Source of the DNA: Sipunculus nudus
Lineage: Eukaryota; Annelida; Sipuncula; Golfingiida; Sipunculidae
Length of the DNA: 64,000 nt
Direction of reading: 5' to 3'
Assembly: GCA_026874595.1 (NCBI GenBank)
Contig: CM049312.1
Location: forward strand, 74,992,429 to 75,056,428
The position numbers and the translations under genes were made by a program. Of the stretch, positions 1-64,000 are shown in pieces (within the stretch, counting starts at the first letter, position 1; each line of letters opens with the position of its first letter). The notes under the pieces are model-generated. The model had not been told where the DNA came from and searched no databases. It saw only the letters and a program-made list of their open reading frames with translations.

Positions 1-200
1 AAATCAAGAAAGAATGGCAGCTTATAAATTAGGGGGAAATTTCAGTGTAATTTCTGTACAATGCCATGCCTTCAACATAATATGAAACAAGAACCAGCGA
101 GCAAGGTTAGAATTGAAGTAGAGACTGTCCATGACAGAAGCCACATCTGTCAAAAGGAGGGGGGGGGAGAATCCCGAGACAAAGATGCATCATATCTTAC

Positions 201-290
201 CTTTCTATGTCTGCCTTTAAATACAACTGCAAAGGCCCCATGGCCAATCAGTTCTTTTTTACTGTACTCAAAATCTCCAATAACTTCCAT
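201..290 (-). CDS. ULK2: ULK1/ULK2 (Atg1) kinase, first coding exon (partial gene)
   Basis: First coding exon of an Atg1/ULK-family serine/threonine kinase, the kinase that starts autophagosome formation. The 30 codons begin at ATG (complement of 288-290) and run into a good splice donor, GAAAG|gtaag, at 200/201. The peptide contains the glycine-rich ATP loop [11 protein letters not shown] at residues 17-27 and begins [14 protein letters not shown], which closely matches the start of animal ULK1/ULK2. The rest of the gene lies beyond the left edge. Positions 1-200 are its first intron. I cannot tell whether the ancestor had split into ULK1 and ULK2, so the symbol means ULK1/2-like. It is transcribed away from AKAP1. 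Confidence 0.9.
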
Positions 291-2037
291 TCTGAGAGAA
301 GACTGCACTAGGCTTGCGTCAGCCAACTCTAAGATCAGTATAAACCTCTCTGGCTTTTGTGACCACTGACACCCAAACAGACGAACAGCTGACCGTCGGG
401 CGCAGCAGACGACAGATCTGACAGGCGAGCTGTCGCTTTAAAAATAGCGTTTCCTTCAGTCCCTTGGCAACATTTTCCTGTTTCTATGCACTCTGACCGT
501 GGATTAAGGGACCGATTTAGTGGTGATTCATCTTTCCGTACACAATAACACCTTTCCAATTCATTTGTACTTCACTGTTTCCAAAATGAGGTCTTCGCAC
601 CACAACGATTTGTTTTGGTCTGACCTTAGTACATTGTACACAGGTGTATAACAAAATAGTCCCTAACCAGTTAACGAATGGCCCGTTTCAAATGCTAGAA
701 AAACACTTAATATATTCTAAATAATCGGGGTTACTAATAATTTATGCAGATGAATGTATTTGCTATGTTGACATTGTTCATCTCGTTTAGAAGGGTTTGT
801 ATATCAAAATATGCAAAATCAATGCGCTCGCACCATATTGGAAAGTAGTTCATTCTCGTGAAAACTCGTGAGTTAACACGAGATTGGAGATTGCAGGCTG
901 ACAGGTCACACACGTGTTGTGAAATTTCGTTTAAGCAACACATTGTGTTGAAATACTTCGAAACTGGCACTTTACACAGGCTGTCCACGAAACACCAGGG
1001 CTCCAACTGTGAGTGTTTCAGTATATTTCATTCCCCAAATGTATCTGAGCTTGCTTTGTCCTTGAACTGGGGCTCATTGTTTGTGTAGCAACCTCGTGTG
1101 TGCAGATCGCAGCTGACCGCTTGCCATGTGCCCCTTATCGCTGACGGACACCTTGAAAATCATCTGGAAGCAACCGCGAACTCCTAAATTGACAAGATAG
1201 ACAAAATGTATAAAGTCAAAATAACCTATTTAAACAACGCATTATGTCTCAGACTTTCTTTGTTGTTAATTAAATGGTTTGCAATAAATTCAAGTATACA
1301 TAAATCGTGAATGTTTTCCGTTCAGTGGGTAACCATGCCTATGCTATGCCATGGTGTAGAGGTTGAGTATGGAGTGAGCACACCCCCCTTCCCATCAAAA
1401 TTTCAGTCATATAATTGATGTATTTTGCCAAGTGAAACACTGCCCCCTGGTGGAGTATTACAAAGTGAAGGGGGCAACCCCCCCCCCCCCTTGATAAATT
1501 CAAAAATTAGATTCACTTGTAACTTTCAGGTATTTTACAAGTGTGACATTGTACCTGGTGGAGGGTGTGCTCCAAATTGTATGCCTCCATCATTCATACC
1601 ATGCTCTACTTTTTATTCAAGGTTCATTTCAGACAAAATGTTGCATGCTTTGTTTAGTCAAAATTCATGGGTGCATGTCATGAGCAGAGATGACCCATTT
1701 GTTGACCAGTGTGTAGTGTCCATTACGCACACGGTTGACAGTTCCTGAGAACTGTGTGCCAGGACTCGTTGAAAATCTGTTGTGTTGTGAACTGATTTTC
1801 AGTCACTCATGTGATAGATCTGGTTTTTATACATGTATGTGCACAGTCAACTAAATATTTAATGAAAAATTATTTTGATTATCAACTTTCAAATGATTTG
1901 ATTTCTGTAAGGTTAGTAAAACTTGCACAGCAATTTTTATGAGTTCTCCACATCTGTGAATCAGTGTTTAGTATCACAGCCTTGAACAATCTGTTTACAG
2001 TGAAAACTGATTTTATTTCATCTTTTTTTTATTTCAG
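291..2037. promoter_or_regulatory. Shared upstream region between ULK and AKAP1
   Basis: The interval between the two divergent start codons. It must hold the 5' UTR and promoter of ULK on the minus strand and at least one non-coding first exon and promoter of AKAP1 on the plus strand. The AKAP1 coding exon begins at a splice acceptor (2031-2037), so its transcription start lies further upstream. The part from about 350 to 1190 is richer in CpG than the rest of the window, which fits a promoter. I could not place the transcription starts or the upstream exon. Positions 1380-1600 hold C-rich low-complexity sequence and no convincing gene. Confidence 0.5.
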
Positions 2038-2047
2038 ACCTGTCAAC

Positions 2048-3961
2048 ATGTCACTAATGCCAAAACTTGTGACAGCAGCCATAACAACTATGGCATCAGC
2101 CATTTTGTGGTACTTGTGGTACCATGGTCGGCCAAAAAGACCTGACAAAGGATTAAAGGATCAGAGAGAAGAAGAACAAACAACAATGATAAAAAGCACA
2201 GGAAGTGATAGTATTGAAAATAAACCATTGTCTAAACCTGAAAGTAAAAATGAATCCTTAAAAGTCACAGACCCTGGATTAATAAACGCCTCTGGTACAT
2301 CTGTAATTGTGACTGAACCTTCAGTTCAAAACTTGGCTACCACTGATACAAGATCTTTAGATCAGGAAAATATAGAAATAAACAAGATCAAAACAGGAAA
2401 TGTACCGCCTGTTATGGAAGAGCAGGTGGGGAAATGTGAAGCAGCAGAGGTTTACATGTCTCCTGTATGTGAAACCACAACAAAATGTGGAGCAACCAGT
2501 TCAGTTGTAGGGAGTATAAATGATGACCAAAGCAAACAGAGTGATGTAAATCAAGATGTTGAGGTGAAAAGTGAAGAGGTTCCTTTTTCCTCAGAAAAAG
2601 TAAATGTATGTGAAACCAAACCTACCAATGTCCCTGAAATGTCAGAAGCAATCAATTTACCAAGTGCTGATGAGGAAATCAGGAATGATGATGCATCAAG
2701 TGAAGAGGTGGTTCATGAATATATAGGAGGCAAGGATGAAAAAGGTGAAGTCAAAGAGGTTCATGATGCTTCACATGTAGGGTTGGATGTTGAAAGTAAG
2801 CAGGATGTAGAGGAAAAATATGAAATGCAAGAGGTTCAGATTTCAACACAGGCAACACTTGCAGATGATACCATGGTAACTGATGGCAAAGTACAGGATG
2901 GTGAAGTAGATGTTAAAATTGTTGATGATGAGTCTGAACTACCTAATCATCAAAATGATCCAGGAGTTGTCCCATCAACTGTTGATGGTGATGTTGACTG
3001 TGCTAAAGAGGATGTTAAACCTAGTGAAGTGCCAAATGTTGTGAAAGTATGTGATAATGAAGGGCAGGCCCAAGATAGTGATAGTGTGTCCGTGGAAAGT
3101 GTTGCTCAGGATGTAAGCCAAGACACAATTTGCAGTGAGGCAGTCCAAGAAGACTCCATCAAAATGCAAGACCACGGCAGTCTCTGTGAAAATAAACCCA
3201 CTGAGAGGGCCAAAAAAGTGAGCATTTGTAGTAATGAAGCAGATGAAAAAGAAGACAGTGTCGGTCAGAATAAGGTAGCTGAGAGTCAGTCTCCTGAAGT
3301 TGTTTCAGCCAGTAAAATACTGGTAGAATCAGATAGCAGCTCCACAGAAAAAGTGGATGCAGTTCCCAGCAGCACTGAATCAGTAAAGGAAATGCAAGGC
3401 AGCGCTGCAGTTGAGGTAGATGCTGTGACTGAAGAAGAGCTGGGCAGCACTTCAGAGGAAGTCACTGCTGTGACAGAGGAGGAGAAACATACATCAAGCA
3501 GCATTACTGATGAGACAGCTGATGCAGAAACAGACACAGCCAGAGATCACACAGATACTAAAGAGACACAAGGCCTTAAAACCAATATCACCACAGAGGA
3601 TGTGGAAACAAAAATGACTGAGAGTGCTGTTCAGCTATCAGAGGTAACGAACTGGGCTGATCAGGTAGCTGAAGATCAGTCAGAACCTGTGTCATGTGAC
3701 CATGTAACATCGGAACCATCACATGATCATTTTCAGCAGGTAACCTCCAATGATACAAGTACAGACAATGCAACCACAGCTAAGGTTGATACTGATAGTT
3801 CAACCTCAGCTGTTGAGGAGCGAACAGAGACATCCTCCAGAAACAGCCCTGAACGAACAGCACCTCTGGAAGCAGAACCAGCAAAGGACAAGTCAACTGA
3901 ACAAGGCCAAGGGACTACTGTGTCAAGCTCAAACTGCAATGAAATTGATCTCAACTCGGAG
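2048..3961 (+). CDS. AKAP1: AKAP1 coding exon 1 (anchor and acidic linker, residues 1-638)
   Basis: The exon begins at 2038 after the acceptor tttatttcag, with 10 bases of 5' UTR before the ATG. It ends at ...TCGGAG|gtaaat, phase 0. The first residues contain a single membrane-spanning stretch rich in Leu, Ala, Trp and Tyr, then a basic cluster, as in outer-membrane signal anchors. The rest is strongly acidic with repeated EVDAVTEE-like segments. Residues 526-543 (AVQLSEVTNWADQVAED region) form a predicted amphipathic helix and are my best candidate for binding the PKA regulatory subunit, but the match is not strict. The open frame continues to 4015 only as intron read-through. Confidence 0.9.
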
Positions 3962-6900
3962 GTAAATAGTCCAGTAAGAAACATTTACTCTTACAAAAAG
4001 GGATACCTCAAATAGCAAACTAATGTCAGGTCTTCATAGTTATGTAATAAGCAGCTTTCTTTAGTTTCTTTAGTTACATGATATGATGGTAAGTCCATTG
4101 TCCTTGTGGAGTAATTAAACTTTGGAAAGTGAATATATGTATGCATGCTTTATATATGTATGTGACAACTACTGAATAGAGCGAGAACTTGAGAGCAGTA
4201 CACAGCAGTCTACAGTATTGCCCTTTCCTTTAAAATTTTTTATTGTAATAGTCTATCCTCAGTTTAGTTCAGATTTAGTAACTGACAAGTTGTGTACATG
4301 TACCAGTTAGAATTGGAATACCCATCTTGTCAGATTGGAATATGCATCTTGACAAATTGGAATATATGCATCTTGACAAATTGAAAATTGCACCTTGACA
4401 GCTTTAGATTGATCACTTAGGACTTTGCTTTTATTGTACACTCCTTACTCACTGCAGTTGTTCTGTATCTCCTTCACTTTAAACACTGCTTTGTATAACA
4501 GGTTTTTCTGGGTTTCAACGCCAGGGCTGGTACAGAGCGAAGAACTGTAATCTGATGAATGAGAGAGAGGTATCATGGGTTTTAAACATGGAGTTGGATG
4601 TCCAGTGCAATTCCATGCTCTCATTGACATGAACACAATGCTATGCACTGGGCAAGCCCTGTTGTTGAAACACTGATAATCTTGCTATAAAAAGATGCTA
4701 GGGAAATATAGAATATATAATGGTATATATAACAGCTGTGTTAGGAGTCTATCATACTTCCAAAGTCTGCAAATGTCATAGATTTTTAGCTCAGCTGACT
4801 GTGTAAGTCATCTGAGCTATAGCGATCACCCTTTGTCCGTCGTCCGTCCGGCCGTCTGTCCGTTAACAGGGCACAAATCGTAACCGCTGGACCTGAAATC
4901 TTCTAAATTTACATCCAGAGACCAGGGACGTCCATGAAAAATCTCCTTGAAAACCTGGAATTAGGTCTCTGTTACCCATATTCTTCGAGCTATGGTGCTT
5001 CGAAGTACCCCCCAGAATAATGGGAAATTTGATACCAAAGTTCAAGTATCTGAACAACTAATGTATTGATCACCATGATTCTTTGCATAGATATTGATCA
5101 TGAAGTGTTTCATCAGTTTCTGCAGACTGGTGGCGCTACCTGTTTTTATTCTTTTTTACCATTTTTTTTTCTCTATTTTTGAGACCTTAAAAGATGTGGT
5201 CATCCGTAAACAGGGCACAAATCGTAACGCCTGGACCTAGAATCTTCTCTCTTGATATGCAGGGAGGTCCATGAAAAGTCTCCTTGGAAACCTAATATTT
5301 GGTCTCTGTTACCTATATTCTTCGAGCTATTAGGCTCTGAAGTACCCCCCAGAATAATAGATAATTTGATACAAAAGCTCCAGTATCTGAACAAATAATG
5401 CATTGATAACCATGATTCTTTGCATGGACTTTGGTCATGGAATGTTTCATCAGTTTCTGCAGTCTGGTGGTGCCACCTGTATTTTTTCAATTGTAACGAT
5501 TTTTTTTCTTCATTTTTGAGACCTCTTTAGATGTGGTCATCTGTTAACATGGCAAAAATTCTAACAGCTGGACCTAGAATCTTCTCTCTTGACATGCAGG
5601 GAGGCCCATGAAAAGTCTCTATGGTCTCTGTTACCCATAAACTCTGAACTATGGGACACTGAAGTCTCCTCCAGAATAATGGAAAATTTGAAACAAAAGC
5701 TCAAGTATCTGAACAACTATTGCAATGATCACCAAGATTCTTTGCATGGATATTGATCATAGAATGTTTCATCAGTTCCTGCAGTCTGGTGGCACCACCT
5801 GTATTTTTTCGATTTTTCTGAATTTTTTCTCTATTTCGAGACCTCTTAAGATGCGATCATCTGTTAACAGGGCGCAAATTGTAACCATTGGTTCTAGAAT
5901 CTTCTAACTTTTCTTATTGAAATATATAGATTTCCATTGAATAAAGTGTAACTGTTTTTGGGTAATTGTAGGCCTCCTCTGATAGTGGTCATGGAGGGAG
6001 TGTGAATGAAGTGTCGACTGTGGACCACAGTGAGAACATTGTGTTGTTGTACAAATTTGACTGGCCATCTGATCTGTCAGGGATGCTTATTGGAAAGAAG
6101 GGGAGGAACATCCGTGGAATTAGTGATATATCTGGAGCAGAGATTGCCCTGGAAGGCAGGAGTTACAGCAGAGATGGTCACTTGGAATGTGTTATTAAAG
6201 GTAAAACGTTTTCTCCTTTTCAGTAGCACCAGTGACAATTTATGTTACAAACCACCTTCAGTTTGTAGCAGGGCTAGATAAAATATCAGTTATTTGAAAA
6301 GCTATAATTTAAAGGAACCTATTCATATACCAGGTGTGTTATATAAATATATACATGTGTGAAATATAGTGTTTCTCCTGAAATATGATTTCCCCCTGTT
6401 TGCATACTACTTAAGTAGGAATAATCTTGCACCGGGTATGATCAGTGGTGCAAAAGATTAACACAGCACATGCCACCTTGTGGCCATATCATTCAACTTT
6501 ACAAATCAAGTTTTTTCTTTTCCTTGTTTGTTTATGGTTTGTACTTATGCAAGACCAGACCTCTGGTGTTGTTAGACAAATGAACTTCTCACACACACAA
6601 CCATAACAATGTATTAAATAGGTGAACTGAACTGGAAACAGTATATCCATGTGCAGAGACAGTTTTGCTAGGAAACTTATATTCAGCCAGGTAAACTTAT
6701 ACTTGGCCAGAGAAACTAAATAGCTTTGGGTAATATACATATTATTTCATATGTTTATGTCCTTTAAAGAGAATTTGGTGGCAGCACCTTTGAATGGTTG
6801 TTTGCAAACAAATGAAAGTAGAAAGACAGTGTTTGTCAATTTCAATCTGGGCAAAGAGTCACATGCACATTATGTCTGATGCTTGTCGATTTCATACTAG

Positions 6901-9900
6901 GGTGTTGCATCATTGCATACAGTTTGCACCAGGTTGATATTAGCTTACAGTGTATAAGCCATATCAACTTCAGTTAGGTGTCATATCACATATGCCAGGG
7001 GCGGGATATCTGGATGGCATGCATGGCTGGTTAATAATAAAGGATTCCTATGAAGAAACACTTACTGTATGATCTAAATTTCCTTCAGATTAATAGATTG
7101 TTCCCTAAACCTGCACAAAGTCACAACAAGTACTGCGCAGATAGCTGTATGTGCTACATCCATTAGATAAATGAAGGCACAGGCCTGTGGCTCTGTATAT
7201 AGTACAGAGCCACAACTGCAGGGTCTATCTTATTGTCCCTCTCTCCGTGGATGCAGGAGACATTGATTTGGGTTTGTCTGTCTCTCTGTCCATCTGTCAG
7301 GTTTTGTTTCTGTGCGATTACTTTCCTAAATATCTGATTTCATTCAAATTGTGGTCAATGATTGCTCTGATGCTTACCTAGGTTGGGATTGGTTGGAGTG
7401 TCTGGCTTCTGTCGGTCTGTCTGTCACTTTGTCTGTCCATCTGTCAAGTTTTCGTTTCCTTGCGATTACTTTCCTAAATATTATCCAATTTCATCCAAAT
7501 TTGGGTCAGTGATTGCTATCATGCATACCTTGGTTGGGATTGGCTTTGGAGTGTCTGGCTTCTGTCTGTCTGTCACTTTGTCTGTCTGTCTGTCAGGTTT
7601 TCATTTCCATGTGATAACTTTCCTAAATATTATCCAATTTCATTCAAATTTGGGTCAGTGATTGCTCTCATGCGTACCTTGGTTGGGATTAGTTTTGGGG
7701 TGTCTGGCTTTTGTCTGTCTGTCTGTCACTTTGTCTGTCTGTCTGTCAGGTTTTTGTTTCCCTGCTATAACTTTCCTAAGTATTATCCGATTTCATCCAA
7801 ATTTGGGTCAGTGATTGTTCTCATGCATACCTTGGTTGGGATTGGTTTTGGAGTGTCTGGCTTCTGTCTGTCTGTCACTTTGTCTGTCTGTCTGTCAGGT
7901 TTTCATTTCCATGCAAAACTTTCCTAAAAATTATCCAATTTCATTCAAATTTGGGTATGTGATTGCTCTCATGCTTACCCTGGTTGGGATTTGTTTTGGA
8001 GTGTCTGGCTTTTGTCTGTCTGTCTGTTTATGACAGCAAGATCCCAAGTGGGGGACATTAATTCCACGAATTTGCTCGTTTCCATGCTGCTCTGATGCCA
8101 TTGCCATCGAAGAATTCTGTGATTGAGCTGTGGGCTATAATCAAGCCTGGGATAGTCTGTTCCACAAAAGGGTGTCCATTGAATTTTGGCAACATTTTCA
8201 TTAACTTGTAGATTAATTTCAGATAGCATGTTGCAATGAAGGAAAGGGGTGTTGGCCTTATTTAATATAATTAAATTATAATCAAACCTAGCAAAATATA
8301 AAAGCAGTGCAATAAATCGATATCTGAGAAAGTCTATTTTTTACAACACCTCAACCCCATTCATGAAGGCAAGATCACCGGTCACATGCTCAAACTACTG
8401 CACTTGAAAACTCCTGATTGGCTCATAACTTGTCATAAATATTCTAAAAAATACAGTTGTCTGCCACCTATGGCAGACCCTATGTCACTTGGCCTCAAGA
8501 TTCAGAAGAACCAGAGGGTTGCAAAATATAAATGTTGTTTTTGTTATGAGGTTTTACATCTTATATTAGGCCTTTGGTCCCTGATCAGCTTTAAAGTCAG
8601 ACTTTGTAATAATTTTTAAGTTTCAGAGAATAATTACCAAATTTCAATGGGCACCCTTTTGTGGAACAGATTATAGCAGGCTATAAAAGAGCCAGGTGCC
8701 AGTCTAAAGGCAGCCTCAGCATTTTGTAAGAAAATACCTTATGTACATTTTACCAGAAAACTTCATCTATGGTTCAGTCAAAACATACCGGTACATGACT
8801 AAAGGTTGTTGTCATTAAAATGCCAGGCCATAACAAGTGATCAATGAAACAGTAAAAAAAGAAGTTATCAATGAATGCTGTGGTTGGCTTCATATTTGTG
8901 AGGCTAAATTTTACAATTTCACTCTTTTGTGATTTTGTGAGTGGTCTGATTGTCACAATAGGGTTCCATATTCAGGATCTTACCATGCAGTAAACTACAT
9001 ATATGGTTTTCCATTAATCACATGAACGCTGTGTACAAGCAAACAGATAAGGACCAAAAACAATCAGTGGAAATCCTTGTCCCAAATAGAAAAATATGAA
9101 ATACCTATAGTCTGTTTCATCCTCTCATGTCCACCTGTTTTTTGCTATGAAAATTTTTATTTGTTACATTTCAAGGGAAAACCTGATAGGGCAGGGTAGA
9201 GGATTAAAGGACCTTATTTTTTTAACAAGGTAAATAAATATAGGTCAACCTGATGGTTTATTTAAGAACCAAAATTATTTAAAATTATGAGAAATCAATT
9301 TATATTTTACAACATATCAGACCCACTTATGGCAGTCATTGGTAACATGAAAAGACGGCCAAAACTGACAGCTGCTTATTGGATGATGTCATGTAAACAC
9401 TCTAAAAAATATAACCAGCTAAAACATTGTTGGCTGCTTATGGGGGGGGGGGGGGGGGGGGGGTCACATCATATCTGCCAGATCATGGTGAAGAGACTTC
9501 CGGTAGTATGTTGTGAAAAATAAACGGGATTTATTGTAAAATTCTTAATTGCCAGATTAGGTTGTCACTTCCATGTTTAGTTTTCTTGGAAATTTAAAAA
9601 AAAATATAAACTTATTTGAAAATCATTGTTTAAAGTGCACAGCAGGTGATGGAACGGACTATAATATTTATAATATCAGTCACTGATAATCAGTGTTAGA
9701 TTATTCACAAGGTTTCATTTCCATGATGATTTCCCTTTTGCAAATATCACTGATTTGAAGCCCTCGCCATCAAAAATCCAACCACAGTATTAGTTGAAAT
9801 TTTTTCTTGTTGAACTGTAATCTTTTAAAAAAAAGAACCAAAGACTTTACAGGACAGAAATTAAATGGATGGTCATTGTGAAAGAAGCAAATTAAAACAA

Positions 9901-12900
9901 AATATTCAGCCAAGGTGGCCAAAAAAATATGCATAAAATGCATCAAACAGTTTATCTATTTCACATTTTAGAACTTTAAAAGTTAATAATTCATAATTTT
10001 TCATGATTTTTAATTTTTTTCTCAGAAAGTAATTTTAGTGAAACATTCTAGTCCTAATATAAATATAGGAATATATATCCACAGATTCATAATTTCACTT
10101 CTCAACTTTCTATATTTACCCTTTAAGATATTTTTTCATAAATTACTTAAATTTATTAATTGTTTAATAAACTTCTTCCTAGAACAAATTTCCTAGATTT
10201 CCACATTTTTTATTCTGGAGGAGAAAAAGTCTTTCAATAAATTGAGCAAATATTTGGCCAAATCCCATAAAATTACATTATGGTGACAAAGTGGTGACAC
10301 AACATTTTTCTGCTCCAGATGCAATTGACATATCAGTGAGGCAGAATCAGGCAATTTCTTAGAAGTTCACCGCTTTCCAGGTTACGGGTAGCTTGTCCGT
10401 GTCCTTAGTCCTTTAGGAGTGAGCCAGTTTAAATATTGACTGTTATCTCTTGAAATGCTTTGTCAAACATGACCTTTACTATGAAGGTGCCACGTCTCTC
10501 ATTCATGTTTGGTTTTTCTAAGGATTTCTATATGCGATCTACAAGTAAACTGCAAGTATTTTCACTAGGGACATATTTGCAAAAGTGCTGAAGTGGTGTG
10601 CCTGTGGCTGTAAGTAAAAATCACTTTTCATAAAACTTTAAGACCTGATCTCATAATTATTAAGAGTGCACAAATGAAAATATAGTATCACTTTAAAAAC
10701 AACTTTGCCCCAGAAGTCCTGATTGGACTGAAGCTGAATGATAGGGCCTTGTGTCATTTGGGTTTAAATTAATAGACAACGAATGGGGCCAGTGGGCTAA
10801 TCAGTGAACATTATGTCATATAGACATATGATTTAAAATTTACAGAGTTGTAGCTGATATTTTTTCTCTTGATATATATTTACTGTTTTAATATTCTTGT
10901 TTACATTTTCCTTAATATGTGAACTGTCATTGTATCCCCAGACAAAGTCATTTCTTTAAAATTATGCATATACATAGACATTGATTATGGGATGATATAT
11001 ATATATAAATTGGGGTCATGACCTTTCCTATTTGAGTGGCCTTAACCTTGAATATTGCCATATATGGTGAAAATTACACAAAATCATTAATATCTCAATA
11101 AGGGATGCATGGATTGGTCCAAAAATCAACTTGTTTGAAGATCTTGGATAGTATTGTCATATACTGGAAACAGGTGGGGCCACCTGTTATTCTTTTACTT
11201 GTTTTTGTGCCGTTTAATACCCAATCATTGCCACTTAACAGTACTGTGAGCAGTGTTGCTCCTAGAGTGCGGCATTGCCGCAGTTTTATTGGCTGTGTCC
11301 CTTCGTTTTTAGGCAGGGGCGCCTGATGTGGACACACTATTTTTGCACGTGTCCCTCATGATTTAAATTATGCAACCCTTAAACAAACGTAGTTACATGA
11401 AAATTTATACAGATGAAAAAAATCGATGTACGTATCCCTTCAGAAAGATTTGGGGAAATCCTCTGGTATCTGAATCCCTGATAAAACTATACGCGGGATC
11501 ACATAATACACACAGGTTTAATGGTCACACCATTGATGTCTTGAATGCGTTGCCTCAGGGTTGGTCCATACACACAGAGGTGTTGCAGCTGTTCTGACAA
11601 AGATCGATGTTCTAGTGGTCAGAATAAAGTTGCAAGCGAGCATCCTGTGCTCGACACTGACGTGATTTTCTTGAGCCTACATAGTCTCACGATAATGCAT
11701 TTTAATTATTCATAAACATGAATATGAAAAAGCAGATATTTTTAGGATTTATCAAAGTTTAGAAGGTGCGACCTGGTCAATATTTACGGCGTTTCACCCC
11801 TAAGTTAATCCTCGAAGTACGGTTAGAAACTCGCCTGCCCAGAATTTCGAAAGTTCGCGTGTCTTGTCAGGCAGTTCTCAACGATGTTAGACAGTTTTGA
11901 ATTTTCAGATCCATCATTTCATTATAATGACTTAGATTACTTTACCAGGATAATTCAGACGATTATTTCCCTAAAAGCACTCAGGTCTTCCACAATGATC
12001 TCAAACAATTTGCCTGTATAATGACATCATTTCATGGCAGGCCAGGCAACCGACGGCCCCTCTTTTTTAGCGAACCTGTGAGCTTATGCGATGGTGTGTC
12101 GTCGTGCGTCTTCTGTACGTTAACCATAGCTAGCTCAAAAACGGCAGGAGCTAGCATCACCAAATTTTTTGCAAATAATCAGTCATCCAAAAAACTATAT
12201 CGGATTTTGTTTATTTTTTTTCTAACTGCATTTTCTTAGATTTTATAGGAAAAAAGCTAAAAAAGCTTTAAAAATCTTCTCCGAAACTGTCCAGCCAAAT
12301 TGTCCAATATTTCACAGAAATGATCCCTGGAACAATCTTTCTCAAGTTTGTTCGAATGGTTCCAGTTTGATGATTTTTGGCAGAGTTACAGATTGTTGAA
12401 CTTTTTTAACTGTGCAAAAAAAGCATATTAAAATTTAAATCTCAGGAGCGGCTGGAGCTATCATCACCAAATTTTATGCCAATGTTGGTCACATAGGTCA
12501 TATCTGAAATTGAGGTATTGGTGGTGCCACCTGCATAGGCCTTTCTTGTACGGGGTCATCAGTGCCTGTAACACACTGAGGGCTACAAAAAACTTCTTCT
12601 CTGAAAAATGTTTAATATCTCACAGAAATAATCCTAGGGTAGTGCTTTCTGAAGTTTGTTCAAATGGTCTCTTTTCAGTGACTTTTGGCCAAGTTATGGG
12701 AAGCTGAATTTAGTCATATGCCATAACAGCCCATTTTAGCTCAGTGGCTACGAAGATCTACTTCTCAAAAACCACTGGGCCAAATTCTTAAATCTCACAC
12801 ATTAATTATCCTCAGATGTTGATAATTTAAGTTTGTTCAAATGGTTTTGGTTCAGTGCTTTTTGGCTGAGTTACGGGAAGCTGAACTTAGCCAGTTTGCT

Positions 12901-15900
12901 GTATCTTCCTATATGAGTTATAAACCTGCGAAACGTTTTTCAACTGATGCTACTGAAGCCAGTTTGTAAAATATTTTACAAGAATAATCCCTACAATAAT
13001 TCTTAAAATAATTGTCATTAATGGTTCCACATGAATGATTTTTGGCTGAATTATGGAAATTGAATTGATTAATTTTACCATATATGTTAGCTGTGTTATG
13101 CTGTTACATCTAGCCTGGCACCATTTAATCAGCATCTATTACATCATGCCACTAGACATTTAGATTTCAGGTTAACTTTGGTTAATATTGACAAGAAATT
13201 TTTTTTTAAAAGCTTTTAAAAAATTTAGATTTATGATTTAAGATATTCATCATACCAGGCATTGTTACAATCATGGATATTCAGCACTCTGTGGCTATAT
13301 AAAGACAACTGTACATGGATTATAAATTTTTGGTATCCCTGCTCAACTTAATTCAAGAATTTGCAATTAATGAGATATATCTGTATTTTAATTTTGCATT
13401 CAGTGTGCATCCCTAATAATTGTATCCCCAGACAAAGTCGGGGGATACTATGTTTTCAAACCGGTCCCGCCGCCGCCGCCGCTGCATATAAATCTTGTTG
13501 GTGCGATAACCCAAAAAATAATTCACTGAACTTTACCAAACTTTGTATATGTATAGATATGGGTAAGAGGACGATGCCTATTTAAAATGAGGTCATGACC
13601 TATACTAGGAGAGTGTCCTTGACCTTGAATAACTCCAATTTTGGGGAAAATCACACAAATTCTTTAATATCTCAAGAAATCTTGCATGGATTTATCCCAA
13701 AATCAAGTTGATGGAAGATCATGGATAGGGTTGTCATGTTCCAGAAACTGGTGGCGCCACCTATTATTCTTTACTTGTTTTCATGCCGTTTAATACCCCC
13801 AAAATTGCCACCTTACAGTACTGTGAGCATTATAAGTCAAAAACTAATGGACAGATTTCTTTTATATTATGCATATACGTAGGTATGGGTTATGGGATGA
13901 TGTTTATTTAAATTGGGGTCATGACCTTTCCTATGATAGTGGCCTTGACCTTGAATATTGCCATATATGGTGAAAATCACACACCTCTTATGATATCTCC
14001 AGTGTTGATAGCCATATGGATTTCAAAGAAGACTTATGTATGGCCCACCTCTAAAGTAAGAACCCTATAGGTTCTAGGGTCATGAGGTCAAAGGTCAAGG
14101 TCACTGGACTGGCATTTAAAAAGATACTGTGGATTTCATCCCAGGTCTTCCATCTTGAATATATAGCTCACTTGCCAATAGTGGATGATCCATATGAATT
14201 TTGGGGTCACAAGGTCAAAGGTCAAGACCACAGGAGCTATCTGTCCAAAAATTAGTTTCTGGATGATAATTCCATCTTTTATTGATGTATGGATTTCAAA
14301 CTTGACTTGTATTTGACCCTTTGGAAAAGCAAGACCCGAATTGATTTTGGGGTCATGAGGTCAAAGGTCAAGGTCACAGGAAACCTCTTTAAAAAGGTTG
14401 TGGATGCAATTTCAGCCAAATAATTCATCTCAGGTCATCTATCTTGAATATATAGCTCACTTGCCAATAGTGGATAATCCATATAAATATTGGGGTCACA
14501 AGGTCAAAGTTCAAGGCCACAGGAGCTATCTGTCCAAAAATTAGTTTCTGGATGATAATTCCTTCTTTTATAGATGTATGGATTTCAAACTTGACTTGTA
14601 TTTGACCCATTGGAAAAGCAAGACCCGAATTGATTTTGGGGTCATGAGGTCAAAGTTCAAGGTCACAGGAAACCTCTTTAAAAAGGTTGTGGATGCATTT
14701 TCAGCCAAATAATTATCTCAGATCTTTCATCTTGCACATATAGTTCACCTGCTAAGAGTGGAAGACCCCTATCAATTTTGATGTCACAAGGTCAAAGGTG
14801 AAGGTCACAGGAGCCATCTGTCCAAAAATTAGTTTCTGGATGATAATTCCTGCTTTTATTGATGTATGGATTTCAAACTTGACTTGTATATGTCCCAGTG
14901 GAAAAGCAAAACCTGAATTGATTTTGGGGTTATGAGGTCAAAGGTCAAGGTCTCAGGACACATCTTTAAAAACATCTGGATGCATTTTCAGCCAAACATT
15001 TCATCTCAGATCTTTCATCTTGCACATATAGTTCACCTGCCAAGAGAGGAAGAACCCTATCAATTTTGAGGTCACAAGGTCAAAGGTGAAGGTCACAGGA
15101 GCCATCTGTCAAAAAATTAGTTTCTGGATGATAATTCCTTCTTTTATTGATGTATGGATTTCAAACTTGACTTGTATTTGACCCATTAGAAAAGCAAGAC
15201 CCGAATAGATTTTGGGGTCATGAGGTCAAAGGTCAAGGTCACTGGACACATCTTTATAAAGATTGTGGATGCATTTTCAGCCAAACAATTCATCTCAGAT
15301 CTTTCATCTTGCACATATAGTTCACTTGCCAAGAGTAAAAATCTCCTATCAATTTTGAGGTCACAAGGTCAAAAGTGAAGGTCACAGGAGCCATCTGTCC
15401 AAAAAATTAGTTTCTGGATGATAATTCCTGCTTTTATTGATGTATGGTTTTCAAACTTGACTTGCATATGTCCCATTGGAAAAGCAAGACCAACATTGAT
15501 TTTGGGGTCATGAGGTCAAAGGTCAAGATCACAGGACACATCTTTAAAAAGATGTGGATGCATTTTCAGCCAAACATTTCATCTCAGATCTTCCATCTTG
15601 CACATATAGTTCTCATGCCAAGAGAGGAAGAAAACTATCAATTTAAGGTCACAAGGTCAAAGGTGAAGGTCACAGGAGCCACCTGTAAAAAAAAATTAGT
15701 TTCTGGATGATCATTCCTGCTTTATTGATGTATAGATTTCAAACTTGACTTGCATATGTCCAATTGGAAAAGCAAGACCCAAATTGATTTTGGGGTCATG
15801 AGGTCAAAGGTCAAGGTCACAGGACACATCTTTAAAAAGATCAAGGTCACAGGACCAACATCTTCAACAAGATTGTGGATTGTTAGATGGAAGAAACAAT

Positions 15901-18900
15901 AAATATGCCAAGTGTCAGTATATGCTGCTAAAAATGGGGGTCTGTTCTTAAAGGGGGGGGGGGGGCTACTATGTCTGGGGATACTCTGGCACCTGCGGTG
16001 CCAAGAAATGTCTAGTTTTACATATATTCCTGATTTCTTTTTTATAAAAAGTCAGCTGAAAAGCATTTTGTTTTGGGAAAATAAATTTCAAAGTTATTTA
16101 AAGTAGGGACCACTTTTGTGTACAGATGGCAGCACTGGGTTTAACATTGGCAGATTGCCAGTGCCTTGATGTTCGCCATTAGCCAAGATGATGTCAGCTC
16201 TATAAATAGTTTTGGCACAGTGTCAGGATTGGAAGAAGTGCAGCCAGATAGAGGTCAAGAGTTCACTCAGTGCAGTAGCTGCATTCTTTTTATAGCTTTG
16301 GAAGACTGCTCACTGCATCATATAACGATATTTGGCACCAAAGTTCACCCTGAATCTATTTATAGCTTTGGCAGACTGCCAACTGTGTCAGATTATGCAG
16401 TAGGTCAAGAGTTCACTCAGTGCAGCCAGGTACAGGTCAAAAGTTCACTCAGTCTAGCCAGGTGCAGGTCAAGAGTTCACTCAGTGCAGTAGCTTGAGGC
16501 AGCAATTTGTCACAGGTCACTCGGGGGCAACTGCCTTACTCACCTAAGCCTTGTCAGCCCAGTGCATCAAACTCTGGGGAAGTTTGATGTATTGGACTGA
16601 TATTTTGACCTGTTTATGCATCTTTGATGGTATTCTTATTTACAAGACAGGTGGTGCCACCTACATTGACTTTTGCAGTGTATGCGCCTGCTTATTTCTA
16701 CAGAGGAATTTGATACATCAGCCTTAAGTTGGGCATGTTTATACATATTGGGTAGCTTTATAGTGTACAAGACTGGTGGCACCACCTACAATAATTTTTG
16801 CACAGTCTATGTCCCTGCTTATTTCACAGGAGGGGTTTGACATATCAGTCAGACATTGGGCATATAAAAATTTATATATCTCTTTGTTGTATATAAGACT
16901 GGTGGTGCCAGCTACAATCATTTTATCCGCCAAAACAGAGTTTTGCGGATACTATGTTTTCAGTCGGACGCAAACGCTGCCGCCATTGCTGCATAGGTTT
17001 CGGGAGAACTCCTCCATAACCACTGGGCAGAATTGTTTAAAATTCGGAATTATGATCGATAACATGTGAACTGCTGTGCCCTCATTTTTAGCTCAGCTGA
17101 CTTTCAGTCATGCTGGGCTATAGCGATGGGTCTTTGTCCGGCGTCCTTCCGTCTGTCCGGCCGGCCGGTCGTTAGCAGGGCACAAATCGTAACCATAGGG
17201 GCTAGGGCCATGAACCCTATGCAGTCTTAGAGGTTCTGAAAAGATCTCCTTGCAAACCTGAAATTAGGTCACTGCGACCTATATTCTCGAAGTTATGGGG
17301 TGTGTTTGCACCCCCCCAGAAATAATTCTTTTAGCCAAAATTTTCATCCCAAACCTTCCATCTTTCACAAACAGCTCTCCTACCAACAGGGGAAGAACCA
17401 TAATTATTTTGAGGTCACAAGGTCAAAGGTCAAGGTCACAGAACCAACTTCTTTGAAAAGCCTCAGGATGCATTTTAAGCCAAACCTTTCATCCCAATTC
17501 TTTGATCTTTCACATATAGCTCACCTACTAAGTGGGAGAACAATCCTATAGATGTTTAGGTCACAAGGTCAAAGGTCAGGGTCACAGGATCCACTTCTTT
17601 GAAAAGGTTGTTGACACATTTCAAGCTAGACCTTTCATTCCAAACCTTTCAGCACTGATATCGCTTCTCTGCCAACAGGGGAAAAGACCTGTTGATTTTG
17701 AGGTCAAAGGTCAAGTTCACAGCACCCTCTTCTTGCGTGGAGTCATTTTAAGGCAAACTTTTCAATCTGTACTTTCCATCTGTCATATATGGCTTACCTA
17801 CCAATAGGAGAAGAAGCCTACTGATGTTGAATTCAAAAGGTCAAAGGTCAAAGGTCAAGGTCAATATTGTTCTAAATGCTTGTGAACATATTTCAAGTGA
17901 AACTGTTCAACCCAAACCTTCAGTCTTTCACATATGCCACATCTATGCATCACTGAATTTGATTCAAACTTCATATTTATGGGTCTTTTTGCATGAAGAA
18001 ATAACTAATTGATTTTGAGGTCAGCTGGTCAGGAGGTTAAAGGTTGCAGGTCTAAGTTATTCACTCATTGGTTGCCAAGTAATTACACCCGGCCAGATGT
18101 AAGTGGTAAGTAGTTACCCATCATTTAGAAAGAATCCAGTTGATATGTTGGCAAAAAGCCAAGGTCATAGGTCAGGGATGTTCACAATAACTTATTTTGT
18201 AGACCATCTCTATTTTTCTTGTTTTCTTGTATATATAACCATGGCACTCACAACTGGTACATCTCACTATGTGCCCATAATTGTCAGTGACACTTGTGAT
18301 ATATGACTCCCTTTTGTATCAGCGAGTGATGAGGATATATCATTGGTGCATAACAAAAACACTGTTGCCGGAATGCTTTGGCCAGGCATTAAGACTATGA
18401 GAGTTAAGTGTTAAGGTTTAGCTACTGATTTATAAAATGATGGGAACATTTTGCAGTTTATATTATGGAATCATAGCAATAAACTTAGTTTTCTAAATAT
18501 CTGAATATTATTATAAAAATCATCAGATAAACCAGCAAGTGTTTGTTCTGATAATATGTGGGTCTTTACCTGGATTTAGGATGGCTTTATTTTATTACAA
18601 GACTCTTAGTGATGCTTTCTGCATTTCTTTTCTTTTAGGTTTTGCAGTTTACCTACCCTGCTGACCCCATTGAATAGCAAGCTGATAAAAAACAAATTGG
18701 ACTTGCACTTTTTACATTTGCATGTTCATAAATATGATATGAGAGCTCTCCAACCTGATCATGCCTTTTGAATTGTTTTGGACATTCATAACTGTTACAT
18801 TCTTTGAAGCAATTGCTACAAGTTTAGCGTCTTATTGGAGGATGTGTGATATCAAATGTCAGACTTGTCAGAAAACCATTATGTCTGCCAGGTAGCCATT

Positions 18901-21900
18901 TTAGAAATCCTTTTACCAGGGCAGTTTCTGTGATTTTTTTATGATGTTTGGTCCCTTTTAGAGGATGTTTGTTGTTCAATTTCCGACCTGTCAGAAATCC
19001 AATATGGCCACCAGGAAGCCATCTTTAAATTCCTTCAGAACATATTATCTCAAGAACTATTAAAGTGAATGCAGTGGGATGTATATTAATGTTATCTTGC
19101 ATTGGGTCAAAGATTTCTTAATAAATATGACCATCATTTATGAAAGCTCAGTACAGTTGGCTTGTATTGAATAAAAATTAATATGGAAGCACCCGTTTCA
19201 CAATAATTCTTGCATGGATTTCCTTGATCTTTTGCTATATTTTCATCTTAAATGTGGCCTGTGTGGTATTCCTTTTGAGACTGACAGGTATCGAGCAAGC
19301 TGTGGGATTAGTTCCTGATAGCTCAACCACCATACATCTTGCCTCAGACCATCATTGTATCCCCAGACAAAATCGGGATACTATGGTTTCACGATGGTCC
19401 CACCGCTGCCGCAGAAAAATCTTGTGAGTGGGATAACTAAAAAATATATCACTGATTTTTTTCAAACTTTACATTTGTATAGATATAGGTAAGGGGAAGA
19501 AGCCTTTTTAAAATGGGGTCACGACCTATGCTAGGAGAATGACCTTGACCTTGAATAGGTCCATTATTGCTGAAAATAACACAAATTCTTAAATATCTCA
19601 AGTAAGCTTGCATGGACTGGTCTAAAAATTAAGGTGACCGAAGATCTTGGATAGCCTTGTGATATTCCGGAAACTGGTTGTGCCACCTATTATTCTTTTC
19701 TTGTTTTTACGCCTTTTAATACCCCCATAATTGCCACTTGACAGTACTGTAAGCATTTTAAGTCAAAAACTAATGGACAGATTTCTTTCATATTATGCAC
19801 ATGTAGAGAGATTGGCTATGGGATGAGGTCTGTTTACATTTGGGTCATGACCTTTACCATGAGAGTGGCCTTGACCTTTAATGTGTCCATATTTGGTGAA
19901 AATCACACACCTCTAATGATATCTCCAGTGTTGATAGCCATATGGATTTCAAACGTGACTTGTGTATGGCCCACTACTAAAGTAAGAACCCTATAGGTTC
20001 TAGGGTCATGAGGTCTAAGGTCAAGGTCACTGGACTTGCATCTTACAAGATACTGTGGATGCATTTTAAGCCAAACTTTCAAGGTCTTCCATCTTGAATA
20101 TATAGCTCACTTGCCAATAGTGGATGATCCATATCAATTTTGGGGTCACAAGAACAAAGGTCAAGGCCACAGGAGCTATATGTCAAAAAATTAGTTTCTG
20201 GATGATAATTCCTGCTTTTATTGATGTATTGATTTCAAACTTGACTTATATATGTCCCATTGAAAAAGCAAGACTCAAATTGATTTTGGGGTCATGAGGT
20301 CAAAGGTCAAGGTCACAGGACACATCTTTAAAAAGATTGTGGATGCATTTTCAGCCAAACATTTCATCTCAGACCTTTCATCTTGCACATATAATTCATC
20401 TGCCAATAGAGGAAGACCCCTATCAATTTTGAGGTCACAAGGTCAAAGGTGAAGGTCACAGGAGCCATCTGTCCAAAAATTAGTTTCTGGATGATAATTC
20501 CTGCTTTTATTGATGTATGGATTTCAAACTTGACTTGTATATGTCCCATTGGAAAAGCAAGACCCGAATTGATTTTGGGGTCATGAGGTCAAAGGTCAAG
20601 GTCACAGGACACATCTTTAAAAAGATTGTGGATGCATTTTCAGCCAAACAATTCATCTCAGATCTTTCATCTTGCACATATAGATCATCTTCCAAGAGTA
20701 GAAGACCCCTATCAATTTTGAGGTCAAAGGTGAAGGTCACAGGAGCCATATGTCCAAGAATTAGTTTCTGGATGATAATGCCTGCTTTTATTGATGTATG
20801 GATTTCACACTTGATTTGTATATGTCCCATTGGCAAAGCAAGACCAGAATTGATTTTGGGATCATGAGGTCAAAGGTCAAGGTCACAGGACACATTTTCA
20901 AAAAGATGTGGATGCATTTTCAGCCAAACATTTCATCTCAGACATTTCATCTTGCACATACAGTTCCCCTACCAATAGAGGAAGACACCTGTCAATTGTG
21001 AGATCACAAGGTGAAAGGTGAAAGTCACAGGAGCCATCTGTCCAAATATTAGTTCCTTAGATGATAATTCAAGCTTGGATTAATATATGGATTTCAAACC
21101 TGACTTATATATGGCCCATCAATAAATCTAGACCTCTATTGATTTATATATAAAAGTGGATGATCAATATCAATTTTTGGGTCACAAGGTCAAAGGTCAA
21201 GGCCACAGGAGCCATCTGTCCAAAAATTAGTTTCTGGATGATAATTCCTGCTTTTATTGATGTATAGATTTCAAACTTGACTTATATATGTCCCATTGAA
21301 AAAGCAAGACCCCAATTGATTTTTGGGTCATGAGGTCAAGGTCGCAGGACCAACATCTTCAAAAAGATTGTGGATTGATAGATGGAAGAAACAATAATTG
21401 CTTGCCAAGTGTCAGTATATACTGCTAAAAATGGGGGCCTATTCTTAAAGGGGGGGGGGCCTACTATGTCTGGGGATACTCTGGCACCTGCGGTGCCAAG
21501 AAATATCTAGTTCACTATGTTTTAACCAGACATATATGATAAGAATTTATGGCATTGTAGAAAGTTTAAACAAAATTGGCATATAGGTTCTGCAACAATT
21601 TTACTAGTTGTGAATCGCAGCCCATGATGTCGCAGGTCATGCTTGGCAGCTGAGCGTCATGACCCATGGGTCACTTTTTTGCTATATATTTTGATCTTAT
21701 ATTTGCCCTGTGTGGTGTTCCTTTTGAGACTGACAGGTATCAAGTAAGCTATGGGAATAGTTCTTTATACCTTAACAATCATACATTTTCTTCAGACCAT
21801 CAATTCACTGTGTTTTAACCAGACATAGGTGATATATATTTCTGTTGTCGTAGAAAAATTCAACAAATTGGCAAATTGGTTCTTCAAAATTTGACTGGAA

Positions 21901-24900
21901 GTTGTGAATCTCAGCCCATGATGTCACAGGTCATGCTTGTTGGTTGACCTCTGACCTTTCCTCTCTGCCCAGCATCCATTTGTGCGTCTGTTTCCACACA
22001 TAAACCCACATATCTTGGGAACCGTTTGACCGATCAGGCTAAAAATTTTGCACAAATGTAGCCCTTGGAAAGCTTTATAACATACACTAAAAATGGTGGT
22101 GCCACCTGCAACCATCTGTTCATCTGCTTTGGGATAAAATCACTAATATCTCAGAAGTGGTTTGACTTTTCCACCTGAAATTTTGCAGGTTTATACATCC
22201 TGGACAGCTTTCTCGATTTTATGACAGGTGGCGCCATCTACATTCATGTTTACTCTGCAGACATCCAGGCTCATATTTCTGAAACCGTTTGACCGATTGA
22301 GCCAAGATTTTGCATGTGTATAGATCTAGCATAGCTCTTCATCATAGGCAAAACTGGTGGCGCCACCTGCAACCATTTATGCACAGCGTCCCTCTGTTCA
22401 TATGCCTTGGGATAAAATCACTCATATCTCAGCAGTGGTTTTACTTTTCCACCTGAAATTTTGCAGGTTTATACATCCTGGACAGCTCTCTTGATTTTAT
22501 GACAGGTGGCGCCACCTACATTCACATTTACTCTGCAGACATCCAATCTCATATCTCAGGAACCGTTTGACTGATTGGGCCAAAATTCTGCTTGTGAATA
22601 GATCTCACATAGCATTGCATCATCGGCAAAACTGGTGGCGCCACCTGCAACCATTTATGCACAGCGTCCATCTGTTCATCCGCTTTGGGATAAAATCACT
22701 CATATCTCAGCAGTGGTTTGACTTATCCACCTGAAATTTTGCAGGTTCATACATCCTGGACAATTTTCTTGATTTTATGATAGGTGGCACCACCTACATT
22801 CAGGTTTATGCTGCAGACATCCATGCTAATATGCAACACACCTCACTCTTTTCCCCTTGCCACTTAATTTATGCCTCACATCACCCGTCCCACTCTGATT
22901 TCTGCGGATACACAGTCGCTTGTCGACTACCCATATTCTAGTTTTAAAATGTCCTAGTCTGAAACTTGCAGGTCCGAAACATCCATTTTGCTGAAATCAT
23001 ATTGACTAAGGTAGATATGCAGGACTTAAGAGGGTCAATATTAAATTTAAAAAATAAACCTCCATTCATACTCCCAATCTTTGCCCAGGTTTGCATTAGG
23101 CCAGTAGGTCTTGTTTTTAATGCATATTCCTATTCTGGAACGTGTCATAAGCTTTATTTGAATAGAAATTCCCTCGTTCGTAGAGCCTCGGGTCACATGA
23201 TTTTGCTGCAGCCCGGTACGAAATTAAGCCCAAGCTGGGGAATATACTTCTTCGAAAATGTGTTTCTTGTGACTAAATGACTCACTGTCGCAGTATATAA
23301 TCAATGTGAAAATGTCATAATTAAGAAGAACCGATCTATTTTGTTATCGGTTGCTTTATATTTCTCGGACCAATAATGCAGATGTTTTAAAATTGTTTGA
23401 TACTGGTCGAACAAGTATGATATGGCGGCTATCGGCAGCACATATTTTCCCTTGTCAAGCTGACATCGTTTCCGTGGATATAGGCCTACGTAGGTTTGCA
23501 CGAAAATTTCAGGAATCAGATGCACTGATCAAATTATTCTGAGTACAGTTTCTGTAATAAATAAAGTTTGATTTTTTAAAGAAATTGTGATTTCTAGTAG
23601 TTTCATACTTACCTAACAATTATAATAAGCCTATAAGGCAATGCCGGCCGCAAATTTTCCCGGCTGACAAGTGACATCTTTCCACGGCTATACGCCTACA
23701 CATAAATGACACGAAAATGTCACTTTAAGTTTCAGTTACCGATTGTTTTACTTTTATTGGGAACATAAATTTGGATGTTAATTGTATTCCTTTCATTCTT
23801 GTCAAACTAAAATTTTATATTACCATGCCCGTAACAGACTTTAACAAACTGACGTCGTACCACAGCAACTTACGCTGGTACGGTTGACTTTCTTAATAGC
23901 CTCACTTTATAACATTAATCGACGGTGAATAAAACCTTGCGTCAGTGTTTGTTTTATCCCCCGTTAACCGAGTTGTTCAAAACATGTTTCGATACTGACT
24001 TGCCACTTTGAATGGTACAAGCTGTCACGTGATTCCTCAATCAGCAATAAAGATGATTGTGTGTAAGCAATTTGCAATCTGTACATGGTCTTCTATGTAT
24101 AAATAATGTTGTTATTGAGACAAGAATTTTCTAGGCTCAAGTTGTATGAAGACTTGAGATTGGTGACCTGTAATATATGTAACAATTCCAGCCTTTACAA
24201 TACCTACTATTCATTTCAAAATGCGCAAAACTTAAAACATTCATATAACATTGATTATTTCAACATAAAAATTCGCTTCGAAGAACGTGTCCCCACCTAA
24301 TTTTGGTTTGTCCCCCAGAAATTTCATCGAGGGGCCTGGTGTCCCTTTGTGTATCATCCCTAGGAGCAACATTGTGTGAGCATTATAAGTCAAAAACTAA
24401 TGGACAGATTTCTTTCATATTATGCATATACATAGACATAGGTTAGGGGATGATGTATATTGAAATTTTGGTCATGACCTTTTCTATGAGAATGACCTTT
24501 TCTATGAGTGTGGTCTGATATTAATTGTTGCTGAAGATGGGCGGGGGGGGCTTTTCTTAAAGGGGGGGGGGATTAATTGTCTGGGGATACTATGGCACCT
24601 GCGGTGCAAAGAAATATCTAGTTTGGTATGTTTTACTGTATGGTCAGCAAAATGTCGAAACAAATTTTTTATATGCCTGTCTATGACAGATATATTATGG
24701 TATACCCAGGGGTTGTCTGTACGTCTGTTAACTTAGAATATGAATATTAACCAATACAGTTTCTCATCTGTATTACATTCTTAGCATAATTTTAACATAT
24801 TTCATGATGTCAGAGGTCACAAGATATGCGACAGGCATATTACGTCCCATTTGGGGTGCTCTTGTTAAAATGTGTGATTACAAACCATGATTTTTGTGTT

Positions 24901-27900
24901 TCATATACTTCATTTGCTACTGCTTTGTAAATAAACTTTGCAGGAACATGATTCACTCCCCTTCATAAAAGTACTTTTATTGTAAGATTTCACTCAGTTA
25001 TGAATTTGCTCATACCTGGTCACTGCTACTGTTAAACTTAGACTTGGCCAGTGGGTAAAATTCCAGTGGGAAACACTCATTAGCCTGACAAAACCTGACG
25101 CTTTTTCTAGAGTGACCAAATACTCATAATATGCACCCGTCTTAATTGCATTTATTTATATAGCAATGCCAGTGCTGCCATAGAGACACCTGAAAATCCT
25201 TGAATTCTCACTCAACGATTTAATGTAACCTTTACCTTTGTACAGAAAATGCACTAACTATAAGGCAAACAATGTCATTTTTATTAATCTCAGGTGTCTT
25301 TATTATTTTAAGGGACACAGAGTCAGATTGATAAAGCATTGTCCTTGATAAGAAAGAAGTTCCCCAAGAGCCGATTTCCGCACATAGACTACACGCAAAC
25401 CAACCCACCGGACCAACAACAGTCCCTCATTATACCGGAAAACATGCAGGTAAGGATTTTGTGATCCAATTGACCTAACCACCACAGCCCCTTGTCATAG
25501 GCGATTATAAATTTATTATGCTAATTATGACTCCCCAAAACGCTCTTGCACAGAATGCTTTCCATGCCTATGGTTGCAATAGCTGTTTATAAAACAATAG
25601 TTATGTTTTTGTGTTGTCACCAACATTGATGTCACAAAGGTCAGTTGCGTATTATGTTGCATTGACTGACATCATCAGGTGGAACGCTATATCCCTGTTC
25701 TCCAGTGATGTATATATACCAATCATTGTGAAGTGTTTTGTCATTTTTGGGTAATTTTTCTCATATGAATCAAGTGTAAGGAATGACATTATTGTTCACT
25801 TAGTTGTTTGAACTGTTTATACTGTCTCCTTTTTGTAAAAAAATATCCAGAAAAACATGCTGACACAGATTCTGGTACAGACTACACATGTTCTTTTAAT
25901 AAGAGTTGCTTAGATTATGCAAGGTGATTGAATGTTTACATTGCCAACAGTTACTTATTTGGTTGCTTCGCATTTGCTCTGCTCATTATTATTCATTGAA
26001 TGAAAATGTGATTAAGGTCACATAGAGTTCATAGTTAGGTTACTTCACACTCCTGGTATTGGGAATATCTTGTCATTGGAAAAATCACTTTTTTTTTTAG
26101 ATATTTGTTTGAGGGACTGTTTTGATATGTGTGGCTGTTAGTGCTGGGAATCTGTTGTAATTTAATGGTCAATCATCGGGGAAAAATGGTTGACCTCCAT
26201 TAACAGATAATCAGAATTAATTGGTTGTATAGAGTATGAAATTTCAGACCATATACAGACATCTACATCATTGCACCAGGGGCGGTGGTGTAAGCGGGGG
26301 TGGTGGTGTAACGGTTAAGGTCCTGGGCTCGTTGATCGAGAGGTCGTCAGTTCAAATCCCAGTCAGACCTCCTTTGGCAAGGTCTCGAACACTAGTGTGC
26401 CTCTGTCCACACGCAGTGGCAGTGGGTACCAGAAAATACTGGGAAGGAAACCTGCGATGAGCTAGCATCCCATCCAGGAGCAGTTTCTCTCCAAAATTGC
26501 TTCATGCTACAGAAACCGGGATAAGCTCCAGCCTGATGAGCCATTAGGCTAGGGAGTAAAAGCCCAAATCTAAGGATATCTATGAGCAGAAAGGATGGGT
26601 GGATGAATTTATGGAGATTTCGGCTAATTACTTTGGTTGGCTTTGTATTAGCAAGGCTGAATTTTTGCGATTTTCTGAACATTTTGCGAATGTTTCATTT
26701 TTGTAACCACATTAGAACCTATAAAATCTAGGTACAGCAGTATTTTTATTGAATTTATATTTAGAATGAATTTGTAAAGACCTCACTTATTTCTGGTTCA
26801 GTCATTAACTAATGTCACAGTTGATATATCCCCTGTGATTAGGGTGTGTTTTACAATAATGAATACATGAATGTATGGGCCAGTTTAGCTGCCATGGCAG
26901 GTTGCTGATTAGGTTGTCTCCAGGAGTGTGATAACTAATCTCTTTGTGCAGATGCATCATCCTTCCTTGTTCATCTTAGTTGATGGGGCATCTTATTCCC
27001 CGGGGTTTCATATTCACAACTTTTTCACATTTGTTAAAATCACTGAGTTAAAACCCTCGAGAATAAAAAGGCAACCACAGTATGCAGCGCTTGTAAATGT
27101 ACAGTGTTTAATTTCAGTTGAATCTACCAGAGGGCGTGACAGTCGATGTGATTGTATCTGCAGTGGTCAGCCCAAACCATGTGTTTCTACAGCAGCCCAC
27201 CCACCCCACATTCACGTCACTCGAGAGCCTGAACCACTGTATGATGGCGTGTTACGCCCCCGGATCAGTCATACCCCAGGTCCCAAAACCCGGAGAAGGT
27301 AATACTTCAGCAGTGAAGGATTCAAGTCCACTTTTCAAGGGACCCGAGGGTTCTGGACTTTTACCTCTGAGCCCAAGTACAAGTCAGTGTCAAGTCCAGT
27401 AGAAAAAAAGGTCACAAACACCATAAAGACTTATATATACATGCCTGAGCTACCAATAGAATATTAGGTATATAAAACAAGACCATATTTAACTAAGTTT
27501 AGTTTGGCATCGGGAGCTAAAGGTATGTTAAACCTCAAGTAAAAAGGACGTATATAAACTATCTTAAAAATGCACACAGTAACCTAAAATATCCATTCAA
27601 AATTTCTTTTATAAAGGAGATGGGTATTGGACTTGGACTTGCACAACTTTGGCTTCTATTTGACTGAGACTTGCAGAAGGTGGACTTGGACTCGAACTTC
27701 ACTTGAGTACTCAGACTTGAGTGGCCTGGACTCAGACTTGCTCTTGGACTCAGATGTTGTGGACTCTGCTATAACAGACTCTACCCCTGGACAGGGTATT
27801 TAAATTCCCCTGCAGAGAGCTTTAATCACCTTAACAGGCATATCAAGCATCCTTAAGATCTTACAGTTTCCCCCACCCCTACAGATGACTGTATACCGAC

Positions 27901-30453
27901 ATGCGTGCCTTAGAGAATGCTTTGTTTAGTTATAATAAATATTTGTGCAGTTCATGTAAAATGAATTAGGTTCATAGTTTAAACTTTATCTGTTTGGTAG
28001 GTGGACTTGCACACAGACACTAATACTGTAATAGCAGAGAACAGACCACAAGACTGATCCTTCAGTATATTTCATATCTATAGTATTTTTGGGTAATCTG
28101 CTTCATTGAGTTGTTCTTTATCTTTTGTAGTTGGTATGGTATGTGCTGCCCCCATGTTCAACAGCTGGTACAGAGCACAAGTCATCAGCATTTATGAGGC
28201 CACTGATGAATGCGACATCAAGTTCCTCGATTATGGTGGATACATGACGGTCCCAAGATGTGTTCTCAAACAAATCAGGTAAAGAACCTGGTTAAAAATT
28301 ACTTGTCATTCATAACAAAAATTAACTATCTTAACATATTCACAGAAAGTGAGATTAATCTTAGATTTGAACTGCAAATATTTTTTGTTGACATTCTGTG
28401 GTACATATGACTTTTTGTTTAGGTAAGGTATTGTTTTGTTTCTTCTGATTGGTCAGTTTAGTGTGTAACAGATTGTGATTGGTTAATTTATTTCTCTTAG
28501 TATTGATGTTGATATCCTGTTCATTATGTAGCAGGTTCTGATGGTCATTGTTTTGCACAAGTGAAGTTGATTGGTCACTTCAGGATGTCGTGTTTTCTGA
28601 TTGGTTAATGATTATTATTCTTTCAGGAGTGACTTTATTTCCCTAGTGATGTTGATTGGTCACTTCAGGATGTGGTGTATTCTGATTAGTTAATGATTAT
28701 CATTCTTTCAGGAGTGACTTTATTTCCCTACCTTTCCAAGCAACAGAATGCTATCTATCAAGTGTGATTCCACCAGACGGTTAGTGACAATTTCCTTTAT
28801 ATTGGACAACCCAGTGGTAACTAAGAATCCAGTGGAGTGTACTTGTCTTAATGTTACTTTAGAAGGCCATCTCACTTACCAGTGATTATAAATTATACAA
28901 GATATAGGATATCAGTTGAAAATAATTGTGTGTTAGATATTTAAGGCTCAAGGATAGAGGAAATGGGTAAAGGTTTGTGTTATAAAACATTTTGAGAATC
29001 TATTACATTTTACAAGACAGTACAAGTTTTTGTTATATCTTAATTTTGATATTGATAATTGTGGTGTTTTGTCAACATGGATAAAAAACTAAAAACTGCA
29101 GACAAGTGTAGATTAATGTGAGCTGGTCTGAGGATGGACATCTTTCTATAAGCAGGTATTTTACTCTGTTTTGCTGAAACCTTGCTGCTTGGCCTGCTGT
29201 ACCATGGAATGACAAGCTGGCATGTTACGGGGTCAAAATAATAATGCCCCCCAAAAAATTTTATGTAACAAAAGTAGAGAGACATAGAAATCCACACTTC
29301 ATATGCTTTGTCAACAAGAACACATGCACAGGAAACTGGATAAGTTGTTATATGATTGGTCAAAATTTTAGTTACATCTCATATTGAAGAATTGTTGTTC
29401 TACTGATAGCAACAGATGTGAAGTAAGGTCTCAACACAGCAAGATACCTGCTCATAGAAAGATGAGTATGCAAAAAGAAATAAGAATTCTTAGAAATGCA
29501 GGTCCTCACCATGTTGGGGGTTCTTTGATGTGGGATTCTCCCAAAACTAGTTTTTATTCTCTTAAGTTATTCTCTTTATAATTCCATATTCATTCATGCA
29601 GACGTTCCCCTTACCTGCCTTTGCATTCACATGTTTAGGCCATATTCCCAGGTACATTCGTGCATAAGTGACTCTACATTTGTGAATATTCCTGGAAGTC
29701 CTTCCTGGACCTGGATTATGAAGCAGGTCTACACCAAAATCTGATCTGTTCTTCCTTGGCCCATTCCCAAAAAGCCCTGAAAATTTAATAATATTCATTT
29801 CATGATTGGGTGAGTTATGTTGTGAACAAACACACACACACACAAATTGGAATGAATGCATGTTCTCCTGGTGGAGACAGTTGTTTCTTAAAGGAAACTG
29901 TTCTCTACTTCAGGTGAACAACTGTTCCCAGCATCAGCCACGTCAGCATTAGAAACACTGGTGCAGGGTCAAATGTTACAAGCGCAAATCACTGCTTACG
30001 CAGCAGACAACACACCTCTGGTGGAGTTATATGGTACTAATGAAGAGAAGGAGGTAAGGGAAAAAAATCTAAATAGCATGTTGTTCTAAGCATGTGTGAC
30101 TTTGCATTTAAATGCAAATGTTTCAAATAAATGTTATTATAATGGGATAAGTATTGTCAAATTTTGCAGTTTTAACTTATTTTGCCACTTGGCACTTGAT
30201 AGCAAGTTATGTGTTCATATTGAAATGACTAACTTATTTTATGGAAATGCTTAAAACAGTCCTGATTCAATATATGTTTTTGAAAAATTATAAAATGATT
30301 GTAGTGAAGATTAATGATGATATTGATAATGACATTTTATAGTTGAGTTTTATTATAATGTATTATATGATATAATTACAGGCGATAATGATCAACCAGC
30401 AGCTGGTGGACATGGGAGCGGCAGGATGGCAGGAGTTGAATTTATCAGCATAA
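2048..30453 (+). CDS. AKAP1: AKAP1: mitochondrial A-kinase anchor protein with KH and Tudor domains (8 coding exons)
   Basis: Joined exons 2048-3961, 5972-6200, 25313-25449, 27118-27298, 28131-28278, 28712-28779, 29914-30053 and 30382-30453 give 962 residues plus a stop, with all phases consistent. In the family, this protein tethers PKA and RNAs to the mitochondrial outer membrane. Seen here: a hydrophobic anchor at about residues 7-25 followed by RPKRPDKG; an acidic, Ser/Thr/Glu-rich, probably disordered linker to about 655; a KH domain at about 660-732 with the GKKG loop at 679-682; and a Tudor domain at about 775-895 with W833, D854, Y855 and G856. The order anchor-linker-KH-Tudor is diagnostic of AKAP1. 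The start at 2048 is the first ATG after the acceptor at 2037; an in-frame ATG at 1964 lies before that acceptor and is probably intronic. A possible PKA-RII-binding helix lies at about 526-543. Intron 2 is about 19.1 kb and packed with transposons. Confidence 0.92.
3962..5971 (+). other. AKAP1 intron 1
   Basis: The first part (3962-4785) is AT-rich and unremarkable apart from a short tandem of TTGGAATATGCATCTTGACAA-like units at about 4312-4400. The rest (4786-5915) is a Helitron-like fragment, listed separately, that ends about 55 bp before the KH exon. Confidence 0.7.
4786..5915 (+). mobile_element. Helitron-like element, family B, 5' part with about 335-bp tandem repeats
   Basis: Starts with the family-B 5' end TTTAGCTCAGCTGACTG, which folds with the following AGTCATCTGAGCT. 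This is followed by CCGTC-rich sequence and then by four units that each begin near G(T/A)TAACAGGGCACAAAT (about 4863, 5207, 5542 and 5862). The same 5' end occurs at 17087, 37930 and 56917. No family-B 3' hairpin-CTAG end is present, so this copy is truncated. Confidence 0.7.
5972..6200 (+). CDS. AKAP1: AKAP1 coding exon 2 (KH domain, residues 639-714)
   Basis: Acceptor ggtaattgtag at 5971 and donor AAAG|gtaaaa at 6200. It encodes ASSDSGHGGSVNEV, then the KH core with the RNA-contacting loop IGKKG at residues 678-682. The exon is phase 0 in and phase 1 out, and joins cleanly to both neighbours. Confidence 0.92.
6201..10930 (+). other. AKAP1 intron 2, left part
   Basis: Non-coding AT-rich sequence. 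It holds the roughly 150-bp tandem repeat at 7180-8060 and a G tract at about 9441-9462. I see no gene in it. Confidence 0.6.
7180..8060 (+). repeat. About 150-bp tandem repeat, 5-6 copies, CTGTCTGT-rich
   Basis: The units contain TTGGGATTGGTTTTGGAGTG, runs of CTGTCTGT, then ACTTTCCTAAATATTATCCA and TTTGGGTCAGTGATTGC. The last motif recurs at 7501, 7650, 7803 and 7950, a spacing of 147-153. The flanks carry GGGGGACATTAAT at 8050 and GGAGACATTGAT at 7256. A single inverted relative lies at 49955-50100. Open frames here are repeat translations. Confidence 0.8.
12005..13165 (+). repeat. Diverged tandem repeat inside the hAT-like segment
   Basis: Recurring segments of the type CTCACAGAAATAATCC ... 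AAGTTTGTTCAAATGGTT ... TTTTGGC(A/T)GAGTTA at about 12300, 12610, 12790 and 12970. The left end, TTTTTTAGCGAACCTGTGAGC at about 12063, resembles the 5' ends of the other Helitron-like elements, but I could not find a matching 3' end. Confidence 0.5.
13421..16015 (+). mobile_element. Helitron-like (HINE) element, family A, copy 1 (about 2.6 kb)
   Basis: Starts TGTATCCCCAGACAAAGTC, which folds with the nearby GGGGGATAC, then GCCGCCGCCGCC. Ends with a G tract, ATGTCTGGGGATAC, the perfect hairpin GGCACC-TGC-GGTGCC, and CTAG at 16012-16015 followed by TT. The 5' CCCCAGACA and 3' TGTCTGGGG are inverted repeats. A short hairpin about 10 nt before a CTAG end, with no target duplication, is the Helitron signature. 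The core is a 288-bp tandem array. Confidence 0.8.
14060..15860 (+). repeat. 288-bp tandem array with AGGTCA direct repeats (family A core)
   Basis: GAGGTCAAAGGTCAAGGTCA-type blocks start at 14084, 14357, 14646, 14934, 15222, 15512 and 15800, a spacing of 288-290 bp after the first. A second, related block (AAGGTCAAAGGTGAAGGTCA) lies in the middle of most units. Short open frames here translate as RSKVKVTG repeats and are not genes. Confidence 0.85.
16160..16922 (+). repeat. Short tandem repeats between Helitron-like elements
   Basis: Positions 16250-16500 hold four copies of AGGTCAAGAGTTCACTCAGT spaced about 32 bp in the last three. Positions 16560-16922 hold three roughly 125-bp units, each with GGTGGTGCCACCTAC or a variant. 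No coding sense is visible. Confidence 0.6.
17087..21680 (+). mobile_element. Helitron-like element, family B, copy 2 (interrupted)
   Basis: Begins TTTTAGCTCAGCTGACT at about 17087 and continues into GTCCGGCGTCC and GTTAGCAGGGCACAAATCG. An AGGTCA array occupies about 17410-17860. The likely 3' end is GGCAGCTGAGCGTC with the palindrome GACCCATGGGTC at 21661-21672; the CTAG is not preserved. It is interrupted by family-A copy 2. The right boundary is uncertain because a partial duplicate of the flanking sequence continues to about 21950. Confidence 0.5.
19355..21510 (+). mobile_element. Helitron-like (HINE) element, family A, copy 2 (about 2.2 kb)
   Basis: Starts TTGTATCCCCAGACAAAATC and ends with the hairpin GGCACC-TGC-GGTGCC, AAGAAATAT and CTAG at 21507-21510. 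The flanks (...CAGACCATCA and TTCACTATGTTTTAACC...) occur joined at about 21796-21823 as CAGACCATCAATTCACTGTG, a related empty site. That shows the ends and the lack of a target duplication. It contains five or more AGGTCA-rich units. Confidence 0.8.
21960..22850 (+). repeat. 278-bp tandem repeat with GGTGGCGCCACC palindromes
   Basis: About three units. The CTGCAGACATCC landmark recurs near 22251, 22529 and 22807, spaced 278 bp. Each unit has two related halves, and each half ends in a (near-)palindromic GGTGGCGCCACC box. Confidence 0.8.
22942..24374. other. Right arm of the hAT-like segment
   Basis: Unique-looking sequence between the family-C element and the hAT-like right end. Several short open frames occur, but none looks like a transposase or any known protein, and I see no splice-consistent gene. 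Confidence 0.5.
24665..24870 (-). repeat. Interspersed repeat, single copy, related to 48781-49310
   Basis: It contains TATTATGGTATACCCAGGG and GTCAGAGGTCACAAGATATG and ends with GCTCTTGTT. The complements of these landmarks occur in the same order at 48781-49310, which makes this an inverted shorter copy of that element. Confidence 0.6.
25313..25449 (+). CDS. AKAP1: AKAP1 coding exon 3 (end of KH domain, residues 715-760)
   Basis: Acceptor ttattttaag and donor ATGCAG|gtaagg. It encodes TQSQIDKALSLIRKKFP, the final KH helix, then a Pro/Gln-rich linker. It is 19.1 kb from exon 2 but the phase fits exactly. Confidence 0.92.
25450..27117 (+). other. AKAP1 intron 3
   Basis: Non-coding. It holds the tRNA-derived SINE at about 26280-26620; otherwise nothing recognisable. 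Confidence 0.6.
26280..26620 (+). mobile_element. tRNA-derived SINE
   Basis: The head has a polymerase III A box (TGGTGTAACGGTTAAGG) and B box (AGTTCAAATCC) with tRNA spacing. It is followed by a body containing TTTGGCAAGGTCTCG, GCCTCTGTCCAC and AGTGGGTACCAG, which resembles the conserved central domain shared by many animal SINEs. The tRNA part is preceded by a partial duplicate GGCGGTGGTGTAA. It sits in an intron in sense orientation. Exact ends are not resolved. Confidence 0.7.
27118..27298 (+). CDS. AKAP1: AKAP1 coding exon 4 (start of extended Tudor region, residues 761-820)
   Basis: Acceptor gtttaatttcag and donor GAAG|gtaata. It encodes LPEGVTVDVIVSAVVSPNHV followed by a stretch ending PQVPKPGE. 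This is the SN-like strand region that leads into a Tudor core, as in vertebrate and insect AKAP1. Confidence 0.9.
27299..28130 (+). other. AKAP1 intron 4 with TGGACTTG-rich repeat
   Basis: Positions 27310-27400 carry AAGTCCA-type words and 27625-27780 carry many TGGACTTG/GGACTC words in the opposite sense. This looks like a decayed inverted-repeat transposon related in style to 53851-54644. Clear ends were not found. Confidence 0.45.
28131..28278 (+). CDS. AKAP1: AKAP1 coding exon 5 (Tudor core, residues 821-869)
   Basis: Acceptor tcttttgtag and donor ATCAG|gtaaag. It encodes the Tudor barrel: GMVCAAPMFNSWYRAQVISI, then DIKFLDYGGY. Key residues are W833, Y834, D854, Y855 and G856. Confidence 0.94.
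28566..28730 (+). repeat. 85-bp tandem duplication covering the exon 6 splice acceptor
   Basis: Copy 1 (28566-28650) and copy 2 (from 28651) share GTTGATTGGTCACTTCAGGA through TTTCAGGAGTGACTTTATTT, with about four differences. Copy 2 carries the working acceptor at 28711 of AKAP1 exon 6. Copy 1 carries an identical acceptor at 28626 but then reads into an in-frame stop. Confidence 0.88.
28712..28779 (+). CDS. AKAP1: AKAP1 coding exon 6 (residues 870-892)
   Basis: Acceptor attctttcag and donor GACG|gttagt. It encodes SDFISLPFQATECYLSSVIPPD, the conserved segment after the Tudor core. The acceptor and first 19 exon bases also occur 85 bp upstream as part of a tandem duplication. Only the downstream copy continues into the conserved peptide, so it is the functional one. 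Confidence 0.93.
28780..29913 (+). other. AKAP1 intron 6
   Basis: AT-rich non-coding sequence with a short (CA)n run at about 29828-29843. No gene or named repeat recognised. Confidence 0.5.
29914..30053 (+). CDS. AKAP1: AKAP1 coding exon 7 (residues 893-939)
   Basis: Acceptor ctctacttcag and donor GAG|gtaagg. It encodes a segment starting GEQLFPASATSALETLVQGQ and ending with VELYGTNEEKE, the last strands and helix of the extended Tudor module. Confidence 0.93.
30382..30453 (+). CDS. AKAP1: AKAP1 last coding exon (residues 940-962 and stop)
   Basis: Acceptor atataattacag. It encodes AIMINQQLVDMGAAGWQEL and five more residues, then TAA at 30451-30453. The 3' UTR follows; its end is not placed. 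Confidence 0.92.
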   Translation, partial: AIMINQQLVDMGAAGWQELNLSA

Positions 30454-32089
30454 CGTCCTCGCAGCATCACATCTCATCACAAATTACTAGTCCTCATGAT
30501 CTCTGCATATAAATAGTTTATTTTATACCTTGAAACAATAGTGTCAGCTTTTTCTCAACCATTGTTATAAAACACAAATATTTCAGATTACTAATTAAGT
30601 TCCAGCATTCTAGGTTATTTTTTTAAATGTATTATTTAATGCTGCTGTTTCCTGTAACCTGGTGAATGACCTTCTCAACAAGCCTGCCAGACAAAACCGT
30701 CTTAAGGGTGTCTGGATATTGAAAATCCATAAAATCCAGAAGCCTTCAGTATTAGCAAATCTTTCACTGTCATAAGATGAGCTTCATCCTGAAATAATAG
30801 ATAGTGCCATCTTTGGATCATAATTCACATTGAGTGATTTAAAAAGCATCATACATTGCAAAGTTAACCCTGGTGGGACAACTCATTCAACAGACTGTTA
30901 CAGAAATTGACAAATATTTTTGTAGGTAGCTGCTTCTGTCAGGATTTTAACCGGGCCCCCTTGAATTCTTGACCCTTTCAGTGAGTATACCTCATGAAGT
31001 GACCAGAAGGGATCAGGAGAGGCCACCTGCCAGCAGGGACAGGGGATGGATTTAGATGCCATCTCAGATCTTACTTCATGATAACCTGACCAATGCACCC
31101 AAGTTTTCGAGAGAATTTTTTTCATTACCTTACATAAGTAAACCAATAGATTGTGGAACAACTTGTGATTTTTATTGGTGCCAGTATATGCAGAATTAAT
31201 CAATTTTTCACCACTCTTATAAAGAGCATTTTCAGTGGCATTAGGAAAGATACCCCTTGTGGATTAATATATACTGTGGTTGCCTTCTTTTTGCCTTCTT
31301 ATTTCTCAATTTTCACATTTTCTTTGTTTCACTGGGGTTAATTTTCGCAACATTACTAAGCAGTAACATACACATAGTATATCCATTATAAGTCATAATT
31401 TTGACAAAAGGACCCGAGACAACTAGTAGTATTTCTCAGCCCATTTGAATAGATGCCTTGTTCACAATAGTTTAATTTTCCCAATTACTTCCCTTTCTCG
31501 AATATCACAAATTTGAAACCCTTGCAAATGAAAAGCCAACCACAGTATATAGGAAATAGTATATAAAGTAAGTATTAGTATGTATACTCTCGTCAGATGA
31601 TATGACAAAATTTATTTGTACAGAATTCTTAAACAAAGTATAAGGCCATGAATGCTGGAATGCTGATTAATTGCTTATTAAAAAGTAAATCACTTCTGTT
31701 TAGTTAAAAAATTACCACCAGACAACTAGTTCTGTGGAAATTTTACACAATAAAACCAGACTTAAGGCAAGTTTATTCTTAAAAATCTGAAAAGTTATTT
31801 TGAAATACTATATTGACAGGGTTTATACTGTTTATATTTAATCCCTCCTTTTATTTTATTTCGTAACTGCCACTTCAGTTAGTGCAGCTGTTCTACTAAT
31901 CTCAATATTTATAATATTTAACATTTGTCAGTGGTGTAACCATGCTGTCAAGATAGTCGAATTTACACATGAGTGGTTCATGAAAGGGGATTAAATTTTC
32001 ATTATTATTAAATTTTTTTTCAAATTGCCATGGTCCAACTTTTGATTATGTTGAGTAACACAAATTCCTCATTATATTAATTTATGTAA

Positions 32090-32126
32090 ATTATATATAT
32101 ATATATATAAATATATATATATATAT
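32090..32126. repeat. (AT)n microsatellite
   Basis: Nearly pure alternating AT over about 37 bases. Confidence 0.9.
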
Positions 32127-33344
32127 TTCTAGTAACAGTAGGGGATTAACCTTCTCAGAGACTGCAATAGTTGGCAAGAATATTTACGTAAAAATGTGTA
32201 GTTTACATGAAATTATTTATTCAGATGCTTAATGTCACAGGTCAGGTGCTTAGTTAATTGTCACTTCCACAGGTAAATGTGTGTACCTTATTTGGTAGGA
32301 GAATCACAATTATTAAAGTCTGTGTAGCATTATGTATCTGATCCATTGATAGTGCCATATCGGCCCTCTGACATATTATGGCCTCTGACATATTATGGCC
32401 AGATCACTGGCCTGCCAGAGTGCCTGGACATCTTATTTCTGAGGATCCCATTATAAGGCCCCATGAGGATGCAAATATTTTCGTCATTTTTGACAACGCC
32501 TCATTGCTAACAAGTATGGTGTCACTTCAAAAACAACCCACTAGACCTTTTTATAAGTTTCTTATCTCTCCAACGACACCTTACATGTGTGTGAAATATT
32601 CCGTAATTACCCAATATATTTGTATATTGTTCAGCATGTATGGGAGATTGGGAACTGCAAAGCAAATTAGGGAAAATGTTCGACATCCATGTTGCACAGC
32701 CCTTTGAACAATTGCAGTGCTACATTGCACAGCATTCAATTTATCCAAGCCTGTAGTCTCTTATATGACAGTTACGTCAGTATAATTGTGAAATTTAATA
32801 TACCTCATTGTCATACCTCTAAACAGTGGAATTAGGCTGAAATCTCAGAAACCATATTAAATCACACCACTAATGTACAATCAGTTTTAGAGTGATCTAT
32901 TATTTGGTTTGTTTGCGTGTCAGTTGTTAGGTTCATGTCTTGGTGTTAGTGTGTTTTCTTGAGTCGCCTGCACTGTAAGTCACAATAACGACAGCATATG
33001 CATTAATTTCAGTGAGTTTGAACAACTTAATTTTATCATTAGTGCAGTATATAATCGATTAAGCAACTGTCCCCTCTTGATGTGATGGATTTTACCTCAT
33101 TCATAAATGTACCATGACCGTCATATCTGTGGAATTGTATAACATACATATGGTAAGATTACCTTTGTGTGCCATATCAAACTCTGCAACAGATAATTTG
33201 TGCACTGCATATTTAAGCCTCAGCAACACCAGAAAATACCTCTGAATTAACTAATTATCAGTTGATAGGTGCCCTTTCTAGACATCAGTAAAACAAATCG
33301 TTTGATCACTTAAGCTGTGTTTCCATGTTCTCATATATCAGGGT

Positions 33345-33745
33345 TGGCATTAGACCTAGGTACAACCTATTTTACCCAACCCAGTGGGTAAAACCTTGGG
33401 TAAAAATATTTTACCCAGGTTTTGCTTAAGGTTTTGCACAACATATTACCCAGGCTCTTCCCCATTTTTATGATTCGCTTTTTTTCAAACAGGCCATAAC
33501 TTAAGTTTTTTTCGGATTTGGCAGCAGAAGTTATACACATATTCATATATTGAAAGCAAACCAAGTTGTTCTGACCACAACACACCTGTCACCACTTAGC
33601 AGTGCAGAACAATAACTTTAATCAATAGGATTTAGAAGTAAAACCCAGGAATCCTGGGAATCCTGTTTTACCCAGCCTTGGATTTACATGGGTATAACCT
33701 GGGTTTTTCCTAGGTGTTGGGTAAAACCTATGAACCTTGGCATGC
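33345..33745. mobile_element. MITE-like inverted-repeat element (about 0.4 kb)
   Basis: The left side has CCTATTTTACCCAACCCAG and GGTAAAACCTTGGGTAAA. The right side has GTTTTACCCAGCC and GTTGGGTAAAACCTATG, the inverse. The TTTTACCCAAC core pairs across the element. No coding capacity. The exact termini and target duplication are unresolved. Confidence 0.5.
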
Positions 33746-36738
33746 ATGTGCATATATGAGTCTAGAAATCGCTGTGTTTCAATGTTCATCCATCTGTATG
33801 AACCCGCAGATGTATACAGATGAACAGTGGTTCCAGCAGGTCATCCTTCATAAGCCTGGTGATATCTATTACGCCCCCCCCCCCCCCCCCAAGTTATCCA
33901 GGAGTTAAAGCAGACCCCATGCATTAAATTCTCCTGTGGCAGTTTGCATGCATATACGCTGACAGACACATGAAAACCCCACAGTTACAAAATTATGTGA
34001 GTGATATTTCATGGATATATGCACATTTGGAAACACAGCTTGAACTTGTGTCTATGCTAGTAACATTATTTAATTCACATGAAGGATGTAGCCTCATGGT
34101 TAACTTTTGGAGTAGCAGGTCCTCTATTTGAACCAGCTGGTGCCTCAAAGGCATAGTGAAATCCTGATAGAATCTCTGAGATTTACTCCAATGTTTTAAC
34201 TTCAGGTATATCTTTTTGGTTATAGAATAAAAACCCTGATATCCAGAAACCTTAATAATAACATATCATTCTCATCATGTAGCTACCTTCATCCTCATTA
34301 AATAGACAGTGCCACCTACAGGCCATGGTCAGAAATACAAGTAGATGATCTTGAGCAACTTCTGTTGGTGTTACTGATATGGTATTCATGCCACCCATCC
34401 ATGACAAGTAAAAATTTATTACCTGGGTAAACACCAGAGTGCACACCAGTGTGCTGAAGATCTTGACCAAGGGTCTTATCCTAGAATGGTATAGAGATTT
34501 GAATCTGATATTTATCAAAAGTCGTACATGTAACTTAGCAATTTACACCCTGTAGAAAAACATAATAATGTTCCAGATTCAGAGTACTTAAGTTTAATTT
34601 TGTCTCATCTTTCTTGGAAAGTAATTGTATAATGATTTATCATGAATTTATTTAAATCATAACTAAGGGTTGATTTGCTATTATCAAGTCACAACATTCA
34701 ATTTTTTCTCAAGATTTAAGGGCATAAAATCCTATTGAACCTACCTATAGAAGTGTACAGAAAGGTGGTGGTTTAGATGATCAGATATATGTATATATTT
34801 TGCAAACTATTTACATGACAATCCCTAGTTTGAACAAATAAAATTTCAATAATATCCATAGTTTGGACAAATCTACATTTTTGGACATAATTATTTAGTC
34901 AGGAGCAGAGATCCTCACTCAAGTCACTAGCCAATTTTTTTGGTCATGTCCAATTTTTAATGTTCATACAACCTCAGTTGTACATATAAATTCATCAACC
35001 TAGGTAGCCTACAATGCAAGTTTGTATATAATAACACTGTATATTGCTCCATTATCAGTACACGTGTGTATGGCCAGTAGATTGTAAAGGTCAATTGCAA
35101 ATGAGGTAGTTTACTAAAATTTTGATGGTAAGGGAGAATTCAGGGAGGAGACTACCAAAATGTTGATGGTGTGGGAAAATTCAGGTAGAAGACTCCTTGG
35201 ATGTGGTTTACCTTTAAGATTTTAAGCCTGTCCTGTTTAGATTTAAAATAATCAGATTTAGAGAGAATACCAGGATTTAGAAAAGATTGATGTGATAGGG
35301 TTTTGGCTTTTTATTGTTAAGGTGTCTGTACAGTTTTCCCATTTGACTAGGTCTCCTTTCTTTCATGACTGTCCCTGTATAATCCTATGATGAATTTTGC
35401 TGTAAATTTTTCACGACAGTCATTTGAAACACAACATCATTACGGAAACAATTAAAAACATAAAGTATTATAAATTCCAACATCTTGCACTCATTACATA
35501 CTTATTAAATTATCACTGGCAGTAATTATTGAATCACTTTTTGTTTATGGTGTTGTTATTTCATCTTAGTATAAGGAAATAAGTTCTTGCTTGCTTTGAT
35601 CACAGTTTCATATTCATTAGTTGTTCAGTATTAAGATGCAGTTGATGCATAATTTGTGTTATAAAAGGGATATTTTTCACAAAAAGAAATATGCCAACCA
35701 AAACTTGTAGCCCTCAGATGTATGATTAATAATTTATTTCTTATTATCTGTAATAGGACTCTAAGATGCTCTTGATTTTCTGTGATTATTTAGAAAGCTC
35801 ATTAATTATCTGGATTTAAAGTATACTATAAAATGTATATCAAGCTTATTTTTTTTTATCTTAAACCTGCTGAAGATCCTTTTCTATTGCTTTGTTAAAA
35901 TTATGCCGAATGGTGCACTTCACAAGGTACGCAAATTATATATTATCAATTGTATATGGAAAGATCAGAGGTTTTGGTTCTGTGCTTTAAGATTGTAAAG
36001 GTTATGTATATGAAAGATCATTTCTTAATCATTGTTGCCATGTCTTTGTTATATTCTATATATTGATAGCATGCATTAATTAATGCTACTGTGTAACATA
36101 ATATTGAGCATTATTTCCAACATGTGTTCACTAAAGCTGTATTAGAAAACTTAATATTTCAGGGAATGTAGAACAAACCTGGTTAATATTTCGCCACCTT
36201 TACAAAACACTAACACTACTATGTATATCTGTGAAAATTATTTATATTTTTTAATAACTTTAGATATCCTTGGTGATATGTAAGATTAAGCACAAAATTG
36301 ATGGAAACACCAAATTTCGAGAGCATGGGTGCCATATATGGTCTTGATGTTGCATAAATTATTATAATTTTGTCTGAATAATGTTACCCTTAAAATACCA
36401 TATTTTTTACATAATTATTATTATAATGAGATGGCAGTATGAATGGATTGTAAACATGTATTTGATTTTTGTGACCCTTGGTTTAATCTTTTGGTTAATT
36501 TGTTAAGCTTATTTGGTTATAGCTGACTGATCATACACGGTTGTGTGTTGTATAGGGCTGCATGCATGTTGTTATATAGTGAACCACCACATGCTGTTTG
36601 ATCTGTAGTTTATGAGTGTTTTACTACTTGCTTTTTCTATATTAAACTGTTTCTCATGAATACATCTGTTGTTGTGTCAATTGATCAAGCTGCAGAAAGT
36701 ACCATTTAAGCAGACTGCAGGCCTCGCTGTGATATATT

Positions 36739-39415
36739 TGTATCCCCAGACAAAGTCAGGATACTATGGTTTAAGCACGGTTGCGCAGCCGCCACAGATT
36801 TCTTTTGGACCCGATAACTCAAAAAATATTTCACAGATCTTTACCAAACTTGGCATGTGCATAGATATGGGTAAGAGGGCAAAGCCTATTTAAAATGGGG
36901 TAATGACCTTTACTAAGAGAGTGACCTTGACCTGAAATAGGTCCATTTCGGGGGAAAATCACACAAATCTTTAATATCTCAAGAAATCTTGCATGGATTG
37001 ATCCAAAAAATCAAGTTGACTGAAGATCTTTGATAGTGTTGCCATTTACCAGCAACTGGTGGCGCCACCTTTTTTTTTTCTTTTGTTTTCGTGCCGTTTA
37101 ATACCCCCAATATTGCCACTTGACGGTACTGTTTGCTTTATAAGTAAAAAAAAAATGGACAGATTTGGCTGAAATTGTGCTTTTCCATTGATGTTGGATA
37201 CCTCCATCTTATATTCAAGACTGGTGATGCCATCTGCAATTGTTTTGTGTGGCTTCCATCTGTACATTGGCTTTAGGTAAATTTGCTTGTATCAGAGTCG
37301 TTCAATGTGTTGGTCTGAAATTTGGCATGTAAATCAATCTTGGAGAGTTTTCTCATCATCCAAACAGGTGACCCCACCTACCTTACCATTTTCTTAGCAT
37401 AAATTAGTGCCCTTTTTTCAGGAATGATTTGCTGTATTGGCCTGAAATTGTGCATGTCCATAAATCTTGGATACCTCAATCTGGCATTCAATACTGGTTG
37501 AGGCATCTGCAATCGTTTTTGTGTTGCCTCCATCCGCAAATTTGCTTAGGTGAAAATTGCTCATATCTGAGGAGTCATTCAATGTGTTGGTCTGAAAATT
37601 TGGATATACATTCATCTTGGAGTTTTTAAAGCAGACAGCTGGCTCAACCTACCTTACCGTCATAGTATAAATTAATACCCTTTTCTCAGGACTGATTTGT
37701 CATATTGGCCTGAAATTGTGCTTGTCTATAGATCTTGGATAGTTCATCTTATATTGAAGACTGGTGGCACAATCTGCAATTGTTTTCGTGTGGCGTCCAT
37801 CCGTACATTTGTTTTACATGAAAATTGCTCTTATCTTAGGAGTCATTCAATGTGTTGGTCTGCAGTTTGGCATGTACATCAATCTTAAAAAGTTTTCTCA
37901 TCAACCAGACAGGTGGTGCCACTTACCTGTTTAGCTCAGCTGATTGTAAGTCAACTGAGGTATAGGAATGGCACTTTGTCCGTTGTTCGTTCGTCCGGGC
38001 CTCAGGGCGTCCAGCCCTGCGTTAGCAGGGCACCAATTATAACGGCTGGTCCTTAAACTTCCAAGTGAATATCCAGGGAGGTCAATAAAAAATCTCTTTG
38101 GAAACCTGAAATTAGGTCACTGCAACCTATATCCTCGGAGCCTAGGGGCTTGAAAGTACCCCTCAGAATAATAAAACATTTGATACAAATCCTCCAGTAT
38201 CTTGATAATTAATGCATTGACTGTCATGAATCTTGCCTTGTATATTGACCATGACTAATTTAGTTCATTCCTGAAAAGTGGTGGCGCCACCTGTATTTTT
38301 TTGTTTTTGTTATTCTCTGTCTGTCTGTTTGTCCGTCTGTCTGTCTGTCTGTCCATCCACACAAATTTGTTTCCAGATGATAACTCCATGACAGATTGAC
38401 ACATGGAATTCAAACTTGACTTAAATTTGGCCAACCACTTTCCCAAACTTTCCATCTTGAGCATTCAGCTGACTTGTCAGTATGGGGAGAGCATATATGA
38501 ATTTCTGGTCACAAGGTCAAAATCACAGGGGCCATCTGTTCACAAATTAGTTTTCAGATGATAACTCCAGTTTAGTTTGACATAGTGGTTTCATATGGCT
38601 CACCAATGAAGTCAAATCCGTGTCAATTGTGGGGTCCAATAGTCAAAGGTCAAGGTCACATTACCCATTTCTTTTAAAAAGAATGTATGCATTTCAAACC
38701 AAACTTTTCAACACAAACCTTCCATCTTCAAGATATAGCTAACCTACTAATAGGGGAAGAATCTATTTGATTTTGAGGTCATAGGGTCAAAGGTCAAGGT
38801 GACAGAACCCATACATTCACAAATTAGTTTATGGATGATAATTCTGCTTTGGGTAGACAGATTGGCTTCAAACTTGATTTATTAATAATCCACCACTTAA
38901 GTAAATTCATTTTGGTTACAGGGTTGAGAAATCAAAGTTGAAGGTCACAGGAGCCACATCTTTAAAAAGGTTGTGGATGCCCTGTAAATCAAACTTTTCA
39001 TCCCAAACTTTCCATCTTTCACACATGGCTTACTTGCCCAAAGTGAGGAAATCTGTGGATTTTTAGGTTACCTGATCAGAGGTAAAAGGTCACTTTTTAA
39101 AAGATTGTTACAATAATTTAAATGGTGCAAGTTAAAGGATAATAAATTCTAAGATTTTTTGGTCACAAGGTCATTGGTTAAGATCACAAGAATGTCATCC
39201 TGAAAAAAAATTCTTTAAAAATATCCTTATAGACAAATTCAGACAGAGCGTCGAGACCCGTGGGTCCCAAGTTATAGTATAAATTATTCCCCTTTTCTCA
39301 AGAGTGATTCACTGTATTGACCCCCATATTTGGTGAAAAATATTGTTTCTCATGTTGATAGATGGAAGAAACCATGGTCGCTTGCCAAGTGTCAGTATAT
39401 GCTGCTGGAGATTGG
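36739..39415 (+). mobile_element. Helitron-like element, family A, copy 3 (degenerate, with nested family B)
   Basis: Starts TGTATCCCCAGACAAAGTC and follows family A to about 37150. A roughly 270-bp tandem repeat (landmark CTGAAATTGTGC at 37168, 37442 and 37710) follows to about 37925, then a family-B element. Family-A 3' sequence (GTTGATAGATGGAAGAAAC, GCTTGCCAAGTGTCAGTATA) reappears at 39354-39410. The terminal hairpin and CTAG are not seen. Confidence 0.5.
37930..39271 (+). mobile_element. Helitron-like element, family B, copy 3 (about 1.3 kb)
   Basis: Begins TTTAGCTCAGCTGATTG, contains GTTAGCAGGGCACCAAT, a CTGTCTGT run at 38317-38353 and AGGTCA-rich units at about 38508-39110. It ends with GAGCGTCGAGACCC-GTGGGTC and CCAAG in place of CTAG. 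Confidence 0.65.
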
Positions 39416-39439
39416 GGCCTATGAAACTTTGCAGACCTT

Positions 39440-40235
39440 TTTATCATGTGATGATTATGCAAAAATAAGCTTTTGGTGGCACTACCTATGTGAACATACT
39501 TTCTGCAGGCTGAAATGACCTTTTTCTCTTTTTTTCCCCAATAAGTCAGAGTATTAATGTTTTTGCTTTCATATCAAAGAAATAAAATCCTCAGAGGAAG
39601 GGGAATAAATGGAGTATAAATTCAGTCTGGTCATTTTCAAAATTGGCGTCTATGGACTTGCAAAAAGTGTGGATTGCAAAATTTGACGATTGATGTTTGC
39701 ATACATGATACAGCCTTCAACACCCAATTTTCCAGGAATAATGTTCATGGGACTGCTTTTTGATTTTGAACTGCAGGTGGCGCCACCTGTGTGGACTTAC
39801 TTTTTGCTGACTGTAATGGTCTTTTCTGCTTTATTCCAAGATATGTCATAAAGTATTAATATTATGGCTCGCATATCAAAGATAGAATTCCTTAAAGGAA
39901 GGGAAAAATGAGTATAAATTCTGTCTTTACAGAAATTCAAATTTGGTTGTTCACATAATTTGACAATTTGTTGTGTTTGCATACATGAATTCATGTCTGT
40001 TACCAAATATCTTAGGATCTGCTGCAGCCTTCCGAATCTGCTCCAATTTCCCTTTTCTATCAGAATGCTTTCACATTTCCCTTTTCTAACAGGTGTCATC
40101 TGCCAAGTGTTGTTAGATTTCCCTTTTTTTAATGGACAGAACTATTTCCCTTTTCTCACAGACTTCTCTAAGTTCCACATTAAAACATTGTCCTTAGATT
40201 TCCCTTTTCATACTGGAGATATATGAGTGGCAGTT
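39440..40235 (+). repeat. Diverged tandem repeat with GGTGGCGCCACC and TTTCCCTTTTC motifs
   Basis: Two roughly 300-bp units (about 39470 and 39775) share a GGTGGC..CCACCT box followed by TGTG(A/G)AC and a CTTTTT tract, then a shared CATATCAAAGA/TAGAATTCCT-like segment. Positions 40044-40215 hold five copies of TTTCCCTTTT at irregular spacing of about 30-55 bp. Confidence 0.5.
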
Positions 40236-42664
40236 GAGCCCAAATTTCCAGCTTGATATGCATAAAAGGGATTATTTATGGATGAGGATATATGATAAAG
40301 ACTGTCCAAGTCAATTATTGGTGCTCACTAAGCAAATGCAACCTTCTGCATTTAAAAGTAAAACAGTTTGGGGAAAATGTATCTTCATGCATGCCCTGGC
40401 CCTGTAGGTATTTTTTTATAGTGTACTGCCTGAAATGTTTATATGAATGGGCATAATGTAGCCAGGAAATGAGCTTGATCACATGCTCAAATGATGGATA
40501 ATTACTGTATCTATATGTACTTCAGTCTCATGAGTTGAACACATATTTGTTTGATGGAAAATTTGATGGAACGAAGTGGCAGTTAACTGTAATTTGTTTC
40601 AAGTTGCCACATGATGACCATATCAGTGTAGCTTTTATCTAGGACACATGTCTATACCAGAGTTTATAATCATTTTATGCCAGAAAAAATAGGTTTTTGG
40701 ACTACATCTCCTTGGGAGACTTAATTTTACTTTTTGACCACACCTTGCTCTGTTAAAAAGTTGGTATTTTGGGACTTTGGCATTTTACCCCATAAACATA
40801 AGACCTTCCAAATGACCTTGACCTTTCATCCTTGATAGAATAGTTTGTGATCTTTATACTGGTGACCCTAAAAACATTGACCTTTCACCTTTACTCCATT
40901 TGACTATCCAATTTTTATCTTGACCTTTCACCCTGATATACAATCACAATGAATCAAACTAAACCACTAGTGCTTGCTCAGCTAAACCTGACCAACACCA
41001 TATAATCATCCAGGCCACTTCAAAAAGTTATTGCTTACCTCGAGGCCTACCAGTTGTACTGATACCAAATAGCTCCACCAGATGTCAGCACAAATAGCAG
41101 TTCATATATATGTACAAACCAACAATAACATATCCTAACCATCATCAGGATCAACATAAAAAGTTAGTCAGTTTATCTGGGACAGGGGACAAACGCAATT
41201 GATTAACCATGTTCTTAAATTATTTAAACAGTGTGGGTAAAATTTCAAAATTTGAATAATTTGGGAGGTATTATATAGATAAATCTGATACAAACATGTA
41301 AACAAAATTTTATTTTGTAAATATTACATTTTTTTTATACACAATAACAATAACTATGTAAATGCAACAATGATACTCTCATTGATATTGGAATAACAAT
41401 CTTAAAAAGAATGTAGGTATTTGGTGATATTGATTTTTTTCATGAAACATATATTTGGACACAATACATCTGTACATATACAGAGTAATAAATTAAAAAG
41501 AGCATGATTTAAAATCATATAAAATTACTATCACATTGAATCATTGGACAGATATAATATGTAGCAATGAATAAATGGCTTCATTACTTAACATCTAATG
41601 ATGGAAGACACTGAAATTGAAAATAATATTTATTCTATGACACTCAGCACAGTTTGGACAGCTTTACAATAAAATTCTTATATAAAATATTTCTTGAGAG
41701 TCTGTCATTTCAGTGGCGTATCCAGAAAGTGGTCCAACCAGTCCAGCCCACCCACCCTTTTTTTTTAGCCACAGCAACCTTTTTTTGTGACCTTGGTGGC
41801 CTGGATCAGACCAGAGGACTTTTTCTGAGGTTTTCTTTTGTCTTTCTGGGTTGGACCCTCCCCTTTTCCAAATTCTCCATCCTTGTAATTTACAAGGTAA
41901 AATCTACTTTTTTCTCAGTTTTGGCCTTAATTTACTGAAGCATAGTTCCTCCTCTCAAATAAGTACCATGACTTTGATAGATTACGGTCCACCACTCTGA
42001 GATTATGTTAAAATTATGTTAGATCAAGTTTTTTAGAGATGTGGCCCTTGACCAACAAAGGCTGGCTTAGCCAAACCACCAACATGCCTGTGGCTTTGTG
42101 ACCTCATGAATATTAATGATATCATGTGACCTTTACAAATAAACTGTATTCCCTAAAATACTGTCATTTGATAATCTTCAATTTTCAAACTTTTCAAAAT
42201 TATTCTGAATTTTCTGAATGTGCTCATGTTGCACGTAGCAACATACTTCTAACATTTGGCACAGATTTGCTCACTTTTCATCGAAAAAGCTCAAATAACT
42301 TCTTGGCACATATTCATACAGTTAACATTCAAATCAACCAAAACCTTTGATTTGTTGCTCATGATAACAGGCACACATAAATTCACTTGTCCTTCTCCGG
42401 CATACACTTGTTATGGAGTACAAAATAAACCTGATACCAACTTCCTGATGTGGGATACTTTTTTTTATTTACTACCCCCCTCTGCACTCCCCCCCCCCCC
42501 CCCAACATTTTACTTATGGTTTGGAACCTAAACTATTATATACTGTTGGTGGCATCATCATGAGATACAGAGATACAAATTATATCATGTATCATTACAG
42601 CTGTAGTCATGATTCACAGTCATAATGATAATTTCAGCCTCAAGGAGTCATATTTTTCATTATC
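40236..42664. other. Intergenic and 3' UTR region before the minus-strand gene
   Basis: Positions 40811-40935 hold a degenerate TGACCTTGACCTTTCA repeat, the complement of the AGGTCA arrays. Positions 42485-42503 are a C tract. The 3' UTR of the minus-strand gene must lie here, just left of 42665. No other gene seen. Confidence 0.55.
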
Positions 42665-42820
42665 TCATGGCCGTCTGTTCTGATTGTCCATTTCCCTCCT
42701 CCGTCTTTCCTTCATTCGCTCCCGGATGACATCCATGATGCGGTCACTGGCCTCCTCTTGCTCTTCCTGTGATAACCTATCCCAGTCTCCCGGGCCTAGT
42801 GGCTTCCCAAATACTTCCAG
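42665..42820 (-). CDS. Unrecognised gene, last coding exon
   Basis: Acceptor gtcttgcag. It encodes LEVFGKPLGPGDWDRLSQEE, a helix with ASDRIMDVIRERMKERRRRE, and the end MDNQNRRP followed by TGA. Confidence 0.88.
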   Translation of the reverse strand: MEVFGKPLGPGDWDRLSQEEQEEASDRIMDVIRERMKERRRREMDNQNRRP

Positions 42821-45800
42821 CTGCAAGACAAGCAATCATATTATAGATACAGTTTATACCTGTATTAGGTCACACATCTGGAATAATGCGTACTGACTGA
42901 TCACATATGCTTCATCACAGACCATGCCTGTATTAGTTTGTATAGAGAATACAGGAACATACCATCTTGATTATATAAAATATATACTTATTACTGCATA
43001 AATCTTTAATTTATTACAGCTAAAACATTCACATTCATCCAGTTAATGTCATAGCAAACTCAGGTACCAGTAATATACACCAGATTAATTTCCTTAAATT
43101 ATCAAACAGTTTCACACAATATATGCATATAATTGTTATCCTGTTTATGGTATATTCTATTCAGGGTTTAAACAGAAGTAGTTAGTAAAGACTTGTCAAA
43201 ACTTTTTATAATGTGCAATAGTAAATAAAAAACCATGACATAACAAGTCATCAGAGCTAGGTTTATAGTTACTGTAATATATCTAATACTTCATACACTA
43301 TATACATGTAAAATTTCATACATACTACACACAGATTGTATTTATTACCTCTGCTGCCTTGACATCCTCCTTGTGTGCTGCGATCGCGTCCTTTGTGGCA
43401 TCATCAACATCTCGTCTCTCGTTGCCCTCACCATGACCAACTGATATGACGGAAGATGTCAGATTAAAGCACAATCAGCTACAGTACTGATATGTAACAA
43501 CTGATACATTCTGAATATTTTGAAGAGACATCAGATAAATATATTGTCACAAAAACTTTAGCAGATCACCAAGAGAAATCCCAGAGTTCATATGAAGATT
43601 TCTAGAAGTTTCTAATAAATGGCCATGTATCAAAAGTATTTGTGGTTTTAAGAAGCCTGATGATTCACTGCCTCTGAGGTTTGTTTCTATCCATATTGTC
43701 TCTTATCATGTCCCTAGACCTGCCAATGCCCCTGACCATATTGAAATGGTAATGTAATGCTGATTACTGCTGCTCAAAAAGTCATTTAAAAAATCTGCCA
43801 AATTAAGCCTGGGATACAGGGAAGTGTTCATCTATATTAAATTGATGGTGGTGACACTCAAACATTGTCATAAAACTCCTTTGTGGCCACGCCTTGTAAA
43901 TACCTGTTTTCATGAACCATACCCAGTGAATTATGAAGGGGGGGGGGGGGGGGGTTGTGTAAATTTCCATATTTTCCAAAAAGTCATGAGAAATTTGACA
44001 TTATTTCATTAAGGGGCTATCACAGCGCCTTCTGTCATCAGAAACTATGTCAATTTCTGACAGATGCACAGTGAATTCAGCCTATGTAAACTCGCCCCAT
44101 GGATGAACAATTCTGCACAAAACCAGCAAAATTCCCATGGACCAGTGCCAATACAAAAACAGGTGATATGCTGGTTAATCTTAACATGAGATTACCACTT
44201 CCAAGTCACTACAGAAACATCAGTGAGAATATTATAAGCCTGCAAGATTTGGGAATCTATAATAAATTGTATTATGTACAACTATGAATAAAAGAGGTTG
44301 TACACTTTCTTAACTACAGCTGTTTTTCCAAAATATATAAATACAGATACACATACAGCATTGGCATCAGCATAAATCACTTTGAAGGTTTCACAACTAA
44401 AGATTTCACTGACATGGCATTTATTTGCATTGCTATAAGGAAACAGAGACCAACCTTTATTGAAACTGTGTGCCACTCTCTTGAGGAAATCAAGAACCAC
44501 ATCAGCAGCTTGTTCCTCCGCAGGTTTGTTTGGGGTCGGAGTTCGTAAACGGCTCAGCCTTGGTGCCACCACAGGCATGGACAGACGACTAGCCGGTGTT
44601 GGGGGCGGAGGCAACAGATATTGGCTGTAACGCGGTGATCAATAAGACATTATCAACAGATGAATTAACATTTTATAGATCCATTTTTATCTTTTTTTCA
44701 AGGGAATTAATTTTAATGGAATTGAAACCTTAACATGCATAATTACACAGACAGTTCTTGCATATTCTAAATAAGATAAGTTGTTCATGACTAAGTGCAG
44801 GATATCCCATAATGACAGTTTATTATGATAAAGAAAATTTATGCAGATTAAATGTTTTAAAGGGTGGAGGCATCAAATGTATTAATCCAAAGTGATCTTA
44901 TGACTTGTATATATACATACATACATACATATATACATATTTATAATCACCTTTGCAGTTAAATACCACTGAAGAAGCTACCAACTTTAAGTATGCCTAT
45001 AAAGAGAGTCTTCTGCAGATTTTGGCAATATGTACTTACCTAATAACAGACCCCAGGGTGATGGCAGATGGAGCTGGAGACTTCTGAAAATACAATGACA
45101 GAACCTGATAATTACTGTGACAAGAAAAGGTTAATTTCATCATAATCAACAGTTTATAAATTTTTTATATGGAAAGCAAATGAATATTGGTTTTGTCCTG
45201 CATTCTGTCACTTTGCATTCTTTATGTGCTTTTATTAAATTATTCATGTAACAAACTGGTGATTTCACTGATTAAACCTTGCTGCATAGAGCAGATAAAA
45301 AAAAAAAACAGTGTTTTTTCCCATGTAACTCTCTCATATAGACCATTTTAAAGCATTCATTATTTTTTATTATCTGTGAATGATGCCTCATTTTCTTTAA
45401 AGAAATGCCCTTTCATTTGTACATGCAGAAATCTGAATAAACAATACACCTGATTTCTGGTTAGATACATTAGTTTGTTATGTAACCAGCAGATGGCACT
45501 ATTGATGTCAGTCAACCCAGTGAATGGCAACTTGCAAAGAGAAAATCTAGAGAAACTGAGAAATGAGTAAACAAGATAAAATAATCTACACATTCTTACA
45601 TGTTACATATAAGATATACTTAGAACAGAAAAACATTGCAGTTTATTATGATGTAACCATATGCCATCGAATAAGATAAAGATAACATTGTACAAGTCCT
45701 AAAAGAGTCTCACAATTTTTTATTATATTTACTTTATACTATATTTACTTATATTTATAAAAAAACTTGCAGGTGACACAATCAGAAGAACTGATGGCTT

Positions 45801-48800
45801 TGAGTTGTTCTATCTCTGACTTACCTGAGGTGTCCTGATGGCTTTGAGTTGTTTTACCTCTGACTTACCTGAGGTGTCCTGATGGCTTTGAGTTGTTTTA
45901 CCTCTGACTTACCTGAGGTGTCCTGATGGCTTTGAGTTGTTTTATCTCTGACTTACCTGAGGTGTCCTGATGGCTTTGAGTTGTTTTATCTCTGACTTAC
46001 CTGAGGTGTCCTGATGGCTTTGAGTTGTTTTGTCTCTGACTTACCTGAGGTGTCCTGATGGCTTTGAGTTGTTTTATCTCTGACTTACCTGAGGTGTCCT
46101 GATGGCTTTGAGTTGTTTTATCTCTGACTTACCTGAGGTGTCCTGATGGCTTTGAGATGTTTTATCTCTGGCTAACTTGAGGTGTCCTGATGGCTTTGAG
46201 TTGTTCTATCTCTGACTTACCTGAGGTGTCCTAATGGCTTTGAAATGTTCTATCTCTGACTTACTTGAGGTGTCCTGATGGCTTTGAGTTGTTTTATCTC
46301 TGACTTACCTGAGGTGTCCTGATGGCTTTGAGTTGTTTCATCTCTGACTTACCTGAGGGGACCTGATGGCTTTGAGTTGTTCTATCTCTGACTTACCTGA
46401 GGTGTACTGATGGCTTTGAGTTGTTCTATCTCTGACTTACCTGAGGTGTCCTGATGGCTTTGATTTGTTCTATCTCTGACTTACCTGTAGGGTCCTGATG
46501 GCTTTGAGTTGTTTTATCTCTGACTTACCTGAGGTGTCCTGATGGCTTTGAGTTGTTTTATCTCTGACTTACCTGAGGTGTCCTGATGGCTTTGAGTTGT
46601 TTTACCTCTGACTTACCTGAGGTGTCCTGATGGCTTTGAGTTGTTTTATCTCTGACTTACCTGAGGTGTCCTGATGGCTTTGAGTTGTTTTATCTCTGAA
46701 TTACCTGAGGTGTCCTGATGGCTTTGAGTTGTTTTGTCTCTGACTTACCTGAGGTGTCCTGATGGCTTTGAGTTGTTTTATCTCTGACTTACCTGAGGTG
46801 TCCTGATGGCTTTGAGTTGTTTTACCTCTCACTTACCTGAGGTGTCCTGATGGCTTTGAGTTGTTTTATCTCTGACTTACCTGAGGTGTCCTGATGGCTT
46901 TGAGTTGTTTGATCTTTGACTAACCTGAGGTGTCCTGATGGCTTTGAGTTGTTTTGTCTCTGACTAGCCTGAGGTGTCCTGATGGCTTTGAGTTGTTTTA
47001 TCTCTGACTTACCTGAGGTGTCCTGATGGCTTTGAGTTGTTTTATCTCTGGCTTACTTGAGGTGTCCTGATGGCTTTGAGTTGTTTCATCTCTGGCTTAC
47101 TTGAGGTGTCCTGATGGCTTTGAGTTGTTCTATTTCTGACTTACTTGAGGTGTCCTGATGGCTTTGAGTTGTTTTATCTCCGACTTACCTGAGGTGTCCT
47201 GATGGCTTTGAGTTGTTTTACCTCTGACTTTCCTGACGTGTCCTGATGGCTTTGAGTTGTTTTACCTCTGACTTACCTGAGGTGTCCTGATGGCTTTGAG
47301 TTGTTTTATCTCTGACTTACCTGAGGTGTCCTGATGGCTTTGAGTTGTTTTATCTCTGACTTACCTGAGGTGTCCTGATGGCTTTGAGTTGTTTTGTCTC
47401 TGACTTACCTGAGGTGTCCTGATGGCTTTGAGTTGTTTTATCTCTGACTTACCTGAGGTGTCCTGATGGCTTTGAGTTGTTTTATCTCTGACTTACCTGA
47501 GGTGTCCTGATGGCTTTGAGTTGTTTTATCTCTGGCTAACTTGAGGTGTCCTGATGGCTTTGAGTTGTTCTATCTCTGACTTACCTGAGGTGTCCTAATG
47601 GCTTTGAAATGTTCTATCTCTGACTTACTTGAGGTGTCCTGATGGCTTTGAGTTGTTTTATCTCTGACTTACCTGAGGTGTCCTGATGGCTTTGAGTTGT
47701 TTCATCTCTGACTTACCTGAGGGGACCTGATGGCTTTGAGTTGTTCTATCTCTGACTTACCTGAGGTGTACTGATGGCTTTGAGTTGTTCTATCTCTGAC
47801 TTACCTGAGGTGTCCTGATGGCTTTGATTTGTTCTATCTCTGACTTACCTGTAGGGTCCTGATGGCTTTGAGTTGTTTTATCTCTGACTTACCTGAGGTG
47901 TCCTGATGGCTTTGAGTTGTTTTATCTCTGACTTACCTGAGGTGTCCTGATGGCTCTGAGTTGTTTTACCTCTGACTTACCTGAGGTGTCCTGATGGCTT
48001 TGAGTTGTTTTATCTCTGACTTACCTGAGGTGTCCTGATGGCTTTGAGTTGTTTTATCTCTGAATTACCTGAGGTGTCCTGATGGCTTTGAGTTGTTTTG
48101 TCTCTGACTTACCTGAGGTGTCCTGATGGCTTTGAGTTGTTTTATCTCTGACTTACCTGAGGTGTCCTGATGGCTTTGAGTTGTTTTATCTCTGGCTTAC
48201 TTGAGGTGTCCTGATGGCTCTGAGTTGTTTTACCTCTGACTTACCTGAGGTGTCCTGATGGCTTTGAGTTGTTTTATCTCTGACTTACCTGAGGTGTCCT
48301 GATGGCTTTGAGTTGTTTTATCTCTGAATTACCTGAGGTGTCCTGATGGCTTTGAGTTGTTTTGTCTCTGACTTACCTGAGGTGTCCTGATGGCTTTGAG
48401 TTGTTTTATCTCTGACTTACCTGAGGTGTCCTGATGGCTTTGAGTTGTTTTATCTCTGGCTTACTTGAGGTGTCCTGATGGCTTTGAGTTGTTTCATCTC
48501 TGGCTTACTTGAGGTGTCCTGATGGCTTTGAGTTGTTCTATTTCTGACTTACTTGAGGTGTCCTGATGGCTTTGAGTTGTTCTATCTCCGACTTACCTGA
48601 GGTGTCCTGATGGCTTTGAGTTGTTCTATCTCCTGCCTCAGTTGATTTATTTCATCTTCCGCAGCACGCTCGCCCTCTATCCTCCTTCTTCTTTCCTGTA
48701 ACAAGACCAGTAAGTCAGGACCATGGTTACTTGGCAGCCCCCGTCCTAGCCATGAAAATATGACTCACAGGCCTTTTTTTAAACAAGAGCAATGCAAATT

Positions 48801-51800
48801 TGCATAATATGCCCATCAGATGTCTTGTGACCTCTGACCTCATAAATATGTGTGAATTTTGCTGAGAATTAAATTTAGGTGGGAAACTGTATTGGTTAAT
48901 ATTTATAATGAGTTTCATGAATATCCATAAGAATTTTGGTTAGTCATCATGGAGCCACGAAGTCTGGTGACTTCTGACCTCATCAAATATGCATGGTTTT
49001 TTGTCGAGAATAAAACTAGGCGAGATATTATATAGGTTAATATTTCTGTTGAGTTTTATGAAAATCCCTCATATTTCTGGTAGGTTAACATGGTGACACC
49101 TCAAAGTAGCCTCATGACCTCTGAACTTCTTAAATATGTGTGGATTTTAGCTTATAATCCAACTCGGGTTAAAAAATATTGGCAAGTAGTTATGGTAAGT
49201 TTCATGAGAATCCAACAAATTCCTGGTAAATTATTGTGGCGACACTAAAGGTTAATGGAAGGAGGCAAGACAGACAGACAAACCCTGGGTATATACCATA
49301 ATATATGTTTTGATGTTAATCCTCATAATATTTGAGCAATTATGTGATAAAAAAGGTCTATGTTAGCAATCATCATGCTGTGAAGACATGTAAGATACTT
49401 TAGATGTGATATTTTTAGTTATTTAAACAGGATATTGTTACTTCTTCTCTTAAATTGACACATAAATAAAACTGTTTAGATCCCTCTGGGTTGTCCTAGC
49501 TGCCACCCCAACGTCACCAGAACTTAAATATCAGCGTTTTGGCAGCAGACTGACCCTACCTCGGGCCTTGCTTTATCCAACATGACTACTTGTATTTGCT
49601 GGAGTAGGCAGATGAAAAGGGGTGAGGTTTTCCTGGGGTGCAAATTATTCTGACAATCCTTAAATGAAAACAAGCAAAATCGTGAAATTTAAGTCCCCTG
49701 CTTCTGCCTCTTGTTGTTTTTCATGCTTACCTGATCAATACGATTCAGTTTTTATGTTTGCCTGATGATGTTTCCACATGTCATATTGGCTGTGTTTAGT
49801 TTTCATGGTGCCACTGAAGATGTCTCAACATATCATAATTTTGGTTGTGAAATAGGAACAAAATTTTTTGTTTGTTTTGGAGCTGGAGAGAATAAATTAT
49901 TAAACAGACACTCCAAAACCAATCCAAACCAAAGTATGCATAAGAGCAATCACTGACCCAAATTTGAATGAAATTGGATAATATTTAGGAAAGTTATCAC
50001 ACAGAAACAAAAACCTATGGAAGGACAAACATAAGGACAGAGAAACAGACATGGAGGCAAACCCAAATCAATGTCCCCTGTTCCAGGAAGCGGGGGACGA
50101 TTAAACACAGGTCACTCCCCTCCCCCCTCCCCAACTTCACCGGCAACTTGTACACTAGAGATCTTTATATAAGCTAATGTGCCATATTTGTGCTAGTTAA
50201 AGAATACAACCTACTTCATTACATAATCATTATGTGATCATCTATGAGAGACTCACATCCTCTAGCTGATCCTCTAGTGCCATTCTCTCCTCGTCTCGTC
50301 TACGGTTTTCTTGTGCTGCCTGACGCATAAACTTTTCATCTTCTTCCCTAGGAAAAAAAGTGAAGTTAAAAGTCAACATATTCCTCTTCTGGTTTTTTTT
50401 AAAAAGAGATTCTATACTGAAGTACAGAAGAAATAATTCTATAACTGTCCGGCTATCAACATCACATACATTCCTGAAGCTGTTGGGTACACTTAAACCT
50501 TATTACATGATCACCTGATCATTAGGATGACTTTTAGTCAAACAACTAACCTGATCATCTGGATGACTTTTAGTCAGGCAACTGAGCTTATCATCTGGAT
50601 GACTTTTTAGTCAAGCAACTGAGCTTATCATCTGGATGACTTTTTGTCAAACAACTAACCTGATCATCTGGATGACTTTTAGTCAGGCAACTGAGCTTAT
50701 CATCTGGATGACTTTTAGTCAGGCATCTGAGCTTATCATCTGGATGATTTTTTAGTCAAGCAACTGAGCTTATCATCTGGTTGACTTTTTAGTCAAGCAA
50801 CTGAGCTTATCATCTGGATGACTTTTAGTCAAACAACTAACCTGATCATCTAGATGACTTTTTAGTCAAGCAACTGAGCTTATCATCTGGATGACTTTTA
50901 GTCAAACAACTAACCTGATCATCTGGATGACTTTTAGTCAAACAACTAACCTGATCATCTGGATGACTTTTCAGTCAAGCAACTGAGCTTATCATCTGGA
51001 TGACTTTTTAGTCAAGCAACTGAGCTTATAATATGGATGACTTTTAGTCAGGCAACTGAGCTTATCATCTGGATGACTTTTTAGTCAAGCAACTGAGCTT
51101 ATCATCTGGGTGACTTTTAGTCAAACAACTAACCTGATCATCTGGATCACTTTTAGTCAGGCATCTGAGCTTATCATCTGGATGACTTTTTAGTCAAGCA
51201 ACTGAGCTCATCATCTGGATGACTTTTTAGTCAAGCAACTGAGCTTATCATCTGGATGACTTTTAGTCAAACAACTGACCTGATCATCTGGATGACGCAT
51301 ATTCAAGCAACTGAGCTTATCATCTGGATGACATTTAGTCATACAACTAACCTGATCATCTGGATGACTTTTAGTCAGGCAACTCAGCTTATCATCTGGA
51401 TGACTTTTTTAGTCAAGCAACTGAGCTTATAATATGGATGACTTTTAGTCAGGCAACTGAGCTTATCATCTGGATGACTTTTTAGTCAAGCAACTGAGCT
51501 TATCATCTGGATGACTTTTAGTCAAACAACTAACCTGATCATCTGGATAACTTTTAGTCAGGCATCTGTGTTATCATCTGGATGACTTTTTAGTCAAGCA
51601 ACTGAGCTTATCATCTGGATGACTTTTTAGTCAAGCAACTGAGCTTATCATCTGGATGACTTTTAGTCAAACAACTGACCTGATCATCTGGATGACGCAT
51701 ATTCAAGCAACTGAGCTTATCATCTGGATGACATTTAGTCATACAACTAACCTGATCATCTGGATGACTTTTAGTCAGGCAACTGAGCTTATCATCTGGA

Positions 51801-53764
51801 TGACTTTTTAGTCAAGCATCGAGCTTATCATCTAGATGACTTTTAGTCAAACAACTGACCTGATCATCTGGATGACGCATATTCAAGGAACTGAGCTTAT
51901 CATCTGGATGATATTTAGTCATACAACTAACCTGATCATCTGGATGACTTTTAGTCAGGCAACTGAGCTTATCATCTGGTTGACTTTTTAGTCAAGCAAC
52001 TGAGCTTATCATCTGGATGACTTTTAGTCAAACAACTGAGCTGATCATCTGGATGATGCAAATTCAAGCAACTGAGCTTATCATCTGGATGACATTTAGT
52101 CATACAACTAACCTGATCATCTGGATGACTTTTAGTCAGGCAACTGAGCTTATCATCTGGATGACATTTAGTCATACAACTAACCTGATCATTTGGATGA
52201 CATTTAGTCATACAACTAACCTGATCATCTGGATGACTTTTAGTCAGGCAACTGAGCTTATCATCTGGATGACTTTTTAGTCAAGCAACTGAGCTGATCA
52301 TCTGGATGACTTTTAGTCAAACAACTGACCTGATCATCTGGATGACGCATATTCAAGCAACTGAGCTTATCATCTGGATGACATTTAGTCATACAACTAA
52401 CCTGATCATCTGGATGACTTTTAGTCAGGCAACTGAGCTTATCATCTGGATGACTTTTCAGTCAAGCAACTGAGCTTATCATCTGGATGACTTTTAGTCA
52501 AACAACTGACCTGATCATCTGGATGACGCATATTCAAGCAACTGAGCTTATTATCTGGATGACATTTAGTCATGCAACTAACCTGATCATCTGGATGACT
52601 TTTAGTCAGGCAACTGAGCTTATCATCTGGATGACATTTAGTCATACAACTAACCTGATCATCTGGATGACTTTTAGTCAGGCAACTGAGCTTATCATCT
52701 GGTTTAATTTAAGTCAAGCAACAGACCTTATCATCTGGATGATACATATTCAAGCAACTGACCTGATCATCTGATGACTTTTAGCATTGCAACTTACCTG
52801 ATGATCTGGGTGACTTTTAATCACATGGCCAACCTACTAGACCTCTGTATCTTAGTCAACAAATCATTCTCTTCTGTTATAACACTGACTACTTCTTTAT
52901 TATCACCATTCTTTTTTTTTGGTAAAAGTCACTGTATTTTTCAATATCTCAAAAAAGATTAAATAATTAGATTTTAGTTTTAAGTTATAAAAAAGAGCCA
53001 ACCCATGACTGTTTTTATAGTTAATGACAATTAAGTGAGCTTGATAATCTTAATCTGACCTTCGTATTTTCTCCACGGCCTCTTTCCGTCTCAGTTCCTC
53101 ATCCAGCTCCTGCTGTTTCAGCCTCTCTCGTTCAGCCTCCCGCTCCTCTCGAGCTCGTCGTCTCTCCTGTGGCCCCATCCTGCCTGGGATCTTCTCGTTG
53201 TGCCAGTGTGTCCAGGGGGGATGCTTCACTGAAGGAGACATTAAAGGAGACATCAAGAAGAAATACAGTGAAACCTCATTTTGTCAAAGGTGAAGGGACT
53301 TACAATCAAATTTTGACTTATCACCGATTTGGCACAAGCAAGTTTTATAAGGTAGTAATTTAACTTCAAACACTGAGTATGAAACTTGACAAATGTAATT
53401 TTATTTAAGGATTTTCAACAGAATAAGGTTTTATTATATATCTAACTGTATAAACTTAACTAAAATGAGTGCATGATAAAGGGGGCAGCAAATTTGAAAT
53501 TAAGATGAGCTGAAGTTACTTCTTTTTAGTTTTGTAGAATATTTTGAAGACATAAAAAAAATCTATTCATGTGATTTTATGTGTGAAAAGTGTACTTATC
53601 ACCATTACAAAAAGAAAATAATATGTATTTTTTATACATGTCAGATTAATTTCCTGATTTTATTATTAAACAATATGTGTTTCCATTTTACCATGTGGAT
53701 ACTTCAAGTTTATGAGTGTTCACTCAATATAGGCAATAACCTGGCCTAATAAGGCTAGTATTAA

Positions 53765-53801
<37 letters not shown>

Positions 53802-56800
53802 TGCCTACTGCAAAATAACAATAAGCATCAAAACATGGTGGACTGGACATCAGGGCTGAAACAAGGTCTCAAGTGCTCAAATCTGAGAAATACTTAGCGA
53901 AACCTTGAGTCCACAGTTTGGACTGGAGTTCTTGTGTGTGTATACATATAAACCTGAATATAACTGTTATACATAATATACAGTTTATTTCACAGGAACA
54001 TATATTTATGAGTGTTTTGCTTTTGGAGTTCATTTTTAGCTCTTATCTATTCCTTCACAGGGAAAAGTGAAACCATCATAAAGTCTAATTTACACATATT
54101 TTTCGCCAGTTGACAGATGTCAATTTACATCTTTACAGCATTGCCATGGCAACAAGTATCTGATTCTAACACCCCTTTACCTAAAATGGTTTCAAAACTT
54201 TTTGGGCAAGGCAGATTGATCAAATCAGTTTCAAACCATATTGTGTGTTTCACACGGGCATCTAGCACAAGGGCAAGGCATGTTCATTTCATATGTGAAA
54301 CAATATAACAGCACACTGACACAAGCATAAGCCCTCATGCTTTAACCCAACTGCTGCTTCAAAACTAGCTTAAAACCATTTTTGATGTGAACTGAGCATT
54401 CACACGTTACTTCAGCAGAACAGATAATTTGATTCACATTGGACATGGTTTGAAACCATTTCCTGAGATGGGTTCAAAATGTTTTGTCCAAATCAGTTTG
54501 GAAATACTTTGGATTGCTGTGTAAATGCCCAATTTGCATTCTAAACAGCTTGAAACTGTTTTGTATTAGCCATGTGAAAAGGGTATGATAAGGTTATATC
54601 TGCGGAGGGCTCGAGTCCAAAATTTGGTACAAGTCTCAGCACTACTGGACAGATTTAAGCGTTTTACTATAGATATGGAAAGTTGCTGGCTAATAAACTT
54701 CGCCTGTGCTTAACTGATCTGTTTCCTTATATTACACTGGAACTCTGGCTACTAAGTGACTGGTCTAAGAGCCATAAGATGGGGTCTTCTCAGGAGGCCT
54801 GCTAAGTGGATAAGTGAAGTCTCTGTCCCCTCTGACCTACGCGGCAGTCTGCTTTATCATAGGGGTGTTATTGGGTTGATCCACTTTAAGTAAAGAGGGG
54901 TGTATATATACATGTAAGGGTAGATCTATGGAATTACCCCACAAGGTGTTTTATACAAATTATCTGTAGAAGAGAGTTTACCTTGTGTAGGATCAAGAAC
55001 AGGCATAGCAGCTTTATCTCCCTGAGACAAGGCGTTTTTCAGCTCTGGGAGACAGCACCTGTTTACCTGTAAGTAAATACATGAAAAAGATACTTCATAA
55101 GGCACTTCTTAATACTTGGAAGCATATGTTACAATCAGAACACTTGTGTATCATCTGTGTTAAGAACAGAAAGGAGCATTCCTTAATAAGACATTTTGAA
55201 GAAAAATATTTTTTTAGTTTTATGGTTCTTTTTCATGTGTTTTTAAATTTAAGTATTTAATTATCAATTCTTACCTCTTACATACAGGGGAGAACCAAAC
55301 TAGTTAACAGTTCAGAAGTGTCATGGTAATGCGACCCTTAGGTAGTTTGTGTAAGATTTGACAGGTGGCAGCACCCAAAAGCCCATACTGTGGTCATAAA
55401 ATTTGAGGTTTAAATTATCTCCAACTACTTAAATACTGAAGGATTTTTTTTATTTTGCTGGTTATGTTTTATTTTTCTTTCTCAAAATCAGGAGAAATTA
55501 TATTAAATTCTGTCTATCGTAAATCATGATATTATTTAGAAAGTTACTGCATAAATACCCTGCTAGTATCACAGAGTCACACTGATAAAGCTGCTGATAT
55601 TTAAAATGCATCTATTATATTTACAGAAAAATGAACTGATACCTCAAACTGGAACTGAGGAACTGTGAACTTGACGCTCTCTGTCCTGATAGTGGTCTCT
55701 AGAGCTGAAGGCTGAAAAAGCAGAAAAGTATCAGGTACAGCATCAGATTACTGCACTCTATCCTGTTCTCATGTAGCTAAGTCTACAGGCAGAGCTGATG
55801 ATCAGTTCTCATTCATCCTTAAGGAAATGTTTATGGTTTTGACTATTTGACATTCTAGTATAATTTAACTAATCTTGACTTTATTGGTAAATATGAATAA
55901 TTACTCAGCATGAATACTCATTCTTTTTCACTGATGATTCATGCCTAAAGGAATTTAGAGTCTGACAGGATTAAACACATGGACATCTCTACATTTTCTC
56001 ATGAGTGGAACACACCCTGACAATAACACACTGTGACAGTTTTTGGTTATCTCACACACCCTGACAATAACACACTCTGACAGTTTTTGGTTATCTCAGT
56101 GAATAGGTCTTTCTTGCATTCTGATAGATCTTGGTTATCTCAGTGAGTAGTATTTACATTCTGACAGTTCTTGATTATTTAAGTGAGTGGCAGTACTTAC
56201 ACTTTGACAGTTTTTGATTTTCTCAGTGAGTAGTTTGAACAGGATGGCTGTGTATGCAGACAAACAGACAGAGTGGTAGCCAGGAACATCCAGACCGATG
56301 ATGTACTGGTCCCAGATAAACATCACCACCTCCATGTTACAGTATCCTACAGGTCAAATATATACAAAAATATATAAAAATGATACCATAACAGAAATGC
56401 ACAGAAAACATGGAAATGCGGACACCTGAACACAAGATAATTAGTTGACAAAAGAACCATTTCTGAAGTATTATGTGCCCATGGTATTTAGATCAGAACT
56501 GAACCATGATACTACAAGGTTCTAATTTCACGAGGGTTCCATTTTCATGACCTCACCATACAATAACTTACAAAGAGTATATCCATTATTCCATTAATTA
56601 ATAATCTTAAATTATATGTGCCCAAACTGGATGGGGAACTAAGTAAACACTGAATGAGTCAAAATTATTGTTTGTTACTGGCAGCTAATTTGTAACTGAA
56701 AGATTTGATATATTTCATAACAGCAATCTTTGATTTGTGGGAAGCATACAAAATCTAGTATTATTTATTATATAAATCTTTTGCCTTCAAAAATGGGGCC

Positions 56801-59800
56801 TTTTATTTGCTTACGATTTACTTTTTAGTTAATTTCCATTTCATGAATATGCAAATTTAAAACTTTCATGAACAAAAAGGTAACCACATTATGTTTATCA
56901 ATTTGGTCTAATTTTTTAGCACAGCTGACTGTTAGTCAACTGATTGAGGTATAGGAATTGTGCTTTGTCCGTTGTCTGTCCGGCCGTCCGTTAGCAGGGC
57001 ACAAATCGTAACTGCTAGTCCTAGAAACTTCTAAGTGAACATCCAAAGAGGTCAATAAAAATTCTCCTTGGAAACCTGAAATTAGGTCACTGTGACCTAT
57101 ATTCTCTGAGCTATGGGGCTTGAAAGTACCCCCCAGAATAATAAAAAATATAATACAAAACCTTCAATATCTTGAAAATTAATGCATGGATTGTCATGAA
57201 TCTTGCCTTGAATATTGACCATGACTAGTTTTGTCAATTCCCGAAAAGTGGTGGCGCCACCTGTTTTTTTTTTATTTAAATAAATATTTTTCTATTTTTT
57301 TTACTATAAAATGACAACAATCATGTCAGTTTCTCAGCTGTAATTACATCTAGTGTCCCAAAATCTGGTGTGTTTACTGATCACAAGTGGATGCCATATA
57401 GTAATTACCATGTCTGTCTAGCTGTTCGTCTGTCTGTCTGTCCATCCAAACAAAGTTGTTTCCAGATAATAACTCCAGGTTGTATTGACACATGGATTTC
57501 AAACTTGACTTATGTATGACCCACCACTAAAGAACCTATATGATTATGGGGTCACGAGGTCAAAGGTCAAGGCCACAAAACTCATTTATTTAAAAAGATT
57601 TTGGCTGCATTGTAAGCCAAGCTTTTCATCCCAAACTTTCCATTTTGCACATTTAGCTGACTTGCCAGTATGGGGAGAGCTTAAATGAATTTGGGGTCAC
57701 ATGGTCAAAGGTCAAGGTCACAGAGGCCATCTGTTCACAAATTAGTTTCCAGATGATAACTTAAGTTCAGTTTGACATATTGGTTTCAAACTTAACTTAT
57801 ATATGACTCACCACTAAAGTAAGAACCATGTCGATTTTGGGGTCCAAAGGTCAAGGTCACAGGACTTATTTCTTTAAAAAGAATGCATATGCATTTGAAG
57901 CCAAACTTTTCATTGCAAACCTTCCATCTTTGAGATGTTGCTAATCTGCCAATCGGGAAAGATTCTGTTCAATATAGGGGTCATGAGGTCAAAGGTCAAG
58001 GTCACAGTACCCACTTATTTAGAAAGATTGTGGATGCATTTAAAGCCAAACGTTTCATCCCAAACCTCCCATCTTGCACATATAGCTGAGCTGCCAACAG
58101 GGGAAGAACCTGATTGATTTGGGGGTCACAAGGTCAAAGGTCATGGTCACAAGGGCCCATCTGTCCACATATTTGTTTCTGGATGATAACTCCAGTTTGG
58201 ATTGACATATTGGTTTCAATTTTGACTTATATTAGCCCACCAATAATGTATGAACCATTTAGATTTTGGGGTCATAAGGCCAAAAGTCAAGGTCACAGGA
58301 CCCACTTCTTTAAAAAGATTGTTGATGTATTTTTATCCAAACTTTCTGTCACAAACCTTCTATCTTCCAGTTGTTGCTCACCTGCAGATAGTGGAAGTAA
58401 CTTATGAAGGTCAAAGGTCAAGGTCATGTGGGCCATCTATCCACATATTAGTTTCCAGATGATAACACCAGTTTGGTTTGAAATATTGGTTTCAAACTTG
58501 ACTTATATATGGCCCAACACTTAAGTAAGAACTGTTGATTCTGGGATTATGAGATCACAGGTCAAGGTCACAGGGCCCACCACTTTAGATGGATTGTGGA
58601 TGCATTTTAAGCCAAACTTTTCATCTCAATCCTTCCATCATCAATATGTGGTGCACCTGCCAATAGGGGAAGTTTGCTTTTGATTTTGTGGTCACAAGGT
58701 CAAAGGTTAAGGTCACAGGGCCCATCCATTCACAAATTAGTTTATGGATGATTAGTCCAGTTTGGGTAGACAGGTAGGCTTCAAACTGATCACAGGACGA
58801 ATATTTTGGAAAAACTCATAAACATATATCCTTATAGACAAATGCAGCTGAGCGTCGAGACCCATGGGTCCCTAGTTTAAAGTATCCATTTGGAAATATG
58901 TTAAATGAAAGCTATTAACTGTGCAAATATCCCAACTGGTTAACTCAGTTCTTGCCTGAAATTTACAAACCAAGTTTCAGTGTACTGGTGTCGATGGTAG
59001 AATATGGTAGGTATAAAACAAAAATTATACGTCTTACCTACAAACAGAGCTCTTATGATTGGTCGAGTCAGAGTTGTAATGGATTCCACAAGAATGTCAT
59101 GACTGCTTTGTTCTGTTGCTAGGACCTGTTCTGTGACACAAAAGCATAAATATAAGATTCCTTATGTATGGAATGTGGTATGTGGTTAAATTGGTATTGA
59201 CTAAATAAATAAGGAGAGATTCCTTATGTGTGGATCTGGCATGCAGTATTCTTATCCTGAAAAATGAATTGCAATATGTAGGAATTTTTGCCGGTTCCGC
59301 ATGGTATCCAGGGCAACACAAGAACATGCATGCTGCCGTGCCGGTACATATGAAAAACCTCTCAACAAGCATTCCACATTCTGCACATAAGGAGTCTTAG
59401 CTGTACATTGGAAATCTGTTGTTCTGCTTGGACAGGTATATTTGAAGTACTTGGTGCAAATGGTGCAAATTTTTCTAAAGATAAATATATAAAAATGTTT
59501 GTTAACTGAAAAAAAAACAGACTGTAAAGACATCACTGCTCACAATTTTAACTATATATTTTTACCAATATGTAACTGGAATACTAATTAAAAAATAGAA
59601 AGCACTCAGTAGAAAGCAAATACCTCCACCCAGAAATAACATTCAGCTCCATTCAGAATAAGGAACAAGCTATCTGTCCTTAGATTGAAACTACAGCAAC
59701 CAAATTGTGAGTATATTCCTTGTCTACTGAACAGACCAGTATAATGTTGAACTTCTTCATATCATAAAACTTAATAAGGCAGACGGGCAAACTGCATGGT

Positions 59801-62800
59801 AAAAAGTGACCCACAAGGCATGGCACTCAGGCTATGAACAACATGACGTGTGACACTGACAGATACATATCAGGAATTATTATATAAAATTCTATTTGTG
59901 TTACTAATTGTAATGTAATCATAGTTTATTTTAAATAATATTTTATCACAAATAATCCAACAACAATACTTGAAACAGTGATTTTATTTCAAAGTTTCTT
60001 AACAAACTTTATAAAGAACTGTCTGTATATCAAATATGACTTTTTGCAGGGGGGGAGGTAAATTTCTTTATAGGATGGCTGGATGGCCAGGCCAAAGAAC
60101 AGAAGACAAAAACAGTTATCATAGCTCAGGCTGACTTAAATTCAGATGAGTTGAAACATATCATGGACCTATATCTGCATATAGATAAGCACTAAAATAC
60201 AAAGTCTTTCATGATGCATGGACCACTAGTACCATCCAGTATCATGAAATCCTGATCATAATATCTAAATAATACTAATAATAACACAAATACATATAAA
60301 CATACAAATAATCAAACACTAGTGAAAACATTACCTCCAAAACTGCTGTAACTCTCATAATCTGGAAAAAGCCAACTGCCATATATAAAAGTTAAATCTT
60401 ACATAAATATACTTCAATTGATCTGCGCTTTAAGTTATCTAAGGATCATTGTTCATTTTCATGCAACAATCCTCAATGCTGAAAATGAAATACTGAGTTG
60501 AAATAAGCTGATGGAGTACAAATTCAAATACTGACAAAGCCAGAGTATCTAACACTGTTATATCCTTGAATGAAATGTCCACAGCCACAAGTTCTTAAAA
60601 TTCTGATGACTATGCCTACTATGTATAACCAATAAGCAAACTGATTTCTAAAAAGAGCTGGTGGGAATTTGGAATACAGTTTTTAAGATGATTAAGTGAC
60701 CCAATGCTTAACCACACATACAGGGGCAGTTTAAAGCTTCTAAATATTTCAATTGTGTCAGCTGAACCTAATATCAAATAAACTGTAAATTGTTTTTCAG
60801 AATTATTACTTGTATGAATATATCCCTCCCTCTTACTTTTAATACTGAACAGAGAAAGCCGAGTAATGACTATAACAGTGAAAACATGTATAGAAATCAA
60901 ACAATAATGTCACTTTATAGCCCTTCCCCCCCCCCCCCCATCTTTAGACATCTTATTACATGTCTTGCAATATACTGCAAGTATACATGCAGTACATGCA
61001 TATATGAATATTGTTATTTGAATATTTGGGAATTTAATCTCTTGTACATATATTCAAATATTTTGATGAAAAATCTTAATTTAATTGACAGCCAATAGTA
61101 TTCTGTATCATGATATTCTATTATGTATTTAATTTGAAGTTTTTATTGTTCAAATAAACATCACAAGCATATTAAATATTTCTCTGTACATTTTTTTGTT
61201 TATTGAAAATGTGTTAGAAACTTTTCTATATTTATTACATTTGGGGCATTTGAAAATATAAAATTAGATATTTACTGTTTAATTATTATCTTGAAAAACT
61301 GTTAGAACAATTCTTCTTGCATCATGTATCGTTTTACTCTTTTCTACCTACCTCTGCGAGGGAAGAAAGCTTCTACGATGATATCTAACGTCTGTGGACT
61401 CCACTTCTCAAGGTTGTCAATCACTCGAGCAACAAAGCCAGTCATCTCATCCTGGTTTGCCTTGTAAAAAACAAATCAAAACAACACTAGAATCCTCGAA
61501 CACAGCCAAAAAAACATGTATGGACTCCTTCTTGTTTGGGATTTGTCACGCGCGCTCAAAACTGGACCTCTTGTCAGGTGGCCTTGTCATGGTTAACAGA
61601 CACATGCGGACCATGTTTACTCACATGCAGAACCATAACAAGGTGTTAAGCAGCTGAAGGGGAGGTACTGAAACTATGTACTGGGATGTTTTTGCTGGGA
61701 ATTTTTTTGTACAAAGCAAAACTGAACTGATAGTGTGAAGGAATAGGCATAATATTGCTCCTGATTATGCCCCTTTAATATCTTAAGGCAGTGAATTCAT
61801 ACTTGTCCCTCAACAATATATCCAATAATTCCCTGAACTGTACATGAACATCATACTGGTACATTAAAAGATGAGCAGCAGTGTAAACATAGTGAACCAA
61901 GACACACACTTCTCTAGACTTACACTGATATATTTTCTGCACTTCACAAACCTTCTGGAGGTATACATGTGGTCACTAACTACTTTCTAATTTTATTATT
62001 GCGTCAGTTTTACAAAAATTAAAATGTCACCTCAGATCCTGTGTCCTCCATGTAACCTGGTCGATGCTGCATAAACGTCTGGTACTGTTCTACTAGAAGA
62101 GTCACCACCTTACCGGATGCCGGTTCCCGTCTGTGTGAAAAAATATACAAATAAAATACAGCTTACATTATTAACATCTAATGTACAACTTACTGCTTGT
62201 ACTAAGCAAGGATTATCTTTTGCTATCATAGAAAGATGTTTTAATTATTAAAGGACTGAGACCCAGCTGAGGGGTAATCATTTTTATTCATAATAATCAT
62301 CACAATAATTATGGCAACACAGATATAAAATGTAATAAAAGCAAGAGCAATCGGATACAAATACAGAGCAAACCTACTCAAGTATTATTGAAGAATGTTG
62401 CATAATTTATTAGTCCAATTATGAATGAGATACCTTGATTAATCAAATTAAAGGCTTTTAAAGGTAACTTGTGATGAAATGCATTCATACCTTGAAATGG
62501 CTTGCTCGGCATTCTGTACAAAGGGTACGGCTAACAGATGGTGAATGTCAGGGAGACCATGGTTACTCCGCATCAGGGCGTGATGGTAAGACAAGACGGC
62601 TTTCATGGCATAGAACGCTCCTGGAACAAATAACTCATATCATGCATGTGACCCCTGTCATTATTAACCGACCACACATGTTATCACCTGATCATTCAAG
62701 GTCCATGTCACTGAAAGTGGGCAAAATGTCTGATACAGTGATTTAATACAATGGTCTTATATCAGCCTGGCCCTTGGGTGTACTCAGTAACAAAATGCCC

Positions 62801-63936
62801 CAGAATGAAATCAACAAGCACCAAAGTTCATGTGACGTCACTGTGCACAGGAACTCCTTGCTCATGAATGTAATCAACAAGCAGCACAGGGCCTGTAGCA
62901 CACTATGGTCTATGACGCACCACCCAGGAAGCAAACTAACAACAAACTTGTCTCTGAATGTGTGAAGGTATCAGCACATGTGCGGTTTTGAAGTGTTTTA
63001 CTTGAGTTTGTGAAAACATAATGAATTTACCTGGTTGGATATGTTAATAACATACATGGCCATTTAATAAAAATATATTTGTATTGGCCCTCAGCTGATA
63101 TGCCACCCTCAGGCCAATACAAAGCCAATACAGAACAAGCTGGCTAATAACATATACATAACAACAAATTAAATGTTCTGTCATTTTAAAATGTTGAAAG
63201 AATGCTATATATTGACAGAGCTCTAAAACAAAATAGAACTTATACCACATATTTCAATGGTCCAAGATTCAGACTCCTCTAGAAACAACTCCTTTTAGCC
63301 CTACTTACTTACACCACAGCATTTAATATTGCATACTTACAGAGCATAAATCATGCTATCAGGTCTCTGGCAGCTATGCTTTGAGAGACATTGATTAATC
63401 AAGCTGCTCTGGTGTCCATTTCATGAATAACGAATGAGGCAATTGAACCGATCAAATGACCCATTTGCACTTGTTCTACATGGCTGCCAATGCAAATCTG
63501 GTGCAATTTTTAGACCAAACATTAAGCATTGTTGAGAGGGCATAGAGAATCTGACCAGTCATATGAAAGCTTATAAACATGTTCTGTTTCTGGTGCAAGT
63601 GTACTTGTTTAGATGGTATGTGAACAGTGTATCATTTACATTTGGTTCGTTGGAATCAACTGGCAGTTTTGATTTCTGCCTTAACACATGCAGGCTTGTT
63701 CATTATTCATGAAACAGAAGCTAGAGCAGGTCAATGAATCAAGGTCTTTGAAAGTGTAGCTACCAGAGGCTCTATTGTATGAAGATACTACAGAAACTCA
63801 CCAACAGAACCACGGAGCTTCTCAAAGGTTGGCTCTGACGTCAGCAGCTGCTCACATTTCTGTGATATCTCCAAGTCTAGGGGTGATATGGCACTGCGAG
63901 GGTCATTGGTTAGCAGGTCATGGTACTTGGCCCTCA
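42665..63936 (-). CDS. Unrecognised coiled-coil protein, C-terminal 16 exons (gene continues past right edge)
   Basis: Joined minus-strand exons (listed separately) give 1715 coding bases, about 570 residues, with every phase consistent and ending at TGA (complement of 42665-42667). I do not recognise the protein. In order it shows: a helical region from RAKYHDLLTNDPR through FYAMKAVLSYHHAL and LLVEQYQTFMQHRPGYM; a second helical part with RPIIRALFVGYCNMEVVMFI and WDQYIIGLDVPGYHS, faintly like the end of a TBC domain; a conserved-looking KHPPWTHWHNEKIPGR motif; about 120 residues of Arg/Glu-rich coiled coil; a Pro-rich linker (YLLPPPPTPASR, LRTPTPNKP); a short helix; and a basic tail ending RRREMDNQNRRP. 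This pattern could fit a cytoskeletal or ciliary protein, but that is a guess. Two introns contain very large minisatellites. Confidence 0.8.
43349..43440 (-). CDS. Unrecognised gene, exon -2
   Basis: Acceptor gtcatatcag and donor GCAGAG|gtaata. It encodes GHGEGNERRDVDDATKDAIA and AHKEDVKAAE. Confidence 0.84.
44455..44624 (-). CDS. Unrecognised gene, exon -3 (proline-rich linker)
   Basis: Acceptor cgcgttacag and donor AAAG|gttggt. It encodes QYLLPPPPTPASRLSMPVVA, LRTPTPNKP and a helix with AADVVLDFLKRVAHSFNK. Confidence 0.86.
45040..45083 (-). CDS. Unrecognised gene, exon -4 (44 bp)
   Basis: Acceptor gtattttcag and donor ATTAG|gtaagt. It encodes KSPAPSAITLGSVI in phase. Confidence 0.8.
45787..48636 (-). 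repeat. 44-bp minisatellite (about 64 copies) made of an exon 3' end plus its 5' splice site
   Basis: The unit on the plus strand is GGTGTCCTGATGGCTTTGAG TTGTTTTATCTCTGACTTAC CTGA. On the gene strand it contains CTCAAAGCCATCAGGACACC then TCAG|GTAAGT, identical to the end of exon -5 (48597-48695) and its donor. The array begins inside that exon and runs about 2.8 kb through the intron. Most copies keep the CAG|GTAAGT consensus. Marked variants recur 1364 bp apart (31 units). Confidence 0.95.
48597..48695 (-). CDS. Unrecognised gene, exon -5 (coiled coil; source of the 44-bp satellite)
   Basis: Acceptor cttgttacag and donor CCTCAG|gtaagt. It encodes ERRRRIEGERAAEDEINQLR then QEIEQLKAIRTPQ. The last roughly 35 exon bases plus the donor are the unit of the array that fills the following intron. 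This copy is taken as the true exon because it alone is attached to the coiled-coil coding sequence and an acceptor. Confidence 0.86.
48781..49310 (+). repeat. Interspersed element with three about 145-bp units
   Basis: Begins near AACAAGAGCAATGC and ends GGTATATACCATAATATATG. The TGACCTC/TTCTGACCTCAT landmark recurs near 48832, 48971 and 49119. A shorter inverted relative is at 24665-24870, with the same end sequences. Confidence 0.65.
49955..50100 (-). repeat. Single unit of the 150-bp CTGTCTGT repeat, inverted
   Basis: AAATTTGAATGAAATTGGAT, AATATTTAGGAAAGTTATC and CAAACCCAAATCAATGTCCC are the complements of landmarks in the array at 7180-8060. Confidence 0.75.
50257..50347 (-). CDS. Unrecognised gene, exon -6 (coiled coil)
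   Basis: Acceptor ttttttcctag and donor GAGGAT|gtgagt. It encodes EEDEKFMRQAAQENRRRDEE and RMALEDQLED, continuing the coiled coil in phase. Confidence 0.85.
50510..52830. repeat. 36/37-bp minisatellite, about 60 copies, in the intron between exons -7 and -6
   Basis: The typical unit is GAGCTTATCATCTGGATGAC TTTTAGTCAAGCAACT, with variants (CCTGATCATCTGG, GACGCATATTCAAGCAACT, ACATTTAGTCATACAAC). Some regions keep exact 36-bp spacing, giving long open frames on both strands (MTFSQATELIIW and CHPDDKLSCLTK repeats). These are by-products of the period. Confidence 0.93.
53060..53228 (-). CDS. Unrecognised gene, exon -7 (PPWTHWHNEKIP motif and coiled coil)
   Basis: Acceptor tctccttcag and donor CGAAG|gtcaga. 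It encodes KHPPWTHWHNEKIPGRMGP and then a highly charged helix (QERRRAREEREAERERLKQQ and on). The Trp- and Pro-rich motif looks conserved and would be the best probe for finding homologues. Confidence 0.88.
53764..53801. repeat. (AAT)n microsatellite
   Basis: About 12 uninterrupted AAT units in the intron between exons -8 and -7. Confidence 0.95.
53851..54644. mobile_element. hAT-like non-autonomous element (about 0.8 kb) with target-site duplication
   Basis: The left end reads CAGGGCTGAAACAAG. The right end, complemented, reads TAGTGCTGAGACTTG (10 of 15 matched). It is flanked by CTGGACAT at 53843-53850 and CTGGACAG at 54645-54652, an 8-bp duplication with one difference, as expected for hAT. 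Sub-terminal TTGAGTCC/GGACTC words are inverted. The interior has several GGTTTCAAA/AAACCATTT words. No transposase frame. Confidence 0.65.
54982..55066 (-). CDS. Unrecognised gene, exon -8
   Basis: Acceptor tttacttacag and donor CACAAG|gtaaac. It encodes VNRCCLPELKNALSQGDKAA and MPVLDPTQ. Confidence 0.84.
55643..55711 (-). CDS. Unrecognised gene, exon -9
   Basis: Acceptor ctttttcag and donor TTTGAG|gtatca. It encodes PSALETTIRTESVKFTVPQF and QFE, 23 codons in phase 0. Confidence 0.83.
55985..56230 (-). repeat. Diverged tandem copies (about 40-46 bp) of the exon -10 end and donor
   Basis: On the plus strand, CTGACAGTTTTTGGTTATCTC-like units begin near 56031, 56075, 56121 and 56161, then the exon copy TTGACAGTTTTTGATTTTCTC at 56204. 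On the gene strand each copy resembles CACTGAGAAAATCAAAAACT and GTCAAAGTGTAAGT. The copies are more diverged than those of the 44-bp array. Confidence 0.75.
56201..56346 (-). CDS. Unrecognised gene, exon -10
   Basis: Acceptor gacctgtag and donor AAAGT|gtaagt. It encodes YCNMEVVMFIWDQYIIGLDV and then PGYHSVCLSAYTAILFKLLT. The 3' end of this exon and its donor have diverged tandem copies in the next intron (55985-56200). Confidence 0.87.
56917..58875 (+). mobile_element. Helitron-like element, family B, full-length copy (about 1.96 kb)
   Basis: The 5' end TTAGCACAGCTGACTG folds with AGTCAACTGA. The 3' end is GCAGCTGAGCGTC, the palindrome GACCCATGGGTC, and CTAG at 58872-58875 followed by TT. 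The 5' AGCTGA.. and 3' CAGCTGAGC segments are inverted. It contains a CTGTCTGT run (57426-57443) and an AGGTCA-rich tandem core. Inserted in the intron between exons -11 and -10, antisense to the gene. Confidence 0.75.
57545..58735 (+). repeat. Tandem array with AGGTCA direct repeats (family B core)
   Basis: GGTCAAAGGTCAAGGTCA-type blocks occur at about 57557, 57702, 57849, 57987, 58130, 58275, 58409, 58560 and 58697, spaced about 135-150 bp and separated by conserved TTAGTTTCCAGATGATAACT and GCCAAACTTTTCATC segments. Confidence 0.82.
59038..59130 (-). CDS. Unrecognised gene, exon -11
   Basis: Acceptor tgtgtcacag and donor TGTAG|gtaaga. It encodes EQVLATEQSSHDILVESITT and LTRPIIRALFV. Confidence 0.84.
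60335..60361 (-). CDS. Unrecognised gene, 27-bp micro-exon -12
   Basis: Acceptor gctttttccag and donor GGAG|gtaatg. It encodes DYESYSSFG; the phase fits both neighbours. Its length is a multiple of three, so it can be skipped without a frameshift. Confidence 0.75.
61352..61460 (-). CDS. Unrecognised gene, exon -13
   Basis: Acceptor ttttacaag and donor CAGAG|gtaggt. It encodes ANQDEMTGFVARVIDNLEKW then SPQTLDIIVEAFFPRR. Confidence 0.85.
62031..62130 (-). CDS. Unrecognised gene, exon -14
   Basis: Acceptor ttcacacag and donor GAG|gtgaca. It encodes REPASGKVVTLLVEQYQTFM and QHRPGYMEDTGSE. Confidence 0.85.
62491..62620 (-). CDS. Unrecognised gene, exon -15
   Basis: Acceptor ttgttccag and donor TCAAG|gtatga. 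It encodes AFYAMKAVLSYHHALMRSNH and LPDIHHLLAVPFVQNAEQAI, predicted helices. Confidence 0.85.
63802..63936 (-). CDS. Unrecognised gene, exon -16 (first in window)
   Basis: Acceptor tttccag and donor GTTG|gtgagt. It encodes RAKYHDLLTNDPRSAISPLD and a helix with CEQLLTSEPTFEKL. The exon begins with two bases of a split codon, so coding exons exist upstream beyond the window. Confidence 0.82.
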
Positions 63937-63957
63937 CTGGAAATGAAAAGATACGGT

Positions 63958-64000
63958 ACAGTGAAACCTGTGTTAAAAAAAAACACCTACGGGACTGGCC
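63958..64000. mobile_element. Possible terminal repeat of a TA-flanked DNA transposon, cut by the window edge
   Basis: TACAGTGAAACCTGTGTTAA at 63958 resembles the start of pogo/Tigger-like elements. A similar TACAGTGAAACCTCATTTTG occurs at about 53266. Too short to classify. Confidence 0.3.

Follow-up and report, generated by a model that had tools for sequence, protein, structure and literature searches.

The array and its host gene

The window, a stretch of 64,000 nucleotides from Sipunculus nudus contig CM049312.1, carries on its minus strand a gene in which the end of one coding exon is repeated in tandem within the following intron. The features are as follows, in the direction of the gene:

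50257-50347, minus strand: preceding exon, EEDEKFMRQAAQENRRRDEERMALEDQLED
48597-48695, minus strand: coding exon ERRRRIEGERAAEDEINQLRQEIEQLKAIRTPQ, 99 nt, phase 0/0, whose final 36 nt form the exon part of copy 1 (open frame, acceptor TTGTTACAG, donor CAG|GTAAGT; ranked first in the exon scan)
48591-48599, minus strand: first donor, CAG|GTAAGT, which keeps the frame, with the exon ending at 48597; of donors 1-4, which were tested, only this one reaches the exon at 45083-45040 without a stop
45084-48596, minus strand: array-bearing intron of ~3.5 kb, of which the array makes up ~80%
45791-48632, minus strand: 44-bp array of 64 full copies and a 26-bp partial copy (Tandem Repeats Finder, unit comparison, genome search)
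48457-48588, minus strand: copies 2-4, the nearest decoys, all weakened (CAA|GTAAGT, CAA|GTAAGC, and CAA|GTAAGC; unit comparison)
46169-47884, minus strand: internal duplication with a 31-unit step, units 18-25 (47884-47533) being equal to units 49-56 (46520-46169) (unit identity)
45040-45083, minus strand: next exon, KSPAPSAITLGSVI plus 2 nt, with acceptor TATTTTCAG and donor TAG|GTAAGT (exon scan, frame)
44455-44624, minus strand: following exon, in frame; a split codon precedes QYLLPPPPTPASRLSMPVVAPRLSRLRTPTPNKPAEEQAADVVLDFLKRVAHSFNK (frame)

The sequence-only reading had proposed about 64 tandem copies of an exon end with its donor at 45787-48636, and Tandem Repeats Finder bears this out with a period of 44, 64.6 copies, 94% matches, and 0% indels. 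The array lies within an intron, as had been claimed, but does not fill it, as it occupies ~2.8 kb of the 3.5 kb. Each unit combines the final 36 exon nucleotides with the first 8 intron nucleotides, in agreement with the proposed composition of roughly 35 coding bases plus CAG|GTAAGT. In copy 1 (48632-48589), the exon part, GAG ATA GAA CAA CTC AAA GCC ATC AGG ACA CCT CAG, encodes EIEQLKAIRTPQ and is followed by GTAAGTCG. The dozens of near-perfect decoy donors that had been described are indeed present, since 47 of the 64 full copies carry CAGGTAAGT (CAG|GTAAGT) without a mismatch; GTAAGT occurs in 51 and GT in 62 of them, and the partial 65th copy ends before its donor.

By its period, copy number, and head-to-tail arrangement (units of ~10-100 bp), the array is a minisatellite. 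It contains 25 distinct full-length unit variants, and the units that are most alike lie 31 apart (1,364 bp; mean identity 0.9745, with 19 of 33 pairs identical). A DNA search of the whole genome, with exon and array as the query, gave 29 matches, all inside the window array, by a tool that skips very common words and thus leaves uniqueness unproven; within that scope, the dispersed copies that would mark an introner or mobile element were not found. Folding of the exon with five copies revealed no unusual RNA structure (z = +2.20, with 199 of 200 shuffles folding at least as well).

The array-linked exon reads in frame into 45083-45040 and then into 44624-44455. Reading through the first donor adds VSRR and then an in-frame TAG at 12 nt, and an exon ended at copy 2, 3, or 4 and joined to the next exon contains the same TAG. 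The frameshifting unit (44 mod 3 = 2) and early stop are therefore as the sequence-only reading had them, and because every distal donor in the window meets this TAG, the normal protein needs the first donor. Pfam gave no match for the window exon or for exon models of 272 and 439 aa, and a PDB search gave nothing convincing (a coiled-coil septin at 5.9e-5, which is weak). The exon protein occurred once in the genome search.

Similar arrays across the genome

The anatomy first described for this one array exists in many arrays across the genome. The idea that the window array is a one-off phenomenon was rejected, as similar arrays stand beside exons of many other genes. Among 49 distinct donor-word arrays examined in the 1.43-Gb genome, 30 read as exon ends amplified into the intron (21 from the reading of open frame and acceptor, nine from homology), 16 do not, and three are unclassed. 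The complete list for the donor word CAGGTAAGTC holds 15 arrays, 13 of them at exon ends, compared with four arrays for the reversed control word. Single sites number 4083 and 2637, respectively, and the difference in arrays per site (15/4083 vs. 4/2637) is insignificant (p = 0.16). On the other hand, 10 of the 15 CAGGTAAGTC arrays passed an automatic test for an open frame plus acceptor, against 136 of 593 in the null (p = 4e-4). The replicate donor word CAGGTGAGT showed no excess in this test, its 5 of 20 equaling the null rate, a count kept uncorrected though the walk-back overshot in some loci (L083, L086, and L074). Eight of these 20 arrays read as exon ends, and three of the 20 adjoin exons by Pfam.

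Nine array-linked exons match known proteins or families at E < 1e-3, namely PKA-RI (8.6e-25), ABCC2 (1.3e-9), L-galactose dehydrogenase (7.5e-14), Xan_ur_permease (6.2e-5, below the family cut-off), Methyltransf_11 (3.5e-5), HEAT_Maestro_2 (4e-7), Kunitz (8.7e-19), Peptidase_M1 (3.4e-11), and Tfb2 (1.4e-10). For eight of these, the match ends no more than two residues from the exon end, which argues that the coding portion of the repeat is the ancestral sequence and that the array was derived from the exon. Copy 1 is the exon end in the window as well, where none of the homology is convincing. At L016, one of the three unclassed arrays, 123 nt separate the first copy from the edge of the examined piece, and the frame is open up to GTAAGT, with no Pfam match. 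Copy numbers in some arrays (e.g., PKA-RI and ABCC) are lower bounds because the unit walk stops early at indels.

Acceptor-side arrays also occur in the genome. Calibration on the acceptor side failed, as the single sites of the acceptor word TTTTTNCAGG did not outnumber those of its control (49,403 vs. 55,605). Two of the 13 arrays in its complete list read as exon starts: L061, an LRRK-like exon (LRRK COR; C6:40.18 Mb), and L064, which may be SLC5-like, although neither Pfam nor PDB returned an SLC5-like match. Among the matches listed there were seven further acceptor arrays, one of which outran the examined piece; two read as exon starts (L028 and L029), without Pfam support.

Donor choice and the fate of downstream copies

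The array is probably one of a class of quasi-neutral splice-junction minisatellites in this genome, which arose from a duplicated exon-intron junction and is tolerated because exon definition selects the exon-proximal donor. The anatomy, the match between unit and exon end, the recurrence at other loci, and the lack of clear decoy-donor conservation in the two largest arrays are observed, whereas first-donor use, exon definition, near-neutrality, and a mutational origin are our inferences. The junction segment, comprising the last 36 exon and first 8 intron nucleotides, would have been duplicated in tandem and expanded to ~64 copies through slippage and unequal exchange, including the large internal duplication. 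Growth into the intron would have followed from the upstream copy remaining the functional exon end. Exon definition, in which a donor is paired with the upstream acceptor across the ~100-nt exon, would then lead mostly to use of the exon-proximal donor, and the downstream copies would be ignored and decay as neutral DNA.

Alternatively, the array may yield real isoforms, as in human IFI6, with the first few donors used to a measurable extent, which we consider rather unlikely. In the window, extended exons with the stop would feed nonsense-mediated decay (NMD) and act as a copy-number-dependent brake on expression, whereas units of 3n length without stops would give longer proteins. Consistent with this, if the fragment is counted, 46 of the 64 copies beyond the first have a donor score no lower than that of copy 1, and two arrays, the ABCC-like one with a 42-bp unit and the MTase-like one with a 36-bp unit, are open in phase 0 over three units. 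The TAG met by every distal donor in the window argues against isoforms there, as do the nearest three decoys, which score 9.5, 7.9, and 7.9 compared with 12.7 for the first donor. However, decoys 36-54 nt downstream equal the real donor in the PKA-RI, ABCC, AKR, and MTase arrays, and the second copy matches the first in strength in these four and in L020, L012, L021, L035, and the MROH-like array, a comparison that leaves out Xan_ur and L037, where scoring began off the real first donor. A second copy weaker than the first is also seen in the PH-like array and L042, but the proposal that the closest decoys are generally weakened was rejected on this comparison.

It is improbable that the arrays are a selected device, retained for regulation as a splicing sink or as a platform for U1 snRNP. 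CAG|GTAAGT is a perfect match to U1 and is present in most window copies, and in 12 of 14 arrays the donor has accumulated fewer mutations than the other positions, which could reflect selection yet is expected since the arrays were chosen by their intact donors. In the two largest arrays, however, the decoy donors have diverged at a rate similar to or higher than that of the remaining unit positions: mismatches per position are 0.060 at the donor vs. 0.031 elsewhere in the window (n = 65), and about equal in the MROH-like array (0.086 vs. 0.092; n = 98, with GT in 80 of 98). With no clear extra conservation, nothing points to a maintained platform or tunable sink. Moreover, the arrays sit in unrelated genes, and the many arrays of the same anatomy make a widespread, mostly neutral process more likely than a device peculiar to the window gene. 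Of the two alternatives in the sequence-only reading, preference for the first donor thus fits better than a U1 platform or sink.

A recursive splicing array, in which each CAG|GTAAGT would serve as acceptor and donor of a zero-length exon, is highly improbable; the string resembles ratchet points, but there is no pyrimidine tract, and with a matrix of the acceptor consensus the copies score -4.7 at the median and -2.0 at best, while the acceptor of the real exon scores 4.9, which indicates no functional 3' splice site abutting the donors. An assembly artefact, which a long, highly similar array known here from the assembly might suggest, is hardly to be expected either, since the unit variants are ordered with a 31-unit step and the array has counterparts of the same anatomy at other loci.

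A broader and more tentative proposal, to which we give somewhat less than an even chance, is that splice junctions are hot spots of minisatellite birth. About 1% of CAGGTAAGTC donors would have an array (13 arrays for about 1,446 excess sites vs. 4 for 2,637 control sites), each a natural competition among a handful to ~98 consecutive near-identical 5' splice sites in which the exon-proximal one is taken. If true, this rate extrapolates to hundreds or more genes, and acceptor-side arrays such as L061 would allow this rule to be examined for 3' splice sites as well.

Comparison with known systems

To our knowledge, work on how the spliceosome selects between equal 5' splice sites has relied mainly on small numbers of engineered duplicates. 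The Sipunculus arrays are natural rows of up to dozens of donors in genes with known homologues, where the splicing machinery must pick the right signal from dozens of near-identical decoys and the correct product seems to need the first. RNA-seq and long reads of the species would directly measure donor choice against order, distance, and strength, as well as any cost of long arrays. A literature search that covers few subscription journals, and in which prime notation may escape matching, returned no report of a class of splice-junction minisatellites among the papers listed.

The closest precedent appears to be the human IFI6 (6-16) minisatellite, which Turri et al. reportedly described in 1995 as giving multiple splice donors. 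Both are minisatellites with a donor in the unit; in the window this donor is of consensus form and copy 1 is the exon end. The IFI6 unit is 12 bp long and in frame, whereas the 44-bp window unit does not keep the frame and leads to a stop after 12 nt, in an array that spans 2.8 kb and is one of many. According to one account, two downstream IFI6 units serve as donors and give rise to three mRNA species (PMC4526556).

Intron gain through tandem duplication of AGGT-bearing exon segments has been discussed with reference to Rogers (1989), ATP2A1, and a 24-bp multiple duplication in fission yeast (PMC4974935). Such duplication of AG|GT-bearing coding sequence likewise puts coding copies within an intron. 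However, the Sipunculus block spans an existing junction including 8 intron bases, nothing shows a new intron, and there are up to ~98 copies. In human segmental-duplication genes, gene structure is changed by internal tandem repeats located at exon-intron boundaries; the variable repeats average four units of 30 bp, and the boundary repeats have been tied to new introns in paralogues of recent origin (PMC2812944). Minisatellites at exon-intron boundaries are common to both, whereas the Sipunculus arrays are long and stand beside exons of genes with known homologues.

Structure and reading frame of the window array

The window array occupies positions 45791-48632 with a period of 44 bp, 64.6 copies, 94% matches and 0% indels (TRF), confirming the sequence-only reading of an intron filled by tandem copies of an exon end and its donor. 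Copy 1 begins within the following exon and spans the exon end and its donor, CAG|GTAAGT:

48695-48597, minus strand: exon containing copy 1, translation ERRRRIEGERAAEDEINQLRQEIEQLKAIRTPQ, with a good acceptor at its start and CAG|GTAAGT at its end

Each unit comprises the 36 final exon bases and the 8 initial intron bases, or 37 + 7 in an alternative split, as one extra upstream base is also common to copy 2. Across the 64 full copies, GT is present in 62, GTAAGT in 51 and CAGGTAAGT in 47, and the final copy is a 26-bp fragment without a donor. The full-length units fall into 25 variants, and an internal duplication with a 31-unit step (lag-31 identity 0.9745) is evident, units 18-25 being the same as units 49-56. 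ATAGAA occurs in copy 1, in the terminal fragment and in 14 of the 64 full copies overall (copy 1 counted), and ATAAAA is the state of most interior units, a layout that is compatible with, but does not prove, an array seeded from the exon and homogenised inside. A DNA search with exon and array against the 1,426,538,692-base genome returned 29 matches, every one inside the window array, and the exon protein had a single match in the genome search.

The exon is of phase 0/0, and its frame carries on into 45083-45040 and then 44624-44455. An early in-frame stop past the first donor had been proposed, and it is indeed found 12 nt on, since donors 2, 3 and 4 each yield VSRR and then TAG, which argues that the full-length window protein would require the first donor. 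On what is established about NMD, distal donor use in this gene would be expected to produce a truncated, NMD-prone mRNA.

The preceding intron holds a second minisatellite (50518-52823; 36-bp unit, ~64 copies), in which several units carry CAG|GTTAGT or CAG|GTCAGT; CAG|GTAAGT adjoins its 5' edge, and contact with an exon end was not seen. Repeats of ~145 bp and ~288 bp that include AAGGTCAAGGTCA-like stretches also occur several times in the window (14135-15839, 19941-21119 and 57550-58673).

Exon-end arrays across the genome

Exon-end arrays are common in this genome, though the window unit is found at one locus only. Genome-wide, three AGGTAAGT words at a spacing of 20-50 gave 438 + 594 matches vs 356 + 306 for the reversed pattern. 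Arrays were examined in four samples (L-numbers denote fetched genomic pieces, C-numbers chromosomes, and controls are reversed words):

Sample A, 11 arrays among the matches listed for the AGGTAAGT pattern (L010-L020): 7 read as exon ends (L012, L013, L015, L017, L018, L019, L020); L010 and L011 not; L014 and L016 in neither class
Sample B, 8 arrays (7 newly fetched) among the matches listed, out of 112 CAGGTAAGTA matches (control 73): 6 exon ends (L021-L026); L011 not; L027 in neither class
Sample C, all 77 CAGGTAAGTC matches (control 50), forming 15 arrays, window included: 13 exon ends, with L012, L036 and L043 as weaker calls; L040 and L044 not
Sample D, 20 of 21 arrays among the matches listed, out of 487 CAGGTGAGT matches (control 117): 8 read as exon ends (L073, L074, L076, L078, L080, L083, L085, L086), L074 being weak

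Pooled, these are 49 distinct arrays, with 30 reading as exon ends, 16 not and 3 in neither class. The phenomenon seen in the window array is more general than sequence alone could reveal.

For nine of the 30 exons, Pfam or PDB searches gave a hit with E<1e-3:

PKA type I regulatory subunit: 8.6e-25
ABCC2/MRP1: 1.3e-9
L-galactose dehydrogenase: 7.5e-14
Xan_ur_permease: 6.2e-5, under the curated Pfam cut-off; no match in the PDB search
Methyltransf_11: 3.5e-5; PDB tRNA methyltransferase, 0.0026
HEAT_Maestro_2: 4e-7
Kunitz_BPTI: 8.7e-19
Peptidase_M1: 3.4e-11
Tfb2: 1.4e-10

In eight of the nine the alignment reaches <=2 residues from the exon end (the Kunitz match ends ten residues short), which argues that the repeated coding part is old coding sequence and that the array derived from it. 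The other 21 calls are based on an open frame together with a plausible acceptor and donor; they include the window exon, which has no match in Pfam and no convincing one in PDB (a coiled-coil septin at 5.9e-5). PH in L015 is a weak Pfam match (0.016), and the other non-homology exons submitted to Pfam gave no match or chance-level matches only.

An automatic test required an open frame and an acceptor scoring >=1 at 60-450 nt before the first donor, with antisense GT sites as the null. It was passed by 10/15 arrays of sample C vs 136/593 null sites (p = 4e-4), and by 8/15 vs 58/593 at score 3 (p = 3e-5), while missing two homology-backed exons (L017 and L022). Sample D showed no excess (5/20 vs 133/583; at score 3, 2/20 vs 77/583).

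Genome-wide, CAGGTAAGTC forms 15 arrays vs 4 for its reversed word CTGAATGGAC, and 4,083 vs 2,637 single sites (in-array copies counted). Taking the excess of 1,446 sites as real donors, arrays lie at 13/1,446 vs 4/2,637 control sites (odds ratio 6.0, p = 7e-4), but the uncorrected ratio (15/4,083 vs 4/2,637) does not reach significance (p = 0.16); enrichment at splice junctions is therefore suggested, not proven.

Two further observations concern individual arrays. In L016 (C2:6057000-6059000), the first copy of a 58-bp array lies 123 nt from the piece edge, after an open frame ending KYQRASINGHVYNLD|GTAAGT, and is likely a further exon-end array whose piece ends short of the acceptor. A near-identical 30-bp donor-bearing unit (GTGAGTGATCATCTCTGATTATGCTTACAG) recurs at three distant loci (L081, C4:62539539; L084, C5:16203712; L087, C6:21869540), so some donor minisatellites are dispersed, perhaps carried with a mobile element.

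Decoy donors and acceptor-side arrays

Fourteen arrays of 4 to 98 copies were walked by script, some in part only. The rate of departure from the consensus is 0.056 per site at donor positions (-3 to +6) vs 0.066 elsewhere. The donor rate is lower than that of the rest of the unit in 12/14 arrays, but the arrays had been found through intact donors. This bias should matter least in the two largest arrays, where donors are not clearly conserved: 0.060 vs 0.031 elsewhere in the window array, and 0.086 vs 0.092 in the MROH-like array, with GT in 80/98 and a mean of 0.84 for other dinucleotides. The decoys are therefore taken as drifting near-neutrally, neither maintained nor purged.

In the window, the three decoys adjoining the real donor are weakened (CAA|GTAAGT, then CAA|GTAAGC twice). 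The nearest decoys equal the real donor in strength in the arrays named PKA-RI, ABCC, AKR and MTase after their exons' protein matches, which implies that splicing must tolerate equal donors 36-54 nt downstream. The period is not a multiple of three in 9/14 arrays. The ABCC-like (L017/L046, C2:8512622) and methyltransferase-like (L039/L055, C10:37884642) arrays, with units of 42 and 36 bp, remain open across three units in phase 0, so that use of a distal donor in them would give a longer protein, not a truncated one.

The donor arrays also have an acceptor-side mirror. The acceptor-side pattern gave 3,550 matches vs 2,015 in the control, and 2 of 7 arrays fetched among the matches listed read as exon starts:

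L028, C1:1625544-1636379 (~10.8 kb): 51-bp unit carrying TTTACAG|G
L029, C1:2333100-2334300, minus strand: 23-bp acceptor-side array before an exon that ends in a donor-side repeat of 30 bp, in frame (YVPTSPVPQR)

In L028 a short exon, AEWEHRFWNPKDPEDCVDQ, with GTAATT directly after it, can be read as beginning with the last copy, which makes this an acceptor-side counterpart. The L029 exon seems flanked by arrays on both sides, and its 30-bp repeat may be a coding repeat instead of a donor array. The complete list for the acceptor word TTTTTNCAGG (74 matches, control 10) comprises 13 arrays; 2 read as exon starts, one being a Roco COR exon (LRRK2, 2.4e-5; COR-A, 1.1e-4, below its cut-off). 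L060 (C4:21023874) and L069 (C13:50412413) are near-identical arrays of CAGGAAATCATAGGGCGCCC-type units, not exon-start-like, and represent a dispersed repeat. Acceptor words could not be calibrated, and the seeming scarcity of arrays on the acceptor side is therefore only a lead; if real, it would fit a stricter first-AG choice. That any such arrays occur fits exon definition.

Probable origin and known precedents

These arrays probably arise by tandem duplication across a splice junction and subsequent expansion of the duplicated block. Such a duplication would leave the protein almost unaffected as long as splicing selects the exon-proximal donor, and exon definition across a short exon would make this choice natural. 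The window exon, 99 nt long, is flanked by introns of ~1.6 kb and ~3.5 kb. The main rival is that the next donors are partially used, as is reported for IFI6 (PMC4526556).

If confirmed by annotation and RNA, the class of exon-end arrays would offer a useful natural test of how splice sites are chosen. A literature search, whose limited coverage makes it weak evidence, did not turn up any description of a genome in which arrays of this kind are numerous. The nearest precedent of the window array is the IFI6 minisatellite (PMC4526556), and related processes are intron gain by tandem duplication (PMC4974935) and tandem repeats at exon-intron boundaries of duplicated human genes (PMC2812944).
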